The position numbers and the translations under genes are program-made. From Rhizobium tibeticum (GTDB lineage Bacteria > Pseudomonadota > Alphaproteobacteria > Rhizobiales > Rhizobiaceae), in contig NZ_FOCV01000002.1 of the NCBI RefSeq assembly GCF_900110205.1, positions 1 through 64,000 of the forward strand: 64,000 nt of DNA, given 5' to 3'. The notes beneath the pieces were generated by a model. The model saw only the letters and a list, made by a program, of their open reading frames with translations. It made no database searches and had not been told where the DNA came from. Numbering within the stretch: the stretch's first letter is position 1; each line of letters opens with the position of its first letter. Below are positions 1 to 64,000 of the stretch, one piece after another.

Positions 1-267
1 CGCGGATCGTTGAGAGGTCAGTCCGGCTTCGCGACGCCAGGCATTCAGCAAGCCGCGATTGACGCCCCAGCGCCGGGCAATCGCCGAGATGTTCACGTCG
101 GGCTCTGCGCTTTCCGCAAGGATCCGCGCCTTCTCCTCTTCAGTCCAATTCCGCCGCTGGCGACGACCGGTGATCACCTCGATCCGACGATATTTTCCCT
201 CATGCCTGGCTTCATGCATGCCTTCATCCATGACTTCAAGCATGGCATCAGCGCGATCTCCAACCAT
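1..267 (-). CDS. IS66-family transposase accessory protein (orfA), partial
   Basis: Reading leftwards from an ATG at 267 the frame stays open to the window edge (89 codons seen, C-terminus missing). The product has an acidic N-terminus, then a basic stretch RRQRRNWTEEEKARILAES and the helix-turn-helix ISAIARRWGVNRGLLNAWRR, which is the signature of IS66 orf1 (TnpA/IS3-orfA-like HTH). An AGGAGCG ribosome-binding site lies 8 bases before the start. The family needs TnpB and the large DDE TnpC, which would lie off the window to the left. No IS66 terminal inverted repeat was recognised on the right side, so the element could be a fragment. Confidence 0.8.
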   Translation of the reverse strand, partial: MVGDRADAMLEVMDEGMHEARHEGKYRRIEVITGRRQRRNWTEEEKARILAESAEPDVNISAIARRWGVNRGLLNAWRREAGLTSQRSA

Positions 268-284
268 TCGTTCCGCTCCTGTCG

Positions 285-554
285 ATGAAGGAGCTTATCT
301 CGCGGTCTCTACCAACAAAGAAAAGGTGGGCTGTTCGTCGCGCTCACACTCGAACCGCCTTGATGGCGCTCCTCCCCAGGGTGAACGCCGTCCTCAATCT
401 ATACGACATAGGGCAGCCATTGGTCGCTCAGGGTTTCACGGAAACCGAGATCCTAGATGTACTCATCGATCTGACACACCAGAAGGATATCGAACTTCTT
501 CCCGGCAATCAGTTGAGAGTTCTTAGATCGGTGTCTTGCACTGCTGCAAGATGA
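285..554 (+). CDS. Small hypothetical protein
   Basis: An 89-residue protein not recognised by family. The central part (NAVLNLYDIGQPLVAQGF, then TETEILDVLIDLTHQKDIELLPGNQLRVLR) has the helical, acidic and hydrophobic balance of a real folded protein, while the first 25 residues are basic and may not be translated; an inner ATG at 363 is an alternative start. No good ribosome-binding site is seen at either start. The end overlaps the convergent gene at 509-745 by 46 bases. Confidence 0.45.
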   Translation: MKELISRSLPTKKRWAVRRAHTRTALMALLPRVNAVLNLYDIGQPLVAQGFTETEILDVLIDLTHQKDIELLPGNQLRVLRSVSCTAAR

Positions 555-745
555 CGGCTGAGTGCATCGGCTACAATCTCCGGCGACTTCTCGCCTGCGG
601 TCACAAGTTGGATTGCCGTAGCCATCGCTTCGTGACCGCGCTGGCTATCCAACTCAACACCATGCTGCTCGCACCATTTGCGAACCACGCTGGTAACGCA
701 GTCGATGCCATCGTCGTCTAGGGAAAGAAGATTGAGAAGAGACAT
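509..745 (-). CDS. Small hypothetical protein
   Basis: A 78-residue soluble protein with acidic, helix-rich composition (starts MSLLNLLSLDDDGIDCV). The ATG is preceded by an excellent GGAGGAG ribosome-binding site with 6-7 bases spacing, which supports real translation. The family is not recognised. It lies between the IS66 fragment and the prophage late operon, so it could be a cargo (moron) gene or chromosomal; the sequence does not decide. Confidence 0.55.
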   Translation of the reverse strand: MSLLNLLSLDDDGIDCVTSVVRKWCEQHGVELDSQRGHEAMATAIQLVTAGEKSPEIVADALSRHLAAVQDTDLRTLN

Positions 746-942
746 GTTCTGCTCCTCCGTGGTGCGGCAAGAGCAAGAATGTCTCTCAAGCGACCTCCGC
801 CGTAGAAACTGGGGGCCGATGGCTTTATTTTAGCGTATCAGCACGGAAACACAATGGGTTCGCCTGATGTGGAACTAATGCCGGAGAGCGGCGTTTAACG
901 CCTGATGTCGGTGTCCCTCCGGCATCAAAGCTCAACTGCCTG

Positions 943-970
943 GGCTCTGCGTTCTTCCGTTCGCAGAGCC
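943..970 (+). terminator. Perfect 9-bp inverted repeat, terminator-like
   Basis: GGCTCTGCG at 943-951 pairs with CGCAGAGCC at 962-970 around a 10-base loop, followed by the T-rich run TCTTTCTTG. It sits 22 bases before the start of the gene at 993, so on the plus strand it could end an upstream transcript or be a leader hairpin. The rest of the 746-992 gap holds only a weaker split repeat (ATGCCGGA near 871 and TCCGGCAT near 918) and no gene. Confidence 0.4.
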
Positions 971-992
971 TCTTTCTTGACGGCATTGAAAC

Positions 993-1253
993 ATGGAAGA
1001 GCAGCACTTCGACGGCTTTCGCTATGGACTGGCGGCCCTTCTTCTGCGCTGCCCACATCTTCGTCCCTATGCCCATATTGCACACTGGTGGACGGAAGAT
1101 ATCGAGGAATATGGTGACGCCGTCAGGTTCCGCGACAGGTTGCGTGCCGAGGGTGACAACAAGGCGCTCCTGGAGGAATACGAGCAAATCTGCATCGAGC
1201 TTGAGGAGGAGATGCAATCCTATTTTGGCGCCTCCGGCCACGACTTGCCGTGA
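993..1253 (+). CDS. Hypothetical acidic protein
   Basis: An 86-residue acidic protein rich in Glu/Asp and aromatic residues (HIAHWWTEDIEEYGDAVRF, then a helical tail ending in LLEEYEQICIELEEEMQSYF). Codon usage and composition look genuine, whereas the minus-strand reading over the same DNA is basic and low quality. Function is not recognised. No strong ribosome-binding site precedes the ATG. The following 1254-1543 stretch holds no gene I can support. Confidence 0.5.
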   Translation: MEEQHFDGFRYGLAALLLRCPHLRPYAHIAHWWTEDIEEYGDAVRFRDRLRAEGDNKALLEEYEQICIELEEEMQSYFGASGHDLP

Positions 1254-1543
1254 CAGTTCGCTACCCAATCCACCGCCATGCGCGTATAATGGTTGTTATG
1301 CCAATGACGCTCATCTTGGCATTCATGGAACGACATCGGGCACCCTCCGCCTGAGGTCCCACTGGCGTCCTGTCCACCGGGATAGGATGCGTTGAGGGGT
1401 CAGGTTCTCGACAGCGATCCCCTGCGTACACCTAGCTGCTGAGCCTTCCCCTCGCTTTTTCAAGGTGGACCTTGGTCCGACTAGCGATCCCGGCAGATTG
1501 GCGTAACCTGTGCCTGTCCTGGTCTCGGACGAGTAGGACAAGA

Positions 1544-1588
1544 AAAGGGAAGCCGTTGCTCCATCCAAACCCGCGAGGGCTTCCCTTT
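1544..1588 (-). terminator. Terminator of the prophage late operon
   Basis: A perfect 11-bp inverted repeat: AAAGGGAAGCC at 1544-1554 and GGCTTCCCTTT at 1578-1588, loop 23 bases. Read on the minus strand the hairpin ends in CCCTTTTCTTG, giving a short U-tract. It lies about 60 bases after the last minus-strand prophage gene, where the end of the long morphogenesis and lysis transcript is expected. The long loop makes it less ideal than a textbook terminator. Confidence 0.55.
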
Positions 1589-1647
1589 AGTTGACTTCGG
1601 CCAAGCCTCATTGGCTCTTGCTTGATTGTGGCCAAGTTTGTTCCCTC

Positions 1648-2046
1648 CTATCGGGCGATGACAGCGACCGCTATGCGACGGATGACGTCGGCAAATGTGA
1701 CACCCAGCGCCATGCTCCCGATGCCAACAACCCCGATCGCACCTAGACCCATCAGTTTCCAACGCTTGACGTCATCGGTGACCGGACGCATTTCGGAAAT
1801 GTCCTCCTGAACAGCGGCCACATTCCCTTCCACCTTGCCTACGCGATCGACGAGTTGATCCATGCGCTGGTGCATACTTGCTCGGCTAGCGTCTGACTTC
1901 ACTTCTGATGCACGGAAGGCGTCTCGGAGGTTGCGCACTTCTGCCAGAACTTCGCCCATCTGCTGGTGTAGCCGGGGATCAAAATCAGTTGACGTCAACG
2001 TTGAGTCCTCACTTCCGGCACGCGGGCTGCTGATCGCAGGTTTCAT
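1648..2046 (-). CDS. DUF1515-like prophage membrane protein
   Basis: About 132 residues. The middle is a predicted coiled coil (LHQQMGEVLAEVRNLRDAFR through VGKVEGNVAAVQEDISEM) followed by one hydrophobic segment near the C-terminus (LMGLGAIGVVGIGSMALGV). This matches the rhizobial prophage family I know as DUF1515, usually at the end of lysis modules. The ATG at 2046 has no clear ribosome-binding site; a TTG at 1998 preceded by GAGGACT is an alternative that would start just after the upstream lipoprotein gene ends. A lysis-accessory or holin-like role is inferred from position only. Confidence 0.65.
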   Translation of the reverse strand: MKPAISSPRAGSEDSTLTSTDFDPRLHQQMGEVLAEVRNLRDAFRASEVKSDASRASMHQRMDQLVDRVGKVEGNVAAVQEDISEMRPVTDDVKRWKLMGLGAIGVVGIGSMALGVTFADVIRRIAVAVIAR

Positions 2047-2227
2047 TGTGCGCAGCGACCTGTTCAGCGAACGGTCGATCGTTGGCAATGATGAACTTTC
2101 GCGTTTCCGACGATGGCGTCAGGCGCTCGAAGCCGGCGCCGTCATTCGCAGGTGCCCGTGTCACGCACCCATTGACCACGAAGCTTACGGCACAAATCTC
2201 CATCACTAAACCTGCCCACCGCTTCAT
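2009..2227 (-). CDS. Small lipoprotein, outer-membrane spanin (Rz1)-like
   Basis: 72 residues with an N-terminal hydrophobic stretch (GLVMEICAVSFVVNGC) ending in a lipobox-like VNGC at residues 18-21, so the mature protein would be a short lipidated chain. It overlaps the preceding membrane protein gene (2142-2420) out of frame by 86 bases. Overlapping genes for a small membrane protein and a small lipoprotein directly after an endolysin are the usual layout of Rz/Rz1 spanins. No sequence family was recognised; the call rests on topology and context. Confidence 0.55.
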   Translation of the reverse strand: MKRWAGLVMEICAVSFVVNGCVTRAPANDGAGFERLTPSSETRKFIIANDRPFAEQVAAHNETCDQQPACRK

Positions 2228-2420
2228 TTGTCACGCCCCGTTTCTTGATCAGATCCATCGATCGCTGCAAGGCCGCAGAACGCTCCGCGACCCTACCCTC
2301 TTGCTTGGCGGCCGGCAGCCACCACACCGCATTGATGATGATCAGTGCCGCGCCGGCGACGGCAGCGCCGCCGATCGCGGCCACTGGCAGTTTCAGACTG
2401 TCCGGGAGCCACGCGAACAC
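2142..2420 (-). CDS. Small inner-membrane protein, i-spanin (Rz)-like
   Basis: 92 residues: a single transmembrane segment at about residues 9-35 (LKLPVAAIGGAAVAGAALII) followed by a charged helical periplasmic part (AERSAALQRSMDLIKKRG) and a cysteine-containing tail. The start is a GTG at 2420, 4 bases after the endolysin stop, with GAGGG upstream. Its 3' part overlaps the lipoprotein gene at 2009-2227 in another frame. The topology and overlap fit the inner-membrane half of a two-component spanin. The C-terminal KLRGQWVRDTGTCE also resembles small rhizobial prophage proteins of unknown role. Confidence 0.55.
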   Translation of the reverse strand: MFAWLPDSLKLPVAAIGGAAVAGAALIIINAVWWLPAAKQEGRVAERSAALQRSMDLIKKRGVTNEAVGRFSDGDLCRKLRGQWVRDTGTCE

Positions 2421-2424
2421 CGGC

Positions 2425-3390
2425 CTAGCCCTCGACGGCCGTGCGGATGTCCTTCACGGCCGCGATGATCGAGTGCCGCAGCAACAGCGCCAGCAAGAAC
2501 GCGACCAATGCGAAGCCGCCGATCGCGAGGATGGTCCGCCAGTCCATGCCACCGAGGAAGCCAAGGCCCGTGCTCAAGCCGGTACCAAGTCCGCCGATCC
2601 AGCCGAGCAGGTTGAACTTCTTTTTCACTTGCGTTTCGACGGCGGCCGGCACGACCGGCTTGTCAGCCACAACCGGCGCTGAGACAAAGCCCTGCGCCGT
2701 CGTCGCTCCGGACATCGCCAGCAGCTCCGAGTGGAGCGCAGCACGCGTCTTCGGCCCGACATCACCGTCTGCGACCAGACCCTTGGACGCCTGAAACTCC
2801 CGGATCGCCGTCGGCTTCAGCCCGAGCATCACCAACGTCAGACGCGCAAGGTGCAGGACACGATCGTCAAAGCCGTTCATGCCACCGTTGATCTTCTTGG
2901 TGATCATCTCGATGTCGCCCTGATCAGCGAGGCGATTGAGGTTGCGGCTGTCCCAATACCAGAGCGGCACCAGGCCTTCCCATGGGTCTGTATTGACCAG
3001 ATCCGGATTGGCGACGAAGTTAGGCGGGTTAAGGCCCTTTTCTACGCACCAATCGTAAAACGCCTGGTAGTTCGCCTTACCGGTGAGCTGCATGCCGGTG
3101 CGGCCCATGTACTTCTTGCCGTCGCCGTCAATCGCCGGCGTATTGCCGAGATCCGTGCGCGTGTCGTAGCGGGCCTGCACTGGCGTCGGTCCCCAGATCT
3201 CGCGATCATATCGGAAGTCCCCACTTTCATGCATCAGCTGCGCCAGGTACTGCACGACGCGGTGCACCCGATCCATGCCGAAGTCGTCGCGATACCGATC
3301 GAGCGACACGAGGACAGAATTCATGTTGGTTTCGTTGATAGGCGTGAGAGCGGCCACGCGGATGTGCTGAGCCGTAACGAGTACGTTCAT
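2425..3390 (-). CDS. GH19-type endolysin with peptidoglycan-binding and membrane domains
   Basis: 321 residues. The N-terminal 190 residues look like a glycoside hydrolase 19 (chitinase-like) lysozyme, with the catalytic-Glu region AQLMHESGDFRYDREIWGP and YMGRTGMQLTGKANYQ. Residues about 195-220 form a peptidoglycan-binding repeat (AIREFQASKGLVADGDVGPK). The C-terminus carries a glycine-rich hydrophobic stretch and a clear transmembrane segment (LAIGGFALVAFLLALLLRH). Start at 3390 has TTGGAG 8 bases upstream; an upstream TTG extension is unlikely. It cleaves the cell-wall glycan at lysis. The membrane tail is unusual for a soluble endolysin and may tether it or act holin-like. Confidence 0.85.
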   Translation of the reverse strand: MNVLVTAQHIRVAALTPINETNMNSVLVSLDRYRDDFGMDRVHRVVQYLAQLMHESGDFRYDREIWGPTPVQARYDTRTDLGNTPAIDGDGKKYMGRTGMQLTGKANYQAFYDWCVEKGLNPPNFVANPDLVNTDPWEGLVPLWYWDSRNLNRLADQGDIEMITKKINGGMNGFDDRVLHLARLTLVMLGLKPTAIREFQASKGLVADGDVGPKTRAALHSELLAMSGATTAQGFVSAPVVADKPVVPAAVETQVKKKFNLLGWIGGLGTGLSTGLGFLGGMDWRTILAIGGFALVAFLLALLLRHSIIAAVKDIRTAVEG

Positions 3391-3519
3391 TTGAAAGCTC
3401 CAAGTTTTGATGAAAAATGCCGTCGCCGACAGTGCGCTCGGCGTTAGGCGTGCCACAATTGCGCTGACGTGCAGTTATTGAAAACGGATCACCGGGCGGG
3501 ACGGCGATCCGGCGTCACC

Positions 3520-3951
3520 TCAGCCAGGCCAGACGACCGCATTAGCCGCTGCCTCAGCGTCCGAAGCCGTCGCTGCGGCTTCGATCGAGGCCTTTGTGCC
3601 GAGGCGGGCAGCCTCGATCGCGCTGCCGATGACCTGCCATTGCAGGAAAGCGCCGCTAACGATAGCGGCGACCTCCCCGAGCGTCGGCGCGGTAATCCCG
3701 ACCTCCGCCGACAACAGCGGAAAGTCCGATGGCTCTGGCGTTCCCCCAGCTTCGAGCGCTGCAAAGTAGCGCTTCGCCTCGTCTGACTTCTGCTGGTAGG
3801 TCATGGCCTGCCCAGCGCCGCCGGTGATGTACTTCAGGCGCTCTTCCTCCGCTGCTATATCTATCACAGCTTTCAGACGCGCCTTTACGTCGGCGAGTGG
3901 AGCCGGTTCCGCCGAGCTGTCGGCAATTTTTCCCCAAACCTTCGGAGCCAT
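3520..3951 (-). CDS. Tail-fibre-associated / assembly-like phage protein
   Basis: 143 residues starting at an ATG at 3951 with AAGAGGA 8 bases upstream. It is helical and alanine-rich (PLADVKARLKAVIDIAAEEE; MTYQQKSDEAKRYFAALEAG). Such proteins commonly follow tail-fibre genes in rhizobial prophages and are thought to be small tail or fibre-assembly proteins. Only 13 bases separate it from the tail-fibre gene, so the two are surely co-translated. Exact function is not known from sequence. Confidence 0.6.
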   Translation of the reverse strand: MAPKVWGKIADSSAEPAPLADVKARLKAVIDIAAEEERLKYITGGAGQAMTYQQKSDEAKRYFAALEAGGTPEPSDFPLLSAEVGITAPTLGEVAAIVSGAFLQWQVIGSAIEAARLGTKASIEAAATASDAEAAANAVVWPG

Positions 3952-3964
3952 ATCCGGTTTCCTC

Positions 3965-6448
3965 TTATGAGTATTGCAGGACGACACCGGAAGCGATGAT
4001 CGCCTTATTCGTGAGAGACTTCAGTCGCCATTTCATCGACGTGCCCGAAGGTTGTCCGCTTATCGACGCCGAACCTTCGTACATCTTCACGCCACCGAAT
4101 GACGGCATTGTCAGCGTCATCGTTACCGCCGTCCATGTCGCGCCGCCGTCGCGCGAGACTTCCATTATGAAATCCGTTCCGGGCGTCAACGATAGGAAGT
4201 CGGCAAGTTGAAGCGCAACACGCGCGTTAGCAGGGGTCGATGTGGCGGTATAGTTGACGGATACGAGCGTCATGTTGTTTGGCTGATATGTTGTACGCAA
4301 CGGATGCGCCGCTGCCGTGTCTTCTGTCCAGCCAGAAATGTTGTTTCCGACAGCAACGTCAGTCGTTTGATACGCTCGCGACACCGTAATGACATCAGTT
4401 GTTGCACCGGTCCCGGCGAACACGGCACCCAGATATATTTGCTTCCCGTCGAGAGGAACAACGTAAGGAGTCGGAAGTTGGTAGTCATACCACCCGCCGC
4501 CCGGATGGGTGAATGTGTACGATGCGATGACGTCATAAACGCCCGGAGACACACGCCTAGTAATCTTTATCGTTTTGCTACCCGCCAATGCCGAGTACAG
4601 CCCGACATGCGTAAGAGTGTAACCCTGAGTCAGTGTGAACGCGCGATTTATGAATGTATATGTTACCGCCCCCGACGTTGTTGTTGCCGGTGAGGAGATT
4701 TGCGACGGGGAGTATGGTGAAAAACGGTCGTTAGCACTGTCGTACACGTAATTGAATGAACCGTTTGGATCATTCGCGTATGCCACAGATAGCGGCGTGA
4801 AATTGGCGGTGTACCTTGCCGTCTTAGACACTCGATATTCGTCGATGTAGCCAACAAAAAGCCCCGCGCCCGTATAGTCGCAACCAATCCAAATCGCTGT
4901 AGGCGGGGATAACAGGTTCGTCGAGTCCGCGTAGTCACCACCCTCTTGTACACCGTTTATAAATAGCCTGGTGGTCCCGGAGGATCGGCAGACGGCTACA
5001 TGGTACCATGTATTGACAACAAGTGTCGTTGTTGACGCTATGCGCCCCGCACCGCCGACGTAATACTGCAACTTTGAAGATGCATTAACGTAGATGACTA
5101 CATTATTTGCCGCAGACGTCTGTCGACTTTCAAACAACATACCACTAGCGCCGAGCGTAGTAGGACGAATCCAAAAATCGACGGTAAAGTCCCCCGTTCC
5201 GAACGTGAAATCAGAAAGACCTTCGATTGTTGCAAGATATGTGTTTGCGGTAGCGTCCAAAACGAGCGAAGCGCCGCCAAACTTAGATTGAGCCGTGCTT
5301 AGTTTGGCTCCTCCGAAGTTATACCAGCTTCTAGGGATAGCGCCGGAATCTGGAAACGATATGGAATTATTAGCGCCGTCGAAATGAAGAAGTGTATAAG
5401 CGGCAGGGTCAAGACCGCCCGCCGTTCCATCCGTGATGCCCGTCGTATCGTCAAACGAATCCGCCACGCCGCCAACCATGCCCATGCGCTGGCCTTTCAG
5501 GTCGGCAATCTCGATTGCAAATACCGCGTCGTTTTTGCCGCCCGCGCCCGCCAACGCATTGATCGCAGCTTGAACGGTCGCGGGCGCGCCAGCAAGGTTT
5601 GCAACGCTGTTGTCGAAGGAGACATCGAGCGCGCTGTAAGCCAGCAGCGTTTTGACCATCGCCGGCGTCAGCTGCTTGACGAGCTTGCCCGTGCCGCCAT
5701 TGAAGGCGACCAGATAGCCGTCAGTGACGCCACCATTCGGGCCGACGACATCGCCGGTTCCGGTGCCATCCGTTCCCTTGATGGCCATCAGCGACCAGTA
5801 GGCGTTGGACGTGGTCGGCAACGACGGCGGTGCATGGCCGGTGGTTGCCTGAAGGGCAATCCAGGCGCTGCCAGTGTCATAGACACCGTCATTCTTGGCG
5901 TACACTGTCGCGCCACTGTACACACCACGCCAATTGACCAGCCCCGTGTCACCAACATCGCCCTTATCGCCCTTCGGGCCTGTGCCGTAGGAGAACGGAC
6001 CAGCCCAATCAGCAGACGTTGCCGATGCCTTCACGTAGAGTTGCGGCTGCGTCACACCGATGACGACCAGGTAGGAGAAGCCTTTCGCGCGGTCATTGTA
6101 AGATGCGCGGCCGGCGAGATCGCCGCTGGCGTCAAACTTGAAGACGGTACCTGTCGCAAGTTCCGCAATCAGCTGCGCCAGCGTGTTGCTGTTGGTTGTC
6201 AGTTGCTGCAGATACGCCGTGTCGCGAATGATGGCGTAGTCGTAGGTGCCAGATGCGCCGACCCATTCCGTCGCGGCCGTGATTTGCGTATCGCTGTTCA
6301 CCGACGCAATCGGCAGCATGTTGCCCGAGGCCTGAGGTGCGACGATGCCGCCGGCGACGAGCGAAATTGCCCATGCCGTGCCGGCGCCGGTGACCACGGC
6401 AGAGCCGTTCGTCAGGGTGATTTGCCCCGTCGTGTATGCAGTCGTCAT
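3965..6448 (-). CDS. Tail fibre / receptor-binding protein with LamG-like domain
   Basis: 827 residues, start at 6448 with AAGGAA upstream. The N-terminal third is a beta-rich attachment region (ITLTNGSAVVTGAGTAW) common in phage fibres, followed by a short collagen-like GPKGDKGDVGDTG and a GGVTDGYLVAFNGGTGK segment. Residues about 390-610 form a concanavalin/laminin-G-like carbohydrate-binding fold (FTVDFWIRPTTLGASG; WYHVAVCRSSGTTRLFING; GYIDEYRVSKTARYT). The C-terminus is another beta-sandwich region. It probably recognises a surface polysaccharide. Base composition of the 4.0-5.4 kb part is visibly more AT-rich than neighbours, as expected for a horizontally exchanged host-range domain. 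Confidence 0.85.
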   Translation of the reverse strand: MTTAYTTGQITLTNGSAVVTGAGTAWAISLVAGGIVAPQASGNMLPIASVNSDTQITAATEWVGASGTYDYAIIRDTAYLQQLTTNSNTLAQLIAELATGTVFKFDASGDLAGRASYNDRAKGFSYLVVIGVTQPQLYVKASATSADWAGPFSYGTGPKGDKGDVGDTGLVNWRGVYSGATVYAKNDGVYDTGSAWIALQATTGHAPPSLPTTSNAYWSLMAIKGTDGTGTGDVVGPNGGVTDGYLVAFNGGTGKLVKQLTPAMVKTLLAYSALDVSFDNSVANLAGAPATVQAAINALAGAGGKNDAVFAIEIADLKGQRMGMVGGVADSFDDTTGITDGTAGGLDPAAYTLLHFDGANNSISFPDSGAIPRSWYNFGGAKLSTAQSKFGGASLVLDATANTYLATIEGLSDFTFGTGDFTVDFWIRPTTLGASGMLFESRQTSAANNVVIYVNASSKLQYYVGGAGRIASTTTLVVNTWYHVAVCRSSGTTRLFINGVQEGGDYADSTNLLSPPTAIWIGCDYTGAGLFVGYIDEYRVSKTARYTANFTPLSVAYANDPNGSFNYVYDSANDRFSPYSPSQISSPATTTSGAVTYTFINRAFTLTQGYTLTHVGLYSALAGSKTIKITRRVSPGVYDVIASYTFTHPGGGWYDYQLPTPYVVPLDGKQIYLGAVFAGTGATTDVITVSRAYQTTDVAVGNNISGWTEDTAAAHPLRTTYQPNNMTLVSVNYTATSTPANARVALQLADFLSLTPGTDFIMEVSRDGGATWTAVTMTLTMPSFGGVKMYEGSASISGQPSGTSMKWRLKSLTNKAIIASGVVLQYS

Positions 6449-6461
6449 GTTGTGAAGTTCC

Positions 6462-7994
6462 TTAAGCTGGGATGCCGAGGATGTAGTAGCGGATGCCGAT
6501 GATCGGGGTAGAATCACCCTCATTGACGAGATTGCTGATCGAGCTTCCGCCCGACAGGTATCGCCTCGCTGGAAGTCCCCTGAACGTGTAGAAGCGCGCC
6601 TCGCCTGCCGTGAGTCGGCAGTATGTTGAGCCGCCTCCCGTATAATATTGCTTGCCGGTTTCCGTCGGATCGACGTAGCCGAACAGCGTGTAAGGCGGCC
6701 GCACACGCGACGAGAGATTGCCGGTGAAGCCACCGAGGTTGACCCCACCTCCGCCGCCATGGACCGTCATATACTTGACGAACGGAAAGAGGCCGGTCGT
6801 GTCGATCGGAATAGCCCATTCGCGCGCGCCGTCTGCCTGCGCGGTGACGTTGATGTAGCCTTCAGCGATGAGCTGCACCATCGGCCAGCGGCTATCGACC
6901 ATGACGTCCGCGAGACGCGGCGGATTGGATGCCCCAGGGCGGAGGAACTGCACAACATCACGAGTGCCATCGTTGAATTCGCGCCACACATAGTTGCCGC
7001 CACCTACTGGCGAAGAGTCGTCTTGCGCATAAACGATGAAGCGCGCCCGCGCCGCTCCATAGGGATTTGACAGCACCAGGTTCGCGCCGCTGAAATAGTA
7101 ATCGGCCCCATACTCCGTTTCCGATGAAAGCGGGTTGGTCGGGTAGTAGACTGTCGAGCCCTGATAGACGATGACATCCGCAAAGAGGTTGCCAACCGCG
7201 CCGGCACCCAAATTGCCAAGCGGATAGACTGTCGTTCCAGATGGCAAGGCGATGTCGGCCGCTGCGATGACCTTCGCGGATCGCGCCGAACTGTCGAAAT
7301 AGAGCTGCGATGGCGTGGCCGTGCGAGCGTCGTAACCGGGTTTTGAGGCGCGGCAAAAGTCGCTGGTGATCTGCACCTGAACCTGCCCGGCGACAGGAGC
7401 CAACGGCGGATTGGCAATTGCCACGCTGTTGCCGGGAAGGTTCCAGACGACAACCTCCTTGCACGATTGAGCGAAGAGTGAGGTGTCAAAGAGAGAAGCC
7501 AGACCCTGCGTCATGCTGAAGTTGGTGGCGAAGGACGTGCTCGTGAACTCGCTTAGCCAGCCAACTTCCATGTAAGCTGGTGTAGTCCAGTAGGCGGATC
7601 GATTGTTGAAGCCGATAAACGCCCGCGTCACACGTGCGGCGTAGTAGAGGGTATTCGCCTGGTCCTTCTGCTTCACCTCGTAGAGCGGGACGCTGTATTC
7701 CAAGCTAGTGAAGAACGATGATCGATAGAACAGCTGACCATTGTTGCCGACGAACGAGCGGTGGTATTTCGCGAAGGTATTGACGTTGCTGCCACCAGGA
7801 GTGAACACCTCTGCAGCCCCCAAATAGGGCTGCGTATCGCGGCCAGCCGGCCGCATCGTCTGGTACTTGCTGTTGTACAGGAACTTGTACCGTTCCGAAT
7901 CCGGCGTATTGACAGGATCATAGGCCGCGTCCTTCATGATCTTGACGCAGCCCGCATCCTGATAATCGACACCCACATGCCAGCTGATCGCCAT
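6462..7994 (-). CDS. Phage tail-tip appendage protein, unknown family
   Basis: 510 residues of beta-rich, Gly/Ser/Tyr-rich sequence without a signal peptide or membrane segment. It follows the J-like tail-tip gene with a TAATG overlap (stop and start share one base) and precedes the tail-fibre gene. The C-terminus contains a glycine-rich loop (TVHGGGGGVNLGGFTGN). Its place in the operon suggests a tail-tip or fibre-network protein. No family was recognised. Confidence 0.7.
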   Translation of the reverse strand: MAISWHVGVDYQDAGCVKIMKDAAYDPVNTPDSERYKFLYNSKYQTMRPAGRDTQPYLGAAEVFTPGGSNVNTFAKYHRSFVGNNGQLFYRSSFFTSLEYSVPLYEVKQKDQANTLYYAARVTRAFIGFNNRSAYWTTPAYMEVGWLSEFTSTSFATNFSMTQGLASLFDTSLFAQSCKEVVVWNLPGNSVAIANPPLAPVAGQVQVQITSDFCRASKPGYDARTATPSQLYFDSSARSAKVIAAADIALPSGTTVYPLGNLGAGAVGNLFADVIVYQGSTVYYPTNPLSSETEYGADYYFSGANLVLSNPYGAARARFIVYAQDDSSPVGGGNYVWREFNDGTRDVVQFLRPGASNPPRLADVMVDSRWPMVQLIAEGYINVTAQADGAREWAIPIDTTGLFPFVKYMTVHGGGGGVNLGGFTGNLSSRVRPPYTLFGYVDPTETGKQYYTGGGSTYCRLTAGEARFYTFRGLPARRYLSGGSSISNLVNEGDSTPIIGIRYYILGIPA

Positions 7995-10540
7995 TAGCCG
8001 CTCTTTACCGTAATGCCAGTTGCATTAATTTGGACCTTGCCGTTACCGAGGCTGATATCAGCGGTCCTGACAGAGCCGATATCGGCGACCGCGAGCTTCG
8101 CCGTGCCGCCTTCAAAGACAATTGCTGGCGTCTTGTTGCTAGGATCACTGCCGTCGATGAAAACGACGCGTTGCGCGTCCAATGCGATCTCCGAGGTCAA
8201 TGTACCGGCATCATTGACGACCCGGATGTACAGACCGGAATTCAGAAACGAGTCTCCGTCCCCAGCGCGAACAAGTATCGCGACTTGAGCAAGAGCGCCC
8301 TCAGGGTCAGCCGACGCTTCAAACTTTATCAGACCATTGGCGAAGTTTTCGCCAAGCTGCGCGCTCAGCTCGGTCGTCTGCTCGGCAATATTGACAACGT
8401 CAGAGCTGAGAACGAGAACCTGCTCGCTGAAGGAGGCGCCGGACACTTCAAGCTTGCGTCCGATCGATTGTGAGACGCTGCTGGTGATCTGATAGTTCTG
8501 CTGGATCTGGACGAGCAGCGACTCGGTTCTGCTCATCGTATCGTACAGGTCTTTGAAAACCTCCTTCACGTCCTGGCCGATATGCGCGAGATCGGCAATC
8601 AATTCGGACGCAGCAACATAGGGCGTCGTGACGGGAAGCCACTCCGACCACTCCGTTTCGCGGTTTGAGAAGGGAATAAACTTTCCACGCGCCTGGTAGT
8701 CGGTGTTTCCCTTGAAATTGGCGTTCAGCAGCCAACTGAATGGCGAACCGTACCGCGTCGAAGAACTGTCGAAGACGATCGACAGATCTGCGGCGAGACG
8801 GACCTGAACCCAGACAAATTCGACATCATCCTGATCCGGCGAAGCGCTAACCCGGATTGTTGGCCGCCATGGATCGCCTGCAGCATCCTTCAGAACATCC
8901 GGCTCAACCTGCCACCCGTACATCGGTTGCGGAGGAGGCGTGATCGTTCCGATCCAGCCATCCGATGTCGGCAATTCGAAATCGGTGTCCCAATCATAAT
9001 CGGAAGGATCGATTTCCTTGAAGGTCACAAGCTGATTGAACGTCCGCGCCCCTACAATCGAGGTAACGAGGAATTTCTTGTTCTCGTAGCCGTTTCGATC
9101 CGATGTCCAGGCAACAACATCGTTCGGCTCCAGCGCGTAGGCGTCTGGCGGTAGATGGAACTGGTGCGTTCTAAATCGGCGCGCATCCTGGACCGCCGCC
9201 AACATCAGCCGCTGCACCTGGTTGGCGTAGGGTGACGTCTCGAAGGCGATGCCGGCAGGAAGCCGGTTGTCGTCGTCTTCGATCTCCATCACATCGGAGT
9301 AACGGGCCGGTGCGTCCTTCGTAGCCCACTTTGCAGCGGGTTCCGGATAAGTCGCCTCGACAGCATTCACGGTATCGACGAGGGTCGGAAATGGCGTGAA
9401 TGTCTGTCCCTCCGTGACAAGGATATCGTCGTCGGTGAAGCTGTAGACGGCAGCGCCTGGCGCTCCAACCAGCAACTTGAATATGCCGCCGACTTCGGCA
9501 AGGCGACCGTTGCAACCTTTTCGAAGCTTGTCGATTGCCTCGATCGGTCGTTCATTGCCGCGAAACTCGTACCCGGCACGGTAAGCCTTCTCGGTGCCGC
9601 CGGCACTGAGATTGACGAGGGCATCGCATTCGTTCGCAGCCGCGATCCAGTTGGAGGAGGGAAGCCGGAAGGCAGGAAGATCCTGTCCTCCATAGACCCA
9701 TTCATCGCCATAGTAGACGCCACGGATGATGTTATAGATCAGGACCGCATTGTTATTGCTTGGCTCCCAAGTCGCTGGATCAGCCCAGCGATGCGCGCCA
9801 GATCCACCATTGGTCGAGTCTTTACGCACGTCGTAGAACCGGACGGACCCCGTCTCGAAGAGAAACGACGGCGCGCCATTGATATAGATGTCGCGGTTAT
9901 AGCGCGCGGTCATCACCGCATAGGGGCAACCCCGCCCGATCATCGTGCTCGTGAAGGGGCGCTCCGGATGGAGGCCGAACTTGTCTCGCAGATAGGGATC
10001 GGCAACCGTTTGTGTGCCGTCCGCAAACCTGATCCAAAGGTAATCGGTTCCACCGCGGCGATACTCCAGAACCGGGAAGCCGAGACCACCTGGCTCCGGT
10101 TCGGCCCAAAGCACGGTCACCCTATCGTCATTCACCCATACGCCAGGTGTGCCGCTCGTCGGCATATTGCCAAGCTCGATGACATCGACGAGGTAGGCAT
10201 TCGGTGTCTTCCCGTCGTTTCCCCATGTGCCGCTATATTTGCGCTTTCCAGCGGTCGCGGTCGAACCTCCCGTGAAACTAACGGGCTGATCGTCTCCCAT
10301 CTGGACCGTGAGCGAGGTGCCGGGATCGCGCGTGGCATCGTCGCCGTTCTTCTTCAGCGCTTTACTGACAAGCGATAGCCCGTAGTTGACCGCGCCAAAG
10401 AGCGCGAGCGAAACGATTTGCCCCGGAATGGTCGCAGCGAAAGCGGCGCCGAAGAGAGCGATCGTGACGGGCTCGGCATGCACAGGTGTAGCGGCCGCGA
10501 AGAACGCGGTCGATGCCAACAACCATTTCGAGAACTTCAT
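7994..10540 (-). CDS. Tail tip protein, lambda gpJ-like
   Basis: 848 residues in the position of lambda J, between the K/L-like genes and the fibres. The body has the beta-rich pattern of central tail-tip proteins (VIELGNMPTSGTPGVWVNDD; NAVEATYPEPAAKWATKDAP). The last 150 residues have a helical region followed by a segment resembling the DUF1983-type C-terminal domain of J proteins (FANGLIKFEASADPEGALAQ through KLAVADIGSVRTADISLGNG). Unusually the N-terminus looks like a Sec signal peptide (MKFSKWLLASTAFFAAATPV, then HAEP). It starts with a one-base overlap with the upstream gene. Confidence 0.85.
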   Translation of the reverse strand: MKFSKWLLASTAFFAAATPVHAEPVTIALFGAAFAATIPGQIVSLALFGAVNYGLSLVSKALKKNGDDATRDPGTSLTVQMGDDQPVSFTGGSTATAGKRKYSGTWGNDGKTPNAYLVDVIELGNMPTSGTPGVWVNDDRVTVLWAEPEPGGLGFPVLEYRRGGTDYLWIRFADGTQTVADPYLRDKFGLHPERPFTSTMIGRGCPYAVMTARYNRDIYINGAPSFLFETGSVRFYDVRKDSTNGGSGAHRWADPATWEPSNNNAVLIYNIIRGVYYGDEWVYGGQDLPAFRLPSSNWIAAANECDALVNLSAGGTEKAYRAGYEFRGNERPIEAIDKLRKGCNGRLAEVGGIFKLLVGAPGAAVYSFTDDDILVTEGQTFTPFPTLVDTVNAVEATYPEPAAKWATKDAPARYSDVMEIEDDDNRLPAGIAFETSPYANQVQRLMLAAVQDARRFRTHQFHLPPDAYALEPNDVVAWTSDRNGYENKKFLVTSIVGARTFNQLVTFKEIDPSDYDWDTDFELPTSDGWIGTITPPPQPMYGWQVEPDVLKDAAGDPWRPTIRVSASPDQDDVEFVWVQVRLAADLSIVFDSSSTRYGSPFSWLLNANFKGNTDYQARGKFIPFSNRETEWSEWLPVTTPYVAASELIADLAHIGQDVKEVFKDLYDTMSRTESLLVQIQQNYQITSSVSQSIGRKLEVSGASFSEQVLVLSSDVVNIAEQTTELSAQLGENFANGLIKFEASADPEGALAQVAILVRAGDGDSFLNSGLYIRVVNDAGTLTSEIALDAQRVVFIDGSDPSNKTPAIVFEGGTAKLAVADIGSVRTADISLGNGKVQINATGITVKSG

Positions 10541-10968
10541 CAGCCGACCTTGAAAGCCCGTGTTGCGTCGAGGAGGTCGACGGTCCCGATGCCGTCGGGC
10601 ATCAGTACGAAGATGCGCTCGCCGTTTACGGCGCCTAGCGCGAAGCCGAACGAAGTCGGCATAGGAACAGCGGCGATATCGCCAACTCGCGCCTGCGAGA
10701 CGTGGTCGTGCTCAGGCACGATCGAGGCCGCTAGATCAGCAAGGCTGTTGAAGCCATCATTGCGCATGACGCGCAGTGCTCCGGCAAGGGTGGTATATCG
10801 GTTGCGATAAGGAGCAGCGACATCAATACCGGTTATTGCCCTTACGATGTTACCCGCCAAACCCGGCCCGCAATCGTGAGCGCCCCATGAGAACGGGGTG
10901 AGGCGAACCCGGTCGATCTCGTTGGAGAACCGTCGCCGCCAGTCGGGAAGCCGTCTTAGTTCGATCAT
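10540..10968 (-). CDS. DUF6950-like tail protein in the K (NlpC/P60) position
   Basis: 142 residues, start at 10968 in an ATGA overlap with the preceding gene. It contains PFSWGAHDCGPGLAGN, the Cys-containing motif of small NlpC/P60-related phage tail proteins (DUF6950), and ends in a small barrel-like part (VGDIAAVPMPTSFGFALGAV). In lambda-type tails the K protein at this position is a peptidoglycan hydrolase of the tail tip. The catalytic Cys candidate is present; I cannot confirm the His. It may help DNA passage through the wall. Confidence 0.7.
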   Translation of the reverse strand: MIELRRLPDWRRRFSNEIDRVRLTPFSWGAHDCGPGLAGNIVRAITGIDVAAPYRNRYTTLAGALRVMRNDGFNSLADLAASIVPEHDHVSQARVGDIAAVPMPTSFGFALGAVNGERIFVLMPDGIGTVDLLDATRAFKVG

Positions 10969-11591
10969 GACGCTTTCTGCCCCCATGGAATTTGCCACGT
11001 GGCAATCGTCGAGGAATAAAGTCCCCATTCGTCGCCGCCGCGTCGCTTTTGCCCCTCGTAGGAAGATTTGCGCGGATTGGTGCGTTCAAGCATGTTGATC
11101 GCGTCGGAAATTACGCTGATCGTCAGGCGTCCGTCTTGACCGACCATCGGCGTCTCCACCGGAGCGCCGTCCACCTGGCCGAGAAATGCGATCTCCGGAT
11201 TAGAGGACAATTGTCGACTGGCGACATCCAAAGTCATCTCGTGGATTTCGACCTTTGCGAGGCGGATGTCGTAGGTTCGCACGAGCTGCTGCGCGGCATC
11301 TGCAATTTGGCTCATTTCAACGGTGACCGTCTGCGTCGTTAGATCCGAGACACGCGAAATGGCGCTAACTGCCAGATTGACGGCGCCAACGTACGAGCGC
11401 GCTTCAGGAAGGCCGGTGATGCCGCTTATCACGGTAGCATTGATATCCTCGTCACCTGTCCAAAATCCGATTGAAACAGGCGCACCGGTCGCGCGGACTT
11501 TGGCTGTGATGAAGACAAAGACACGCGGAACGATCCCGCCGTTGCGGGCAGCCCCGAGCGCCGCGGAAAACCCAGAATTGAGGTTCTTCAT
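10965..11591 (-). CDS. Minor tail protein, lambda L-like position
   Basis: 208 residues, joined by ATGA overlaps to the genes on both sides. The sequence has VTVEMSQIADAAQQLVRTYD, IRLAKVEIHEMTLDVASRQL and NPEIAFLGQVDGAPVETP, typical of rhizobial prophage tail proteins between tape measure and tail tip. In lambda order this is where L, an iron-sulfur tail-tip protein, is found, but no cysteine cluster is present here. It is probably a distal-tail or hub protein. Confidence 0.65.
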   Translation of the reverse strand: MKNLNSGFSAALGAARNGGIVPRVFVFITAKVRATGAPVSIGFWTGDEDINATVISGITGLPEARSYVGAVNLAVSAISRVSDLTTQTVTVEMSQIADAAQQLVRTYDIRLAKVEIHEMTLDVASRQLSSNPEIAFLGQVDGAPVETPMVGQDGRLTISVISDAINMLERTNPRKSSYEGQKRRGGDEWGLYSSTIATWQIPWGQKAS

Positions 11592-12241
11592 TTCTTCTGC
11601 ACCACACGGAAGGTTGCGCCTTCCGTTCCCATTGCGCCACCTGTGCCGGGATTATGACTCCCCGGCATGATGATGCACTTGCAAGCCGGCTTGAGCAGCC
11701 CAACGTTGGCATTGATGCCAACGCCGGCTGGGACGTGCGGAAAGACGCCGAATAGCGGGGCGACACCTGCCTCGCTTGCCGTCACCGTCTCGGAGACCTC
11801 AAGGAATGCGTACCGCGTCGGGCTGCTGCCATACGTGATCTGCATCTTGTCCCCAAGGGTAAGCACGTAGCCTGCCGGCAGACCTTTAAGACTGAGATTT
11901 GCTCGGTCTGCCGCGACCGAGTTGACCTGCACATTCGAGGCGCCAAGAAGCGCGCCAGCCGGATCTGATTGCGGATACTTTGACAATGGATCGTAGAGAA
12001 ACAGCGCCTCTTGCGATCCGTGGAGCTTTCGCATCAGGGCGGCGACCTGCTTCATCGCGTCGTTTCCGCCGCGCTGCAAGGCCACCGTCCCGATCCAGAG
12101 AGGTGGAGCAAGCTCAGCCTGCCAGACCCGACCGTCGCCCGAACCTGAAAGCTCGTCATTGCGCTGGATGTCCCATACCACCGACAGCACATTCAGCTTG
12201 TCTGCGAAGTCAGTGACACCATAGGGATAGGATACAGGCAT
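11588..12241 (-). CDS. Minor tail protein, lambda M-like position
   Basis: 217 residues, starting directly after the tape-measure gene with no gap and ending in an ATGA overlap. Beta-rich, with WQAELAPPLWIGTVALQRGG and ALFLYDPLSKYPQSDPAGAL. Position matches lambda M or a distal tail protein that caps the tube below the tape measure. Family not recognised by me beyond a phage tail protein. Confidence 0.65.
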   Translation of the reverse strand: MPVSYPYGVTDFADKLNVLSVVWDIQRNDELSGSGDGRVWQAELAPPLWIGTVALQRGGNDAMKQVAALMRKLHGSQEALFLYDPLSKYPQSDPAGALLGASNVQVNSVAADRANLSLKGLPAGYVLTLGDKMQITYGSSPTRYAFLEVSETVTASEAGVAPLFGVFPHVPAGVGINANVGLLKPACKCIIMPGSHNPGTGGAMGTEGATFRVVQKK

Positions 12242-14056
12242 TTAGCGGCGCCTTGGATTTTTGTTGATCTGCTGGACCCTCGCCGGCATCTGCTTGTCAT
12301 AGTTGGAGACTGCAGCAGTTGCGGCAGAGGAGCCTTCGCTCTGAGCCACGCTTTTGATGTAGGCTTTAAGATTGCCCTCATCGTCGACCGACACCCCAAC
12401 GGTTATATGAGACGCACCGCCACCCTTACCGGCGTCGCGGCTCGCGCCCTGACCCACAACCCCGCCACGAGCGCCGATGCGAACGATCTCAGGCCCGTTC
12501 TCCCCGACCAGATAATCATGCCAGGGATCAACGCCACCGCCGACTGCTCGGCCGCCACCAAATATCGATCCAAGCAGACCACCAGACTTCGATGTTCCAA
12601 ACATTCCGCTCAGCGGGCCATCGCCGAAGAATAGCGCTTCCGCGCTGGCCTGTATGAGGCGATTGATAAAACCATCCAGAGCCTTGTTGCCGGTTTCGAT
12701 CTCTGGAATGACGTCAGCGAACGACTGTTTGAGGTTGTCGCGCATGAAATCGCCAGCAGCCTTGGCCTCGCGGTAAGCCTGTTGTTCCTTGTCGATCTGC
12801 GCGACAAGGTTGGCAATCGTCTGCCCCTCCACGGATGCGGCGTCGACGTTGGCGCGGCGTTGCAATTGAAGCGCCCGCTGCTCGGCTTTGCTCTTGCCGA
12901 CCATCGAAACTTCATCCTCCAGCGACTGAATCACTTTTTGGATGTTCTCCGCCTGGCGCTCCTCCTCGGACTTTCCAGTTCTAGTTCGTTTCGGCCCGCC
13001 GTAGATGTCCTCGTTGTTGAGGCTCTGGTTTCTGAGAGGATTGGTTCCGGGAACCGGCACAGTTCCCGGTATAAAGTTGCCGGACGAGTAAATCTGTCCG
13101 TTGTCGGAAAACAGCGGAGACAACGTGCCGAGCGCCGGTCCATTCTTGCCCGTGGTGAGCGCGTTCAGCGCTTCTGTCCTGAATGCTTGCGCCTGGCGAA
13201 CCGCGCCTGCTATCGTATCTGTCAGTCCGGAAAATGCCGTCGAGAAATCGGAGACTGCCGGTATGCCGGTCTCGTTCAACGCGCTTGCGAGCGCGTCCTG
13301 AACTTCCTTCATTGCGGCTGTATTTTCTTCGCCTGCCTTCACACTGGCCGACAGTTCGTTCCATGCACTCTGGAGCGCCAGGATCGTTGTATCCTCGGCG
13401 CCAGCCTGGCGAAGATCTCCAACCAATACGGCAAGTTCATCATTCAAGGCAGATACATCGCGCCGCGCTACATCCCATTGCTGACCAGCGAGGGCATCCG
13501 TGGCCTTGACGAGGTCGGATTGTTCTTTTGCGCGCTCCAGCTGATCGACATAGTCCTTGAGAGCCGGAACAGCATCGCCCCAGCTTGCCGCAACAGATGA
13601 AATGAGTTCGCTTTGCTTTTCCAGAACCGTGGCGGCATCCTCGCCGTCACTGAGGAGGCCGCTGAAATACTGCACCGCCGCGCCGCCAACGGCGATCAGG
13701 CCGATGGTTGCTAGGTTGACCGGTGAAAGCAGACTGAGAAAGGCGGCGCTCAGAGACCGTACCGCTCCACCTGCACCCAACGGGCCAAGAACCTGCCCGA
13801 TTTGCGACCCTTGCTGAAGCGCGATGAGGAACGGGCTTTGGCCGCCAGACAGCTGAACGCCGATATCATTGAACTGTGCCGCCAAGTTCGAAACGCTGCC
13901 CTTTGCGACATCGATACTCTTGGCCGCCTCCCGGCCAGCCGCGCCTGCCTTGCGACTGAAACCGTCAGCATTTCTGCCCGCCGAATCGAACGCCGCGCGC
14001 GAATTGTCGTTGCCGACGATACGGAACATCAGATCGGACATCTGCGCTGTCGACAC
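12242..14056 (-). CDS. Tail length tape-measure protein
   Basis: 604 residues from a GTG at 14056 with AGAGGA 7 bases upstream; an ATG at 14041 is a fallback. It contains the TMP_2 hallmark LAAQFNDIGVQLSGGQSPFL / IALQQGSQIGQVLGPLGAGG near residues 55-95, then hydrophobic segments (NLATIGLIAVGGAAVQYFSG) and long coiled-coil stretches (QRALQLQRRANVDAASVEGQ). The C-terminus has the GGLLGSIFGGGRAVGGGVDP and YLVGENGPEI motifs common at the end of tape measures. It sets tail length and is ejected with the DNA. Confidence 0.9.
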   Translation of the reverse strand: MSTAQMSDLMFRIVGNDNSRAAFDSAGRNADGFSRKAGAAGREAAKSIDVAKGSVSNLAAQFNDIGVQLSGGQSPFLIALQQGSQIGQVLGPLGAGGAVRSLSAAFLSLLSPVNLATIGLIAVGGAAVQYFSGLLSDGEDAATVLEKQSELISSVAASWGDAVPALKDYVDQLERAKEQSDLVKATDALAGQQWDVARRDVSALNDELAVLVGDLRQAGAEDTTILALQSAWNELSASVKAGEENTAAMKEVQDALASALNETGIPAVSDFSTAFSGLTDTIAGAVRQAQAFRTEALNALTTGKNGPALGTLSPLFSDNGQIYSSGNFIPGTVPVPGTNPLRNQSLNNEDIYGGPKRTRTGKSEEERQAENIQKVIQSLEDEVSMVGKSKAEQRALQLQRRANVDAASVEGQTIANLVAQIDKEQQAYREAKAAGDFMRDNLKQSFADVIPEIETGNKALDGFINRLIQASAEALFFGDGPLSGMFGTSKSGGLLGSIFGGGRAVGGGVDPWHDYLVGENGPEIVRIGARGGVVGQGASRDAGKGGGASHITVGVSVDDEGNLKAYIKSVAQSEGSSAATAAVSNYDKQMPARVQQINKNPRRR

Positions 14057-14066
14057 GGCAATTCCT

Positions 14067-14572
14067 CTACGCTGGCTTGGTGAGTTCGAAAAAGGCAATC
14101 CAGCCGTAGAATTCCTCCTCCGGCATGGACATCACTGACTGGATGGATTGATTGAGCCGGGCCGCGAGCGAGTAGATCACCATCAACTCGCTATCGCCCT
14201 TCAGCCGTTTTTTGCGTCGTCTACCTGCTTGTCGGCTTTGACCGGTTCGCCTTTGACGAAGCCGAGAATGACGGCTCCCACGCGCGAGACAACTTCGCTG
14301 TCTACCTCGTGGGTCAAGGCGTGCTCGTCCATGTCGTCGAACAGGCGCTTGCCGTCCTTGTCGAAGGCCTGAAACAGGATGGCGCGCACGCAGGCGGTAT
14401 TCCCATCGACAACCTTGCCCTCCTCGTCGCGCCAGACCTTGCGGCGCTGGGCAACGGTCATGGCGCCATAGAAGACGCGGAGCGGCTTGCCTTCCGCTCC
14501 CCATTCCGGCACGTCGACGGACTGCCTGGTATGGCCTGTGAAGTGCGCCTTTGCCTGAGCCAGCGCACTCAT
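14067..14572 (-). CDS. Tail assembly chaperone GT fusion made by -1 frameshift
   Basis: Translation starts at 14572 as protein G. At A_AAA_AAC (14213-14207 on the minus strand) a -1 slip continues into CGG CTG AAG and 46 further residues (LKGDSELMVIYSLAARLNQS, then IQSVMSMPEEEFYGWIAFFE), stopping at 14067. The predicted fusion is about 168 residues. The T part has no start of its own with a ribosome-binding site, and it resembles the short helical T domains of other siphoviruses. A 6-bp stem (AGCGAG 14192-14187 with CTCGCT 14172-14167) lies 14 bases downstream and could stimulate slippage. The chaperone pair coats the tape measure during tail assembly. Confidence 0.85.
14201..14572 (-). CDS. 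Tail assembly chaperone, lambda G-like
   Basis: 123 residues, the unshifted product. ATGA overlap with the tail-tube gene. It is acidic and helical (MTVAQRRKVWRDEEGKVVDG; DDMDEHALTHEVDSEVVSRV) as are G-type chaperones, and stops two codons after the slippery heptamer. G is made in large excess over GT in known phages; the ratio cannot be read from sequence. Confidence 0.85.
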   Translation of the reverse strand: MSALAQAKAHFTGHTRQSVDVPEWGAEGKPLRVFYGAMTVAQRRKVWRDEEGKVVDGNTACVRAILFQAFDKDGKRLFDDMDEHALTHEVDSEVVSRVGAVILGFVKGEPVKADKQVDDAKNG

Positions 14573-14964
14573 GCGGACACCGTGTCGATGTCGAGCGCGC
14601 CGTTGCCCTGAAAGTTGAAGGTGATCTTTACCGGACCCTTCATATCGGTTTCGACGGGCACGCTGGTGACGGTCGCCGTGCCGTTGAAATACTTCTTGGT
14701 AGCGACGTCACCATCCGAATAGAGGCCGAGCGAAACCGATGCCCCGACCACCAGCGCAACTTGACCCGTTGCGTCGGCGGGGTCGTAGAGGGCTTCGACC
14801 GAACCAGACCAGCCGGGAATACCGACGAGATGCGTCTGCCAGGCGTCGCCCATGACGGTGGTGTCCGCGACCTCGACATTCTGATTGATCGACCATTTTT
14901 GCACGGCCGCAACGGCATTCGCGCCGATCTTGACCTTGCCGTTCTTTCCATGATGCACAGCCAT
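14569..14964 (-). CDS. Major tail (tube) protein
   Basis: 131 residues starting MAVHHGKNGKVKIGANAVAA, followed by beta-strands with WSINQNVEVADTTVMGDAWQ and WSGSVEALYDPADATGQVAL, typical of short siphovirus tail-tube proteins. It lies directly upstream of G/GT as V does in lambda. No C-terminal Ig-like domain is present, so the tube would be smooth. Function: polymerises around the tape measure to form the tail tube. Confidence 0.85.
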   Translation of the reverse strand: MAVHHGKNGKVKIGANAVAAVQKWSINQNVEVADTTVMGDAWQTHLVGIPGWSGSVEALYDPADATGQVALVVGASVSLGLYSDGDVATKKYFNGTATVTSVPVETDMKGPVKITFNFQGNGALDIDTVSA

Positions 14965-14975
14965 GGCGTTTCTCC

Positions 14976-15419
14976 TTAGAGGGCTGTTTCGGGATCGCTG
15001 TTGCGGGTGAAAACCGTGACCTGATAGGTCATGGACATGACGTGGAACGTCTTTTCGCCGTCCACCGTCATTGCAAAGGTTGCGCCGCGATATTCGCTGG
15101 CGTTCGCGAGGCCTCCGAGCTGCGGATCTGCCGCAAATTGCCGCTCGGCATAGACCGCAAACTCATCGTCAAGCGCATCGGCCTTGGTGACCTCGTCGCC
15201 TTTGGCAACCACATCGATGCGCAATCTTATGGAGCGCTGCTGGACGCCATCGGTCGTGACGTCTTCGGACGCCTCATCGGACGTATAGACAAACGCCGCG
15301 GCTACCTCCTCGCGCGCCAGAGGTCTGGCACGCGAAGCAAATACCTTGCTACCGCAGAAGGAGCTGCCCTTCAGCATGTCGGCAGCGAAGGCGCGGAGCT
15401 GCTTGCGGATGTGAGACAT
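14976..15419 (-). CDS. Minor tail protein / tail terminator-like (Z/U position)
   Basis: 147 residues from an ATG at 15419 sharing one base with the stop of the preceding gene (TGATG). Contains a basic helical N-terminus (HIRKQLRAFAADMLKGSSFC) and a beta-rich remainder (SIRLRIDVVAKGDEVTKADA; FHVMSMTYQVTVFTRN) as in DUF3168/U-type tail terminators. It would cap the tail tube and join it to the head. The assignment is by fold pattern and gene order. Confidence 0.65.
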   Translation of the reverse strand: MSHIRKQLRAFAADMLKGSSFCGSKVFASRARPLAREEVAAAFVYTSDEASEDVTTDGVQQRSIRLRIDVVAKGDEVTKADALDDEFAVYAERQFAADPQLGGLANASEYRGATFAMTVDGEKTFHVMSMTYQVTVFTRNSDPETAL

Positions 15420-15754
15420 CAATCTGGCTCCTGCAGCCGCACCACGGTCATGCCCGTGCCGTCCGGCTGGAATTCGAGGACGCTGTAGTTTTTCTCGCCG
15501 CCGATCTGGCTGGTGACCTTCACGAGGTCCTTGTGCGCGGCGTCGGCGGGAATGTCGCTTGATCGGATCGTGATCTGGATGCGAGCGCCTTCTGCCTCAA
15601 AGTCGAGGTCGCCGGCGGACAAACCGAGAAAGGTGTCGTCGAAGACGCACGCGACCGGAGGCTTCTGTCCGGACAGGCTCGTCCAGACAGCGACCGAGCC
15701 GAACTCGTCGGGATTGACGAAAATCAGCCGGTCGTCATCCGTTTCGACTGGCAT
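15419..15754 (-). CDS. Head-tail connector, FII-like
   Basis: 111 residues. Begins MPVETDDDRLIFVNPDEFGS, then a beta-barrel-like pattern (VACVFDDTFLGLSAGDLDFE; EGARIQITIRSSDIP) as in head-closure proteins placed between FI and Z/U in lambda-type operons. TGATG overlaps on both sides indicate translational coupling. Likely forms the ring under the portal-joiner to which the tail attaches. Confidence 0.7.
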   Translation of the reverse strand: MPVETDDDRLIFVNPDEFGSVAVWTSLSGQKPPVACVFDDTFLGLSAGDLDFEAEGARIQITIRSSDIPADAAHKDLVKVTSQIGGEKNYSVLEFQPDGTGMTVVRLQEPD

Positions 15755-16245
15755 CAGGCGCCAACCGCTTCGTCATAGGCGGCCTTTGCGGCAGCCAGCT
15801 CGTCGGCCTCGGAGACGACGTGCCCGCGCTCTTCATCCGTCAGATCGCGATCGTCAGGAAGGCCCTGCTTTTGCAACGCCTCGGCGTACGCCTTTTCAGC
15901 GCCGTCAAGCCTTGCTTCGAGGGCATCCAGATCGTCCACGGCGGCATCATTGGCCGATGCGACCTCTGGTTTTCTCGCCGCCGTCCTTTGTTGCTTCTGC
16001 TCGGCCGGGACTTTGGAGCTAGGCGTTAGATTGGTCGCGAGGTGACGCGGCAGATCTTCCGGCTTAACCGCAAGGTCGACTTCCTCACCCTGCTTGAAGT
16101 AGAGAAGGGCGATGGCGCTGACGGAGCCCTTTGCCTTGTCAATAATTTCGAGGGCGTGGCGGCGGGCGTCGATCTGCTGTGCAGCGAGCCTCAATTGCTG
16201 ACCGACGCCGAACTCAGCGAACCGGCCGGTGACCGTGTACTTCAT
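15754..16245 (-). CDS. Hypothetical phage protein in the FI position
   Basis: 163 residues. The first 80 residues are a compact domain (YTVTGRFAEFGVGQQLRLAA; ALLYFKQGEEVDLAVKPEDL), then a low-complexity linker and a helical, acidic C-terminus (LDALEARLDGAEKAYAEALQ). It sits between the major capsid and the head-tail connector, where lambda has FI, a packaging helper, but sequence similarity to FI cannot be claimed. Confidence 0.6.
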   Translation of the reverse strand: MKYTVTGRFAEFGVGQQLRLAAQQIDARRHALEIIDKAKGSVSAIALLYFKQGEEVDLAVKPEDLPRHLATNLTPSSKVPAEQKQQRTAARKPEVASANDAAVDDLDALEARLDGAEKAYAEALQKQGLPDDRDLTDEERGHVVSEADELAAAKAAYDEAVGA

Positions 16246-16270
16246 CGAGATATCCTCTTCATGGAAGGAG

Positions 16271-16292
16271 GCGCGCTCGCGGTGGAGCGCGC
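16271..16292 (-). terminator. Hairpin between capsid gene and downstream genes
   Basis: GCGCGCTC (16271-16278) and GAGCGCGC (16285-16292) form a perfect 8-bp GC-rich stem with a 6-base loop, in the 72-base gap after the capsid gene. There is no U-tract. It could be a partial terminator or an mRNA stabiliser that lets capsid mRNA exceed the connector mRNA. Confidence 0.4.
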
Positions 16293-16317
16293 GCAGATCA
16301 CGCGTGAAACCGCGCTG

Positions 16318-17250
16318 TTACTGGAAGGTTACAAGGCAGGCGAGCTGCCAGTAGCCGTAGCCAACGTTTCCGGACCAATCGATGCCGAACAGTTGTTCTT
16401 TGTTCAGCTGCTCGTATTCGGAGCCATCGCCGAGGGCGACGACATCAGGCACGCCCTCTTCCTGGAGGATGAATGGTTTTGCTGCCTCGTCGGTACGGAA
16501 GAGCGCGATTTTCGTCGTCCAGTTCAGTCGTGCGTTGGGAACGACATCAATCGTGAACTTGCCCTTCAGCACTGGAAGCGTGTTATTCGCGCCGCCTACG
16601 CCGAGTAGGGCGGTGACGGCTTCCAATGCCGTTCCCAGCATTGTGATGGGAACCTGAAGCTGGAATTCGCTCGCACTCTGATTGGTCGGTTCGCCCTTGT
16701 CATCTTTGACCGACATAATCTGCTGGATCGCCTTGACGACGGCCTTGCTGAACTCGGCAACAGTCGGATCAGCCGGCGCCGCTGCAGTCGATGTGATCTT
16801 ATTTGACTGCGTACCGCTGGCGCCCTCGGCATGGTCGGTGTCGAAGAAATACTGGCCATCATAGCAAAGCGTGGACTCGCCGGCGATGATGAGCGCCGAA
16901 AGCAACCGCGCCGGATGGTCGTTCGCACGATCGGCGAGCTGATTGACGCGGATCGCGATCATGCCGAGCTTATCGCGGCGCATATCCTTGGACTGGATTT
17001 TGATGGAGCCTTCATAATCCTTGTTAGAGATCGTGAAGCTCACTTCCGCCAGTTCGGCCGGCTGACGGCCGCCGATGAATTCGCGCAGCGCCGGCGCCGA
17101 ACCAAGCCAGGCGTAATTCTCGATCGCCTGATCGGAGGTGATACGCATGGCGATGTCATTGACCCAGGCGGCGGTCCCGGTATCGAGGCGCGCTAGGACC
17201 ATTCCGAGCACGCCCCGCGTGGTGATTTTCTGATACTGCTGTGGAAGCAT
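16318..17250 (-). CDS. Major capsid protein, Mu gpT-like
   Basis: 310 residues. The sequence matches the Mu-like major head subunit gpT pattern: YAWLGSAPALREFIGGRQPA, VSFTISNKDYEGSIKIQSKD, LCYDGQYFFDTDHAEGASGT and, near the end, LFGIDWSGNVGYGYWQLA. About the usual length for this HK97-fold family, with no N-terminal scaffold of its own (a separate scaffold is predicted inside the protease gene). Its presence between lambda-type protease, decoration and connector genes makes the head module a mosaic. Confidence 0.9.
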   Translation of the reverse strand: MLPQQYQKITTRGVLGMVLARLDTGTAAWVNDIAMRITSDQAIENYAWLGSAPALREFIGGRQPAELAEVSFTISNKDYEGSIKIQSKDMRRDKLGMIAIRVNQLADRANDHPARLLSALIIAGESTLCYDGQYFFDTDHAEGASGTQSNKITSTAAAPADPTVAEFSKAVVKAIQQIMSVKDDKGEPTNQSASEFQLQVPITMLGTALEAVTALLGVGGANNTLPVLKGKFTIDVVPNARLNWTTKIALFRTDEAAKPFILQEEGVPDVVALGDGSEYEQLNKEQLFGIDWSGNVGYGYWQLACLVTFQ

Positions 17251-17327
17251 GGTTTTGCCCTTTCGAAGCCGGAGCCGCGCCCCGTCGAAGATTGAAGTTC
17301 AGGTTGTCAGGATGAATGAAGCTCGGA

Positions 17328-17891
17328 TCAGGCCTGCAGCGCAGCGCGTGCCAGAGCCGCATCGAATTCGACGACGCCGACGCCGGTCGATACCCAGCGA
17401 GAGACGTAGCCGATCAGGCTATTCCCGGCCGCCGTCAGCGTGAACGTATCGTCATCGCTGGCATAGACGGCCGGGCGATCGTTCGCGGTGATGGCAAGGC
17501 CCGCAATCGGCAGGACGATGTTGCCCTTCTTGCGGAGATTCACACCTTTGGCGCCAGCAGCACCCCCCGAGTTGTCGATCGTTTCCATGGCAAAGCCGAT
17601 GAAAGGATCGGCAGCGACCAGGGGACGGGCGTAGCCAGCGCCGTTCTCGCCAACCGCCGCACCCTGGTAGATGATGTCGCTGGCGATGACCGGATATTCC
17701 TCCTTGTCGCCCAGCTGATAGTCGCGCGTCTTGGACGCCGCGAGCGTCGTCATCGCCATTGTTCCAACGACGTCGTGAGGCATCAGGGACGCGACGACAT
17801 GGCCCGCGTCCGCCGGAAGTCCGACGACAACGAAGGCTGCAAGCATGCAAACGGCGGCGAGGCCCGCCGCAATAAGCAGGGTCTTTTTCAT
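17328..17891 (-). CDS. Capsid decoration (cement) protein, DUF2190-like
   Basis: 187 residues in the D position, directly upstream of the capsid gene. The C-terminal 120 residues have the short beta-barrel pattern of decoration proteins (GAGYARPLVAADPFIGFAME; KGNIVLPIAGLAITANDRPA; LTAAGNSLIGYVSRW). The first 35 residues (MKKTLLIAAGLAAVCMLAAF) look like a signal peptide or membrane anchor, which is unexpected for a virion protein. An internal ATG near residue 45-47 could start the barrel alone, but it has no proper ribosome-binding site. Confidence 0.7.
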   Translation of the reverse strand: MKKTLLIAAGLAAVCMLAAFVVVGLPADAGHVVASLMPHDVVGTMAMTTLAASKTRDYQLGDKEEYPVIASDIIYQGAAVGENGAGYARPLVAADPFIGFAMETIDNSGGAAGAKGVNLRKKGNIVLPIAGLAITANDRPAVYASDDDTFTLTAAGNSLIGYVSRWVSTGVGVVEFDAALARAALQA

Positions 17892-17957
17892 GGCTGTTCT
17901 TTCTCTGAGAAAATGGCGGCACGCCGCCCGCTGATTGGAAAGGGATCAGGTCGCCGT

Positions 17958-18392
17958 TCAGGCGGCCTTGCGCTTCATCGTCGCGACATAGGATTCCGCA
18001 GTCGGGAATTCGTCCTGCAGCTTGGGCGTCGCTTCCCATTCGGCCTTCCAGCCCTCGGCATTCTGCGGGAATTTCTTCTCGCCGCCGTCGCCGCCAGAAA
18101 GCGTGCTGGTCACGCCGGCGGCTGCATTGTCGAGCTGCTGCAGACCGGCAAGCCGTTCAGCATTCTTTGCCTTCTCGGCAGCGAGAATCTTGGTCGCCGC
18201 TTCAGCAGGCGTGGTCTTGCCATCGGCCTTCATGGCCTTGACCAGCTCGTCGTGGCCGGTAAGGCCGGCCGCCTGTTCCTCGATCCCGATCAACCGATTA
18301 CGTTCGGCCTTCGCGCCATCGATGGCGCCTTCCGCGCGAAGGGCGGAAGCGAGATCCGGATGCTCCGCCTTCAGAGTTTCAAGTGTCAGCAT
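17958..18392 (-). CDS. Predicted nested scaffold protein (Nu3-like, internal start)
   Basis: An ATG at 18392 inside the protease gene is preceded by AAGGAATCCACA, a good ribosome-binding site with 6-7 bases spacing. It would give a 144-residue protein (MLTLETLKAEHPDLASALRA...) identical to the C-terminus of the protease: helical, charged, as expected of a scaffold. Lambda makes Nu3 in the same way from inside C. No separate scaffold gene is present elsewhere in the head module, which supports the idea. Production of the short form is inferred. Confidence 0.6.
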   Translation of the reverse strand: MLTLETLKAEHPDLASALRAEGAIDGAKAERNRLIGIEEQAAGLTGHDELVKAMKADGKTTPAEAATKILAAEKAKNAERLAGLQQLDNAAAGVTSTLSGGDGGEKKFPQNAEGWKAEWEATPKLQDEFPTAESYVATMKRKAA

Positions 18393-19319
18393 TGTGGATT
18401 CCTTTTCGGTTCCGGCTTTCGCGGTGGCGGAAGCCGCGATGAGTGAATTCTCCCGACGGCCCGCCAGGTCCGTCAAAACTTCTTCAAGCGATCCGATTTG
18501 ATCGACGAGGCCGCGCTTGAGCGCTTCGGCCGCGGGAAAGACCAGACCCTGCCCGTAATTTTCGAGAACGGTATCCCGCGTGACGCCGCGATTGGCGACG
18601 ATGCCCTGAATGAACAGCTCCGCGCCATCATCGACGATTGCTTGCAGCTCGGCCTTGCCCTCTTCACTGTCGCGCGTGAGGCGTTTGTTCGGGCTTTGCT
18701 CGGCAACCACCTCGACGACATTGGCGCCAAGGCGCGTCAGAATGCCCTCCATCTCGACATAGCGGATGAGCGCTCCGACCGAACCGACAAGACCCGTCCT
18801 GTTGGCGATGATCTTTTCCGCTGCGGAGGCGATCCAGTAGCCAGCGCTGCAACAAAAATTGGCATGCGCATAGACCGGCATCTTTTCCCGCAGGCGGGCA
18901 ATTTCGGTGGGCACGGAGTCGACGTTGTCGACCATGCCGCCCGGTGTATCCATGTCGAGAATACAGGCCTCGATATCGGGCATGGAGCCGATGAGACGCA
19001 GATCGCGAACGATTTCGTCATATGACCAGTATTGCCAACTGAAGCGCGAAACGAGCGGACCGATCACCGGAACGATGGCAACATTGCCGACGCGCGTGGC
19101 GAAGCTTCCGTTCGCGATCGGGGTGCCACGCCGATTAATCGACACGACATTGGACGCAGCGGCAGGCGCCGTTGCATCGCGGGAACGAATGGCGCGAACG
19201 GTCTGCAGCGACCCCGCAATAGCATCGGGACGAATAGCCCAGGGCGACAGACCGCCAGCGTTGCGTCCGCCCATCTGCTGCATAAAGCCCTGAACTGCCG
19301 CTAGCAAAGCAGGATCCAT
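17958..19319 (-). CDS. Prohead protease, S49 (SppA/lambda C-like), with C-terminal scaffold domain
   Basis: 453 residues starting at 19319, 2 bases after the portal stop, with GAGGAG upstream. Residues about 60-290 are an S49 peptidase: DMDTPGGMVDNVDSV, the nucleophile region ANFCCSAGYWIASAAEKI, VGSVGALI, and the candidate catalytic Lys in SPNKRLTRDSEEGKAE. The C-terminal 145 residues are a helical scaffold-like part rich in Ala, Glu and Lys. It would mature the prohead and destroy the scaffold. An in-frame internal start encodes the scaffold alone (17958-18392). Confidence 0.88.
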   Translation of the reverse strand: MDPALLAAVQGFMQQMGGRNAGGLSPWAIRPDAIAGSLQTVRAIRSRDATAPAAASNVVSINRRGTPIANGSFATRVGNVAIVPVIGPLVSRFSWQYWSYDEIVRDLRLIGSMPDIEACILDMDTPGGMVDNVDSVPTEIARLREKMPVYAHANFCCSAGYWIASAAEKIIANRTGLVGSVGALIRYVEMEGILTRLGANVVEVVAEQSPNKRLTRDSEEGKAELQAIVDDGAELFIQGIVANRGVTRDTVLENYGQGLVFPAAEALKRGLVDQIGSLEEVLTDLAGRRENSLIAASATAKAGTEKESTMLTLETLKAEHPDLASALRAEGAIDGAKAERNRLIGIEEQAAGLTGHDELVKAMKADGKTTPAEAATKILAAEKAKNAERLAGLQQLDNAAAGVTSTLSGGDGGEKKFPQNAEGWKAEWEATPKLQDEFPTAESYVATMKRKAA

Positions 19320-19320
19320 G

Positions 19321-20892
19321 TTATTGCTCCTCGTCGGTTGTGTCGGCGGGCTGGGCGGCAGCGCCAGGCGCAGCGGCGGTAGGCGCTGTCGCCAGCCCGT
19401 TTTCCTGCGCGAGCTGCTCCTCGATGCCGAGCTGTTCGAACTTGCTCTCAAGGTCGCCGCCGGTGCGCTCCTGAATGATCTGCTGGCGCGTCTTCGTCCG
19501 GTTGCCGATGTCGATCGTGTCGGCCTCGGCATCTTTCTTCGGGTCGAGCGAGATTTTCGTCTGGCCATACCAGTCAGATTTCAGCCAGGCGGCACGGATG
19601 GCAGGATCGTCGAAGAACCCTTTTGCCTGCAGCCGGCCGGTTAGCACCGCTTCCTCAATCACCCACTCATAATAGGGCTGACAGAAGTTCTTCACGAGCC
19701 AAGCACGCTCGCGGCGGAAGGTCTGCCATGCAATTTCGAGCGCGGCACGGCTGGCCGAATAACTCGCCATGAAGTGTTTGATCAGCAGTTCCACCGGCAT
19801 TTCCAAGGCAACGCCAATCTGTCGCAACAGCGCGAGAGCGAACGCATCGAAGTTCGGGTTCGGCCTGTTGGGGTCGGCAATCGTGATATCTTCGCCTTCC
19901 GCGAGATCGACGATCGCACCAGCACCGAGATTGACCTCATCCTTGCCAGATGCCCCATCAGTCGCACTTGATGGCAGCGGGCCGGAGGTCGCATCCGGAG
20001 CCTTCTTGATGAAGACGGTAAAGAAGGCCGAGATCACTGCCGCCTGAACTTCGGCATCCGTGTATTCGCCGAACTGCTTCAGGATCTCGATGACGGGAGC
20101 CAGATACGGGATACCTCGCGCCTGATCCGGACGAAGGCGCTTGAAGAGGTGCAATACGATGGGCCGGCCGTCGTTGTAGAACGCAGGCACACGCCGCCAT
20201 GTCATGGCCTTGCGGAATACGTCGCCGGGGTGCCGATCGCTCACATGGTAGGCGCGAACGACGCCATCCAAGGTGGTTTCAATTCCGGCCACCTGCGTGT
20301 CGGTGTCCATGCCATTATTCGGATTGGAAATGCGATCGGCTTCGATGATCTGCAACTTGGAGCCGTAGGTGTCGCCGGGGTCTTTCCTGTAGCGGCGGAT
20401 TGCAAAGACATCGCCGGATTCGTCCGCCGACCCAAAGACCAGCGCCTGCAGCTCGTCGAAGCTCTGCGCGCCTGTGAAATCCGCCGTCCAAGCCGCCAGC
20501 TCAAACTCAGCCTTTGCCTTCCGGTTCCATTCACGCGCTTCTTCGACGCTCAAACCGAGCGCCGCGCGATCAATCTTGGGATAAACCTTCAGGCCCTCGC
20601 CGATAATGTTGGTGATGCGGGTCGCAATGGCGCCGGTTGCAATCGGCACGTTGCGTCGCAGATCACGGGAGCGCGCGCGCAGGGTCGGCAGATCAGGCAC
20701 GCTGTCCTGATTGGCACTGCCGCCATCGACATTCCAGTTCGCGGTCTGCCGACGGTTTTTCTTGCCACCCTTGTAACCGCCCGTCGTCAGCGCCAGCATC
20801 GTGCGCGCCTGATGGCGGCGCAGGGCGCGCGCAGGATCGAAAACAGAAATCGCGCGGTCAATAAAGGACAGAGGCATGCGCGGCGGTTTCAT
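19321..20892 (-). CDS. Portal protein, lambda gpB family
   Basis: 523 residues. Motifs of the lambda-type portal: PTLRARSRDLRRNVPIATGA near residue 70, GEGLKVYPKID, FGSADESGDVFAIRRYRKDP, HLFKRLRPDQARGIPYLAPV, and LEMPVELLIKHFMASYSASR in the clip/wing part. The C-terminus is low complexity and acidic. It forms the dodecameric DNA channel. It overlaps the W-like gene by ATGA and is followed after one base by the protease start, so packaging and head genes are tightly coupled. Confidence 0.92.
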   Translation of the reverse strand: MKPPRMPLSFIDRAISVFDPARALRRHQARTMLALTTGGYKGGKKNRRQTANWNVDGGSANQDSVPDLPTLRARSRDLRRNVPIATGAIATRITNIIGEGLKVYPKIDRAALGLSVEEAREWNRKAKAEFELAAWTADFTGAQSFDELQALVFGSADESGDVFAIRRYRKDPGDTYGSKLQIIEADRISNPNNGMDTDTQVAGIETTLDGVVRAYHVSDRHPGDVFRKAMTWRRVPAFYNDGRPIVLHLFKRLRPDQARGIPYLAPVIEILKQFGEYTDAEVQAAVISAFFTVFIKKAPDATSGPLPSSATDGASGKDEVNLGAGAIVDLAEGEDITIADPNRPNPNFDAFALALLRQIGVALEMPVELLIKHFMASYSASRAALEIAWQTFRRERAWLVKNFCQPYYEWVIEEAVLTGRLQAKGFFDDPAIRAAWLKSDWYGQTKISLDPKKDAEADTIDIGNRTKTRQQIIQERTGGDLESKFEQLGIEEQLAQENGLATAPTAAAPGAAAQPADTTDEEQ

Positions 20893-21113
20893 TCGGCAAC
20901 TCCGTATCGGAGACGGCCACGGCCGGAGGCAGCGGCGCTGAGCTTCTGAACGAGAGCGTTCCAGTATTCGATGCTCTTCTGGATGTCGGCCGCGTCCGCC
21001 AGCGTCAGCGAGCGGCCGGCGATCGAATAGGACTGCTTGCGCGCCACAGCTTCGGAGGCCGCCAGGTAGGCGTCCAGCTGGCGTTGCGCCTGATCGAGGG
21101 TGATACCTGCCAT
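20889..21113 (-). CDS. Head-tail joining protein, gpW-like (DUF6148)
   Basis: 74 residues, nearly all helical: ITLDQAQRQLDAYLAASEAV and SYSIAGRSLTLADAADIQKS. The SYSIAGRSL-type strand and the small size match the gpW/DUF6148 joiners always found between large terminase and portal. The gene begins at the base next to the terminase stop. It binds the portal and closes the packaged head. Confidence 0.85.
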   Translation of the reverse strand: MAGITLDQAQRQLDAYLAASEAVARKQSYSIAGRSLTLADAADIQKSIEYWNALVQKLSAAASGRGRLRYGVAE

Positions 21114-23225
21114 TTATCGGATACCTTGCGAGCGGACGCGCCGGCCACGGACTGGCGCTGGATGGACAAGTTCTGCCTTTGCGGCCTCGCCTTGCTGGCG
21201 AACCGCAAAGGAATTTTCATTGGCGGGACGCGCCCAATGCGGCGGGTTTGCCCAATCGATCTTTTCGCCCTTCAGGACGATGACCAGCGCCTTGCCGTAG
21301 ACGGACAAGTCGAAAGCTTCGTTCGGCAGGCCGCTCTTCCGTCGCTCCCATCCGGACTCTGTTTTCACTTCGGCGGTCATCTCAGCGAAAACCTGCGCCG
21401 GCAGATGCTCGCTGAGGTGATACTTGCCGGGACCGGGTTCCTTGCGGGTCACGGCCAGTATGATTTCGTCCTTCACCTTGTCGGTCCCGACGAAAACGAG
21501 CTTGATATCGGCGATGCGCCGCCCCTTCTGCTGAAGGATCTTTTCCGGTTCGACATAGCGGGCGCGATCATCGAGCCGGGAGCTACCCTTCGCCAGATAG
21601 ACGCGCTGGCCGAGACCTTCCTTTTGCATCTTGCGCAAGAACCGATATGCGTTTGGCGTCACGCCGGGACGGCCCGCAGAGTCGATAATCATGGCAACCG
21701 GCATCAGCGAAAAAGCGCTGTCAGCGACCGGGTAAGCCTTATGCAGAATTTCCGGCAACTCTTTCCAGTCTTCGAAATACCGCGCCGGATCGATAGCGCG
21801 GCGCGCGTTGCCCTTCTCGTCACGCTGGCCACCAGGTGCAGATTCCGGTGGCTGCGCGATATCGAAGCGGTCAATCAACCAGCGCTCTAGGCCTTCGCCC
21901 CAGGCGTCGACGTGAACGACAAAGCGGTTGCCCTGAATGTCGATCTGAACCGTCAGGAAGCGGGCCTCTGCCGGAACGATCTTAAGCGGGTAGCGCTCCG
22001 CCAATGCCCGCAACGTATCTTCCGAAACGGACTCGCCGATATTGCGGACGAGCGGCAGGTAGGCCTTTCCCTGATCGAGCGTGATGGTTGCCTTGAGTGC
22101 CTGATCGTCGCCAGTCGCATCGAACGTCGCCTTGGCCTGTAACTGGCGGAGCACGAGCTGCTCCCAGTTCTGCATTGCCGCGACCGGCCCTTCACACCGA
22201 TAGGAAGCGATATCCGTTTCCCGAATCCGGGGATCGTCGATCTCACAGACCTCCTTGCCGTCGCTCATCTCGTGAAGCCAGATACCAGCCTGGTTGCAGG
22301 CGTACTTCTGATCGGGCGGAATGCAGCAACCATGCGGGCAGACCATTTCAACGGTTCTGGCGCTTTCGCCCGGTGTCGCCTTGGTCTCCCATTGCAGCAT
22401 GTCGAATTCCGGCCGGAACGGATCGCCGCAAGAAGGGCAGAACCAATAGAACGCGCCACGCGTGCCGAGGTTGTAATCGCCGAGGCTGCCGCCGCATGGC
22501 GGGGCCTCGTGAGGGGTTTCCGGCTTCCAGTCATCCGAAAGGATTGGTCGGCCAGGTGAGCTTTCCTCAACCAGCATCCCCAGCGAACCGGCATGTTGTG
22601 TACGCTTGCGTCCCAACGTGAAGGGATCGCCTTCACCGTCGATGTCATCCGGCATGCGATCGCGATCCGTCAGGATGACAATCGGATATTCGTTCTGCGA
22701 GAAATAGCCGATGACCGGCCAGCGGATCTGCAGGTTCATGTTTCCCGCGAAACGCTTCTCATGAATGTTATCGGCTCCGCGCCCGGTCATTTGCTTTGCA
22801 GCAAGCTCTCGGTTTGCGCGCAGCATCGGCGCCAATTTGCGTTCGGAGAACTGCTTGGCACTGTCCTGCGTCTGGCAGACGACCAGCATGTCGGATGGAG
22901 CGCAATCAATCCGGTGGCCGATGACATTGAGCACCAGGCTCTCCGACTTGGCTGTACGGGCTGGCCCAACAAACACCACGGCACCATACTTGCGGGACGT
23001 CACCATGCGGGACGGCTCGGTCATGTATGGCGCAAAGTCGTTGCGCCAGAGCCCCTGATACCCCGTCGTCGCCAGGCGCCGCGATTGTTCCGCCCAGGTC
23101 GGAACGTCGATACGTCGCGCCGGCCGCAAGGTCGGGAGGCGGTCGAGAATGATATCGCCGGCATCGGCAAATCGAGGTGCCACCGCCTGCGGAAGGAACC
23201 GAACCCATGCAGGCGCACTAGGCAT
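21114..23225 (-). CDS. Terminase large subunit, lambda gpA family
   Basis: 703 residues from an ATG at 23225 with AAGGAAGG upstream; the start overlaps the small-subunit stop. The ATPase domain has a Walker A-like VFVGPARTAKSES near residue 83 and an acidic Walker B-like YPIVILTDRD near residue 180. Zn-finger-like CPSCGDP and CPHGCC motifs follow at about residues 250-300. The nuclease half includes LTVQIDIQGNRFVVHVDAWG (first catalytic Asp) and MIIDSAGRPGVTPNAY. This type cuts at cos sites, so cohesive-end packaging is expected. Confidence 0.92.
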   Translation of the reverse strand: MPSAPAWVRFLPQAVAPRFADAGDIILDRLPTLRPARRIDVPTWAEQSRRLATTGYQGLWRNDFAPYMTEPSRMVTSRKYGAVVFVGPARTAKSESLVLNVIGHRIDCAPSDMLVVCQTQDSAKQFSERKLAPMLRANRELAAKQMTGRGADNIHEKRFAGNMNLQIRWPVIGYFSQNEYPIVILTDRDRMPDDIDGEGDPFTLGRKRTQHAGSLGMLVEESSPGRPILSDDWKPETPHEAPPCGGSLGDYNLGTRGAFYWFCPSCGDPFRPEFDMLQWETKATPGESARTVEMVCPHGCCIPPDQKYACNQAGIWLHEMSDGKEVCEIDDPRIRETDIASYRCEGPVAAMQNWEQLVLRQLQAKATFDATGDDQALKATITLDQGKAYLPLVRNIGESVSEDTLRALAERYPLKIVPAEARFLTVQIDIQGNRFVVHVDAWGEGLERWLIDRFDIAQPPESAPGGQRDEKGNARRAIDPARYFEDWKELPEILHKAYPVADSAFSLMPVAMIIDSAGRPGVTPNAYRFLRKMQKEGLGQRVYLAKGSSRLDDRARYVEPEKILQQKGRRIADIKLVFVGTDKVKDEIILAVTRKEPGPGKYHLSEHLPAQVFAEMTAEVKTESGWERRKSGLPNEAFDLSVYGKALVIVLKGEKIDWANPPHWARPANENSFAVRQQGEAAKAELVHPAPVRGRRVRSQGIR

Positions 23226-23874
23226 CGAACAGGCCTTCCTTTGCCACCACGGCCTTGACCGGACGCGCAGTCCAGAACTCGGCAATGCGCCGCGCCATTT
23301 CGTTGACCAGTTCATCGCAGATGTCGACGAGAGCAGACGTCGCCTTTGGCGACAGTGCTTCCTTGCGCTCGATGCGGTCGGGTGCGCTTTCCAGCGTGTC
23401 GCGGATCATCCCAAACAGGTTGTCTAAAGCTTCGGCTACGTCGTCGCGCTTCAGCAGCTCGTTGCGCTCGCGCTGAAACCGTTCCTGCTCGATCTGCACC
23501 GCGAGGATCTCGCGGCGCGTCTTCGGGTCGAGGGATTCTAGGCTGTCACCACTAGAGCCGCCGACCAGCGCCAGGCGCATCGCCGCCTGCGCCCGCTTGA
23601 CCTGATCGGAGCGAAGATCTTCGTTGGCCTTCCAAGCCTGCCGCCATGCCCAGCAATGGGAGAGCTGCAATTCATAGGCCTTGCCCTGCCCACCGCGCTC
23701 TTTGACCGGCATACCCTTGCCGATCCATTCCGTGATGGTCGGAAGTGAAACAGCAAGTGATTCAGCAAGCTCTTCCCGCGTCATGACGCAGTCGATCGCA
23801 CCCACCGGCAGCGGATATTTCGCTACGAGGCTTTCGATCTGGTTTTCGGTGAGTTGCGAGGTGTTTTCGGTCAT
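23218..23874 (-). CDS. Terminase small subunit, Nu1-like
   Basis: 218 residues. Residues about 30-70 form a winged helix-turn-helix (MTREELAESLAVSLPTITEW followed by IGKGMPVKERGGQGKAYEL) as in Nu1/DUF1441 proteins. A helical oligomerisation part follows (REILAVQIEQERFQRERNEL). It would bind the cos site and recruit the large subunit. The start ATG is at 23874; the 156 bases upstream hold no gene. Confidence 0.85.
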   Translation of the reverse strand: MTENTSQLTENQIESLVAKYPLPVGAIDCVMTREELAESLAVSLPTITEWIGKGMPVKERGGQGKAYELQLSHCWAWRQAWKANEDLRSDQVKRAQAAMRLALVGGSSGDSLESLDPKTRREILAVQIEQERFQRERNELLKRDDVAEALDNLFGMIRDTLESAPDRIERKEALSPKATSALVDICDELVNEMARRIAEFWTARPVKAVVAKEGLFDA

Positions 23875-24030
23875 ACCTGTAGGGCGACAACAACAACAAT
23901 GGCAAAAGCAGGCGGGTGCGCGCGCTGCATAGTCACAAAGATCGGGGTTCGAACTGCCTCGCGGGGCCTCAGATCGCTGGAAGGACCCACCGCCCCTGGC
24001 GACCGGGCCTCTCGGCTCTCAATCGCGGAT
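23875..24030. other. Gap upstream of terminase, possible cos region
   Basis: A 156-base GC-rich gap between the terminase small subunit and the next phage gene. In lambda-type phages cos lies beside Nu1. I could not identify a nicking site or binding repeats; a CAACAACAACAA run at 23888-23899 is the only pattern. The GGGGTTCGAAC at 23944-23954 resembles a tRNA T-arm but no tRNA fits around it. Confidence 0.25.
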
Positions 24031-24813
24031 TCAGCTGTCTGAGGGCATGGTCCATGTGCTCAGCGGGGCGTCCATGCCCTGCCTCGACCTATACCCGCGC
24101 TGATCTTCGATGCCCTTCATCAACCGCAGTTCGAAGTTCAACGGGAAGAAGGCAAGGGCACGATCCATACTGATGCCGAAGAAGTCATACCGCTTCTGAT
24201 AGGTCACACCGGACACGAAGATGAAGACGGGCTCGATCGATTTCCTGCCCTTTCGCCGCCAGATACCGCGCCGCAAGGTGCTGCCCGGTTGGGGTACGAA
24301 GTAACGATTGCGCGCGGATCCTGCCCGCTTGCGGGAGCGCTTCGTCTCCCATTGCATCGCGTCCGGACCTGCCGCCAGCTGAGAGAGGATCGAAGTAATC
24401 ATGCCCGGCGAGACGTTGCCATAGGCATCCAGCGTTAGACGCGATGCAGGCACAGCGTACTCATTCGACCTCATCACGCCACGGCGTATCAGCCAGGTCT
24501 CGAACGCCTTATGCGGGCGATTGCCGCCGTCCACCTGAGGCATGAGATAATGCTGTCGACGGCGGTTCTGATCCTTGAAATAGACACCAGCCTCAAGGTC
24601 GCCGCGGCTACTTGCCTTCAAGACACGAAGGCTATTCAGCGTGTATCGGGTGGGCCTGTCGAAGACGATCGGGATGATCATCTGATGATAGTCCCTGATG
24701 TCGTCGACCGTGTCGTTCAACGCCTTAGCCGTCGCGAATGGGATCTGCCGCTTGTAGATATCCTCAAGATCGGCTGTCCATTGCTCGATGCTGGTCTGAA
24801 ACGAGAAGCTCAT
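24031..24813 (-). CDS. Phage protein of unknown function (minor virion protein-like)
   Basis: 260 residues from ATG 24813. The N-terminus SFSFQTSIEQWTADLEDIYK / RQIPFATAKALNDTVDDIRD resembles the opening of gpZ-type minor tail proteins that anchor tails to heads, and the body is basic and beta-rich (SRLTLDAYGNVSPGMITSIL; IEPVFIFVSGVTYQKRYDFF). In lambda, Z lies after FII, so here it would be displaced upstream of the terminase. The similarity is an impression, not a proof. The ribosome-binding site is poor. Confidence 0.6.
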   Translation of the reverse strand: MSFSFQTSIEQWTADLEDIYKRQIPFATAKALNDTVDDIRDYHQMIIPIVFDRPTRYTLNSLRVLKASSRGDLEAGVYFKDQNRRRQHYLMPQVDGGNRPHKAFETWLIRRGVMRSNEYAVPASRLTLDAYGNVSPGMITSILSQLAAGPDAMQWETKRSRKRAGSARNRYFVPQPGSTLRRGIWRRKGRKSIEPVFIFVSGVTYQKRYDFFGISMDRALAFFPLNFELRLMKGIEDQRGYRSRQGMDAPLSTWTMPSDS

Positions 24814-25031
24814 ATCTCTTGATACGAAAAAGGCGACCCCGAAGGCCGCCTCGCTCAAGTTCGCAATCTCATAGCTGTAGCAATGACCCTGAATCAGCAC
24901 CTCAGAAGAGGCTTTCAAGGCGGGGTCTGCCCGGCATACCCGCGTGGAGGTTTCCCTCACTCCCGGCCCATTCTCGTTGGGCGGGTCAAACGCTTGCTCA
25001 GGATCAGCAGATCATCCGAGGCAGATTGAAG

Positions 25032-25700
25032 TCACAACTTCTCAAGCAACGCAAGGGGCGTCGTAATCGAATGTTCAACGTCCGCAAGCCGCAGTTCGAC
25101 GATAGCTTCGACCCCGACCGGCGCCTCACCACGCCTCAAACTAAGCTTGCGGATCTTCGCAATTCGTCCCGAATAACCGATGAATGGCCCCTCTTCAAAG
25201 CGGACCATATCGCCCTTCGCAAATTTCTCCGAATGAACTGACGAGCCTTCAAGTTGGCCTAGCAAGGCTTTGAATCTTATAACGTCCGCATCGTTTATCT
25301 TGTGCGGCTTCTCAGAGCCACCGACGAGGCCGATAACGCCGTCGACACATCTCAATCCCGAAAACGCAGCAGACGACGGAACGACCGAGACGAGAATGTA
25401 TCCGGGCAATGCAGGTCTGCTTCCACGGTTTACCACACGATGACGGATGACCATTTTGCCACCCTCGACCGTCGGTAGGTAGGTGTGCACGTGCTGAGCC
25501 TTCAGCGCGCTTTCCACAGTCTTCTCACCTCCCGTCATCGTGTGAAGGACGAACCACTCGCGAATCCCAGGCTGATTCGCACTCGCCATGGAAAGCATCG
25601 TCGATTTGATTCGCCGCAAGTTGGCGCTGCGCTCCAGCGCCGGCATCAGGCGGTCCATGTCGACCTTGTCGGCCATCGTGATTTTACGCTGCATGATCAT
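25032..25700 (-). CDS. NusG/RfaH-family transcription elongation factor, phage-encoded
   Basis: 222 residues from ATG 25700 (GGAG 7 bases upstream). Residues about 47-145 are a NusG N-terminal domain: REWFVLHTMTGGEKTVESAL, HTYLPTVEG and PALPGYILVSV, equal to the NusG PxxPGYxxV element that contacts RNA polymerase. Residues about 160-218 are a KOW domain (AKGDMVRFEEGPFIGYSGRI). The first 45 residues are an extra basic helical extension. As the gene lies just before the 23-kb morphogenesis operon, it probably acts as a processive antiterminator for late genes. The cell must also have its own NusG elsewhere. Confidence 0.82.
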   Translation of the reverse strand: MIMQRKITMADKVDMDRLMPALERSANLRRIKSTMLSMASANQPGIREWFVLHTMTGGEKTVESALKAQHVHTYLPTVEGGKMVIRHRVVNRGSRPALPGYILVSVVPSSAAFSGLRCVDGVIGLVGGSEKPHKINDADVIRFKALLGQLEGSSVHSEKFAKGDMVRFEEGPFIGYSGRIAKIRKLSLRRGEAPVGVEAIVELRLADVEHSITTPLALLEKL

Positions 25701-26961
25701 TGTCCCGCTCCATTCCGAGTTTCGCTGCAAAACGGGCGAGCGCCTGCTCGACCGCATCATCCAATTCAACCCACTCGCCGCTCACGATCTCCGATGGCGG
25801 GAAGCAGAGATATTCAAGCTTGAATTCCGGCCATGCCCAGCCGCGACGCTCGTGCATACGGCGCCACGCGTCGCCGAGGGGGCTATCGATCTTGACGCTC
25901 CGGAAGTCGTCGGCCTTCGCGACAATCGCCGGCGAGATCTTTGTTCCACGGCCGGCTCTCGCGTTTTCGTACATCTCGTACACCCGCCGCCAGCCATGCC
26001 GCAGCCGGTGAGACGCCAGTTCCTGCAACGCCGCTTTCGTCGGACTGCCTCCCTCGTCGACCTGATCAGCCACCATCTGGCTAAGCCTCGACATGAGCGG
26101 CAAAGGCGCCATCGGCTGCAGCTGCTCAGCCAAGCGAAGTCCGCACCACGGTTTGGTGAAGGGTGCGGCATAAGCTGCCCTGCCGGCATCAGCCGGAGCT
26201 TCTGTCGGCAAGCGCTCCCATGCCCGTTCCGCGAGGTATGTGGCGCCAGCCTTGAAGATCGTCCGCGCCGATGCCTTCACCGCAGCGATGTAGTCCGGCG
26301 TCCGCTCCTCGCAGGCCTTCCGCTGCGCTGACGTCAGTCCCAGCCATTCCCGGCGGACGTTCGCTTCGCTGTCGCTGGTGTATGTCGGCCAGCCGGCCCA
26401 CCACTTCCGCAATCGCTTCTCCAGCGCCTTGGGACTTTCTTCCTCTTCCCCGTCACGCTCGCGCTCTCTCTCTTCCGGGTTAGGGGGAGTGGTTAGGTTG
26501 GAGTAGTTAATAGGTGCCGGTCCAGAGCCGGCAGGGGGTGCCTGCCCAGAGTCGGCACCCCCTGCCGATATACCGGCAGGGGGGGTGGCCGAATCCCGCG
26601 TGCCGGTAGGATCATTTTCCTCGCCGTCTTCGTCGTCCCATGCAGAATTTGCAAAGCTTTCCGGCTCGCGATCATAGATCACGCGATAGCGGTGCGCGCT
26701 GTCGCGACCATCCGGCGAGGTGACGATGCGTTTCTCGATGACGCCCATGTCAACAAGGCGATCGAGCGATGCCTGAATCGTCGAACGCGAGCAGGTAAGC
26801 TCACCGGCCATCTTCACCTGACTGCGCCGGCACCAGCCATCCTTGTTGCTGGTATGCCGGCCGAGGAGGCAAAGCACCTGCAGATCCTTGCCCTTCAACC
26901 GTGCGTCGGTGACGATCCAGCCGGGAATGATTGAGAGGCGGTAATGAGGGGCTGCTGTCAT
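25684..26961 (-). CDS. Replication initiator-like protein with N-terminal winged helix
   Basis: 425 residues, start ATG 26961 in an ATGA overlap with the methylase gene. Residues about 10-95 are a MarR/replication-type winged helix (RHTSNKDGWCRRSQVKMAGE, LTCSRSTIQASLDRLVDMGV, IEKRIVTSPDGRDSAHRYRV). A low-complexity acidic and Pro/Gly linker follows (ISAGGADSGQAPPAGSGPAP), then a C-terminal helical domain with many Trp/Arg. This is the layout of lambda O-like initiators. The linker DNA carries repeated GGCAGGGGG units (see the repeat feature). No helicase motifs are present. Confidence 0.65.
   Translation of the reverse strand: MTAAPHYRLSIIPGWIVTDARLKGKDLQVLCLLGRHTSNKDGWCRRSQVKMAGELTCSRSTIQASLDRLVDMGVIEKRIVTSPDGRDSAHRYRVIYDREPESFANSAWDDEDGEENDPTGTRDSATPPAGISAGGADSGQAPPAGSGPAPINYSNLTTPPNPEERERERDGEEEESPKALEKRLRKWWAGWPTYTSDSEANVRREWLGLTSAQRKACEERTPDYIAAVKASARTIFKAGATYLAERAWERLPTEAPADAGRAAYAAPFTKPWCGLRLAEQLQPMAPLPLMSRLSQMVADQVDEGGSPTKAALQELASHRLRHGWRRVYEMYENARAGRGTKISPAIVAKADDFRSVKIDSPLGDAWRRMHERRGWAWPEFKLEYLCFPPSEIVSGEWVELDDAVEQALARFAAKLGMERDNDHAA
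26529..26588. repeat. GC-rich inverted/direct repeats inside the replication gene, candidate phage origin
   Basis: CGGCAGGGGGTGCC at 26529-26542 and GGCACCCCCTGCCG at 26554-26567 form a perfect 14-bp inverted repeat with an 11-base spacer, and a third copy begins CCGGCAGGGGGGGTGGCC at 26573. On the left lies a G/A/T-rich strand-asymmetric stretch (26479-26518). Repeats inside the linker of an initiator gene recall the lambda origin inside O. They might instead be simple Pro-Ala-Gly codon repeats. Confidence 0.45.
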
Positions 26962-27620
26962 GCAGCCACCTGCTCGGACGCGACGCCGCCCCACTGGGCA
27001 CCGAACGCATCGGCGATCCCTTGAAACGTCTCGGAACGCTTCTTCCAACGATCCGGCCCCGGCGAGGCCCGATGCACCTTTGACCAGCGCTTGTGCTCGT
27101 CAGTGCCCTTTGCCGGCGGCGTCAATCGGTTCGTCGGGATGAGCAGCGGGAGCCCGCGAAGATAGAGTGACGTCGCCTTGAAGGCGGGATCTCCGAACCA
27201 CCACGGCTGCACCGTTTGCGCCGGTGGCTCGTAATTTCGGATCAGCTCCTTGGCATACTTGTGCATGATCGGGTTTTCGACGCAGACGCGCTCGATCGGC
27301 GCATTCCAGCAATCGGAGAACAGCGACGCGCCGTCTTCCAGATCATTCCACATTTCGAGTTTCGTGCGCCCCGGCGGTGGCGTTGTCAGCCACCGCACAC
27401 CGGAATTGCAGAGCCGCGTGCATGGCGGATGCAATACCGCCAGCAGATCCCAGCCGTCGCCCAATAGGTCGCGCACATCGCAGACGATATGCCGATTGCT
27501 GCCGTCGTCGGCAGGAAGCAGGTCACAGGACCACGCATCATGGCCGCGATCGGCGAAGGCGCGCCGCACGCGTCCCGACGTCTCGCAGCCGATAAGAACT
27601 CTCATCGGTTTCATACTCAT
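26958..27620 (-). CDS. DNA cytosine methyltransferase-like protein
   Basis: 220 residues from ATG 27620 (AGGGGG upstream; ATGA overlap with the preceding gene). It has a Rossmann opening MRVLIGCETSGRVRRAFADR, then WDLLAVLHPPCTRLCNSG with the PPC motif holding the C5-MTase catalytic Cys, and RVCVENPIMHKY matching the ENV motif. It is much shorter than restriction-system C5 methylases and has no obvious target-recognition domain. Such small phage methylases are thought to protect phage DNA; activity and target are unknown. Confidence 0.7.
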   Translation of the reverse strand: MSMKPMRVLIGCETSGRVRRAFADRGHDAWSCDLLPADDGSNRHIVCDVRDLLGDGWDLLAVLHPPCTRLCNSGVRWLTTPPPGRTKLEMWNDLEDGASLFSDCWNAPIERVCVENPIMHKYAKELIRNYEPPAQTVQPWWFGDPAFKATSLYLRGLPLLIPTNRLTPPAKGTDEHKRWSKVHRASPGPDRWKKRSETFQGIADAFGAQWGGVASEQVAA

Positions 27621-27916
27621 TCCGCCCCCTCGACGCTCGCACGCGCCGCCGCTCTGAGATCCTGCGCCGCGATTTCCGCAGACAGGACGATTGTGTGTGG
27701 AAGAGAGCCGTCCGGCAGTCGCCGCGCATTGGTCAGCGATTGGACCGCTTCGAGATAGCCGACACCCGCAATCAGCCCCGACTGCTGGAGGATGCGGCGA
27801 ATGTTCATATGCTCGCGGTTGATCACCCAGTAAGGGCACGCAAACAGCCATTTCGCGCGCTCGTCATGCGTGGTCGCATCCGCCAGAATGTCGACGATGG
27901 GCAGCATGTCGCTCAT
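27617..27916 (-). CDS. Hypothetical protein between the methylase genes
   Basis: 99 residues, soluble and helical (MSDMLPIVDILADATTHDER; MNIRRILQQSGLIAGVGYLE). It overlaps both neighbouring methyltransferase genes by ATGA, so the three are made together. Family not recognised. The context suggests a role in phage DNA metabolism or modification. Confidence 0.65.
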   Translation of the reverse strand: MSDMLPIVDILADATTHDERAKWLFACPYWVINREHMNIRRILQQSGLIAGVGYLEAVQSLTNARRLPDGSLPHTIVLSAEIAAQDLRAAARASVEGAE

Positions 27917-29325
27917 GCCTCCTCGCCTTCAGCCGGCATGTAGTCCTTCCAGTCGACGCGCCGCATGATTGTCGTGTCGCCGTAGCTGCCGTCGTCCTGC
28001 AGCTCCCAGACGAACCAGGCTGTATTCATCCGGCTTTGCGCTTCCGGGCCGTCCCACCCGTCGCGATGCATCATCGGCAGACGGCGTTTGAAGACGAGCA
28101 CGCGCGCTGGCGGGTTGTCGTCCATCGCAAAGTTGCGTTCCGAATCGTCGAAGCCGCAGACGAAGTTGAGGTTGAGCAACAGCGCCATCTTGCGAGGGCG
28201 ATGGACGCGGAGTGCATGCGCCACATAACGGTTGAGCAATTCGCCATAGGGCGGATTGGTGACGATATCGGGCTGGTCGGGATCTCCCTCGCTTTCGAGG
28301 AAGTCCGCCACTCCTTGCAGCTCGCCGAACCGGTCGGCCGTGCCGTAGTCGACGAGGTCGGCAATGATGACCGTATAGCCGGCCGCTTCCATCATCTTCG
28401 AGATCGCGCCGCGCCCGCAGGACGGGTCACTCACCTTCGACGAGAACTTCTGCAGCGCCAGCAGCGTGTGCATGGCCTCGGGCCCGGTTTCGTAGAGATT
28501 GTGGCCGCGCTCTTCCTTCGTCGCGGTGGACGTGCCGACCGCAACGCGCAGATTGGCGCGAGAGGGTTCAAGCCCCGCCTCGATGCGCGCACGTATCGCC
28601 CGCTCGACGAGGCCAGGCTCGCGGCGTTCGGCGGCCGCAAGCTTTCGCGCTTCATGAATTTCCTTGCGTGAAAGCCCCGCCTCCTCAGCCGTAAAAGCGT
28701 TCTCGTCTGGAACGCTTTTTTTCGGCCTGCCCTTCAGGGTTTTGCCGTCGGAAACCGCGCGGTCCCATTCGTCCGCGATCAGGATCGTTGCCCGCGCCTC
28801 GATCAACAGCGCCTCGCCCTGCAGGCGTCGCGCCTTCTGCACCAGCCGATCCTTAGCGCCAACGCGCGCCGCAAATTGCGCTCCGGCCTTCGCCTGGTCA
28901 TATGCGCCGGACGCCAAAAGCCGCGCCGCCATCGCATCGCCCTCGTCGAGGAGGGCCCTTGCACGCTCGACGACCTGCACGAGCCCTGACGCATCGTAGG
29001 TCGAGACATCGGCAAGCGCCTTCAGTTCTCCAACCGTCGTCTCGACGGATGCGCCGCCAGACGAAATGGTCACGCTGACATCGTCGCCGGCCTCGGCGTT
29101 CTCGGGATCGTAAGCCCAGCCGTTGAATACCGCCCTCGCCTTCTCGGTCGAATACCAGAGATCAGCCTTGACCTTGTCGCGGGAGAGGAAGCCCTTGCTG
29201 TTGAGCGCGCGCGCGGCTTTCGACTCGCGTTCCGCACCAGTGACGACACTGAAGTCGTTGGCAGGATCGAGCGCGCGCTGCATGAGGCTCGCCTGCGTCG
29301 GGCCGAGCTTTGGATAGTCGGCCAT
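27913..29325 (-). CDS. N6-adenine-type DNA methyltransferase with N-terminal ParB-like helical region
   Basis: 470 residues from ATG 29325 with GAGGTG upstream. The C-terminal half is a class I SAM methylase: motif I-like SDPSCGRGAISKMMEAAGYT and the catalytic IVTNPPYGELLN (NPPY). The N-terminal 250 residues are helical and charged with a DNA-binding-like stretch AEEAGLSRKEIHEARKLA, suggesting a fused sequence-recognition domain. It begins with a one-base overlap after the gene at 29325-29558. Likely methylates phage DNA against host restriction. Confidence 0.8.
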   Translation of the reverse strand: MADYPKLGPTQASLMQRALDPANDFSVVTGAERESKAARALNSKGFLSRDKVKADLWYSTEKARAVFNGWAYDPENAEAGDDVSVTISSGGASVETTVGELKALADVSTYDASGLVQVVERARALLDEGDAMAARLLASGAYDQAKAGAQFAARVGAKDRLVQKARRLQGEALLIEARATILIADEWDRAVSDGKTLKGRPKKSVPDENAFTAEEAGLSRKEIHEARKLAAAERREPGLVERAIRARIEAGLEPSRANLRVAVGTSTATKEERGHNLYETGPEAMHTLLALQKFSSKVSDPSCGRGAISKMMEAAGYTVIIADLVDYGTADRFGELQGVADFLESEGDPDQPDIVTNPPYGELLNRYVAHALRVHRPRKMALLLNLNFVCGFDDSERNFAMDDNPPARVLVFKRRLPMMHRDGWDGPEAQSRMNTAWFVWELQDDGSYGDTTIMRRVDWKDYMPAEGEEA

Positions 29326-29558
29326 CACTCGCACCTCATGAGGCGGAGAAGATAAGCCTCACCCTTCGCGGTCATGGACACGAGATGCGGATCGTCGTCG
29401 AGCCGCACGAGATAGCCACCCTCAATCGCAGCGCCGACGCCGCGCAAGTCAGCATCCAGCGAAAGCGGATACGCCCGGCGGTTCTGCCGGGCGTGGAGCC
29501 GTACGCGATACAGGAGGCGGCATCCAGCACTGTTGAGGCCGGGATCGGTCACCATCAT
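29325..29558 (-). CDS. Small hypothetical prophage protein
   Basis: 77 residues; basic N-terminal half (CRLLYRVRLHARQNRRAYPL) and a C-terminal part like a winged-helix wing (GGYLVRLDDDPHLVSMTAKG followed by EAYLLRL). ATGATG start overlaps the CII-like stop. Possibly a small DNA-binding protein; family not recognised. Confidence 0.6.
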   Translation of the reverse strand: MMVTDPGLNSAGCRLLYRVRLHARQNRRAYPLSLDADLRGVGAAIEGGYLVRLDDDPHLVSMTAKGEAYLLRLMRCE

Positions 29559-30040
29559 TCTCCGACCACCTTCAAGCCCGCAGCTGCACCGCCCCTCGCC
29601 TTGATGACGGCCAGCGAGGCACGAAGATCAGAGGCTGCACGCTCCAAGCCACCAGCTACGCGATCGACGGTCGTTGCCTCCGAAGGAGTAACCTGCCCAT
29701 CCGAGATGGCGATGGCGATGGCATTGGCCAGTTCCGCCGTTTGCCGCATCAGTTCAGCATGCGAGGTCAGCACATTGACCTCCGCCTTGCGGGTTTCATC
29801 CGGATCAGTCAGTCGTCGTCCGTTGGTTTCGGCGAGAACGGCTGTCACCAGCGCTTGGCCACAATCACGTTCAAGCACCGCGATCGCGCCAACCGACATC
29901 AGATCCGGCTCCGCACCATTGTTCCAGCGTCCGACCTCGCTCTTGGAATAGCCGGACTTGTCGACGACGCGCATGATGCCGCCGCAGCGCTCGATAAGAT
30001 CTCGTTGGGCCGCTTTTACGCGGAAGAGAAAGGCATCCAT
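29555..30040 (-). CDS. Phage regulatory protein, CII-like (Phage_CP76 family)
   Basis: 161 residues. N-terminal helix-turn-helix (ERCGGIMRVVDKSGYSKSEV followed by GRWNNGAEPDLMSVGAIAVL) and a long helical C-terminus (ELMRQTAELANAIAIAISDG), the layout of the CP76/CII-like regulators common in alphaproteobacterial prophages. It is the first gene of the replication-methylation set and has GGAG 7 bases before the start. Two TTCCC-N5-GGGAA palindromes lie 29-71 bases upstream and may be its own or another regulator's sites. Confidence 0.8.
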   Translation of the reverse strand: MDAFLFRVKAAQRDLIERCGGIMRVVDKSGYSKSEVGRWNNGAEPDLMSVGAIAVLERDCGQALVTAVLAETNGRRLTDPDETRKAEVNVLTSHAELMRQTAELANAIAIAISDGQVTPSEATTVDRVAGGLERAASDLRASLAVIKARGGAAAGLKVVGE

Positions 30041-30068
30041 GTCGGTCTCCGAAAGGCAAAGAAAAGGC

Positions 30069-30111
30069 TTTCCCGATCCGGGAATTTCCGGCGGGCTTTC
30101 CCGTGTTGGGA
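30069..30111. promoter_or_regulatory. Two TTCCC-N5-GGGAA palindromes upstream of the CII-like gene
   Basis: TTCCCGATCCGGGAA at 30069-30083 and TTCCCGTGTTGGGAA at 30097-30111 are inverted repeats of the same arms, centres 28 bases apart, in the leader just before the CII-like gene. They differ from the TGCGG-type operators near cI, so a second regulator is implied. The rest of the 226-base gap (30112-30266) holds only a GCGGT/ACCGC hairpin near 30236 and no gene. Confidence 0.6.
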
Positions 30112-30266
30112 ACGGTTCAGAAATGCGATGTTCAGTCCGTCAGCAGATCACGGAGGTCCGCATGCCTGGACGAAACATGGAAGAGAAAGCGCGCCGGAAC
30201 GCGGAAGTCGGGCAGTCCGGCGCGAGGTGGCGCGGCGGTAAAAACCGCGCAGGGAACCACGGGAAG

Positions 30267-30518
30267 TCATGCGGCCTCCTTCGTGCACTCTGGACGAGGC
30301 AGAGGACCTACATCCGGCCAAGCGACACCATCAGGCCAATTGTCCGAGAACCATTGCAGAGCACGTTCAAAGGTGCCGGTCGCCAGATCGCCGCCGTCGA
30401 CAATGTCGTCGAGCTTGGCGCCGCGATTGAAGACGATCGTCGACATACGTTTACGCCCAATGCCGGAGGCCTCGGCGTAGGTATCGGCAATAGTGATAAT
30501 TTGTTCTCGTAGCGTCAT
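30267..30518 (-). CDS. Cro-position regulatory protein, predicted
   Basis: 83 residues transcribed divergently from cI. The sequence SGIGRKRMSTIVFNRGAKLD, then DDIVDGGDLATGTFERALQW, looks like a compact helix-turn-helix protein seen in rhizobial prophages, with a conserved WFSDNWPDGVAWP tail. The start lies 11 bases from a TGCGG-N8-CCGCA operator and the gene would be the first leftward lytic gene, as cro is. DNA binding is inferred, not evident from a canonical motif. Confidence 0.6.
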   Translation of the reverse strand: MTLREQIITIADTYAEASGIGRKRMSTIVFNRGAKLDDIVDGGDLATGTFERALQWFSDNWPDGVAWPDVGPLPRPECTKEAA

Positions 30519-30528
30519 GGCGGCAAAA

Positions 30529-30602
30529 TGCGGTCAAATGGCCGCATATGTCAAGATCAAATAACCGCTTTCCAACCATCTCAATGCGGCTGATAATCCG
30601 CA
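30529..30602. promoter_or_regulatory. cI-cro intergenic operators and leftward promoter
   Basis: Two operators of the form TGCGG-N8-CCGCA: 30529-30546 and 30585-30602. On the minus strand a TTGACA (-35) at 30554-30549 is followed after 17-18 bases by GCATTT/CATTTT, and the first operator lies in that spacer, so a bound repressor would block the leftward (cro-side) promoter. The second operator ends 2 bases before the cI ATG, allowing autoregulation. The same motif recurs twice after cI. Confidence 0.75.
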
Positions 30603-30603
30603 C

Positions 30604-31302
30604 ATGGAGAAATCTGTGACCGACATCCTCAAAGAACTCATTGCCGAGCAAGGGCTTACGTGGGAAGCGGCGGCTTTGAAGAGCGGCTTGGAGCGGAGCT
30701 ATTTTCGCAAGCTCTTCGAGCGCGGAGGCGCATCGCCACGCGGTCAAACGCTCAAAAAGATATCCGATGGCCTTGGCGTTCCGCTGGCGACGCTGCTAGG
30801 CGAATCCATCGACATGTCGAGCTCGACACAACCGACCGTACCCACAAATGATGTCCGCACCGCATCTGCCTCCTTGCCACTGCCGATGGAAATGGTGAAA
30901 GATGTCCCCGTGATGGGCACGGCCGCCGGATCGCATTTGAAAGGCGCCTTCCAGCTTTCGACCGAGCCCGTAGACTATGTGAGGCGTCCGCATACCCTGA
31001 TGAATGCTCGAAATGTATACTCGCTTTACGTCGAAGGCACCTCGATGGAACCGCAGTTCCAGCCAGGCGACCTGATCTATGTGCATCCCGATAAGCCGCC
31101 CCGATTCGGAGACGCCGTCGTCATCCAGTGCCAGTTTAACGCGCATGGCTCGATGGAAGCGACGATCGGCATCCTCAGCAAGCGCGCGCCCGAAACCGTC
31201 ACCATCCGGAAGCATAACCCGACCGCCGAAATCGAGATCCCGCGATCGACCATCGTCGCGATTCACAAGGTGCTGTCGATGAACGAAATCTACGGCGTAT
31301 AG
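30604..31302 (+). CDS. CI-type prophage repressor, S24 autoprotease
   Basis: 232 residues. N-terminal HTH (GLTWEAAALKSGLERSYFRK and TLKKISDGLGVPLATLLG), then a LexA/CI-type S24 domain: putative Ala-Gly cleavage site in VMGTAAGSHLKG, catalytic Ser in VEGTSMEPQFQPGD, and a downstream Lys in GILSKRAPETVTIRKHNP. Self-cleavage after DNA damage would induce the prophage. The ATG at 30604 has no ribosome-binding site and may be leaderless; a GTG at 30616 with GGAG 6 bases upstream is an equally good start. Four matching operators flank the gene. Confidence 0.88.
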   Translation: MEKSVTDILKELIAEQGLTWEAAALKSGLERSYFRKLFERGGASPRGQTLKKISDGLGVPLATLLGESIDMSSSTQPTVPTNDVRTASASLPLPMEMVKDVPVMGTAAGSHLKGAFQLSTEPVDYVRRPHTLMNARNVYSLYVEGTSMEPQFQPGDLIYVHPDKPPRFGDAVVIQCQFNAHGSMEATIGILSKRAPETVTIRKHNPTAEIEIPRSTIVAIHKVLSMNEIYGV

Positions 31303-31396
31303 CCTCACCCATCCGTATTGACGCGCAAAAAGAGCGGCGAAGCGATTCGCCGATCACTTAGTTTTTGCCTCACATTTTCAAAGACATCGGCTGGTA

Positions 31397-31451
31397 TGCG
31401 GTTAAATAGCCGCACACATTGTTGACAGCGGTCATTTATCCGCATTATTGT
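31397..31451 (+). promoter_or_regulatory. Second repressor-controlled promoter, rightward
   Basis: Operators TGCGG-N8-CCGCA at 31397-31414 and AGCGG-N8-CCGCA at 31427-31444. TTGACA (-35) at 31422-31427 and TTATTG or TATTGT (-10) at 31445-31451 have 17-18 bases between, and the second operator fills exactly that spacer, as in the leftward promoter. Transcription would start near 31458 and run into the small genes at 31567-33676. Confidence 0.75.
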
Positions 31452-31458
31452 CCGCAGC

Positions 31459-31540
31459 ATCCGGTCTAAACTCCTCCTCCCAAGCCGGATCGCCTATCGG
31501 GGGCGCGCCGCTGCTCTCTCCTCCTCCCGGAGCAGCGGCG
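31459..31540 (+). ncRNA. Leader RNA or sRNA with two anti-Shine-Dalgarno hairpin loops (alpha-r14-like)
   Basis: Hairpin 1: ATCCGG (31459-31464) pairs with CCGGAT (31485-31490) and its loop holds CTCCTCCTCCC (31471-31481). Hairpin 2: CGCCGCTGCTC (31506-31516) pairs perfectly with GAGCAGCGGCG (31530-31540) and its loop is TCTCCTCCTCCCG. Exposed CCUCCUCCC loops are the hallmark of the rhizobial alpha-r14 (NfeR1/suhB-motif) sRNA family. Here they are downstream of a phage promoter and upstream of a gene with GGGAGG and GGAGAG, so cis control of that gene is also possible. No U-tract follows hairpin 2. Confidence 0.6.
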
Positions 31541-31566
31541 AAACCGGGAGGCGAAGGAGAGCTAAA

Positions 31567-31764
31567 ATGCAGACACAGACCCCCTACCCAGCCGCGATCG
31601 GCCGCAACATCGCCAATGAAATGGCAGAGCACGCGCGGGAGCGCGGCGAGGGCCTGACTTTCAAGGACTACAAGCGCCTCGGCTTCACCGACGCCCAGAT
31701 CATCCGCTACAGCGACGAAGCCGCCGCCATCTACGCCCGCCGCGCGATGCGCCGGGTCGCCTGA
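31567..31764 (+). CDS. Small prophage protein, early rightward operon
   Basis: 65 residues: IGRNIANEMAEHARERGEGL, then TFKDYKRLGFTDAQIIRYSD and a basic tail RRAMRRVA. A good GGAGAG site lies 5 bases before the ATG, and complementary CUCCUCC loops lie in the leader. Such proteins recur in rhizobial prophages next to cI; function unknown. The RLGFTDAQI part might be a small helix-turn-helix. Confidence 0.65.
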   Translation: MQTQTPYPAAIGRNIANEMAEHARERGEGLTFKDYKRLGFTDAQIIRYSDEAAAIYARRAMRRVA

Positions 31765-31835
31765 GATCCGGTTTCGGTCACCGCTCCGACCAGGAACGGA
31801 GCGGGTTCCGAAACGGAAGCGAAAGGGCTCCTCTC

Positions 31836-32009
31836 ATGCAAACGGTCCGGACAGTTCGCCCGACAGCAATCGCGCTGCCGGAAGCGGGTTCGCTTATTCT
31901 GCGCGTCACGCGGATGCCTGTTGAGGATCAGCGTCGTGTCGAGTTCGCATTGTTGTTCATCCTCTCGATCGTCCTCCCGATCGCGATTCTCCTCCAGGTG
32001 CCGGCATGA
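31836..32009 (+). CDS. Small membrane protein (57 aa)
   Basis: 57 residues (too short for usual ORF cut-offs). N-terminal soluble part (ALPEAGSLILRVTRMPVEDQ) and one C-terminal transmembrane segment FALLFILSIVLPIAILLQV. The stop overlaps the next start as ATGA, which supports translation. The ribosome-binding site is a weak AAGGG 10 bases upstream. Unknown function; superinfection exclusion is one possibility for small membrane proteins here. Confidence 0.55.
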   Translation: MQTVRTVRPTAIALPEAGSLILRVTRMPVEDQRRVEFALLFILSIVLPIAILLQVPA

Positions 32010-32188
32010 CAGCACCAACCGCCATCCTTGCGGGCGTCGGCGCAGCTTTCTGCGCTGGCATGCTATTCGGCACGGCGCTGCTAATCGGTAAGCTGCCTAA
32101 GGCCATTCGACGCTTGGTCGAGTGGCGCCGCCTGCGCTCGCTTCGCGTCGACGACACTTGGGAAAACTCTCCTTGGAGGGACATGTAA
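32006..32188 (+). CDS. Small membrane protein (60 aa)
   Basis: 60 residues: an N-terminal transmembrane segment (AILAGVGAAFCAGMLFGTAL) followed by a short basic cytoplasmic tail (KLPKAIRRLVEWRRLRSLRV). ATGA overlap with the previous membrane-protein gene and TAATG overlap with the next, so it is part of a coupled operon. Family unknown. Confidence 0.6.
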   Translation: MTAPTAILAGVGAAFCAGMLFGTALLIGKLPKAIRRLVEWRRLRSLRVDDTWENSPWRDM

Positions 32189-32523
32189 TGGCCGAGATCC
32201 TCACATTCCCTCCGAAGTTTCGCGTCGTCTCAGACCGATTCAGCCCCAGCATTGAGGAAGAGATCGAAATCCAGATGGCCGAAGCCCGCCGTCGCCACGT
32301 TGCGCAGGCGTTCGAACATGTCGCGAGCGCGAACATCGATCTCGTAGTCGCAAATCTCTGCCGCAAGTCCGGTTTCGAGGGATTGACCGACGACACCATG
32401 ATCGGTCTCGTACACGCGATGATCGATGTCATCGACGCCCTTGGCTGCCGCAACGCCGATCTGCCGCTTCGCCGCACCCTGAACGAGGCAATCGAGAGGA
32501 TGGAGCGCGCGTATGCAGGCTAA
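32188..32523 (+). CDS. Hypothetical prophage protein
   Basis: 111 residues from ATG 32188, with GGAGGG 8 bases upstream. Begins AEILTFPPKFRVVSDRFSPS and continues as an acidic helical protein (EAIERMERAYAG end). Contains LVVANLCRKSGFEGLTDDTM. No family recognised; likely an accessory early gene. Confidence 0.6.
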   Translation: MAEILTFPPKFRVVSDRFSPSIEEEIEIQMAEARRRHVAQAFEHVASANIDLVVANLCRKSGFEGLTDDTMIGLVHAMIDVIDALGCRNADLPLRRTLNEAIERMERAYAG

Positions 32524-32722
32524 GCTGAAGAAGCTGACCGGCAAAGAGCTTCGCCGACAGACGCTCGATCGTCCGCTTGTGATTAAGACGATCACGATAA
32601 ACCGCCGCGTCGTCGCCGGTGACCACGGTGGCATTGCCTACGTGGATTTCACATTGCCTTGGGTCTCCATGCACGCAGCCGCCCGTGAGGCCGATCGCCA
32701 AGGAGGAGCCCGTGGCTTCTAA
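32513..32722 (+). CDS. Hypothetical prophage protein
   Basis: 69 residues, basic N-terminus (KLKKLTGKELRRQTLDRPLV) then beta-like VIKTITINRRVVAGDHGGIA. Overlaps the preceding gene by 11 bases and the next by 11 bases. Function unknown. Confidence 0.55.
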   Translation: MQAKLKKLTGKELRRQTLDRPLVIKTITINRRVVAGDHGGIAYVDFTLPWVSMHAAAREADRQGGARGF

Positions 32723-33239
32723 GGCAGACGGCGAACGTCTTTCAGCGATCCGCGCCCGCCATGCCGAGGCCAGCACCAACTGGCAGCTCGGCAGCACCGG
32801 GACAGAGCTGCTCGCAATTATCGTACCCAACACACAGCCAGTGTCCGTCGCACAGCTGACTGTCGAGTGCGGCTACATCGATCGCGACTTCCTGCTTCAT
32901 GCCCACGACGATCTGCGTTTCATCCTGGGGCTACTCCAGGAAGCATTCGCCGAGATCCGACGCTGGAAGCCTCGCCAGCAGCAACAGGCAGAGCACGCGC
33001 ACAAGAACGCCAACTACGCGGCGGAATGCGCGATGAGATCGAATGATCAGATCTTCCGCCGCTTCATGCTTGAAGAGAAGGGCGCGACCGAAGTCAGCGA
33101 CGCCGTCCGAGTGGATTCGCACATTCGCTACCTCCTGAAAATCGACAGCCGAAACGAATTGAACACCGACGCCGGCGCCCGCAATCGATGGTTCGATCTG
33201 CGCGCCGAGTTCGAAGCTTGGAAGAGGAACGCCGCATGA
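32712..33239 (+). CDS. Hypothetical prophage protein, GTG start
   Basis: 175 residues from a GTG at 32712 that has a perfect AGGAGG 5 bases upstream; the longer reading from 32619 is therefore rejected. Helical and charged throughout (FILGLLQEAFAEIRRWKPRQ; FDLRAEFEAWKRNAA). Family not recognised. Ends in an ATGA overlap with the next gene. Confidence 0.6.
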   Translation: MASKADGERLSAIRARHAEASTNWQLGSTGTELLAIIVPNTQPVSVAQLTVECGYIDRDFLLHAHDDLRFILGLLQEAFAEIRRWKPRQQQQAEHAHKNANYAAECAMRSNDQIFRRFMLEEKGATEVSDAVRVDSHIRYLLKIDSRNELNTDAGARNRWFDLRAEFEAWKRNAA

Positions 33240-33676
33240 CCGACCTAGTGGATCGCCTGTGCCCATACCGCCCGACCGACGAGTGGGGCCCAGCTGTGCA
33301 CCATACCATCTGCGACGAAGCAGCCAACGAGATCCAGCTGCTTCAAAGGGACGTGGCAATCTTCAATGGCCACCGGCACGAGCTGTTAGAGCACATCACT
33401 GCCACCCCCCCACCCGTTCCACATGTGGTGGCGTCCGATCCGGTATGGGAAGAACTCTGCAAGCTGGCGTTTGCCGTTCAGCACAACCCCAATTGCCCTA
33501 GCCCTTGGCTTGTACGGCTAGCGGGCAAAGGCTCGATCGACATGAAGCCCTACGGGGACCGGCTCGGCATTGTCCGTCACCAGACCGGTGACAGGCTTGG
33601 CTTCGGCAAGACGTTGGATGAGGCTGCCCGGCCCGCCCTTGCCACCGCTTCGGAGGGCTCCGCACATGGAAGCTAA
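33236..33676 (+). CDS. Hypothetical prophage protein (Ead/Ea22-like layout)
   Basis: 146 residues from ATG 33236 (GAGGAA 7 bases upstream, ATGA overlap). N-terminus VDRLCPYRPTDEWGPAVHHT / ICDEAANEIQLLQRDVAIFN resembles the short helical Ead/Ea22-type modules found in early regions of temperate phages; the C-terminus includes DPVWEELCKLAFAVQHNPNC. Function unknown. Confidence 0.6.
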   Translation: MTDLVDRLCPYRPTDEWGPAVHHTICDEAANEIQLLQRDVAIFNGHRHELLEHITATPPPVPHVVASDPVWEELCKLAFAVQHNPNCPSPWLVRLAGKGSIDMKPYGDRLGIVRHQTGDRLGFGKTLDEAARPALATASEGSAHGS

Positions 33677-33722
33677 GCAGCTTCATATGCTAGCGCCGCC
33701 CCAATCGAAAGGGGCTACGGGG

Positions 33723-34148
33723 TTAGTTGTCGCGGGAAATCTGGCCGGCCTTTCGCTCCCACGGGCTGAAACCGGCTTTCTCGCGTTCGCTGTTAACGTC
33801 AGCCAGACATGTCCGCATCACTACGTCTTTTACGACGAGTGCTGGGGAAAGCCGCCAGTCGGCCGTGTAGGTTCTGTAATGCGAATCCACAAGGTCCACG
33901 AGCATCGTGGAGTTGATTTCTTGCTCCTTAAGGCACTTGTTAATCCCTGTGCGTTGGGCTTTCATCCACGGCGGCTCTCCGGGGGTGGATGTTCGTGTCC
34001 AGCCATCCATTACGCCGACCAAATAGGCCTCTTGCATCGCTGGTTGGAATTTTTTCCAACTCGCATAGTTGGTAACGAATATCGCGTGTGCAGCGGACGG
34101 CACGAAAACAGACAAGATCAATGCAAGCTTAACAAGTGGCCGGATCAC
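33723..34148 (-). CDS. Secreted protein, Rap1a/Tai-like (tentative), prophage moron
   Basis: 141 residues with a clear signal peptide (MIRPLVKLALILSVFVPSAA, cleavage after HA). The mature part has AYLVGVMDG, a pair of cysteines (KCLKEQ and RTCLAD) and a VVDxHY-like helix, a pattern reminiscent of the Rap1a/Tai periplasmic immunity family. It is transcribed against its neighbours, as expected of a lysogenic-conversion gene. The family match is by eye only. Confidence 0.5.
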   Translation of the reverse strand: MIRPLVKLALILSVFVPSAAHAIFVTNYASWKKFQPAMQEAYLVGVMDGWTRTSTPGEPPWMKAQRTGINKCLKEQEINSTMLVDLVDSHYRTYTADWRLSPALVVKDVVMRTCLADVNSEREKAGFSPWERKAGQISRDN

Positions 34149-34279
34149 GAAAGCACCTCTAATGACGAGCGGCAGGCTACCAGAGCGCGCCCAGCCGCGC
34201 TAGATCTTGGCCGGGGTTACCGGACATCCCCACCACCCTTAGAGAGGGAACCTGCAGAAAATCGACCGGAGGAAGAGTG

Positions 34280-34486
34280 ATGGGACGCCGCGCAGTCATC
34301 CGATCGACGGACATCACCACTACGCTTGCGGCCCTGAAAGCAGCGGGTATCACGCCATTGGCAATGGATACATTGCCAGATGGTGGCATGCGATGGCATT
34401 TTACGCCGCCGGGAAAGCCGGATGAGGACGAGCTCGATCGCGAGCTAAGGGACTTTGAAGAGCGCAATGGTCGAAATAGAGCTTAA
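34280..34486 (+). CDS. Small protein upstream of integrase
   Basis: 68 residues from ATG 34280, with GGAGG about 8 bases upstream. RRAVIRSTDITTTLAALKAA, then GITPLAMDTLPDGGMRWHFT, ends in a very acidic/basic tail. It overlaps the integrase gene by 20 bases. Excisionases often occupy this position, but there is no MerR/AlpA-type HTH, so an Xis role is only a guess. Confidence 0.55.
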   Translation: MGRRAVIRSTDITTTLAALKAAGITPLAMDTLPDGGMRWHFTPPGKPDEDELDRELRDFEERNGRNRA

Positions 34487-35528
34487 AGGCATCCACACCG
34501 TCAAAGCCAAGGGCAAGATTTATTATTACGCTTGGCGCGGCGGGCCGGCGCTCAAAGGCCTTCCCGGCTCGTTCGAATTCATGAAGTCCTACAACGAGGC
34601 AATCGCCGAGCGGCGTGCGCCCGAGGACGGAAAGTTTAAGTCGGTCATCGCCCACTACAAAACTCATGAATTCGGCAAGCTGGCCTCATCTACCAGGCGC
34701 GTTTGGTCGCCTTGGCTCGATAAGATCGGGAAACGGTTCGGCGATCTGAGCATTGCGCAGTTCAATAGACCTGAGAAAATTCGGCCAAGCATCATCCGTT
34801 GGCGCAGCGAGTATTCCGAGACCCCTCGCACAGCGGATCTCGCGCTGCAGGTGCTATCGCGACTATTGTCGCACGCTGTCGATCCCATGGGAAAAATAGC
34901 GTCAAACCCTTGCGAAGGCATACGGCACCTCTACAGCCAATCTCGCGCTGAGATCATCTGGACTGCTGACGACATCGCTCAGCTGAAAACGGAGGCGTCC
35001 AAGGAAGTTGCACTTGCCGTCGATCTCGCAGCCCATACCGGATTGCGGGTTGGCGATCTTGTTCGCCTAGCATGGTCCCACATCGGGAGGGACGCAATTG
35101 TGATTTCCACCGGCAAGAGCAAACACAGGAAAGAAGCGGTGATCCCTCGATACGACGCTTTGAACGAGCTGCTCGACCGCATCCCGAAGAACTCGCCGAT
35201 AATCCTCACCAACAGCCGCAAGCGACCTTGGACGCAAGACGGCCTCGCTAGCTCGTTCTGGACCGCAAAGGTCGAAGCGCACATGCAGGAACGCGACCTA
35301 CACTTTCACGATCTGCGAGGCACCGCCGCGACAAACTTCTACACTGCCGGTCTGTCGATCCGGGTGATTGCTGAAATTATGGGCTGGGAAGAAGATCAGG
35401 TGGAGAAGATTATTCGTCGATATGTCAGCCGAGGTGCTGCGACGAGGGAGGCGATTCGCCAACTCAACGAAGCGCGAGAGAAGAAAACCGCGGCTTCGAA
35501 AAGCACGAACGACGAACAGGCGCTGTAA
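34467..35528 (+). CDS. int: Tyrosine site-specific integrase
   Basis: 353 residues from ATG 34467. N-terminal arm-binding part (YYYAWRGGPALKGLPGSFEF), SAM-like core-binding domain to about residue 150, then the catalytic domain with AAHTGLRVGDLVRLAW (first Arg), the Lys in TGKSKHRKEAVIP, HFHDLRGTAATNF (HxxR), GWEEDQ, and the nucleophile Tyr in IIRRYVSRG. All catalytic residues appear present. The gene ends 65 bases from the tRNA-Gly 3' end, consistent with attachment in that tRNA. Confidence 0.9.
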   Translation: MVEIELKGIHTVKAKGKIYYYAWRGGPALKGLPGSFEFMKSYNEAIAERRAPEDGKFKSVIAHYKTHEFGKLASSTRRVWSPWLDKIGKRFGDLSIAQFNRPEKIRPSIIRWRSEYSETPRTADLALQVLSRLLSHAVDPMGKIASNPCEGIRHLYSQSRAEIIWTADDIAQLKTEASKEVALAVDLAAHTGLRVGDLVRLAWSHIGRDAIVISTGKSKHRKEAVIPRYDALNELLDRIPKNSPIILTNSRKRPWTQDGLASSFWTAKVEAHMQERDLHFHDLRGTAATNFYTAGLSIRVIAEIMGWEEDQVEKIIRRYVSRGAATREAIRQLNEAREKKTAASKSTNDEQAL

Positions 35529-35541
35529 AACTGCCTGTAAA

Positions 35542-35560
35542 ACCACGGTTGTTCCGTGGT
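35542..35560 (+). terminator. Hairpin after the integrase
   Basis: ACCACGG (35542-35548) and CCGTGGT (35554-35560) form a perfect 7-bp stem with a 5-base loop, 13 bases after the integrase stop. There is no U-tract. It may end the integrase mRNA or be an arm-type site near attR. Confidence 0.4.
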
Positions 35561-35593
35561 CGGAGTTGGTATCTAAGTAACTGAAAACATTGA

Positions 35594-35667
35594 TGGAGCG
35601 GGTGAAGGGAATCGAACCCTCGTATTCAGCTTGGGAAGCTGCTGCTCTACCATTGAGCTACACCCGC
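35594..35667 (-). tRNA. tRNA-Gly (anticodon CCC)
   Basis: On the minus strand the sequence starts GCGGGTGTAGCTCAATGG and folds as a cloverleaf: acceptor GCGGGTG/CACCCGC, D arm GCTC...GAGC, anticodon loop TTCCCAA (CCC), T loop TTCGATT, and an encoded CCA end at 35596-35594. It reads glycine GGG codons. Its 3' end faces the prophage integrase, so it is the probable attB. A TTGACA at 35706-35701 (minus strand) with a weak -10 would start transcription about 4 bases before the tRNA. Confidence 0.95.
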
Positions 35668-36150
35668 ACTAGAGCGAGACTTTCTACAGATGATCGCCGC
35701 TGTCAAGCGGCCAAACACCGACAATCATAACAAGGCACCTCTGATATTGCAGCCTCCGCGCGGTTTTTGGTGGGTGGGTCACAACTGCGGATCAATACGT
35801 GCTTTTCATAATAAAATACCGTTTGTGGCAAATAACCCGAACGTTGTAAGCGCTCTCACAAACAAAACAAAAGCACTCTGGAACCGCCCTTCAATTCATC
35901 TGAATCATGACGATGTCAGGATTGAGGAAATTGAAGAACGCCACTGTCAGTCTTGTTCACCGCAATCGTCACAGCACGGACACCACAAGGCTCAATAAGA
36001 TTCTACCGGCCGGACCTTATCACGCGCCGAACGCCGCTCCTTCAAATCGACGGCAGAAACATTGCCCCACCTCTGACCGAATGATGGCGAACCGCGCCCT
36101 CTGGCTACCGACGAGAAAGCGGCAACCAGCAACCGACCACACCAGGACGC
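35668..36150. other. Intergenic region between tRNA-Gly and dcd
   Basis: 483 bases without a supported gene. The left edge holds the probable tRNA promoter. The 35740-35960 part is AT-rich relative to the rest; open frames across it have low-quality composition. No terminator hairpin for the minus-strand dcd mRNA was recognised. Could be a scar of earlier integrations next to the tRNA. Confidence 0.4.
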
Positions 36151-37242
36151 TCAAATGCGGAAGTGCTTGGAAAGCTTCAGGCCCTGGGCCTGATAGTTCG
36201 AGCCGAGGCCGGAGCCGTAGAGGCTTTCCGGGTGCTCCCGCATATGTTCGTAGACGAGGCGGCCGACGATCTGGCCGTCTTCGAGGATGAAGGGAACCTC
36301 GTGGCTGCGGACCTCGAGCACGGCGCGGCTGCCGCGGCCGCCAGCGGGTGCGTGGCCGAAGCCTGGGTCGAAGAAGCCGGCATAGTGCACGCGGAATTCG
36401 CCGACCAGCGGATCGAAGGGGGTCATCTCGGCCGCGTAGTGCGGCGGCACATGGATGGCCTCGCGGGAGACGAGGATGTAGAACTCGTCAGGATCCAGGA
36501 TCAGTTCGTTGCGGCCGCGACTATAGAGAGGCTCCCAGAAATCATAGATGTCGTGCTGCGCCTTCTTGTCGACATCGACGACGGCGGTGTGATGCTTGCC
36601 GCGGTAGCCGATCAGGCCGTCCTCGTCGCCCGCAAGATCGATCGACAGCGCAATACCGCCGCCCGAGACGTTCGGCTGCTTGCTGGCAACCAGCGTTTCG
36701 GCATCGTGCAGCGCCAGAAGTTCGGGCTCGCCGAGCAGGGAATGCCCGACACGGAAGCGGATCTGCGACAGGCGCGAGCCCCGGCGCACGACAATCGGGA
36801 AAGTGCGCGGGCTAATTTCGAGGTAGAGAGGGCCGGAATAGCCGGCCGGGATCTTATCAAACTCCTGCGCATAGTCGGTGATGACGCGCGTGAAGATATC
36901 CAAACGCCCCGTCGAGCTCTTCGGGTTGGCCGAGGCCGACATATCGGCAGGCAGGTCGAGGCGCTCCATCAGCGGAACGATATAGACACAGCCTGTCTCC
37001 AGCACGGCACCTTCGGAGAGGTCGACGACGTGAAGGCTTAGGCGATCGAGCTTGTCGGACACAAGATGGGATGGACCCGGCATGAAACTCGCGCGAACGC
37101 GGAACGCCTTGGCACCAAGCCTGAGGTCGAGGCTTGCCGGCTGGATCTGGTCGTGATCCAAATCGCGCTCAGAGGTGAGACGCCCGGCCTCAAAGAGCGC
37201 GGCAATCGCACGATCTGCCAAAATTCCTGTTACGCGAGCCAT
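36151..37242 (-). CDS. dcd: 2'-deoxycytidine 5'-triphosphate deaminase (two-domain type)
   Basis: 363 residues. It is made of two tandem dUTPase-like domains, the long alphaproteobacterial form of dCTP deaminase: first domain with QIQPASLDLRLGAKAFRVRA and the substrate loop ANPKSSTGRLDIFTRVITDY, second with VSREAIHVPPHYAAEMTPFD and HYAGFFDPGFGHAPAGGRGS. It converts dCTP to dUTP, the main route to dTTP precursors. M1/M2 starts at 37245/37242 are both possible. It is transcribed alone, divergently from metZ. Confidence 0.85.
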   Translation of the reverse strand: MARVTGILADRAIAALFEAGRLTSERDLDHDQIQPASLDLRLGAKAFRVRASFMPGPSHLVSDKLDRLSLHVVDLSEGAVLETGCVYIVPLMERLDLPADMSASANPKSSTGRLDIFTRVITDYAQEFDKIPAGYSGPLYLEISPRTFPIVVRRGSRLSQIRFRVGHSLLGEPELLALHDAETLVASKQPNVSGGGIALSIDLAGDEDGLIGYRGKHHTAVVDVDKKAQHDIYDFWEPLYSRGRNELILDPDEFYILVSREAIHVPPHYAAEMTPFDPLVGEFRVHYAGFFDPGFGHAPAGGRGSRAVLEVRSHEVPFILEDGQIVGRLVYEHMREHPESLYGSGLGSNYQAQGLKLSKHFRI

Positions 37243-37323
37243 CATGCCTCATCCATCTTTGTCGCAGACAAAACCAAACTCAAGGAATTGACGCAAGCAT
37301 AGAACGGCAGTATTGCAGCTTTA

Positions 37324-37377
37324 TCCCGTGGTGATTTGGCCGGTCGGCTTGCAGCCACGTTAAACAAGTGGCTAAAA
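37324..37377 (+). promoter_or_regulatory. SAM-II riboswitch upstream of metZ
   Basis: The stretch has the SAM-II (metA motif) consensus: GTGGTGATTTGGCCGGTC, then GGCTTGCAGCCACGTTAAAC, then AAGTGGCTAAAA, in the right order and spacing to form the H-type pseudoknot that binds S-adenosylmethionine. It precedes metZ by 64 bases, and this placement before met genes is the known use in Rhizobiales. SAM binding would lower metZ expression. Confidence 0.92.
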
Positions 37378-37378
37378 G

Positions 37379-37419
37379 GACCGGGTGCAAAACCGGTCTG
37401 CTTTCGCGGCCGGTTTTTT
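37379..37419 (+). terminator. Expression platform with competing hairpins and U-tract
   Basis: GACCGG (37379-37384) can pair with CCGGTC (37393-37398), or AACCGG (37391-37396) can pair with CCGGTT (37410-37415) followed by TTTTTT (37414-37419). The two hairpins share 37393-37396 and exclude each other, like an antiterminator/terminator pair directly after the SAM-II aptamer. The terminator loop is 13 bases. Confidence 0.6.
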
Positions 37420-37440
37420 GTTGTTTGAAAGTGGTGATTC

Positions 37441-38625
37441 ATGAGCAAGACCTGGCGCCCGGCAACCCAACTCGTCCACGACGGTTCGCTGCGCTCGCAA
37501 TATGGCGAGACCTCCGAAGCAATCTACCTCACGCAGGGCTTCGTCTATGAAAGCGCGGAAGCGGCCGAAGCACGCTTCAAGGGCGAGACCGAAGGCTATA
37601 TTTACGCTCGCTACGGCAGCCCGACCAACGACATGTTCGAGAAGCGCATGTGCGCGCTCGAAGGTGCCGAGGAGGCCCGTGCCACGGCCTCGGGCATGGC
37701 AGCCGTCACCGCCGCGATCCTCTGCCAGGTGAAGGCAGGCGACCACATCGTCGCAGCCCGCGCCCTCTTCGGCTCCTGCCGCTGGGTCATCGAGACGCTT
37801 GCGCCGAAATATGGCATCGAATGTACGCTGGTCGATGGTCGCCATCTCGAGAACTGGGAAAAGGCGATCCGTCCGAACACGAAGGTGTTCTTCCTGGAAA
37901 GCCCGACGAACCCGACGCTGGAAGTGATCGACATCGCCGGTGTTGCCAGGCTCGCCAACCAGATCGGCGCCAAAGTCGTGGTCGACAACGTCTTTGCAAC
38001 CCCGATCTTCCAGAAGCCACTCGAGCTCGGCGCCCATATCGTCGTCTATTCGGCCACCAAGCACATCGACGGTCAGGGCCGCAGCCTCGGGGGCGTGATC
38101 CTCTCCGACACGGAATGGGTCAACGAGAACCTGCAGGACTACTACCGCCACACCGGCCCGGCGATGTCGCCGTTCACGGCGTGGACGCTGCTGAAGGGCC
38201 TCGAGACACTGCCACTGCGCGTCAAACAGCAGACCGAAAATGCATCGAAGATTGCCGACTTCCTGGCTGATCAGCCGAAGGTCGCCAAGGTAATCTATCC
38301 CGGCCGCAAGGATCATCCGCAGGCCGACATCGTCGCCAAGCAGATGAAGGGCGGCTCAACGCTGGTCGCCATCGAATTGAAGGGTGGCAAGGAGGCAGCC
38401 TTCGCGCTTCAAAACGCGCTTGATATCGTCAAGATCTCCAACAATCTGGGCGACGCCAAGAGCCTGATCACGCACCCGGCGACGACGACGCACAAGAACC
38501 TCACCGACGAGGCGCGCGCAGAGCTCGGCATCTCCGGCGGCACCGTTCGTCTCTCCGCGGGCATCGAGGACACGGATGATCTGATCGAGGATTTTGCCCA
38601 GGCGCTCGCCAAGGTGAACGCCTGA
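37441..38625 (+). CDS. metZ: O-succinylhomoserine sulfhydrylase
   Basis: 394 residues of the Cys/Met-metabolism PLP family. Motifs: IYARYGSPTNDMFEKRMCAL, EARATASGMAAVTAAIL, VFFLESPTNPTLEVIDI, and the PLP-lysine region VVYSATKHIDGQGRSLGGVI. It makes homocysteine from O-succinyl- (or O-acetyl-) homoserine and sulfide. The start is at 37441, with only a weak GTGGTG upstream, so translation may be regulated; a SAM-II riboswitch and a terminator-like hairpin precede it. Confidence 0.92.
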   Translation: MSKTWRPATQLVHDGSLRSQYGETSEAIYLTQGFVYESAEAAEARFKGETEGYIYARYGSPTNDMFEKRMCALEGAEEARATASGMAAVTAAILCQVKAGDHIVAARALFGSCRWVIETLAPKYGIECTLVDGRHLENWEKAIRPNTKVFFLESPTNPTLEVIDIAGVARLANQIGAKVVVDNVFATPIFQKPLELGAHIVVYSATKHIDGQGRSLGGVILSDTEWVNENLQDYYRHTGPAMSPFTAWTLLKGLETLPLRVKQQTENASKIADFLADQPKVAKVIYPGRKDHPQADIVAKQMKGGSTLVAIELKGGKEAAFALQNALDIVKISNNLGDAKSLITHPATTTHKNLTDEARAELGISGGTVRLSAGIEDTDDLIEDFAQALAKVNA

Positions 38626-38635
38626 TCCGCCCATA

Positions 38636-38663
38636 TCGGCCGGATTGCCTCCGATCCGGCCGA
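38636..38663 (+). terminator. Perfect 10-bp inverted repeat after metZ
   Basis: TCGGCCGGAT (38636-38645) and ATCCGGCCGA (38654-38663), loop 8 bases, 10 bases after the metZ stop. Strong stem without a U-tract; likely the metZ 3' end or a Rho-stalling hairpin. Confidence 0.55.
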
Positions 38664-38823
38664 CCGCCATGCGTTTCCGCCACACGCGAGGCGGGCTAAA
38701 ATTAGGCTTAGCACGCGAAACCTCTTGCCATTGCAGGCATTCGGGACGTGATCGCCTATCGGTTTATTGACGGATCGGCCGTCGTATAAGATACCGGTAA
38801 CGTATGTTGACTATGGTGTAGGC

Positions 38824-39216
38824 ATGTATCGCGCCCTTACACGAGACATTGAAGTCGTCGTCGAACCCTTTTATCTGGAGGAGCAATCCGATCCGGAGGA
38901 CGATCGTTATGTCTGGGGCTACAAGATCGTCATCAGCAACAATTCCGACACGACCGTACGATTGGTGAACCGCTACTGGAACATCACAGACCAGAACGGG
39001 ATCGTCGATGAGATCACGGGCGCCGGCGTTGTCGGCGAACAGCCGCGGCTTGCTCCGGGCGATACCTATGAATATTCCTCGGGCTGCCCACTGGATACGC
39101 CATCAGGGCTGATGTTCGGCCACTACCAGATGGAAACGGATGAAGGCGAGCTTTTCGATGTCGAAATACCCGCCTTCTCGCTGGATTCGCCAGGGCTGCT
39201 CAGAGTCCTGAACTGA
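38824..39216 (+). CDS. apaG: ApaG domain protein
   Basis: 130 residues from ATG 38824, the usual ApaG length; the longer TTG reading from 38767 is not conserved. Contains [60 protein letters not shown] and [16 protein letters not shown], the conserved core of the family (fibronectin-like fold). Biochemical role is unsettled; it is associated with Co/Mg homeostasis. Its stop abuts the convergent hslO stop with no room for a terminator. Confidence 0.9.
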
Positions 39217-40212
39217 TCACTCGGCAGCCTGAGCCACCTCCTCCACTTCGAAGCGGTAGGTCGTCGAGCAGAACTCGCAGGTGACCGAGATCGCGCCGTC
39301 TTCCTGGCTGTCATCGATTTCCTCGGCAGAGAAACCCTTCAGCACGCCCTTGATCTTCTCGCGCGAACAGCTGCAGCGATCGAAGACCTCGCGCGGTTCG
39401 TAGACGCGAACGCCGCGTTCGTGGAACAGGCGGTACAGAAGCCTCTCCGTGCCCACCTGCGGATCCGTCAACTCGTCGGCGTCGATCGTTTCGACGAGCG
39501 AGCGGGCTTCCATCCATGCATCGTCTTCCTTGTGGGAACCGCCGGCCGTGTCACCGTCGCCCCCGTGAAGATCCGGCTGGCGCATGCGCTCCGGCGCTTC
39601 CGGAAGGAACTGGGCCACGAGCCCCCCTGCCCGCCAGCGGTGACGCGGCTTGCCCGCGTCGTCGCGATCGAAGAGCTCGGCAGCGGCAAGACGCACTCGC
39701 GTCGGAATTTGCTCCGACTGGCGGAAATAGGTGCCGGCGATTTCCTCGAGGGTCGCTCCGTCGAGCGCAACGATGCCCTGATAGGGTTGGCTAAACTTCC
39801 CCTGATCGATCGTAAACGCCAGCATACCCTTGCCGAGCAGCTGTTCAGGCTCAACTTGCCCAGCGGCGATGGCCCTGTCGAGGAGGCCCTGGTCGAAGCG
39901 CGCATAAGCACGCACGTTCTCGGGCGTCGAGAAATCGCAAACAAGCAGGTCCACCGGGCCGTCGCCTTTGGTCTGCACCGTGAACTTGCCGTCAAATTTC
40001 AGCGACGTGCCGAGCAGCACGGTCAACACGACGACTTCGGCAAGAAGCCTCGCGACAGGCGCAGGATAGCGATGACGCTCGAGGATCGCGTCCAGCATCG
40101 GGCCGAGTTGGACGGCGCGACCGCGCACATCCAGCCCTTCAACCTGAAACGGAACGACGTGATCATCGCCGGCGAAATTGAATTCGCCGAGGGCGGCTGC
40201 AGGTTCTGCCAT
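39217..40212 (-). CDS. hslO: Redox-regulated chaperone Hsp33
   Basis: 331 residues. The C-terminal zinc switch is intact: DRCSCSREKI (CxC) and VTCEFCSTTYRF (CxxC). N-terminal domain with VVPFQVEGLDVRGRAVQLGP and LLGTSLKFDGKFTVQTKGDG. Upon oxidation it unfolds its C-terminus and holds denaturing proteins. It is third in the argD-argF-hslO set, 92 bases after argF. Confidence 0.93.
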   Translation of the reverse strand: MAEPAAALGEFNFAGDDHVVPFQVEGLDVRGRAVQLGPMLDAILERHRYPAPVARLLAEVVVLTVLLGTSLKFDGKFTVQTKGDGPVDLLVCDFSTPENVRAYARFDQGLLDRAIAAGQVEPEQLLGKGMLAFTIDQGKFSQPYQGIVALDGATLEEIAGTYFRQSEQIPTRVRLAAAELFDRDDAGKPRHRWRAGGLVAQFLPEAPERMRQPDLHGGDGDTAGGSHKEDDAWMEARSLVETIDADELTDPQVGTERLLYRLFHERGVRVYEPREVFDRCSCSREKIKGVLKGFSAEEIDDSQEDGAISVTCEFCSTTYRFEVEEVAQAAE

Positions 40213-40304
40213 GGTCTTCTCCTAGTCTGGGAGCGGCAGACGAGAGTGTCCATCCGCTCGCGCGGCCAACGGGCCTTCCGGCCAAACGCGGCGTCAAGTA
40301 TGGT

Positions 40305-41222
40305 TCAGATCGCGCCCAGGCACCAAGCAAGAATCGACTTCTGCGCATGAAGACGGTTTTCCGCTTCATCGAAGACGACGGATTGCGGGCCGTCGATCAC
40401 CTCGTCCGTGACTTCCTCACCACGATGGGCGGGCAGGCAATGCATGAACAATGCATCCTTGTCGGCCTGTGCCATCAAAGCCGAATTGACCTGATAAGGC
40501 TGGAAGACGTTGTGACCCCGGGCCCGATGTTCCTGATTCATGGAGACCCAGGTATCGGTCACCACGCAATCGACGCCTGCGACCGCACGGTCGGCATCAT
40601 GGCAGAGCATGATTTCGGCGCCCTCATCGCGGGCCCAGTTCAAATAGTGATCCTTCGGCTCGGAACCAAGGGGGACCGCCATATTCATACGATAGCCGAA
40701 ACGGGCAGCCCCTTCGACCAGCGAATGCAGCACGTTGTTGCCGTCGCCGGTCCAGGCGATCGTCTTGCCCTTGATGGGGCCACGATGCTCCTCGAAGGTC
40801 ATGATATCGGCCATGATCTGGCAGGGATGGGTATCGTCCGTCAGCGCGTTGATGACGGGAACCGTGGCGTGCTCGGCCAGCTCCAGCATGCGGGCATGAT
40901 CGGTGGTGCGGATCATGATCGCATCGACGTAACGTGAGAGCACCTTCGCCGTGTCGCCAATGGTCTCGGCGCGACCAAGCTGCATTTCGGTGCCCGAGAG
41001 GAAGAGCGTCTCGCCGCCCAGCTGGCGCATGCCGACGTCGAAGGAGACGCGGGTACGGGTCGAAGGCTTCTCGAAGATCATCGCGAGCATCTTGCCGGCG
41101 AGCGGCTTGTCGCCTTGCCCAGCCTTGAAGGCCTGCTTGCGGGACATGGCGTCATCCATGATGAGCCGCAGGTCTGATGCCGCAACGGCGGAGAGATCGA
41201 GGAAGTGTTTGGTGGAAGCCAT
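40305..41222 (-). CDS. argF: Ornithine carbamoyltransferase
   Basis: 305 residues. Carbamoyl-phosphate loop [26 protein letters not shown], the ornithine loop SMNQE region in [20 protein letters not shown], and [16 protein letters not shown]. Converts ornithine plus carbamoyl phosphate to citrulline in arginine synthesis. It starts 42 bases after argD and is surely co-transcribed. Confidence 0.95.
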
Positions 41223-41264
41223 TGTCTTTACCTATCAGGCCCGCCTTGTGGCAGGCATTATCCA

Positions 41265-42461
41265 TTAAGCCGTCTTCTTGACCTTCGAAGCGCGCACGCT
41301 TTCGGCGGCGCGCTCAAGGCGGGCGAGGCCCTCACGGGCTTCGTCCGGTGTGACGACCAGAGGCGGCAGAAGACGGATGACGTTGTCGCCAGCGGGAATG
41401 CCGAGCAGATGAGCGTCACGGATTGCCTGCAGCAGCTCGGAAGACGGCACGGCTGCCTTGACGCCGAGCAGCAGTCCCTCGCCGCGAACGTCCTCAATGA
41501 TATCAGGATAGCGATCCTTGAGCGAGGCGAGCCCTTGGCGGAAGACCAGCGAGACGTCGCGCACCTGCTGCAGGAAGCCGTCCGCGAGGATCACGTCGAG
41601 CACGGCACTGCCTACAGCCATGGCAAGCGGATTGCCGCCATAAGTGGAGCCATGCGTGCCGGCCTTCATGCCGGAAGCTGCCTCCGCAGTCGCAAGGCAG
41701 GCGCCGAGCGGGAAGCCGCCACCGATGCCCTTGGCCACCGCCATGATGTCAGGGGTGGCGCCGGACCATTCATGCGCAAATAGCTTGCCCGTGCGGCCCA
41801 TGCCGGTCTGCACTTCGTCGAAGACCAGCAGCAGACCGTGCTCGTCGCAGATCTCACGAAGCGCCTTCAGGAACTGGTTGGTCGCCGCACGGACGCCACC
41901 CTCCCCCTGGACAGGCTCGATGAGGATCGCGGCCGTCTCGTTTGTGATGGCGCTGCGCACGGCATCGAGATCGCCAAAAGGAACCTGATCGAAGCCGGGC
42001 GCCTTCGGACCGAAGCCTTCGAGGTACTTCTCCTGGCCACCCGCAGCGATCGTCGCCAGCGTGCGGCCATGGAAGGCACCTTCGAACGTGATGATATGAA
42101 ACCGCTCGGGATGGCCCTTGGAAAACTGATAGCGGCGCGCCGTCTTGATCGCGCATTCCAGGGCTTCCGCGCCGGAGTTCGTAAAGAACACCTTGTCGGC
42201 GAATGTGGCCTCGGTCAGCCGCTTCGCGAGCGCTTCCTGACCCGGGATTTCGTAGATATTGGACAGGTGCCAGACCTTGTCGGCCTGCTCCTTCAGCGCA
42301 CCCACCACATGCGGATGGCTGTGGCCGACGGAGGTAACGGCAACGCCTGCGCCGAAGTCAAGATATCGCTCGCCCGTTTCGGTGATCAGCCACACGCCTT
42401 CTCCTCGCTCGAACCGCAGCGGGGCACGAGAGTAGGTGTCGTAAAGCGCGGCTTCAGCCAT
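41265..42461 (-). CDS. argD: Acetylornithine aminotransferase
   Basis: 398 residues from ATG 42461 with AGGAGAT 7 bases upstream. Class III PLP aminotransferase motifs: [60 protein letters not shown], and the PLP lysine in [20 protein letters not shown]. Fourth step of arginine synthesis. A promoter followed at once by a hairpin with U-tract precedes the gene. Confidence 0.93.
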
Positions 42462-42522
42462 GGCGCGATCTCCTGTCAATAACCATCAGCAGCCGGACTC
42501 CGGCTAAGGAATGCAGGTCCGG

Positions 42523-42585
42523 AAATTAAAAATGCCGCCTTTCGGCGGCGAGCAGCACTATTTACTTTTCGCACTGCAATGTCAA
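42523..42585 (-). promoter_or_regulatory. argD promoter followed by promoter-proximal terminator-like hairpin
   Basis: Minus strand: TTGACA at 42585-42580, 17 bases, AATAGT at 42562-42557, predicted start near 42550. Immediately downstream GCCGCC (42549-42544) pairs with GGCGGC (42539-42534), GAAA loop, followed by ATTTTTAATTT (42533-42523). This is a complete intrinsic terminator within the first about 30 nucleotides of the transcript, 62 bases ahead of argD, suggesting attenuation or a tiny RNA. Confidence 0.6.
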
Positions 42586-42663
42586 CAAAACTGAGGTTTT
42601 GATGCATGCGTCAAGCCGCGATCGGGAGGCTCCGGATCTATCAACAATTAATGTTGCAGAAAT

Positions 42664-42852
42664 GACTCTCGCGCCCAGCAAGTTGGGGAAAACCTGAGAA
42701 TCGATTCGCCGAGATTCAACCGACTCTTGTCACGGAGTCAGCCTCACACTAGGTTAAAACTCAATTACTAGACTGCATGCGGCGGAACTAGTCACCAAAA
42801 TCGAGCAAGCGTTTCTTGCTTCGGATACGTCCGAGGCAACGGTGAGGGATTC
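42664..42852. promoter_or_regulatory. Cluster of seven GANTC (CcrM) sites upstream of gcrA
   Basis: GANTC occurs at 42664, 42698, 42703, 42713, 42722, 42735 and 42848 (first bases). About one per 280 bases is expected at this base composition. GcrA-controlled promoters in alphaproteobacteria contain CcrM-methylated GANTC sites, so this points to cell-cycle and methylation control, possibly autoregulation of gcrA. Confidence 0.75.
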
Positions 42853-42888
42853 TGCCTACACCAACGCTAATAAGGCGGAGACAGGGGC

Positions 42889-43422
42889 ATGAACTGGACA
42901 GACGAGCGCGTTGAAAAACTGAAGAAGCTGTGGTCCGAGGGCCTGAGCGCCAGCCAGATCGCAGCGCAACTTGGCGGTGTAAGCCGTAACGCCGTCATTG
43001 GCAAAGTTCACCGTTTGAGTTTGCCCGGTCGCGCCAAGGCCGGCGGCTCGGCGACCACCGTCAGAACGCCCAAGCGCACCACATCGGCGCCGCGCGCACC
43101 GAACTACGCTTCGCGGATCACCACGCGTACCGTCACCCGCCAGCAGGGTGCAACGATGCTCAAGGAAGAGATCGAGATCGACACGGTCGAGGAAGTCCGC
43201 TTCCGCCCGGCCGCAAATGTGGTCGTCCCGATTTCGCGTCGCCTCGGCCTGACGGAACTGACCGAGCGCACCTGCAAGTGGCCGGTCGGCGATCCGCTGA
43301 AGGACGACTTCCACTTCTGCGGCTGCGAGTCCCCGGATTCCTCCCCGTATTGCACGTACCATCAGCGCATGGCCTACCAGCCGGTCAATGAGCGCCGCAA
43401 GGCCGCCAACCGGGTTGCCTGA
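42889..43422 (+). CDS. gcrA: Cell-cycle regulator GcrA
   Basis: 177 residues. N-terminal GcrA DNA-binding domain MNWTDERVEKLKKLWSEGLS, ASQIAAQLGGVSRNAVIGKV, HRLSLPGR is diagnostic. The middle is basic and low complexity; the C-terminal domain (LTERTCKWPVGDPLKDDFHF, CGCESPDSSPYCTYHQRMAY) is the sigma70-binding part. With CcrM it drives S-phase genes. The gene stands alone with a strong bidirectional terminator after it. Confidence 0.95.
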   Translation: MNWTDERVEKLKKLWSEGLSASQIAAQLGGVSRNAVIGKVHRLSLPGRAKAGGSATTVRTPKRTTSAPRAPNYASRITTRTVTRQQGATMLKEEIEIDTVEEVRFRPAANVVVPISRRLGLTELTERTCKWPVGDPLKDDFHFCGCESPDSSPYCTYHQRMAYQPVNERRKAANRVA

Positions 43423-43448
43423 TGCGCAAGCCGGATAAGGAATAAAAA

Positions 43449-43472
43449 AACGGGCCCTTGCGGGCCCGTTTT
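43449..43472. terminator. Bidirectional terminator between gcrA and phoB
   Basis: AACGGGCCC (43449-43457) and GGGCCCGTT (43462-43470), loop 4, with TTTT on the plus side and a poly-A run (43443-43450) that gives a U-tract on the minus side. It ends both gcrA and the phoR-pst-phoUB transcript. Confidence 0.9.
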
Positions 43473-43513
43473 CATGTTTCGGAGATGAAAGCCGCTCAGT
43501 CCCCATCGACGCC

Positions 43514-44197
43514 TTATGCTTCCATGGAATATCCGGCGCCGCGCACGGTGCGGATGACATCCTGCATGTTGGAGAAGTTCAGCGCCTTGCGCAGGCGACC
43601 GACATGGACGTCGACGGTGCGTTCGTCCACATAGATATCGTGACCCCAGACGCCGTCGAGGAGCTGCGAACGCGAGAAGACGCGTCCGGGGGACGCCATC
43701 AGGAACTCGAGGAGCCGGAACTCGGTTGGGCCGAGGCGGACTTCACGGCTCTTGCGATGAACGCGATGCGTCTCGCGGTCGAGCTCGATGTCGCCGCACT
43801 TCAGCAGCGTGGAGAGCACCTCCGGCTTGGCGCGACGAAGCATTGCCTTAACGCGCGCGACAAGCTCCGGCGTCGAAAACGGCTTGACGACGTAGTCGTC
43901 GGCGCCGGTGGAGAGACCGCGAACGCGTTCGCTTTCCTCGCCGCGAGCCGTCAGCATGATGATGGGAAGGCGCTCGGTTTCCGGCCGCATACGCAGACGC
44001 CGGCAGAGCTCGATGCCGGACACACCCGGCAGCATCCAATCCAGGATCAAAAGGTCTGGCGTGCGTTCCTGCAGCCGGATCTCGGCCTCGTCGCCACGCA
44101 GGATGGTATCGACCTCAAAACCTTCAGCTTCAAGGTTATAGCGAAGAAGCACACTCAGTGCTTCTTCGTCTTCAACGACAGCTACTTTAGGGATCAT
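43514..44197 (-). CDS. phoB: Phosphate regulon response regulator PhoB
   Basis: 227 residues. Receiver domain with acidic pocket VVEDEEALS, phospho-Asp in LLILDWMLPGVSG, Thr/Lys switch (IIMLTARGEE, DDYVVKPFS), then an OmpR-type winged helix (VRLGPTEFRLLEFLMASPGR; DERTVDVHVGRLRKAL). Phosphorylated by PhoR, it binds Pho boxes. Last gene of the cluster, 36 bases after phoU. Confidence 0.95.
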   Translation of the reverse strand: MIPKVAVVEDEEALSVLLRYNLEAEGFEVDTILRGDEAEIRLQERTPDLLILDWMLPGVSGIELCRRLRMRPETERLPIIMLTARGEESERVRGLSTGADDYVVKPFSTPELVARVKAMLRRAKPEVLSTLLKCGDIELDRETHRVHRKSREVRLGPTEFRLLEFLMASPGRVFSRSQLLDGVWGHDIYVDERTVDVHVGRLRKALNFSNMQDVIRTVRGAGYSMEA

Positions 44198-44233
44198 TCG
44201 TTTCGGTCTCCTGGGGGCGCGATCGCAGAACGA

Positions 44234-44947
44234 CTATTCCGTGACAGCGCCGACGGTGTTGGCGGTATCGTCCTTCGGACGTTCGCCTTCCGGCTGAGCA
44301 CCGGTGGCCATGTAATAGATGGTCTCGGCAATGTTGGTGGCGTGGTCGCCGATGCGCTCGATGTTCTTGGCGCAGAACAGAAGATGCGTGCAGCTGGTGA
44401 TATTGCGCGGATCTTCCATCATGTAGGTGAGCATCTCGCGAAACAGCGAGGTGTACATCGCGTCGATTTCCTCGTCGCGCTCGCGGATCGACTTTGCCTT
44501 GTCGGCAGCACGGCTCGTATAGACGTCGAGGACTTCCTTGAGCTGGACGAGCGCCAGTTCGGAAAGGTGCTCGAGGCCGCGGGCGAGCTTGCGCGGCACG
44601 CCGGCACTCTGGACAGCAATGACGCGCTTGGCGGTGTTCTTGCCGAGATCGCCGACGCGCTCAAGATCGGCCGCAATGCGGATCGAACCCATGATCTCGC
44701 GCAGGTCGGCCGCCATCGGCTGGCGACGGGCGATCGTAACGATTGCCTTGTCACCGATCTCGCGTTCAGCGTGGTCGAGGATCACGTCGTCAGAAATGAC
44801 CTTCTGGGCCAGGGCCGTATCGCCGTTTACAAGGGCGCGAACGGCATCCGAGACCATCTGCTCGGCCAGGCCGCCCATCTCCGAGATACGGCGGGACAGG
44901 AACTTCAAATCATCGTCGTAGGCAGAAAAGATATGTGTCGATGCCAT
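44234..44947 (-). CDS. phoU: Phosphate signalling protein PhoU
   Basis: 237 residues from ATG 44947 (AAGGATGATC upstream; the ATG at 44956 is too close to the site). Two three-helix PhoU repeats with ADLERVGDLGKNTAKRVIAV and NIERIGDHATNIAETIYYMA, the metal-binding motifs. It restrains PhoR when phosphate is plentiful by linking it to PstB. Confidence 0.95.
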   Translation of the reverse strand: MASTHIFSAYDDDLKFLSRRISEMGGLAEQMVSDAVRALVNGDTALAQKVISDDVILDHAEREIGDKAIVTIARRQPMAADLREIMGSIRIAADLERVGDLGKNTAKRVIAVQSAGVPRKLARGLEHLSELALVQLKEVLDVYTSRAADKAKSIRERDEEIDAMYTSLFREMLTYMMEDPRNITSCTHLLFCAKNIERIGDHATNIAETIYYMATGAQPEGERPKDDTANTVGAVTE

Positions 44948-44990
44948 AGGGATCATCCTTGAATATCGTGAGTGTTACCGACGCCGGCGA

Positions 44991-45806
44991 TCAGCCGAAG
45001 CGCCCCATGATGTAGTCCTGGGTGCGCGGATCGTCCGGGTTGGTGAACATCTTGTCGGTATCGTTCTCCTCGACGAGGTTGCCGAGGTGGAACATGGCGG
45101 TGCGCTGCGAGACACGGGCAGCCTGCTGCATCGAGTGCGTCACGATGACGATCGTGTAGTTCTCGCGAAGCTCGTGGATCAGCTCCTCGACCTTTGCCGT
45201 CGCAATCGGATCGAGCGCAGAGCACGGCTCGTCCATCAGGATCACTTCAGGGCTCACGGCAACGGCGCGGGCGATGCAGAGGCGCTGCTGCTGGCCACCG
45301 GAAAGGCCGGTGCCGGCTTCATGAACGCGATCCTTCACTTCGTTCCACAGGCCGGCGCGCTGCAGGCTGAGCTCGACGATCTGATCCATGTCGGCCTTCG
45401 ACTTGGCGAGACCGTGGATGCGCGGGCCGTAGGCGACGTTTTCGTAGATCGTCTTCGGGAACGGGTTCGGCTTCTGGAACACCATGCCGACGCGGGCCCG
45501 CAGTTCCACGACGTCGATATCCGGATCGTAGATATCTTCGCCGTCGAGCGTGATCTTGCCGGTGACGCGGCAACCGTCGATCGTGTCGTTCATACGGTTC
45601 AGGCTGCGCAGGAAGGTGGATTTGCCGCAGCCCGAAGGGCCGATGAGGGCCGTCACGGTGTTTTCGCGAATGTTCAGCTTGACGTCGAAGAGCGCGCGCT
45701 TCTCGCCGTAGTAAACCGAGACGTCCTGGCCGATCATCTTATAGGGAACGGTATTCATCTTCTGATCCAGCGCCTTCTCAACTGCTGCTTCCGTCAACAT
45801 GTTCAT
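44991..45806 (-). CDS. pstB: Phosphate ABC transporter ATPase
   Basis: 271 residues. Walker [20 protein letters not shown]-loop VFQKPNPFP, signature [20 protein letters not shown], Walker [22 protein letters not shown]-loop [12 protein letters not shown]: complete. An N-terminal extension of about 16 residues may not be needed (second start at MNTVPYKM). Energises PstCA. Confidence 0.96.
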
Positions 45807-45820
45807 AATGTCTACTCCGT

Positions 45821-47143
45821 TTACCAGCGGCGCTCAAAGCGACGACGCAAGAGGATGGCTCCGAAGTTCATGACGATCAGGAACAGGAGCAGGACGATGA
45901 TGGCACCCGACGTGCGTTCGACGAACGCCCGTTCGGCTTCGTTGGCCCACATATAGACCTGCACCGGCAGGGCCGTCGAAGGATCCATGGGCGTTGCCGG
46001 AGCGTTGGCGACGAACGCGACCATGCCGATCAGGAGGAGCGGTGCGGTCTCGCCGAGCGCGTGCGCCAGGCCGATGATGGTGCCGGTCAGGATGCCGGGC
46101 ATCGCAAGCGGCAATACGTGGTGAAAGACCATCTGCATCTTGGAAGCGCCGAGGCCGAGAGCAGCCGCCCGGATCGACGGCGGCACGGCGCGAAGTGCTG
46201 CGCGGGTCGCGATGATGATCGTCGGCAAGGTCATCAGCGTCAACACCAGACCGCCGACCAGCGACGCCGAGCGCGGCAGGCCAGCGAAGTTGATGAAGAC
46301 GGCAAGACCGAGCAGACCATAGACGATCGAAGGAACGGCTGCGAGGTTATTGATGTTCACCTCGATCAGGTCCGTCAGCTTGTTTTTCGGCGCGAACTCT
46401 TCGAGGTAGATCGAAGCGGCAACGCCGATCGGCAGCGCGAGAACAAGCACGATCAGCATCAGGTAGAGCGAGCCGATCAGCGCAACGCCAAGGCCCGCGG
46501 CTTCCGGACGGCTGGAGTTGCCGTTGACGAAGAGGCCGGTGTTGAACTGCTTGTGCAGGGTACCGCTGGCAGCCAGCTGGTGCATCCAGCCAACCTGCTT
46601 GTCATTCACCTTGCGGTTCTTTTCGTCCACCTTGAGGTCGATCTGACCCTTGTTGGCGGAGTCGATGTTCGCGTCGGCAAGCAGCGTCACATTGACCGTC
46701 TTGCCGATGAGCGACGGATCGGCAACGACCATGTCGCGCAACTGGATCGGCGCACCCTTGGAGATCATCGCTGTCGCATCACGCACATCAGGACGGCTCG
46801 ATGCATTCAGGTTCAGCGTCTTGATCATCGCGTCGCGGATGAGAACCGGGTAGTTCGCGGCAATCAGCACGGACGGATCGGTCGCCCGCTTGTTGTTCGG
46901 GTCGATCGTTTTCTCGCTGAATTCGATCGGCAACATGATCGCCGTCTGCTGAAAGGCCGTGTAGCCCTTGCTGATGACGCTTGTCAAAAGGATTGCCAGG
47001 AAGATCAAGCCAAAGGAGATCGCGGCTATGCCATAGGCACGGAACCGGCGTTCGGCGGCATAGCGGCTCTTCAGACCGATGTCGCGACGTTCAGGCGCCT
47101 TCGAAACGACAACGCCTTGAACCGGAGAAACAATATCCGTCAT
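45821..47143 (-). CDS. pstA: Phosphate ABC transporter permease PstA
   Basis: 440 residues from ATG 47143 in an ATGA overlap with pstC (GGGAG upstream). An N-terminal membrane segment ([20 protein letters not shown]), a periplasmic insert of about 180 residues, then the BPD-type permease domain with the EAA-like loop [20 protein letters not shown]. The large periplasmic insert is typical of alphaproteobacterial PstA and longer than in E. coli. Confidence 0.93.
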
Positions 47144-48621
47144 TCGTACTGCTCCCGGTATTTGCGCACGATGTAGAGCGCGTAGATGTTGAGGCAAAGC
47201 GTGATGAAGAACAGCGTGATGCCGAGGGCGAAGGCGACCAGCGTCTGCGGCGAGGTAAACTCTAGGTCGCCAGTCAGCTGGTTGACGATCTTGACCGTCA
47301 CTGTCGTCATCGGCTCGAAAGGATTGAGCTGGATGCGCGCTGCGACGCCCGCCGCCAGCACCACGATCATGGTTTCGCCGATGGCCCGCGAGGCTGTCAT
47401 CAGAAGCGCGCCGACGATGCCGGGCAGCGCGGCGGGAAGCACGACCTTCTTGATCGTCTCCGAGCGAGTCGCGCCGAGCCCGAGGGAACCGTCGCGCAGC
47501 GCACGCGGCACCGCGGTGATGATATCGTCCGACAGCGACGAAACGTACGGGATCAGCATGATGCCCATGACGATACCCGCCGTCAAAACGCTCTGCGCCT
47601 GAATGAAGTTCGTATAATTGCCAGACAGGAGGCCGCTCACCTGCGAAGACAGGTCGCGCAGGAAGGGGCCGACGGTGACGAGGGCGAAGAAGCCGTAAAC
47701 GATCGTCGGAATACCGGCGAGGACCTCGAGCAGCGGCTTTGCAATAGACCGGACCCTGGGGGCAGCATACTCAGCCATGTAGATCGCCGCGAAGAGACCG
47801 ACAGGCACTGCCACCAGCATTGCAACGAAACCGATATAGAGCGTGCCGAGCAACAGCGGGATCAAGCCGAATTGCCCGAAGGACGAGCTGCCGGCACCGG
47901 CAAAGCGCGGATCCCAGACAGTACCAAAGAAGAAGTCTGCGGCAGGAACGGCCGCGAAGAAATGTGCGGCTTCCGTCAGCATCGACAGAACGATACCGAT
48001 CGTCGTCAGGATGGCGATCGACGACGCCAGGAGCAGGCCCCAGAGCATGACGCGTTCGACGCGGTTTCGTGCACGGAACCGCGGAGCGACTTCGCGAAGC
48101 GCATAAAACGCGCCGGCAACGGCAAGGACGAGAACGAACGCCGTCATGACGAGACGGCTGGAACCGGATTCAGCATTCAGCTTCTGCGCGGCGTCGATCA
48201 TGTAGGGCTGCGGCTGACCGGCAAGGGGAACACCCTTCGCAGCAAGCTTTGCCTGCAGGCCCGCCGGATCGCCGGCAGCACCGCTGATCGCCTCCGGGGT
48301 GAGCAGCGGCAGGCCGCGCGCGATCGCGCTGACCATCCCGTAGTTCAGGTTCTGCTGCGCAGCAGGCTGCGCCTTGACGTCATCCGGGAAGGCGCCACGC
48401 ACGGAAGATTCAATGATTGAAGGGCTGATTGCCAGCCAAGCGCACAGCACGATCAGTGCCGGAAGTATCGTCCAGATGGCGGCATAGGCGCCATAATAGC
48501 CCGGTCGCGAATGCAGCGCGGAGGACTTGCCTCCCGCAAGTGCCGTAGCGCGGCTGCTGGCTGCCAGAAAGGCAACGGCGCCCAGCACCATGAGGCACAG
48601 GAGTATGACGGATGTACTCAT
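47140..48621 (-). CDS. pstC: Phosphate ABC transporter permease PstC
   Basis: 493 residues from ATG 48621. Extended N-terminal half with membrane segments at about residues 4-25 and 45-65 and a periplasmic region, then the permease domain with IYMAEYAAPRVRSIAKPLLE, IPTIVYGFFALVTVGPFLRD and EAA loop RDGSLGLGATRSETIKKVVL. Longer than E. coli PstC, as usual for rhizobia. Pairs with PstA. Confidence 0.93.
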   Translation of the reverse strand: MSTSVILLCLMVLGAVAFLAASSRATALAGGKSSALHSRPGYYGAYAAIWTILPALIVLCAWLAISPSIIESSVRGAFPDDVKAQPAAQQNLNYGMVSAIARGLPLLTPEAISGAAGDPAGLQAKLAAKGVPLAGQPQPYMIDAAQKLNAESGSSRLVMTAFVLVLAVAGAFYALREVAPRFRARNRVERVMLWGLLLASSIAILTTIGIVLSMLTEAAHFFAAVPAADFFFGTVWDPRFAGAGSSSFGQFGLIPLLLGTLYIGFVAMLVAVPVGLFAAIYMAEYAAPRVRSIAKPLLEVLAGIPTIVYGFFALVTVGPFLRDLSSQVSGLLSGNYTNFIQAQSVLTAGIVMGIMLIPYVSSLSDDIITAVPRALRDGSLGLGATRSETIKKVVLPAALPGIVGALLMTASRAIGETMIVVLAAGVAARIQLNPFEPMTTVTVKIVNQLTGDLEFTSPQTLVAFALGITLFFITLCLNIYALYIVRKYREQYE

Positions 48622-48734
48622 TCGTAAGGTCCCCAGGCCCTTTGACCCCAAAAAGCGGAAACGGCAGGCGGACCGATCCGGCTCTCAAACTTGGAGAAGT
48701 TCAAACCCCGTCACAACTGGCGGGACAAGGCAAT

Positions 48735-48763
48735 GCCGGCGCGATCTTGGTGATCGCGCCGGC
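48735..48763 (-). terminator. Strong hairpin between pstS and pstC
   Basis: GCCGGCGCGATC (48735-48746) and GATCGCGCCGGC (48752-48763): perfect 12-bp stem, 5-base loop, 7 bases after the pstS stop on the minus strand. No long U-tract. It probably protects the pstS mRNA end or terminates part of the transcripts so that the binding protein exceeds the permease. Confidence 0.7.
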
Positions 48764-48770
48764 AAGGTCA

Positions 48771-49805
48771 TTACATGGTCTTGCCATCTTCGACCGACTT
48801 GCGGATCGCGTCGCGCTCTGCGTCCGGAGCAGCAACGAGGCCGTACTCGACGAGCGGGCTATCCGGGCCGATCATCGGCTCCGAAACGAAGAAGTTGACG
48901 TATTCCTTCAGGCCCGGGATAACGCCGAGGTGTGCCTTCTTGACATAGAAGAACAGCGGGCGGGAAACCGGGTACGTGCCGTCGGAGATGGTTTCGGTCG
49001 ACGGAACGATACCGTTGACGGTTGCAACCTTCAGCTTGTCGGCGTTGTTTTCATAGAAGGAAAGGCCGAAGACGCCAACGCCGGTCTTGTTGGCAGCGAT
49101 GCGTGCCAGCGTTTCCGGATAGTCGCCGTCGATGTCGACAGCAGCGCCGTCCTTGCGGACTGCGACGCAAGCCTTGGTCTGAGCAGCAGCCTCGGAAATC
49201 GCAGCCTTGATGACATCCAGAGCGCCGGAGGCCTTGCAGCCAGCTGCGAGAACGTTCTGTTCGAAGACTTCGCGGGTGCCGTGCTTTTCGCCTGGGATGT
49301 AGGCCGCGATGTCAACGGCCGGGAGCTTCGGATTAACTTCCGACCACTTCTTGTACGGGTTGTTGACGAGCTTGCCGTCAACGACGACCTGAGCAGCCAG
49401 AGCCTTGTAGATGTCGGCCGGAACGTAGGCAACGTCCGGGTTGGACGAGTCGGTTGCGAAGACAATGCCGTCATAGCCGATCTTCACTTCCTGGATGTCG
49501 GTTACGCCGGCAGCCTTGCAGGCATCCAGTTCCTTGGCGTTGATCGGACGCGAAGCGTTGGCAACGTCGATGGTGTCCGGGCCGACGCCCTTGCAGAATT
49601 CCTTGAGGCCAGCGCCCGTGCCGCCGGATTCAACGACCGGCGTCTTGAAGTCCTTGAAGGTTTCGCCGAAGGTTTCGGCAACGATCTTGGCGTAAGGCAG
49701 GACGGTGGACGAACCAGCAACCTGAACCTGGTCGCGAGCAACAGCCGCGCCAGCAAAAGCGGCGGAAGCGGCGAGTGCAGCGACCGTAAATTTAAAGGCG
49801 TTCAT
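48771..49805 (-). CDS. pstS: Phosphate-binding periplasmic protein PstS
   Basis: 344 residues with signal peptide MNAFKFTVAALAASAAFAGA (cleavage after VARA-like end near residue 24). Mature protein begins DQVQVAGSSTVLPYAKIVAE, with VVESGGTGAGLKEFCKGVGP and DIANASRPI-type phosphate-site motifs. Delivers phosphate to PstCA. Preceded by a tandem Pho box; followed by a strong hairpin. Confidence 0.95.
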   Translation of the reverse strand: MNAFKFTVAALAASAAFAGAAVARDQVQVAGSSTVLPYAKIVAETFGETFKDFKTPVVESGGTGAGLKEFCKGVGPDTIDVANASRPINAKELDACKAAGVTDIQEVKIGYDGIVFATDSSNPDVAYVPADIYKALAAQVVVDGKLVNNPYKKWSEVNPKLPAVDIAAYIPGEKHGTREVFEQNVLAAGCKASGALDVIKAAISEAAAQTKACVAVRKDGAAVDIDGDYPETLARIAANKTGVGVFGLSFYENNADKLKVATVNGIVPSTETISDGTYPVSRPLFFYVKKAHLGVIPGLKEYVNFFVSEPMIGPDSPLVEYGLVAAPDAERDAIRKSVEDGKTM

Positions 49806-49912
49806 AACAATCTCCCGGGCATATAGCGGTCTGAGTGCGGCCTTGAGTGGCCCTTGGCGGTGCCGTCTTCATCAGCGGCCCGCTCTCTTTAGCCCCTGAT
49901 GACCAGAGCTTT

Positions 49913-49942
49913 TATGTCATTTTGATGAAACATTTGTGACGG
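49913..49942 (-). promoter_or_regulatory. Tandem Pho box upstream of pstS
   Basis: On the minus strand CCGTCAC, GTTTCAT and ATGACAT occur at 11-base spacing with A-rich spacers AAAT and CAAA, matching the PhoB consensus of direct TGTCA-type repeats. It is about 110 bases before the pstS start, so PhoB-P would activate pstSCAB-phoU-phoB. Confidence 0.7.
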
Positions 49943-50004
49943 GTTATACTATTGAATATATTTGATAAAATTCCTGCGCGCAGACAACCGCCTGCGGTTT
50001 TATG

Positions 50005-51300
50005 TCAAAAGCGCACGGTGAAACTCGTTCCCTTGCCGACTTCAGACTTGACGATCAGGCGCGCCCGGTGCCGCGTCAGGATGTGCTTGACGATGGCAAG
50101 GCCCAACCCCGTGCCCTTCTTCGAGCGGCTATCCTCGATGCTCACGCGGTAGAATCGCTCCGTCAGACGCGGCACGTGCTCGGCCGGAATACCCGGCCCC
50201 TTGTCGACGACGGCGACCTCCACCGGCTCGCCCCGACCGTTCTTCAAGAACACATCGACCGCCTTTCCCTCCTGCCCGTATTTGCAGGCATTTTCTATCA
50301 GGTTTTCAAAGACCTGCACCAGCTCGTCGCGGTCGCCGAGCACCTCTGCTTTGCCTTGCGGAAGATGCAGGGCGATCTCAACGCCGACGTCATTTGCCAA
50401 TGGTACCAGCGAGTCCCTCACGTGGCCGAGAAGGGGAACGAGGTCAACCTTATGATCCGGGGCGATGTGGGACTTGAGCTCGAGGCGCGAAAGGGACAGC
50501 AGGTCGTCGACAAGACGGCTCATGCGGGTGGTCTGATCCAGCATGATGCCGAGAAAGCGCTCCTGCGCTTTCGCATCATTCTTTGCCGGTCCCTGGATGG
50601 TCTCGATGAAACCGCGCAGGGACGCAAGCGGCGTGCGCAATTCATGGCTGGCATTGGCGACAAAATCGGAGCGCATGCGGTCGATGCGACGGACTTCGGA
50701 AATATCCCGAAAAGAAACCACAAAGAACCGCTCATCGGCAGGCTGCTGCCCATCAAGGATCACGGGTGCGCTGCGGACGATATAAACGCGCTCAGATGGC
50801 AGACGTTCGGAATGCTCGATCTGGTTCGGTGCGTTGGTCGCAATGGTTTCACTAATCATGTCGAGGACGCCAGGCGAGCGCAGGCGAGCGGAAATATGTG
50901 CACCAGTGGTGACCTCGCCAAAAGCCTTTTCGGCGGCGCGATTCTGGTAAAGCACCGAGGCGTCGCCGGAGAGCACCATGACCGGCACATCGAGCGCCTC
51001 CAGCGTCGCGGTAACCTCGGCCAAGCGGTTGCCGGCAGTTTCGACAGTCTCGGGAATGGGTTCCAGCGGCATTTCCGGGATGATCGGAACCGCGTGCCAC
51101 AAGGCCGTAATGATCATCAGTAGCAGAAGGCCGAGCACAACCCACTTGTTCGCGCCTGCGGCAAGCGCGATCAGTGCGATCAGCAGCGCCACGAGCAGGA
51201 CGGGGCGCTCCTGCCGAATGCGCAAAATCAGGCTTCGTGTCCATGGCGTCTCGTTTTCCAACTGCCCCTCGCGATCTCGACTCGTACTTTCTATCTTCAA
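50005..51300 (-). CDS. phoR: Phosphate regulon sensor histidine kinase PhoR
   Basis: 431 residues read from a TTG at 51300 (AGGCAGAG upstream); no other good start exists before the membrane segments. Two transmembrane segments (VLLVALLIALIALAAGANKW; VVLGLLLLMIITALWHAV), a PAS domain about 90-200, HisKA with FVANASHELRTPLASLRGFI, and HATPase with N box LIENACKYG, DKGPGIP and GTGLGLAIVKHI. It phosphorylates PhoB on phosphate starvation. 199 bases separate it from pstS. Confidence 0.93.
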   Translation of the reverse strand: MKIESTSRDREGQLENETPWTRSLILRIRQERPVLLVALLIALIALAAGANKWVVLGLLLLMIITALWHAVPIIPEMPLEPIPETVETAGNRLAEVTATLEALDVPVMVLSGDASVLYQNRAAEKAFGEVTTGAHISARLRSPGVLDMISETIATNAPNQIEHSERLPSERVYIVRSAPVILDGQQPADERFFVVSFRDISEVRRIDRMRSDFVANASHELRTPLASLRGFIETIQGPAKNDAKAQERFLGIMLDQTTRMSRLVDDLLSLSRLELKSHIAPDHKVDLVPLLGHVRDSLVPLANDVGVEIALHLPQGKAEVLGDRDELVQVFENLIENACKYGQEGKAVDVFLKNGRGEPVEVAVVDKGPGIPAEHVPRLTERFYRVSIEDSRSKKGTGLGLAIVKHILTRHRARLIVKSEVGKGTSFTVRF

Positions 51301-51464
51301 ACTCTGCCTGATAGCCGTGAATCATGACAGAAGTTTTCGGCTGCAACCAGCAGACGGAAAAGCCGTGACGGGAACGCACAGGAATTTCCGCAAACTGCAA
51401 GACATTTGATTTTCAACGCGAAATATGGTCGCCTGCTTTCGAAGCTCACAGTGGGGGAGAAGCC

Positions 51465-52346
51465 ATGGCCGATGATGTCGAACGTAGAGCCGTCGAACTG
51501 GACATCCGCGGAAAGAAGCGTGTCTTCGACGTCGACGATCCCGTGCTGCCGGACTGGGTTGACGAGGCGGCCCTGCAATCCGGCGACTATCCCTACAACA
51601 AAAAGCTCCAGGAAGAGGAATACCTTGAGGAACTGGAGAAGCTGCAGATCGAGCTGGTCAAGGTGCAGTTCTGGCTGCAGGCCACTGGCAAGCGCGTATT
51701 GGCCCTTTTCGAGGGGCGAGATGCGGCGGGCAAGGGTGGCGCGATTTCCGCCTCATCGGCCCACATGAATCCTCGCCTCGCCCGGGTTGTCGCCTTGACG
51801 AAACCCACCGAACGCGAAGCCGGGCAATGGTATTTCCAGCGCTACATTGCGCAATTCCCGACTGCCGGCGAGTTCGTGCTCTTCGACCGGTCCTGGTACA
51901 ACCGTGCCGGTGTCGAGCCCGTCATGGGTTTCTGCACGCCGAAACAATATGAAGATTTCCTGAACCAGGCGCCTCAGCTCGAGAAGATCATCGCCCATGA
52001 GGGCATCTTCTTCTTCAAATTCTATCTCGATATCGGCCGCGAGATGCAACTGAAGCGCTTCCATGATCGGCGCCACGATCCTCTCAAGGTCTGGAAACTG
52101 TCGTCGATGGATATAGCTGCCCTGACGAAATGGGGCGACTACAGCGAGAAACGCGACCGCATGCTGAAGGAGACGCATACGGAATTCGCGCCATGGACGG
52201 TCATTCATGCCAACGACAAGCGTCGCGCTCGATTGAACCTGATCCGTCACATGCTGAAGACGATGGATTACGACGGCAAGGAGAAGGACGCCATCGGCAA
52301 GCTCGACGATAAAATCATCGGCGCGGGTCCCCATTTCCTGAAATAG
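51465..52346 (+). CDS. ppk2: Polyphosphate kinase 2
   Basis: 293 residues. PPK2 motifs: Walker [34 protein letters not shown], Walker [20 protein letters not shown], and lid Arg region [20 protein letters not shown]. It interconverts polyphosphate and NDP/NTP. It is divergent from phoR with 164 bases between, so it may share Pho control, though I did not find a clear Pho box there. Confidence 0.92.
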
Positions 52347-52347
52347 C

Positions 52348-53535
52348 CTATTGCCCAGGAAGGATTCGCACGGCGTAGAGGTTGATGCCCCGCGCCTTGC
52401 CGTCGACGTCGCTGTTGATCATGAGGCTTCCCGCAGCGTTCGGCGCCAGCGATCGATCGAAGCGGACCTGGAGCAGCACATCCGACTTCTGCCGGGTGAC
52501 GGAGAAGCGATGGCGGGCGCAGTCGCCGAGCGACTGGAAATCGCATTCCACCGTAATCTGCGTCGGTTCGTCGGACGTCGATTGCAGCGTGATCGCAATC
52601 GTCGAGGACTTGCCGGCCAGCTGCTGCAGCACATCGGCCGGAACGCTGATGCTGACATTGCCGTCACTGCCATTGCTCTGCGAAATCAGGCGCACAGCCG
52701 GGCCATCATTTTCCGCGACATTTTGGGTTTGAGATTGTGCGCCGGTTTTGATCTTGTCGGCATCGGACGGCTTGAAAACCTCGATCCAATCGGCAGAGAA
52801 CGAATTCTGCGGGTCGATCGCGACGGGCGCCGCGTTATCGCCTGCAGCAGCGTTATCGCTGCCGCTGTCGGCGCCGTCGAAGTCTTCCGGTTGCGTGCTC
52901 GCCGGTGGATTGGCAACGCTTGTATCTCGTTCTGCGGCGGTCATCAGCAAACCCGATGAATATACCCACCAGGCGCCCATGCCGATGAAGGCAAGAAGCA
53001 CGCAGGCGACGAGCAGCCGGGAAAAGAACTTGCGCGGCTTGCGCCGGACCGCCGCGCGCTCCGGCCGGAAGTCCATCTGAGCCGGCTTTCGATCCGCAGC
53101 CGGCGTCTCAGCAACCGGCGCGACGCCGAGATGATCACCGCTACCGGCATGTACGCCGGCGAGGCTGGATTCGTCGTCGAAGCGCGGATCCGTGACGGAA
53201 TGCGCGCGAGTCTCGCCGCCGATCGAGACGTTCGCTACCCCTTCCTCTGCCACGTGGGCAGCGGACTTCGGCATTTCCACGACTGGTGGAACAGGAATTT
53301 CAGGCGGTCCCTGGCGCGGATGAAGGCGCTCGCGCTCCTCCGCTTCGATCATATGAATCGTCGTTTCGAGCCTGTGGCGGTGATAGGCAACCGCTTCCGC
53401 GTCGGTGATGTCCTGTTTGCGAAGACCGGCTTCGAGCGCCTGACGCGCGGACTGATAGATTTTTGCACGGACTTCGGGATTGTCGCGATCGGCATTGCTG
53501 AGCGCCGTTCTGATAGCCGTTTCTAATCCGCTCAC
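52348..53535 (-). CDS. Single-pass membrane protein of unknown function
   Basis: 395 residues from a GTG at 53535 with AAAGGA upstream; the longer frame to 53670 lacks a good start. N-terminal cytoplasmic helical domain (GLETAIRTALSNADRDNPEV; IMEAEERERL-like), a basic stop-transfer sequence (RRKPRKFFSRLLVACVLLAF) and one transmembrane segment near residue 195, then an acidic linker and a C-terminal beta-sandwich of about 150 residues in the periplasm (WIEVFKPSDADKIKTGAQ; VSISVPADVLQQLAGKSSTI). Conserved in rhizobia as I recall, but without a proven role. Confidence 0.8.
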   Translation of the reverse strand: MSGLETAIRTALSNADRDNPEVRAKIYQSARQALEAGLRKQDITDAEAVAYHRHRLETTIHMIEAEERERLHPRQGPPEIPVPPVVEMPKSAAHVAEEGVANVSIGGETRAHSVTDPRFDDESSLAGVHAGSGDHLGVAPVAETPAADRKPAQMDFRPERAAVRRKPRKFFSRLLVACVLLAFIGMGAWWVYSSGLLMTAAERDTSVANPPASTQPEDFDGADSGSDNAAAGDNAAPVAIDPQNSFSADWIEVFKPSDADKIKTGAQSQTQNVAENDGPAVRLISQSNGSDGNVSISVPADVLQQLAGKSSTIAITLQSTSDEPTQITVECDFQSLGDCARHRFSVTRQKSDVLLQVRFDRSLAPNAAGSLMINSDVDGKARGINLYAVRILPGQ

Positions 53536-53751
53536 ATCCGGTCCTTTACTCTGAGACTGGGCCTTATCGCTAACACTTCGTAAATGCGGTAACCACTGCC
53601 ACAGCAAATCGCAAGCCTCACCCGGCCTTCGGATCGCATCGGCAGGGGATAACGCACGGTTGGCGCACACCTCTTATGTCCCTGCAAGAATAGCCGATAT
53701 TTGTGGAATCGATAGAGCGAGCTTTTCCTTCGCCAAAGTCTCTGGTATCAC

Positions 53752-53775
53752 ATTGACGTTTTCGTAAACGTCAAT
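53752..53775 (+). promoter_or_regulatory. Perfect palindromic operator upstream of nitronate monooxygenase
   Basis: ATTGACGTTT (53752-53761) and AAACGTCAAT (53766-53775) around TCGT. The symmetrical TTGACG...CGTCAA resembles operators of TetR/MerR-type regulators of acyl-CoA and amino-acid degradation (for example LiuR-type sites). It is 14 bases before the ATG at 53790, so a bound repressor would block expression. The rest of the 53536-53789 gap shows nothing else. Confidence 0.6.
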
Positions 53776-53789
53776 TCTCACGGTGTCTC

Positions 53790-54749
53790 ATGGCCCTGCC
53801 TCCGATCCTAACCCAGAATCTCAGATTGCCGATCGTCGCCTCCCCGCTTTTCATCATTTCGCATCCGGCGCTGACGCTGGCGCAGTGCAAGGCTGGGGTC
53901 GTTGGCGCCTTTCCGGCGCTGAACGCACGGCCGGAGAGCCAGCTCGACGAATGGCTTGCCATGATCACCGAGGACCTGGCCGCGTACAACGCTGCAAACC
54001 CCGAACGGCCGGCGGCTCCGTTTGCCGTCAACCAGATCGTCCATATGTCGAACAAGCGGCTGGAGCACGATCTCAGGCTCTGCGTCAAATATAAGGTGCC
54101 TATCGTCATCTCGTCGCTCGGCGCCGTGCCGGAGGTGAATGCCGCGGTGCATTCCTACGGCGGCATCGTGCTCCACGACGTCATCAACAACCGGCATGCA
54201 AACTCGGCCATTCGCAAGGGCGCGGACGGGCTGATCGCCGTCGCGGCCGGTGCCGGCGGCCACGCCGGCACGCTATCGCCCTTTGCCCTCGTCCAGGAAA
54301 TCCGCGAATGGTTCGACGGGCCGCTGCTGCTTGCCGGCGCGATCGCCAATGGCGGCGCGATCCTCGCGGCGCAGGCCATGGGAGCCGACATGGCCTATAT
54401 CGGCACGCCCTTCATCGCGACCGAAGAGGCACGCGCCTCTGAAGCCTACAAGCAGGCCATCGTCGATGGCATGGCCAACGACATCGTCTACTCCAACTAC
54501 TTCACCGGCGTGCACGGCAATTACCTCAAACCGTCGGTCAGGGCCGTCGGCCTCGACCCCGACAACCTGCCGGTCGCCGATCCCTCGAAAATGGATTTCG
54601 AACAGGCCGTCGGCGGCGCCAAGGCATGGAAGGACATTTGGGGCAGCGGCCAAGGCATCGCCGCCATCAAGGCGATCGAACCCGTCAACACGCTTGTTGA
54701 TCGGCTCGAAGCTGAATACGCGGCTGCCCGGACGCGACTGTCGCTCTAG
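53790..54749 (+). CDS. Nitronate monooxygenase family flavoprotein
   Basis: 319 residues, FMN TIM barrel of the 2-nitropropane dioxygenase/NMO type. Motifs: ILTQNLRLPIVASPLFIISH at the start, AVAAGAGGHAGTLSPFALVQ (active-site His), LLLAGAIANGGAILAAQAMG and ADMAYIGTPFIATEEARASE at the phosphate-binding end. The usual role is oxidation of alkyl nitronates; some members are enoyl reductases. A palindromic operator precedes it. Confidence 0.88.
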   Translation: MALPPILTQNLRLPIVASPLFIISHPALTLAQCKAGVVGAFPALNARPESQLDEWLAMITEDLAAYNAANPERPAAPFAVNQIVHMSNKRLEHDLRLCVKYKVPIVISSLGAVPEVNAAVHSYGGIVLHDVINNRHANSAIRKGADGLIAVAAGAGGHAGTLSPFALVQEIREWFDGPLLLAGAIANGGAILAAQAMGADMAYIGTPFIATEEARASEAYKQAIVDGMANDIVYSNYFTGVHGNYLKPSVRAVGLDPDNLPVADPSKMDFEQAVGGAKAWKDIWGSGQGIAAIKAIEPVNTLVDRLEAEYAAARTRLSL

Positions 54750-54878
54750 AGACCGGCAACGGATTTCCACAGCGTCGTTCTTTTTTGCCGAAGAGATGAC
54801 AGGGCGCTTGAAATCTTCAAACAATGCCTGTATCAGCCCCATGCAAATCGCGGGCCGCATCGTTCGGACGCAGGGATT

Positions 54879-54954
54879 GCCGCTTTAGCTCAGTCGGTAG
54901 AGCACATCATTCGTAATGATGGGGTCACGTGTTCGAGTCACGTAAGCGGCACCA
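54879..54954 (+). tRNA. tRNA-Thr (anticodon CGT)
   Basis: Starts GCCGCTTTAGCTCAGTCG; cloverleaf with acceptor GCCGCTT/AAGCGGC, D arm GCTC/GAGC, anticodon stem CATCA/TGATG with loop TTCGTAA (CGT), T arm CACGTGTTCGAGTCACGT, and encoded ACCA end. Reads threonine ACG codons. Confidence 0.95.
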
Positions 54955-55236
54955 TCTCCTTTCAAAATCGTGTGGAAGCGTATCGCGGTCGCCCAATGTG
55001 TCGTTGAAGCGACCTTCAGCAACTGTAGAGCTCCAGCCTACTTGTCTGGCAAATGTCACTAAAGGCATAGTCACGGAGACGATCGCAGCCCCCCTCCTCA
55101 CTAAGCGACACCACATTCCTTGCCGCAAACGGGGAATTCATCCATTCCATTAGGTAAGCTTTGAAACCCGCGCGCGAGTGGCGATGCGGTAGTGTCTCTC
55201 AACCGTCAATTCCGACGGGGGAAGAGGAGAGATACA
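54955..55236. other. Intergenic region after tRNA-Thr
   Basis: 282 bases with no gene I can support; the one long minus-strand frame runs antisense into the tRNA and is rejected. A curlin promoter should lie at the right end. No att-like duplication of the tRNA end was seen, so no integration is evident here. Confidence 0.4.
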
Positions 55237-55599
55237 ATGAAAATCAAGGGCCTAGTAATTGCAACCGTATTTGCGCTTTCGTCGATCTCCGGCGTATTCG
55301 CTGCGGATAATCAGTCCATCACGGATCAGAGCGGCTGGGGCAACTTCGCTGGCACGGCCCAGAGTGGCCGGGGCAACTTCAGCTTCACTGGCCAGCGCGG
55401 CGGCTGGAATGACGCATCAACGGTTCAACGTGGCAGATACAACGAATCCGTAACCCTACAAAGAGGTTTGGGTAACGAATCGTATACCGAACAAACGGGC
55501 AGAGGAAACATGTCTTTCACCGGTCAGTTTGGCGTTGGCAACGACTCTCAGACCTATCAGTCCGGCGTCGGCAACAAATCTATCACCATTCAACACTAG
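55237..55599 (+). CDS. Curlin subunit (CsgA/CsgB-like amyloid protein)
   Basis: 120 residues from ATG 55237 with GAGGAG 8 bases upstream. Signal peptide MKIKGLVIATVFALSSISGV, then curlin repeats with Gly-Asn-x-Ser/Ala ... Gln spacing: WGNFAGTAQSGRGNFSFTG, GGWNDASTVQRGRYNESVTL, GLGNESYTEQTGRGNMSFTG, GVGNDSQTYQSGVGNKSITI. About seven short beta-hairpin units, smaller than E. coli CsgA. Would be exported through CsgG (not in this window) to form surface amyloid. Confidence 0.85.
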   Translation: MKIKGLVIATVFALSSISGVFAADNQSITDQSGWGNFAGTAQSGRGNFSFTGQRGGWNDASTVQRGRYNESVTLQRGLGNESYTEQTGRGNMSFTGQFGVGNDSQTYQSGVGNKSITIQH

Positions 55600-55613
55600 T
55601 CGAGTTCAGTTGA

Positions 55614-55638
55614 AGGTCAGCGGCGATGCCGCTGACCT
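55614..55638 (+). terminator. Hairpin between the curlin gene and csgH-like gene
   Basis: AGGTCAGCGGC (55614-55624) and GCCGCTGACCT (55628-55638): perfect 11-bp stem, 3-base loop, followed by CTTTGTCT. It may end part of the transcripts so that curlin is made in excess over the inhibitor. Confidence 0.65.
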
Positions 55639-55659
55639 CTTTGTCTACGGAGTCCTAAA

Positions 55660-55965
55660 ATGATTGCGGCCCTCCCACCCGTACATTGCATCATCGAGCA
55701 CCATAAGGAGACAGGCGGCACCATGACCCTGGTCCCGACGATCGAAAGCGATGGTCGCGGTGAAGGAAGCTACCAGTTCGAGATCTTCTCGAATTCCAGT
55801 GGCAACACCTCAAGCAATGTTCAAGGCGGTGATTTCCAGAAGGATGACCCAGGACGGCTGGCGCTTTCGCGATCGACCGTCTCCGTGTCGCCGAACGGAT
55901 GGAGCGCCCGGCTCACGGTCTATGGTCCGAACGGCGAGAAGCTCTGCGTGGTGTCGGTGCCGTGA
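55660..55965 (+). CDS. csgH: CsgH-like curli assembly inhibitor
   Basis: 101 residues, GGAG 8 bases before the ATG. CIIEHHKETGGTMTLVPTIE, GSYQFEIFSNSSGNTSSNVQ and GGDFQ fit the beta-sandwich CsgH family, which in alphaproteobacteria prevents premature curlin polymerisation in the periplasm; two cysteines (residues 10 and 96) could form its disulfide. Oddly no signal peptide is visible before the mature-like start. Adjacent to a curlin gene, which supports the call. Confidence 0.65.
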   Translation: MIAALPPVHCIIEHHKETGGTMTLVPTIESDGRGEGSYQFEIFSNSSGNTSSNVQGGDFQKDDPGRLALSRSTVSVSPNGWSARLTVYGPNGEKLCVVSVP

Positions 55966-56099
55966 CATTTATGCACCGTTCGCATGATCTTCCCGGCGGA
56001 GGAAACCGCTGCTAATTGATTGTATACTAAATTATAATAGTAATGGACCTCGGTGTGTCGTGCCGCGTGCTTCGGCGGCCATATTGGGGTGACGAGAGG

Positions 56100-57416
56100 A
56101 TGCGGATCTGCCTTGCCGTTCAGTCGCACAAACTGGCTGCGATCATTGTTGCGGCCGTGGCAAGCCTTGCAAGCACCACCTCCATTGCAGTTGCGGACGA
56201 CACCAAGCTAGCATCGACAGCGCCGAACGAGGAATCGGCGCCAAGCTTGCAGATCGGGACCGGGATCAACTGGTTCAGCTTGCCAAGCTGGGGTCCGCGC
56301 GGACCCGATTTCCTTGGAACCGGAGACAGCAGGGTCGTTGACGATGGCCTTGGCTTTGGCATCAGCCTCGATCTGCCGCTCGGGCAAATCGGTTCGCAGC
56401 ACTTCGTGCTTGAGTGGAACGGTGGTTTCGCCGACCTGTCGTCCAGTTCGACCGACCGAACGAGCCTTGCCGGCCAAAGTTCACTGGACCTGAGCTTCGG
56501 CAATTCGGCGAACGGCAGCATCACTACGCTGACAGCGTCACCCGTGGGCGCGCTGCCGGCGACCGCGACAGCAGGTGTAACGTTTGCCGACAGTGCAGGC
56601 GCGACGGGTGTTACTGTTATCTCGGACTCGTCGCTCGCGGGCGGACGTGTGACGCACTTTGCCTCCAATACGGGGGTGACCGGCGGCGCGTTCGCCGCTA
56701 CGCTGACAAACGGCGGCACCCAGAGCGCCGCGGCCTATGCGGCCTATGGCGACAACACCGGCTTTACCCTGGCCGCGACCGGCGATCTCAGCAGCAGCGC
56801 AATCGTCGATGAGCGCAGCGAAGATGCCATTGTGATCGATCAGGAACTGCTGCTTGGTGCTCCGATCGATCTTCAGGGCGGCTGGACGATTACGCCCAAA
56901 TTCGGCCCGATGTATCGCTCCATCGATCGCGACGTGGATTTTCGCAGGACGCTCCAGATTACTGCGAATCAACCGGGCGTGGTCGTGCCTGAAGTCGGTT
57001 TCGCGCAAACCGACGAACTCGATGCCCGCTACGTCGGCGCCATTGCCGAACTGGCTGCAACAAAAGCCTTGCAGCCGGATCTCAGCGTTTCGTTCGATGC
57101 GAGGTTTGGCGGCGCCTACCTGCACTCCCGTTATCGAAGCCACTATTCGGCGATTCTACCAACGATCACGACAGGCCCGTTCGACTTCATCTCCGAAACG
57201 CGCGATGACGCCAGCCTGCTTGCCGGCGTGGGCGCCGGGCTGCGCTACGCGCCAAGCGAGAACCTGGTGGTCGGCTTGGACGCCGGCGTGAACTTCGTCA
57301 ACAAAGTACCGACGATCAACTATGTCGCGGATGCCGGTGGTGGTGTATCGCCCACAATCGGCATGAGCCACGCGATCGACTACAACGTTTCCGTCAGCAT
57401 TTCCTGGCGGTTCTGA
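56100..57416 (+). CDS. Outer-membrane beta-barrel-like protein, unknown function
   Basis: 438 residues from ATG 56100. Signal peptide (LAAIIVAAVASLASTTSIAV, cleavage after VADD-like end), a Gly/Ser/Thr-rich middle part with surface-loop character, and alternating strands to a C-terminal aromatic residue (YNVSVSISWRF), the outer-membrane insertion signature. Lies between the csgH-like gene and a LuxR regulator, so a link to the curli surface system is possible but unproven. It is not CsgG, CsgE or CsgF by sequence. Confidence 0.7.
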   Translation: MRICLAVQSHKLAAIIVAAVASLASTTSIAVADDTKLASTAPNEESAPSLQIGTGINWFSLPSWGPRGPDFLGTGDSRVVDDGLGFGISLDLPLGQIGSQHFVLEWNGGFADLSSSSTDRTSLAGQSSLDLSFGNSANGSITTLTASPVGALPATATAGVTFADSAGATGVTVISDSSLAGGRVTHFASNTGVTGGAFAATLTNGGTQSAAAYAAYGDNTGFTLAATGDLSSSAIVDERSEDAIVIDQELLLGAPIDLQGGWTITPKFGPMYRSIDRDVDFRRTLQITANQPGVVVPEVGFAQTDELDARYVGAIAELAATKALQPDLSVSFDARFGGAYLHSRYRSHYSAILPTITTGPFDFISETRDDASLLAGVGAGLRYAPSENLVVGLDAGVNFVNKVPTINYVADAGGGVSPTIGMSHAIDYNVSVSISWRF

Positions 57417-57424
57417 GCAACGCG

Positions 57425-58549
57425 TCAGCACATCGCGGAAAGCATCGACAGGCAGTGGAGAAATTGCGTCTGCCGGTTCACCCCGACGCGTGCCATCGCG
57501 GAGGCAAGCTGGTTGTGGACCGTGTTCTTTGAGACCCCGCGTTGCCGCGCGATCTCCGATGCCGTTTCTCCCCTCAAAAGGCAATACGCGAGATCGGCCT
57601 CTGTCGGTGTCAGGCCAAAGATGGACTTGATGGTGTCTGGCGCCAACAGGCTGTTTCCACCAAGTTCGCGTATCGTGAGCATGTAAACACGCTCGTTGGT
57701 GGCAAAGACGTTCTTGAATTGCGATCCTAGGCCAACGCGTCCCGACAGCGCATCGACGCTGACGAGCCATTTGATGTTCTTCACTTTGTCCTCGACCCAG
57801 GCGACATGGCGAACGCGTCCATGCGACGCCGCCATGCCGATCAGTCGAGCAACCTCATCCTGAAGAGTGGTCTCGACAAAATCGATCACCGAGTCGCTGT
57901 ATTCGACGAGCAGATGCGACGCCTCGACAAATTTCTCGAAACTCCCATTCGCCAGGCGCACCTGATAGTCTTCCGTGATGATTGCAGAGGGTGCCGAGGA
58001 ACTGAAGAAGGCACTCTCCATATGCGCGGATTTCTCCCGCTCCAGAAGTGTCGTTTTCTGTATTGCAAAGGCCGTCTGAAAGTGCGGCAGCAATTTCATC
58101 AGCGTTTCGGCCGCTCTGTCCGTATCGCTTCGACTTCCCCGATCGAAATGAAGCACGAGTGCGATGCGGCGCCCGCCTTCCTTGACGAGGACGAGCATTA
58201 GAAGGCTGCCCTCGGCACCAAAACATTCGTGCACGGGCACGTCCCATTGCGGATTGAGCTTGGCCTTCAAATCGATCGTCAGGAACGCCCCTTGCCCCAG
58301 GGTGAGCGTCGCTGCATGCAATGCGGCGATCATCTGCGGATTGCAGAGGGAGGCTTTCGGAACGCCCTTTGCAAACACGCTCGCGCGCCGATCCTCCGCC
58401 CCTTTGAAGCCCACAACTGCCCCTGCGGCAGCCTTGGTGATGTCGATCAGCTCCGCTATGACCTTTTCCCATTCGGGCGGGCTCACAACGGTTTCGTAAA
58501 TCAACTGTACCAGGGGCAAGCAGATGTCTTCACCAAAGCTATTGATCAT
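57425..58549 (-). CDS. LuxR-family transcriptional regulator
   Basis: 374 residues from ATG 58549 (GGAG 8 bases upstream; the extension to 58645 is not needed). The N-terminal 300 residues are a helical sensor-like region with no autoinducer-domain motifs. C-terminal LuxR HTH: FGLTPTEADLAYCLLRGETA, SEIARQRGVSKNTVHNQLAS, AMARVGVNRQTQFLHCL. It converges on the outer-membrane protein gene (8 bases between stops), and may control the nearby surface genes. Confidence 0.8.
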   Translation of the reverse strand: MINSFGEDICLPLVQLIYETVVSPPEWEKVIAELIDITKAAAGAVVGFKGAEDRRASVFAKGVPKASLCNPQMIAALHAATLTLGQGAFLTIDLKAKLNPQWDVPVHECFGAEGSLLMLVLVKEGGRRIALVLHFDRGSRSDTDRAAETLMKLLPHFQTAFAIQKTTLLEREKSAHMESAFFSSSAPSAIITEDYQVRLANGSFEKFVEASHLLVEYSDSVIDFVETTLQDEVARLIGMAASHGRVRHVAWVEDKVKNIKWLVSVDALSGRVGLGSQFKNVFATNERVYMLTIRELGGNSLLAPDTIKSIFGLTPTEADLAYCLLRGETASEIARQRGVSKNTVHNQLASAMARVGVNRQTQFLHCLSMLSAMC

Positions 58550-59178
58550 CGGACCCACTCCAATGCTGTGGCGAATTTCCAGAATTTCACGTACGGCCCG
58601 CGTCGTTTCATAACGCCGTGCGCCCGATACTGTATACAGCAGCACAATTGCCGCGATTTCACCTCTATGAATGTTTCAGGCTACCTTCATCCCGGTCCGA
58701 CCGTGCGGTCGAAGGTGGTTCCCAGCCACTTGCCTGATGGCTCAATGCCTCGGCGGCCTTTAGGAAAGGCCGAAGGGAAGCAAAGTCTCTATATGAAACA
58801 TCGGATGTCTCCTCCAGATTGTTTTTTTATCTTCAAGTCGTACGGCCAAGCCGACAACAAGCAACGCGCTCATTTGGCCAAAGACCAAACCGAGCCAAGA
58901 AGCAGCTACCATGTCGAGAATAATCCCAACATCATCTCTAAAAACCTAGAGCTTTCTAAGAATAGCATGCGCCTTCCTGTTGTAAAATGCCTAACATCTA
59001 TCCACTTCTTACGACAATAGGGGTATATATTGTTGCAATCCAGTAGAAGCCGCCGACAGCCGGTAATTGAATTTTAACCCTGGTCCATCATCCAGCTGAG
59101 GTTTGCGGCGCCTGAAACAGGTGTCGCGCGATGCGCGGGCCACTCCCCTTCTACGTGCCTCATTCCTCTCTAATGCCT
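58550..59178. other. Gene-poor region with a run of RNA-like hairpins
   Basis: Within 58690-58775 three hairpins follow each other: CGACC/GGTCG, AGCCA/TGGCT, and a perfect CGGCCTTT (58754-58761) with AAAGGCCG (58765-58772), loop AGG. A GGGAAGCAAAG follows. No supported gene. It lies upstream of the LuxR gene on its promoter side and could be a structured leader or a small RNA; no known riboswitch consensus fits. 58800-59030 is AT-rich. Confidence 0.35.
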
Positions 59179-59400
59179 TCATCGTTTGTCGGCGACTGGT
59201 TTGATGAACTATGCGAGGGCGGTTCGCTCGGCGGTTGGACACGACTTCGACGGGCATTCCGAGGATGAGCTTGTTGTCCTTGATGAGGGTTTTGTCAGTG
59301 AGCGACGGGAGGTAGAAGAGCTGGCCGGTGGCGCGGGTCGAGGGTGGTTACGGCGGCGGCGACCTCGACGGTGTCGTCGAGGTCCGGTCCAGATGCCGCG
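59179..59400 (-). pseudogene. Remnant of an unidentified gene with a frameshift
   Basis: Minus strand: VEVAAAVTTLDPR in one frame continues, after an apparent one-base shift near 59345, as ATGQLFYLPSLTDKTLIKDN and KLILGMPVEVVSNRRANRPR in another. The joined reading looks like a real protein segment, but no start or intact frame surrounds it. Origin unknown. Confidence 0.35.
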
Positions 59401-59572
59401 CCCTGGCAACCTTCGCCGCGACGCAGGAAACTGCACTCGTAACCAAACGGATAATAATTGACGGGTTTTCGTTGGCGGCATAGAACGGTGCAACACTTCG
59501 CGCCGGCGCGTTTCCCGCCTGCCGTCCTGCCGAGCATTTCCGGCCCTTCGCGGAGTACCCGGAGAAGATGTC

Positions 59573-61066
59573 ATGTCCACTACAGCTCAGCGCTCGAACC
59601 GTGCGCTCGTCGTCGCCATCATCATGCTCGCGACCTTCATGGTCGCCATCGAGGCAACGATCGTCGCGACGGCAATGCCGAAGATCGTCGGGCAGTTGGG
59701 CGGCTTTACCTACTATAGCTGGGTCTTCTCGGCGTTTCTTCTGGCGCAGTCGACGACAACCGTCATCTATGGCAAGCTTTCGGACATCTTCGGGCGCAAG
59801 CCGGTGCTGATCGCCGGCATTCTGATCTTTCTTGTCGGCTCCCTGTTGTGCGGCCTCGCATGGTCGATGGCGTCGCTGATCGTCTTCCGTCTGCTGCAGG
59901 GGCTCGGCGCCGGGGCGATCCAGCCGGTAACGATGACGATCATCGGCGACCTCTTCACACTGGAGGAGCGGGGTCGCGTCCAAGGGATCATGGCAACGGT
60001 ATGGGCCACATCGGCGGTCGTCGGGCCGCTCGCCGGTGGTGTGATCGTTGACACCATTTCCTGGGCCTGGATCTTCTGGATCAACCTGCCGATCGGCATC
60101 GTGTCGATCGCCGCCTTCGCCTTCTTCCTCAAAGAATCGGTCGCGCACAAGCAGGCAAAGATCGATTATCTCGGCGCCATCCTGTTTTCGATCGCCGTCA
60201 TCGCATTGCTCATCATCCTCACGGAAGCCGCGGATGCCAAGGCGTGGGTATTGGCATTGCTCGCCCTGGTGTTCGTCGTTGCCGCCGTTCTTTTCCTGCG
60301 GCAGGAGAAGCGGGCGGCAGAGCCGATCATTTCCATCGCGCTGTGGAGCCGCCGGCTGGTTGCGACCAGCAACGCCGCCACGCTGTTGGCCGGAATGGCG
60401 CTGATCGGTCTATCGACGGTATTGCCCATGTACGTCCAGGGCGTCCTCGGGCGATCGTCGATCGTGGCCGGCTTTACCTTGACCATGCTGGTCGTCGGCT
60501 GGCCGCTGGCGGTAATGCTCTCCAGCCGCTTCTTCAAGGCGTTCGGCATCCGCCGGACGCTGCGGGTCGGCAGCGTGATGTTTCCCTTCGGCGCAAGTTT
60601 CCTGCTTTTTCTGACGCCCGACAGCCATCCGGCGCTTGCCGGAGCAGGCTCCTTCTTCATGGGCTTCGGCATGGGGCTGATCAGCCTCACCAGCATCGCA
60701 CTCGTGCAGGACAGCGTCGAATGGTCGATGCGCGGCAGCGCCACTGCCTCGATCATCTTCGCCCGCAGCCTCGGCAATACGCTCGGCGCAACCGTGCTCG
60801 GCGCCATTCTCAATGCCGGCATCAGCCATTATGCCGCCGGCGATGCGGCAAGCTCACTGCATGATGTACTGAACCAGCCAACCGGGCTTTCCGAATTGGC
60901 CGCCGATCCCACGATCCGTGCGGTCTTCGATGCCTCGCTTCACTGGACGTTCTGGGGTGTGGCCGTGGTTGCCGTACTGACGTTCCTGTCGGCGTGGCTC
61001 ATTCCGGTGGGACGTGAACACGGCCGCACGCCGGTGGCCTCAGCGGCCAGCGAATCGTCGCACTAG
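59573..61066 (+). CDS. MFS multidrug-type transporter (DHA2/EmrB-QacA family)
   Basis: 497 residues, 14 predicted transmembrane segments. Family motifs: ATFMVAIEATIVATAMPKIV (motif D1), GKLSDIFGRKPVLIAGILIF (motif A), IVFRLLQGLGAGAIQPVTMT (motif B) and WATSAVVGPLAGGVIVDTIS (motif C, antiporter). GGAGAAG lies before the ATG at 59573. Probably a proton-drug antiporter. It is followed directly by a truncated gene, suggesting that this region was joined by recombination. Confidence 0.88.
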   Translation: MSTTAQRSNRALVVAIIMLATFMVAIEATIVATAMPKIVGQLGGFTYYSWVFSAFLLAQSTTTVIYGKLSDIFGRKPVLIAGILIFLVGSLLCGLAWSMASLIVFRLLQGLGAGAIQPVTMTIIGDLFTLEERGRVQGIMATVWATSAVVGPLAGGVIVDTISWAWIFWINLPIGIVSIAAFAFFLKESVAHKQAKIDYLGAILFSIAVIALLIILTEAADAKAWVLALLALVFVVAAVLFLRQEKRAAEPIISIALWSRRLVATSNAATLLAGMALIGLSTVLPMYVQGVLGRSSIVAGFTLTMLVVGWPLAVMLSSRFFKAFGIRRTLRVGSVMFPFGASFLLFLTPDSHPALAGAGSFFMGFGMGLISLTSIALVQDSVEWSMRGSATASIIFARSLGNTLGATVLGAILNAGISHYAAGDAASSLHDVLNQPTGLSELAADPTIRAVFDASLHWTFWGVAVVAVLTFLSAWLIPVGREHGRTPVASAASESSH

Positions 61067-61273
61067 ATCCTCGCCGCCGCTCCGACGCGCGAACGCAGCG
61101 ACGACGATTATGATCGTGTGCGTCCCGGAATTACCATCAACGAGCACGGCATCAGAGTTGGCGCCCTCCGAGATCGTGACCGCTATTATCGCGATCGCTG
61201 CTACACCAAGACGGTCAGAACAATGACCGATGATGGCGACGAGGTCACCAAGACGGTACGCCGCTGCCGATAA
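61067..61273 (+). pseudogene. 5'-truncated small secreted-type protein gene
   Basis: Open frame directly after the MFS stop codon: ILAAAPTRERSDDDYDRVRP, GITINEHGIRVGALRDRDRY, YRDRCYTKTVRTMTDDGDEV, TKTVRRCR, then TAA at 61271. The ILAAAPT looks like the end of a signal peptide whose N-terminus and start codon are missing. Conserved-looking CYTK...RRCR ends occur in small rhizobial exported proteins. No ATG/GTG start with a site is available, so it is judged a remnant. Confidence 0.55.
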
Positions 61274-61399
61274 CCGCGAATGATGGCCGGCCTCGCGCAA
61301 AGCTCCCAATCCCGAATTGCGACGCGATGAAGCCCCTCGACCGAAGGGGAGAGGACTATTGTCGGTCACGAAGCCTACGAAGCCAAAGGAGAACCTTCC

Positions 61400-61726
61400 A
61401 TGCTCCTAAAAGCGATAGGAGCGCCCATTCGTGCAATCGGACTTGCAACCAGCGCCATGGCGTAATCTTGCGGTGGCACCGGTGGTGGCTCTGCAACGAC
61501 GATAGGTATGAATAACAACAACACGCCTGGCATCAACAATAACGGCAATAGCACCGGCATGCCGCTGGATCCGAGCGCTACCAAAAGCTTGACGAGCCCG
61601 AACGGGCAGTCGGGCACCTCGGGCGGCGACCTGAACGACTGTCAGCGCGGCGACTCCAACGGCACATCCAACCCAACGCTAAGCACTACGATGACTTCGC
61701 CTGACACGCAGCAGGCGTGCCGATAA
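61400..61726 (+). pseudogene. Small secreted protein gene with in-frame stop
   Basis: ATG 61400 has a strong AAAGGAG 8 bases upstream and encodes MLLKAIGAPIRAIGLATSAM A, then TAA at 61463-61465. The same frame continues as SCGGTGGGSATTIGMNNNNT and on to a stop at 61726 (109 codons in all including the stops). A Gln codon CAA would give the signal-peptide end AMAQSCGG; a single C-to-T change explains the stop. The downstream part (from ATG 61508) is Asn/Ser/Thr/Gly-rich with two cysteines. Confidence 0.6.
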
Positions 61727-61745
61727 CCCGGCCTCGGCCGGGTTA
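61722..61745. terminator. Convergent-gene terminator hairpin
   Basis: ATAACCCGGC (61722-61731) and GCCGGGTTAT (61736-61745): perfect 10-bp stem, CTCG loop, lying exactly between the stop of the secreted-protein remnant and the end of the GntR gene. Works for both strands; U-tracts are weak. Confidence 0.7.
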
Positions 61746-61749
61746 TAGA

Positions 61750-62661
61750 TTAACTCTCTGCCAGACACTCGTCGGAAGGCACCTGCGGAATCGATTGCAG
61801 CAACGTCTGCCGCGCCGAGCGCAAATGCAGGCGACAGGAGAAATCGATCGCCCCTTGATCGCGCGATTCCAGTGCGGCGATATAATCCAAGTGCTCGTGA
61901 ATGGCGCGTTCGTTGCGCTCGCGCGCGAAAGCTTTGTTCCACTGGTAGTGATAGTGGAAGATGATCGCGATCGCATCGTAGAAATCGGCGATGAAGCGAT
62001 TCTTCGAGGCCCCGTGGATGAGCAGATGGAAGCGTTCGTCGAGGGTGGAGAACTCCTTGTAGCGCGAGTCGAGATCGTGCAGCATCGACTGGTGTTCGGC
62101 CTTGATGTCCGCCAGCGCGCGCCATGCGTCGCTCTCAGGTGGAAGCTTGCCGAATTCAGCCGCCGAATGCAGCTCGAACATCTCGCGCACGTCGGCCAAC
62201 TCCAGCGCAAAATCGCGTGTGAACCCCTTGAGGATCCAGTGGCTGTTCGGGCGCTTCTCGATCAGGCCGAACCGCGAGAAGCGGATCAGGAACTCGCGAA
62301 CGCTCGTGGTCCCGGTGCCGATTTCGCGCGCAAGTTCAAGTTCATTGATCTGCATGCCAGGAGCAGCATCGTCCGACAGAATGCGGCGCATGAAGCTGCG
62401 CTCGATGATGTCGTGCAGCGAGTTCGTCTCTTCCGATGGAAAGAAATCGGCCTCGGTCGGCTGCCGCAAAACGACCTTCTGACGCTTGTTCCAGCGAATG
62501 ATGCCGGCATCGCTGAGCCGTGTCAGGATGGCTCGCGCGGTGCTCCGGCTGATGCCGAGCTGGGCTGCAATTTCCGGCTCGGACGGCAATGCCGCATCCG
62601 TATGCAGGGCCGCAGCATAGCGGTTGTATGCTTCCTTGAAGACTGTATTCTGCCTTGCCAT
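61750..62661 (-). CDS. GntR/FadR-type regulator with two N-terminal HTH units
   Basis: 303 residues. First winged helix ALPSEPEIAAQLGISRSTAR / AILTRLSDAGIIRW (residues about 25-58); a second one NELELAREIGTGTTSVREFL / IRFSRFGLIEKRPNSHWIL (about 105-145); then an FCD ligand domain (LADVREMFELHSAAEFGKLP; TLDERFHLLIHGASKNRFIA; FSCRLHLRSARQTLLQSI). It is divergent from the UxaA-type gene with 234 bases between and likely controls it in response to a sugar acid. Confidence 0.82.
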   Translation of the reverse strand: MARQNTVFKEAYNRYAAALHTDAALPSEPEIAAQLGISRSTARAILTRLSDAGIIRWNKRQKVVLRQPTEADFFPSEETNSLHDIIERSFMRRILSDDAAPGMQINELELAREIGTGTTSVREFLIRFSRFGLIEKRPNSHWILKGFTRDFALELADVREMFELHSAAEFGKLPPESDAWRALADIKAEHQSMLHDLDSRYKEFSTLDERFHLLIHGASKNRFIADFYDAIAIIFHYHYQWNKAFARERNERAIHEHLDYIAALESRDQGAIDFSCRLHLRSARQTLLQSIPQVPSDECLAES

Positions 62662-62812
62662 ACGCGCCCGCCCTCTTGCCTCGGCAACACGGATCGGCCG
62701 GCTGCAGGGCGCGGCGCGAAGCGTGGCAGAAGCTTATCTCTCAGCAATCCTTATCTTATTTTGGATCGCATGCGGCTGTTTGCCTCCCTCGTCCACAGGA
62801 TCAATAATCCCG

Positions 62813-62841
62813 TTGACTTGAAAATGTTTATTGTAGATAAA
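62813..62841 (+). promoter_or_regulatory. Predicted promoter of the uxaA-type gene
   Basis: TTGACT at 62813-62818 and TAGATA/GATAAA at 62834-62841 (15-17 bases spacing) in an AT-rich island unlike its surroundings. A loose inverted pattern ATTGT ... ACAAAAT (62830-62850) overlaps the -10 and might be a regulator site. Positioned about 50 bases before the gene start. Confidence 0.45.
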
Positions 62842-62895
62842 AAACAAAATCAATGAGCATTCGCCGACGCAGCGAGTGTTTCCCTAGGGAGAAGA

Positions 62896-64000
62896 ATGTT
62901 GACCAAAGACCCCTGGATCATCTTGTCTGCTGGCGATAACGTTGCGGTCGCGACGGCGACAATCCCCTCCGGCACGACGGTCGCCGGCGTCCAGACACGC
63001 GACAAGATCGACCCCGGCCACAAGATCGCACTGGCCGATATTCCGCTCGGCCAGCCCGTCGTCAAATACGGGCAGGCGATCGGGCGGACGACGGCCGATG
63101 TGAAGGCCGGCGACCATATTCACAGCCACAATCTCCATTTCGAAAACGATCGCCTCGCTGCAACCGCCAACTCGGCGCCCGAGGAAGCAAGTGCAGCCGA
63201 CCGGGCGCGCAGTTTCATGGGCTATCGTCGTGCCGACGGTCGCTCGGCGACACGCAACTACATCGGTATCATTGCCAGTGTGAACTGTTCCACCACGGTC
63301 TGTCGCGCGATCGCCGAGGCGGCCAACCGGACGATACTTCCGCATTTCGATGGCATCGACGGTTTCGTGCCGATCGTACATGACCAGGGCTGCGGCATGA
63401 GTTCCACCGGCGACGGCATGGCGGTGCTGCACCGCACCCTTGCCGGCTATACCAGGCATGTGAACTTCGGCGGCGTGCTGATGATCGGCCTCGGCTGCGA
63501 AGTCAACCAGCTCACGCTCTACGGCCAAAGCGGTGCCGGCAATTCCAAGCGCCATTTCAACATCCAGGATGCTGGCGGCTCGCGCCGCGCGGTCGAGCGC
63601 GCCATGGGCATGCTTGGCGAGATCGCACAGGATGTCGGCAAGGAAAAGCGGGTGCCGCTGCCGATCAGCGACATCATCATCGGTCTGCAGTGCGGCGGTT
63701 CTGACGGCTTTTCCGGCATCACCGCCAACCCTGCGCTTGGAGTTGCCGCCGACTTGCTGGCGGCTGCCGGCGGCACGGCAATCCTTTCCGAAACCTCCGA
63801 GATCTACGGTGCGGAGCACCTGCTGCGCAGCCGTGCCGTCAACGAGGACGTTGCCAGGAAGCTCGACGACAAGATCGCGTGGTGGGAGAAGTACGTGGCG
63901 TTGCACGGGGCATCGCTCGACAACAATCCCTCGCCGGGCAACAAGCGCGGCGGCCTGACGACCATCCTGGAAAAATCGCTCGGCGCCGTCGCCAAGGGCG
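62896..64000 (+). CDS. Altronate/galactarate dehydratase family protein (UxaA/GarD type), partial
   Basis: 368 codons seen; the 3' end is beyond the window. GGGAG precedes ATG 62896. N-terminal SAF domain (DPWIILSAGDNVAVATATIP; ALADIPLGQPVVKYGQAIGR; GDHIHSHNLHF) and the start of the main dehydratase domain (GYRRADGRSATRNYIGIIAS; VHDQGCGMSSTGDG; IIIGLQCGGSDGFSGITANP). It would dehydrate a hexonate or hexarate sugar acid such as altronate or galactarate. The FadR-type regulator next door fits catabolic control. Exact substrate cannot be told. Confidence 0.88.
   Translation, partial: MLTKDPWIILSAGDNVAVATATIPSGTTVAGVQTRDKIDPGHKIALADIPLGQPVVKYGQAIGRTTADVKAGDHIHSHNLHFENDRLAATANSAPEEASAADRARSFMGYRRADGRSATRNYIGIIASVNCSTTVCRAIAEAANRTILPHFDGIDGFVPIVHDQGCGMSSTGDGMAVLHRTLAGYTRHVNFGGVLMIGLGCEVNQLTLYGQSGAGNSKRHFNIQDAGGSRRAVERAMGMLGEIAQDVGKEKRVPLPISDIIIGLQCGGSDGFSGITANPALGVAADLLAAAGGTAILSETSEIYGAEHLLRSRAVNEDVARKLDDKIAWWEKYVALHGASLDNNPSPGNKRGGLTTILEKSLGAVAKG

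Follow-up and report, generated by a model that had tools for sequence, protein, structure and literature searches.

The DNA analysed here, a stretch of 64,000 nucleotides from Rhizobium tibeticum (hereafter the window), contains a leader RNA sequence directly downstream of a repressor-type promoter, and two of the hairpins of this RNA present anti-Shine-Dalgarno sequences in their loops. Comparison with related phages and prophages gives good support to its being a conserved phage leader RNA. We put at about one half the chance that in temperate Rhizobium phages it acts in cis to control how the first early gene is translated. The preliminary description of this DNA had offered two readings, a phage-made sRNA that reshapes host translation at induction or a leader that masks the ribosome-binding site of the first early gene, and it is the masking leader that has somewhat more support.

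The window gene upstream of the leader (30604..31302, + strand) encodes a CI-type repressor with HTH_3 and Peptidase_S24 domains (Pfam; phrog_4, transcriptional repressor). Between it and the leader is a promoter/operator region (31398..31451, + strand, from the sequence and a promoter scan), in which two GCGG-N8-CCGC palindromes (31398-31413 and 31428-31443) overlap a promoter-like site with -35 TTGACA (31422-31427) and -10 TATTGT (31446-31451); transcription is predicted to start at about 31457-31459, where the leader begins. This TTGACA/TATTGT pair, with 10/12 matches, is the sole promoter-like site that the scan found in 31300-31900 (shuffled sequences gave a mean of 0.0). Beyond the leader are a purine tract GGGAGG (31546-31551, + strand) and a Shine-Dalgarno sequence GGAGAG (31556-31561, + strand), both present ahead of the first early gene's ATG (31567) as the preliminary description had it. 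That gene (31567..31764, + strand) encodes a 65-amino-acid protein that has no Pfam match and matches phrog_22869 (unknown function, E 3e-4); a profile search finds 106 relatives, those with names being nearly all hypothetical proteins and mostly from Rhizobium. Further downstream are an integrase gene (34455..35528, + strand; PF00589 in Pfam, phrog_1) and, adjoining it, a tRNA-Gly(CCC) gene (35594-35667, ARAGORN). With the CI-type repressor upstream and the integrase on the same strand downstream, the leader opens the integrase-side early operon, which we take to be comparable in place to the λ PL operon.

Among ten related loci, six have a repressor like that of the window upstream and four an integrase like that of the window downstream (E 1e-3); loci L072, L221 and L223 have HTH/S24 proteins upstream that the repressor similarity comparison missed. 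The L060 operon encodes a DNA polymerase III beta-clamp homologue (Pfam), and by sequence likeness to L060 so do the early operons of L065, L217, L221 and L223. Two further elements of the window may be mentioned here. Between the first and second early genes is another stretch that resembles a hairpin (31758-31837); a 60-bp part (31758-31817) has an 86.9% match in phage PPF1, and sequences that by eye resemble it come after the first gene in related loci. A SAM_alpha riboswitch (37318-37396, 79.2 bits) is found beyond the integrase/tRNA end of the prophage.

Hairpin 1 of the leader (31459-31490, + strand) has a stem of ATCCGG (31459-31464) and CCGGAT (31485-31490), and its loop (31465-31484) displays CTCCTCCTCCC at 31471-31481. 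It is followed on the same strand by a linker with a small hairpin, h2 (31491-31505; CGCC at 31491-31494 and GGCG at 31502-31505), a segment that can alternatively pair with the sequence just past hairpin 3. Hairpin 3 (31506-31540, + strand) is built on a perfect 11-bp stem, CGCCGCTGCTC (31506-31516) with GAGCAGCGGCG (31530-31540), plus one G-U pair, and its loop displays the same 11-mer at 31518-31528. The sequence thus bears out the earlier account of two hairpins with this motif behind a repressor-controlled promoter, one of them on a perfect 11-bp stem. In the 7.06-Mb genome the 11-mer occurs 15 times, versus five times for the reversed control; ten of the 15 are in alpha-r14 loci above the Rfam cut-off, two in the leader and three elsewhere. 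The folding energy of the 161-nt leader stretch taken alone is ordinary (z -1.03), so the case rests on conservation and covariation.

Relatives of the leader were collected through the first gene, through sequence patterns and with a covariance model built from seven leaders. When 300 related genomes were searched with the 65-amino-acid protein, 18 of them had matches, at 20 places including its own, and at nine of these 20 both hairpins stand upstream of the first gene. The model finds the leader in at least 12 of 148 genomes of the genus (E 0.001), a lower bound because it misses two genus leaders known via the first gene (in genomes G116 and G044). Of 297 genomes sampled from the family, just two gave the leader, both of that same genus. 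An order-level pattern matched in 7 of 397 genomes, two of the matches being real (that of the window's own genome and that of G029); the other five lack CCTCCC and were rejected on visual inspection. A pattern scan of contigs gave at least three leaders that the model confirms (L087, L106 and L112), from records titled Rhizobium altiplani, Rhizobium metallidurans and a Rhizobiales bacterium, with 12 matches scored by the model among the 80 listed of 119; judged by title, the matches listed are mostly chance ones in unrelated GC-rich genomes. Three sets of viral pattern loci scored as leaders in 9 of 19, 7 of 10 (L196, L197 and L198 being set aside by eye) and 10 of 10 cases, respectively, three of the last set being copies of known ones. 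One viral leader belongs to a named phage, Rhizobium phage vB_RleM_PPF1 (KJ746502.1, our locus L213; 34.3 bits, E 1.2e-5). The open-access literature yielded no paper on phage PPF1 itself and none that describes loops of this kind in the leader of a phage or prophage, although such a paper may exist in print. In all, 30 distinct leaders were compared: 26 at E <=0.001, plus L236, L240 and L255, plus L256, which scores just 14.8 bits (E 0.75) and is counted as a leader by eye.

The loop 1 sequence CCTCCC is kept in 29 of these 30 leaders and that of loop 3 in 21 (PPF1 is among the nine that lack it), counts that are biased because two of the viral patterns demand the pyrimidine motif in loop 1 and the model itself contains the loops. 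In samples that were not chosen by the loop, loop 1 has CCTCCC in 8/9 leaders sampled by the first gene in genomes, in 8/9 genus leaders from a loop-agnostic pattern and in all 12 leaders (L256 included) among 25 viral-contig loci found by the first gene; these three samples overlap, and L031 is the exception in both of the 8/9 samples. In all 30 leaders the 35 nt past hairpin 3 hold one or more runs of at least five purines.

When 26 leaders are aligned to the model, 98.1% of cells hold standard pairs; this alignment was fitted to the proposed structure and hence leans towards it. In hairpin 3 every cell is paired (100%) and 7 of the 11 pairs carry both-sided (compensatory) changes, hairpin 1 shows one-sided changes in 2 of 6 pairs with none broken, the small hairpin h2 has 87.8% of cells paired, and UCCGG at the 5' end of the leader is invariant (26/26). 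RNAalifold, given the same alignment, recovers hairpins 1 and 3 but not the small hairpin. In swap tests the linker prefers its own post-hairpin-3 stretch to those of other leaders, pairing at -9.57 versus -7.83 kcal/mol in 12 representatives (p 0.0007) and -8.22 versus -6.77 kcal/mol in 15 (p 0.003); these are two of seven swap tests, one of which, on the hairpin 3 stem, was a positive control (p 5e-5). The comparison with homologous prophages, on which the preliminary description had staked its reading, therefore finds both loops and stems conserved.

The boundary of the conserved module sits at the promoter. The best promoter-like site ends 7-9 nt ahead of TCCGG in 17 of 20 leaders and the best-scoring one is elsewhere in L050, L028 and L030. 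Leaders L029 and L030 are 99% identical, while the 62 nt upstream of them are 61% identical, and other pairs with unlike upstream regions range there from 58 to 69%; between the window and L050 the identity is 90% in the leader, 69% downstream and 63% upstream. The leader is more alike than the following 180 nt in 10 of 10 chosen pairs, barely so in the L044 pair, with values from 0.81 versus 0.80 (L044) to 0.93 versus 0.71 (L026). Conservation of the RNA thus equals or exceeds that of the gene that follows, and the RNA travels between different promoters.

As would be expected of a cis-acting leader, the RNA lies between the predicted promoter and the ribosome-binding site and contains an element complementary to that site, with which it is predicted to pair. 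In nested folding, pairing of loop 1 with the 42 nt past hairpin 3 (the ribosome-binding site being inside) is favoured over hairpin 1 in 30/30 leaders, by a mean of 5.0 kcal/mol (range 0.6 to 9.0), where the preference is the cost of forbidding the loop 1/42-nt pairing compared with the cost of forbidding hairpin 1. With the natural order of bases in loop 1 this pairing is worth 5.3 kcal/mol, versus 3.8 for shuffled loops, with 14 of 20 leaders above the shuffled mean (Wilcoxon p 0.006, which is optimistic because the leaders are related). In favour of the cis reading, loop 1, which can make such pairs, is also better kept (CCTCCC in 29/30) than loop 3 (21/30), which makes none in these 20 leaders. 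Minimum-energy folds pair loop 1 with the ribosome-binding-site region in 8 of 10 cases, the exceptions being L044 and the 112-nt stretch of the window, in which hairpin 1 is kept and the linker pairs with the post-hairpin-3 stretch; in a 161-nt stretch of the window, loop 1 does pair with the ribosome-binding site, and the outcome thus varies with the length that is folded. That loop 1 pairs with this region is a prediction from folding. Swapping ribosome-binding sites among leaders gave no significant preference of loop 1 for its own site (p 0.18 with 12 representatives, 0.20 with 15) or of loop 3 (p 0.14 and 0.94, respectively). In L031, the one leader whose loop 1 departs from CCTCCC, the loop holds CCATCCCC and the ribosome-binding site TGGGGACGATGG, a match within chance (209 of 2000 shuffles are as good).

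A relative of the first gene begins 21-36 nt past hairpin 3 in 27 of the 30 leaders. In the other three (L055, PPF1 and L219) it begins 447-462 nt past hairpin 3, and loop 1 is kept in all of them. In PPF1 an oppositely oriented gene, PPF1_73, stands between the leader and the first-gene homologue (KJ746502.1, about 3243-3620); the L219 gap holds a 116-codon antisense frame, and L055 has none among its two longest listed frames. That loop 1 persists across about 450 nt of intervening sequence points to a recent insertion or else to a leader function independent of the next gene.

There are two other classes of leader. In favour of the cis reading, hairpin-less leaders of the first-gene family have UCCAUCC near the 5' end, 7 nt complementary to their own GGAUGGA Shine-Dalgarno sequence, in L242, L244, L246, L248, L254 and L042 (29 to 73 of 5000 shuffles are as good), and L041 has ACCAUCC, complementary over 6 nt; these seven are close relatives, the match was found by looking, and six of them were picked by that motif. 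The further class (L247, L249, L250, L251, L252 and L253) has two hairpins without anti-Shine-Dalgarno loops; its loop TTGCGTACGCA (TTGCGGACGCA in L252) is partly complementary to ACGCAA before the Shine-Dalgarno sequence, and the loop/ribosome-binding-site matches are within chance in L250 (307 of 3000 shuffles as good), L247 (355 of 3000) and L252 (931 of 3000).

Under the cis-acting reading, transcription would begin at hairpin 1 once the repressor lets go, and hairpin 1 would fold first, holding the anti-Shine-Dalgarno stretch in its loop. After transcription has passed the purine tracts and ribosome-binding site, loop 1 would pair with them, either with hairpin 1 opened or as a pseudoknot, so that translation might be confined to young RNA or might wait until some factor holds the leader open. 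Hairpin 3, together with its extension, would be a spacer between loop 1 and its partners at the ribosome-binding site. We infer this timing, the pseudoknot alternative and the biological role of the leader.

The preliminary description compared the loops with the hallmark of the alpha-r14/NfeR1 sRNAs. According to two papers on them, each of the three hairpins of an alpha-r14 RNA presents CCUCCUCCC unpaired, and it is through such motifs that NfeR1 pairs with translation initiation regions and silences mRNAs (PMC10746234, PMC7143759). The likeness holds in that the motif is in both loops and that, among Rfam families, alpha-r14 and CcsR1 are the best two matches over the stretch, both below threshold. 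It fails in score (26.5 bits against Rfam alpha-r14, RF02344, with a cut-off of 58.8) and in the lack of a third, terminator-like hairpin. The six alpha-r14 loci in the same host genome score 88.7-116.5 bits, and each ends in a terminator-like hairpin whose loop, as read and folded, also has CCTCC. As an alpha-r14 RNA the leader was rejected, being below the cut-off and having two motif hairpins rather than three, with h2 lacking the motif; nor is it a stand-alone alpha-r14 RNA, since purine tracts and an open reading frame come after hairpin 3 and no terminator-like site was found on the + strand of 31300-31900. Its score, together with the ribosome-binding site and gene that replace the terminator hairpin, makes it alpha-r14-like, not alpha-r14. 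What it does share with these "cuckoo RNAs" is a constant CCUCCUCCC loop on changing stems (here loop 1 in 29/30 leaders, with stem 3 compensatory at 7/11 pairs); it differs from them in its two such hairpins, phage repressor control, lack of a terminator hairpin and the ribosome-binding site and gene that come next. CcsR1 (RF02791) likewise has a hairpin with a CCUCCUCCC loop, and the leader was rejected as a member at 19.6 bits against a cut-off of 65.3. The search with suhB and alpha-r14 models that had been suggested thus failed to place the leader in either family: suhB (RF00519) has no match in the window at its gathering score of 41 bits and is absent up to E 10 in 31380-31840, three host loci elsewhere pass its gathering score, and the leader reaches no Rfam gathering score at all. 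Two other loci came to light in these searches. One, L230 (G000:C140:67018-67120), resembles alpha-r14 weakly (26.6 bits), and about 570 bp away on the same strand is an alpha-r14 copy that passes the cut-off; the other, L016 (G000:C120), has a hairpin pair with CTCCTCCTCCC and CTCCTCCTCC followed by a terminator-like hairpin and is not among the alpha-r14 matches at E 0.05.

A different reading, which we regard as possible but somewhat unlikely, is that the leader, perhaps cut from the mRNA, acts in trans as an sRNA that pairs with host or phage ribosome-binding sites at induction, much as NfeR1 does. The match of its loops to the alpha-r14 motif (PMC10746234), the two sub-threshold Rfam matches at the top of the ranking and the constancy of the loops on changing stems all favour this. 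So do the folds, in that loop 3 makes no pairs with the ribosome-binding-site region in the nested folds of 20 leaders and would be free, and so does the retention of the leader in the 3 of 30 cases where the first gene is displaced. There is also no excess of cis masking over shuffled leaders, the mean energy for opening the Shine-Dalgarno sequence being 5.67 kcal/mol versus 5.43 for dinucleotide-shuffled leaders (17 leaders), a result that also counts against the cis reading. On the other hand, a scan of the + strand of 31300-31900 found no terminator-like site, the purine tracts lie past hairpin 3 in 30/30 leaders with the first gene directly next in 27/30, and the loop 3 CCTCCC is missing in 9/30 and the alpha-r14 cut-off is not reached.

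It is quite unlikely that the leader serves antitermination or RNA stability, acting on RNA polymerase or guarding the 5' end of the transcript, with loops that are incidental or bind protein. Its position at the start of the early-operon transcript behind different promoters and repressors, and its invariant 5' UCCGG (26/26), would fit such a role, but conservation of the loops is unexpected for sites of this kind. The HK022 put and λ nut sites, which act on RNA polymerase, are known in both early operons, whereas the whole window has a single leader match and none in the divergent operon. A combination in which loop 1 exerts cis control and loop 3 has a trans or decoy role, for example in competing with host alpha-r14 for targets or Hfq, seems improbable to us; the two loops do behave differently and the same genome has six alpha-r14 loci, but the CCTCCC of loop 3 is absent from nine of the 30 leaders, that of PPF1 included. 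That the loops are functionless chance pyrimidine stretches in GC-rich hairpins is highly improbable: the folding energy alone is ordinary, but the compensatory changes, the conservation of the leader above that of the gene and the persistence of the loops in samples not chosen by them all speak against it.

Phage leaders of comparable design are known. The c4 antisense RNA of phages P1 and P7 is a phage leader in which both loops have complements around the ribosome-binding site of the next gene; it is made from a constitutive promoter and excised from its transcript. The Rhizobium leader resembles it in having phage leader loops complementary to the next ribosome-binding site, a likeness of arrangement, and differs in that its promoter is repressor-controlled; there is no c4 family among the nine Rfam matches over the leader stretch up to E 10. 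The maturation gene leader of phage MS2 is metastable, early folding leaving the ribosome-binding site open and later folding closing it. The leader proposed here would be like it in having a site that is open early and closed late; the sequences are unrelated as far as we know.

In the genome samples searched, the leader is found only within one genus, and its presence in PPF1 places it in a named phage. It joins two things that are usually apart, the ribosome-blocking loops of sRNAs and the leader of a phage early operon. A broader role, which we consider doubtful, would make it a portable anti-Shine-Dalgarno riboregulator that is swapped between immunity regions and mimics the host alpha-r14, timing translation of the first gene and, when processed, competing with or replacing alpha-r14 on host mRNAs at induction. 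The leader offers a direct test of whether phages apply the riboregulatory code of their host to themselves or to the host.
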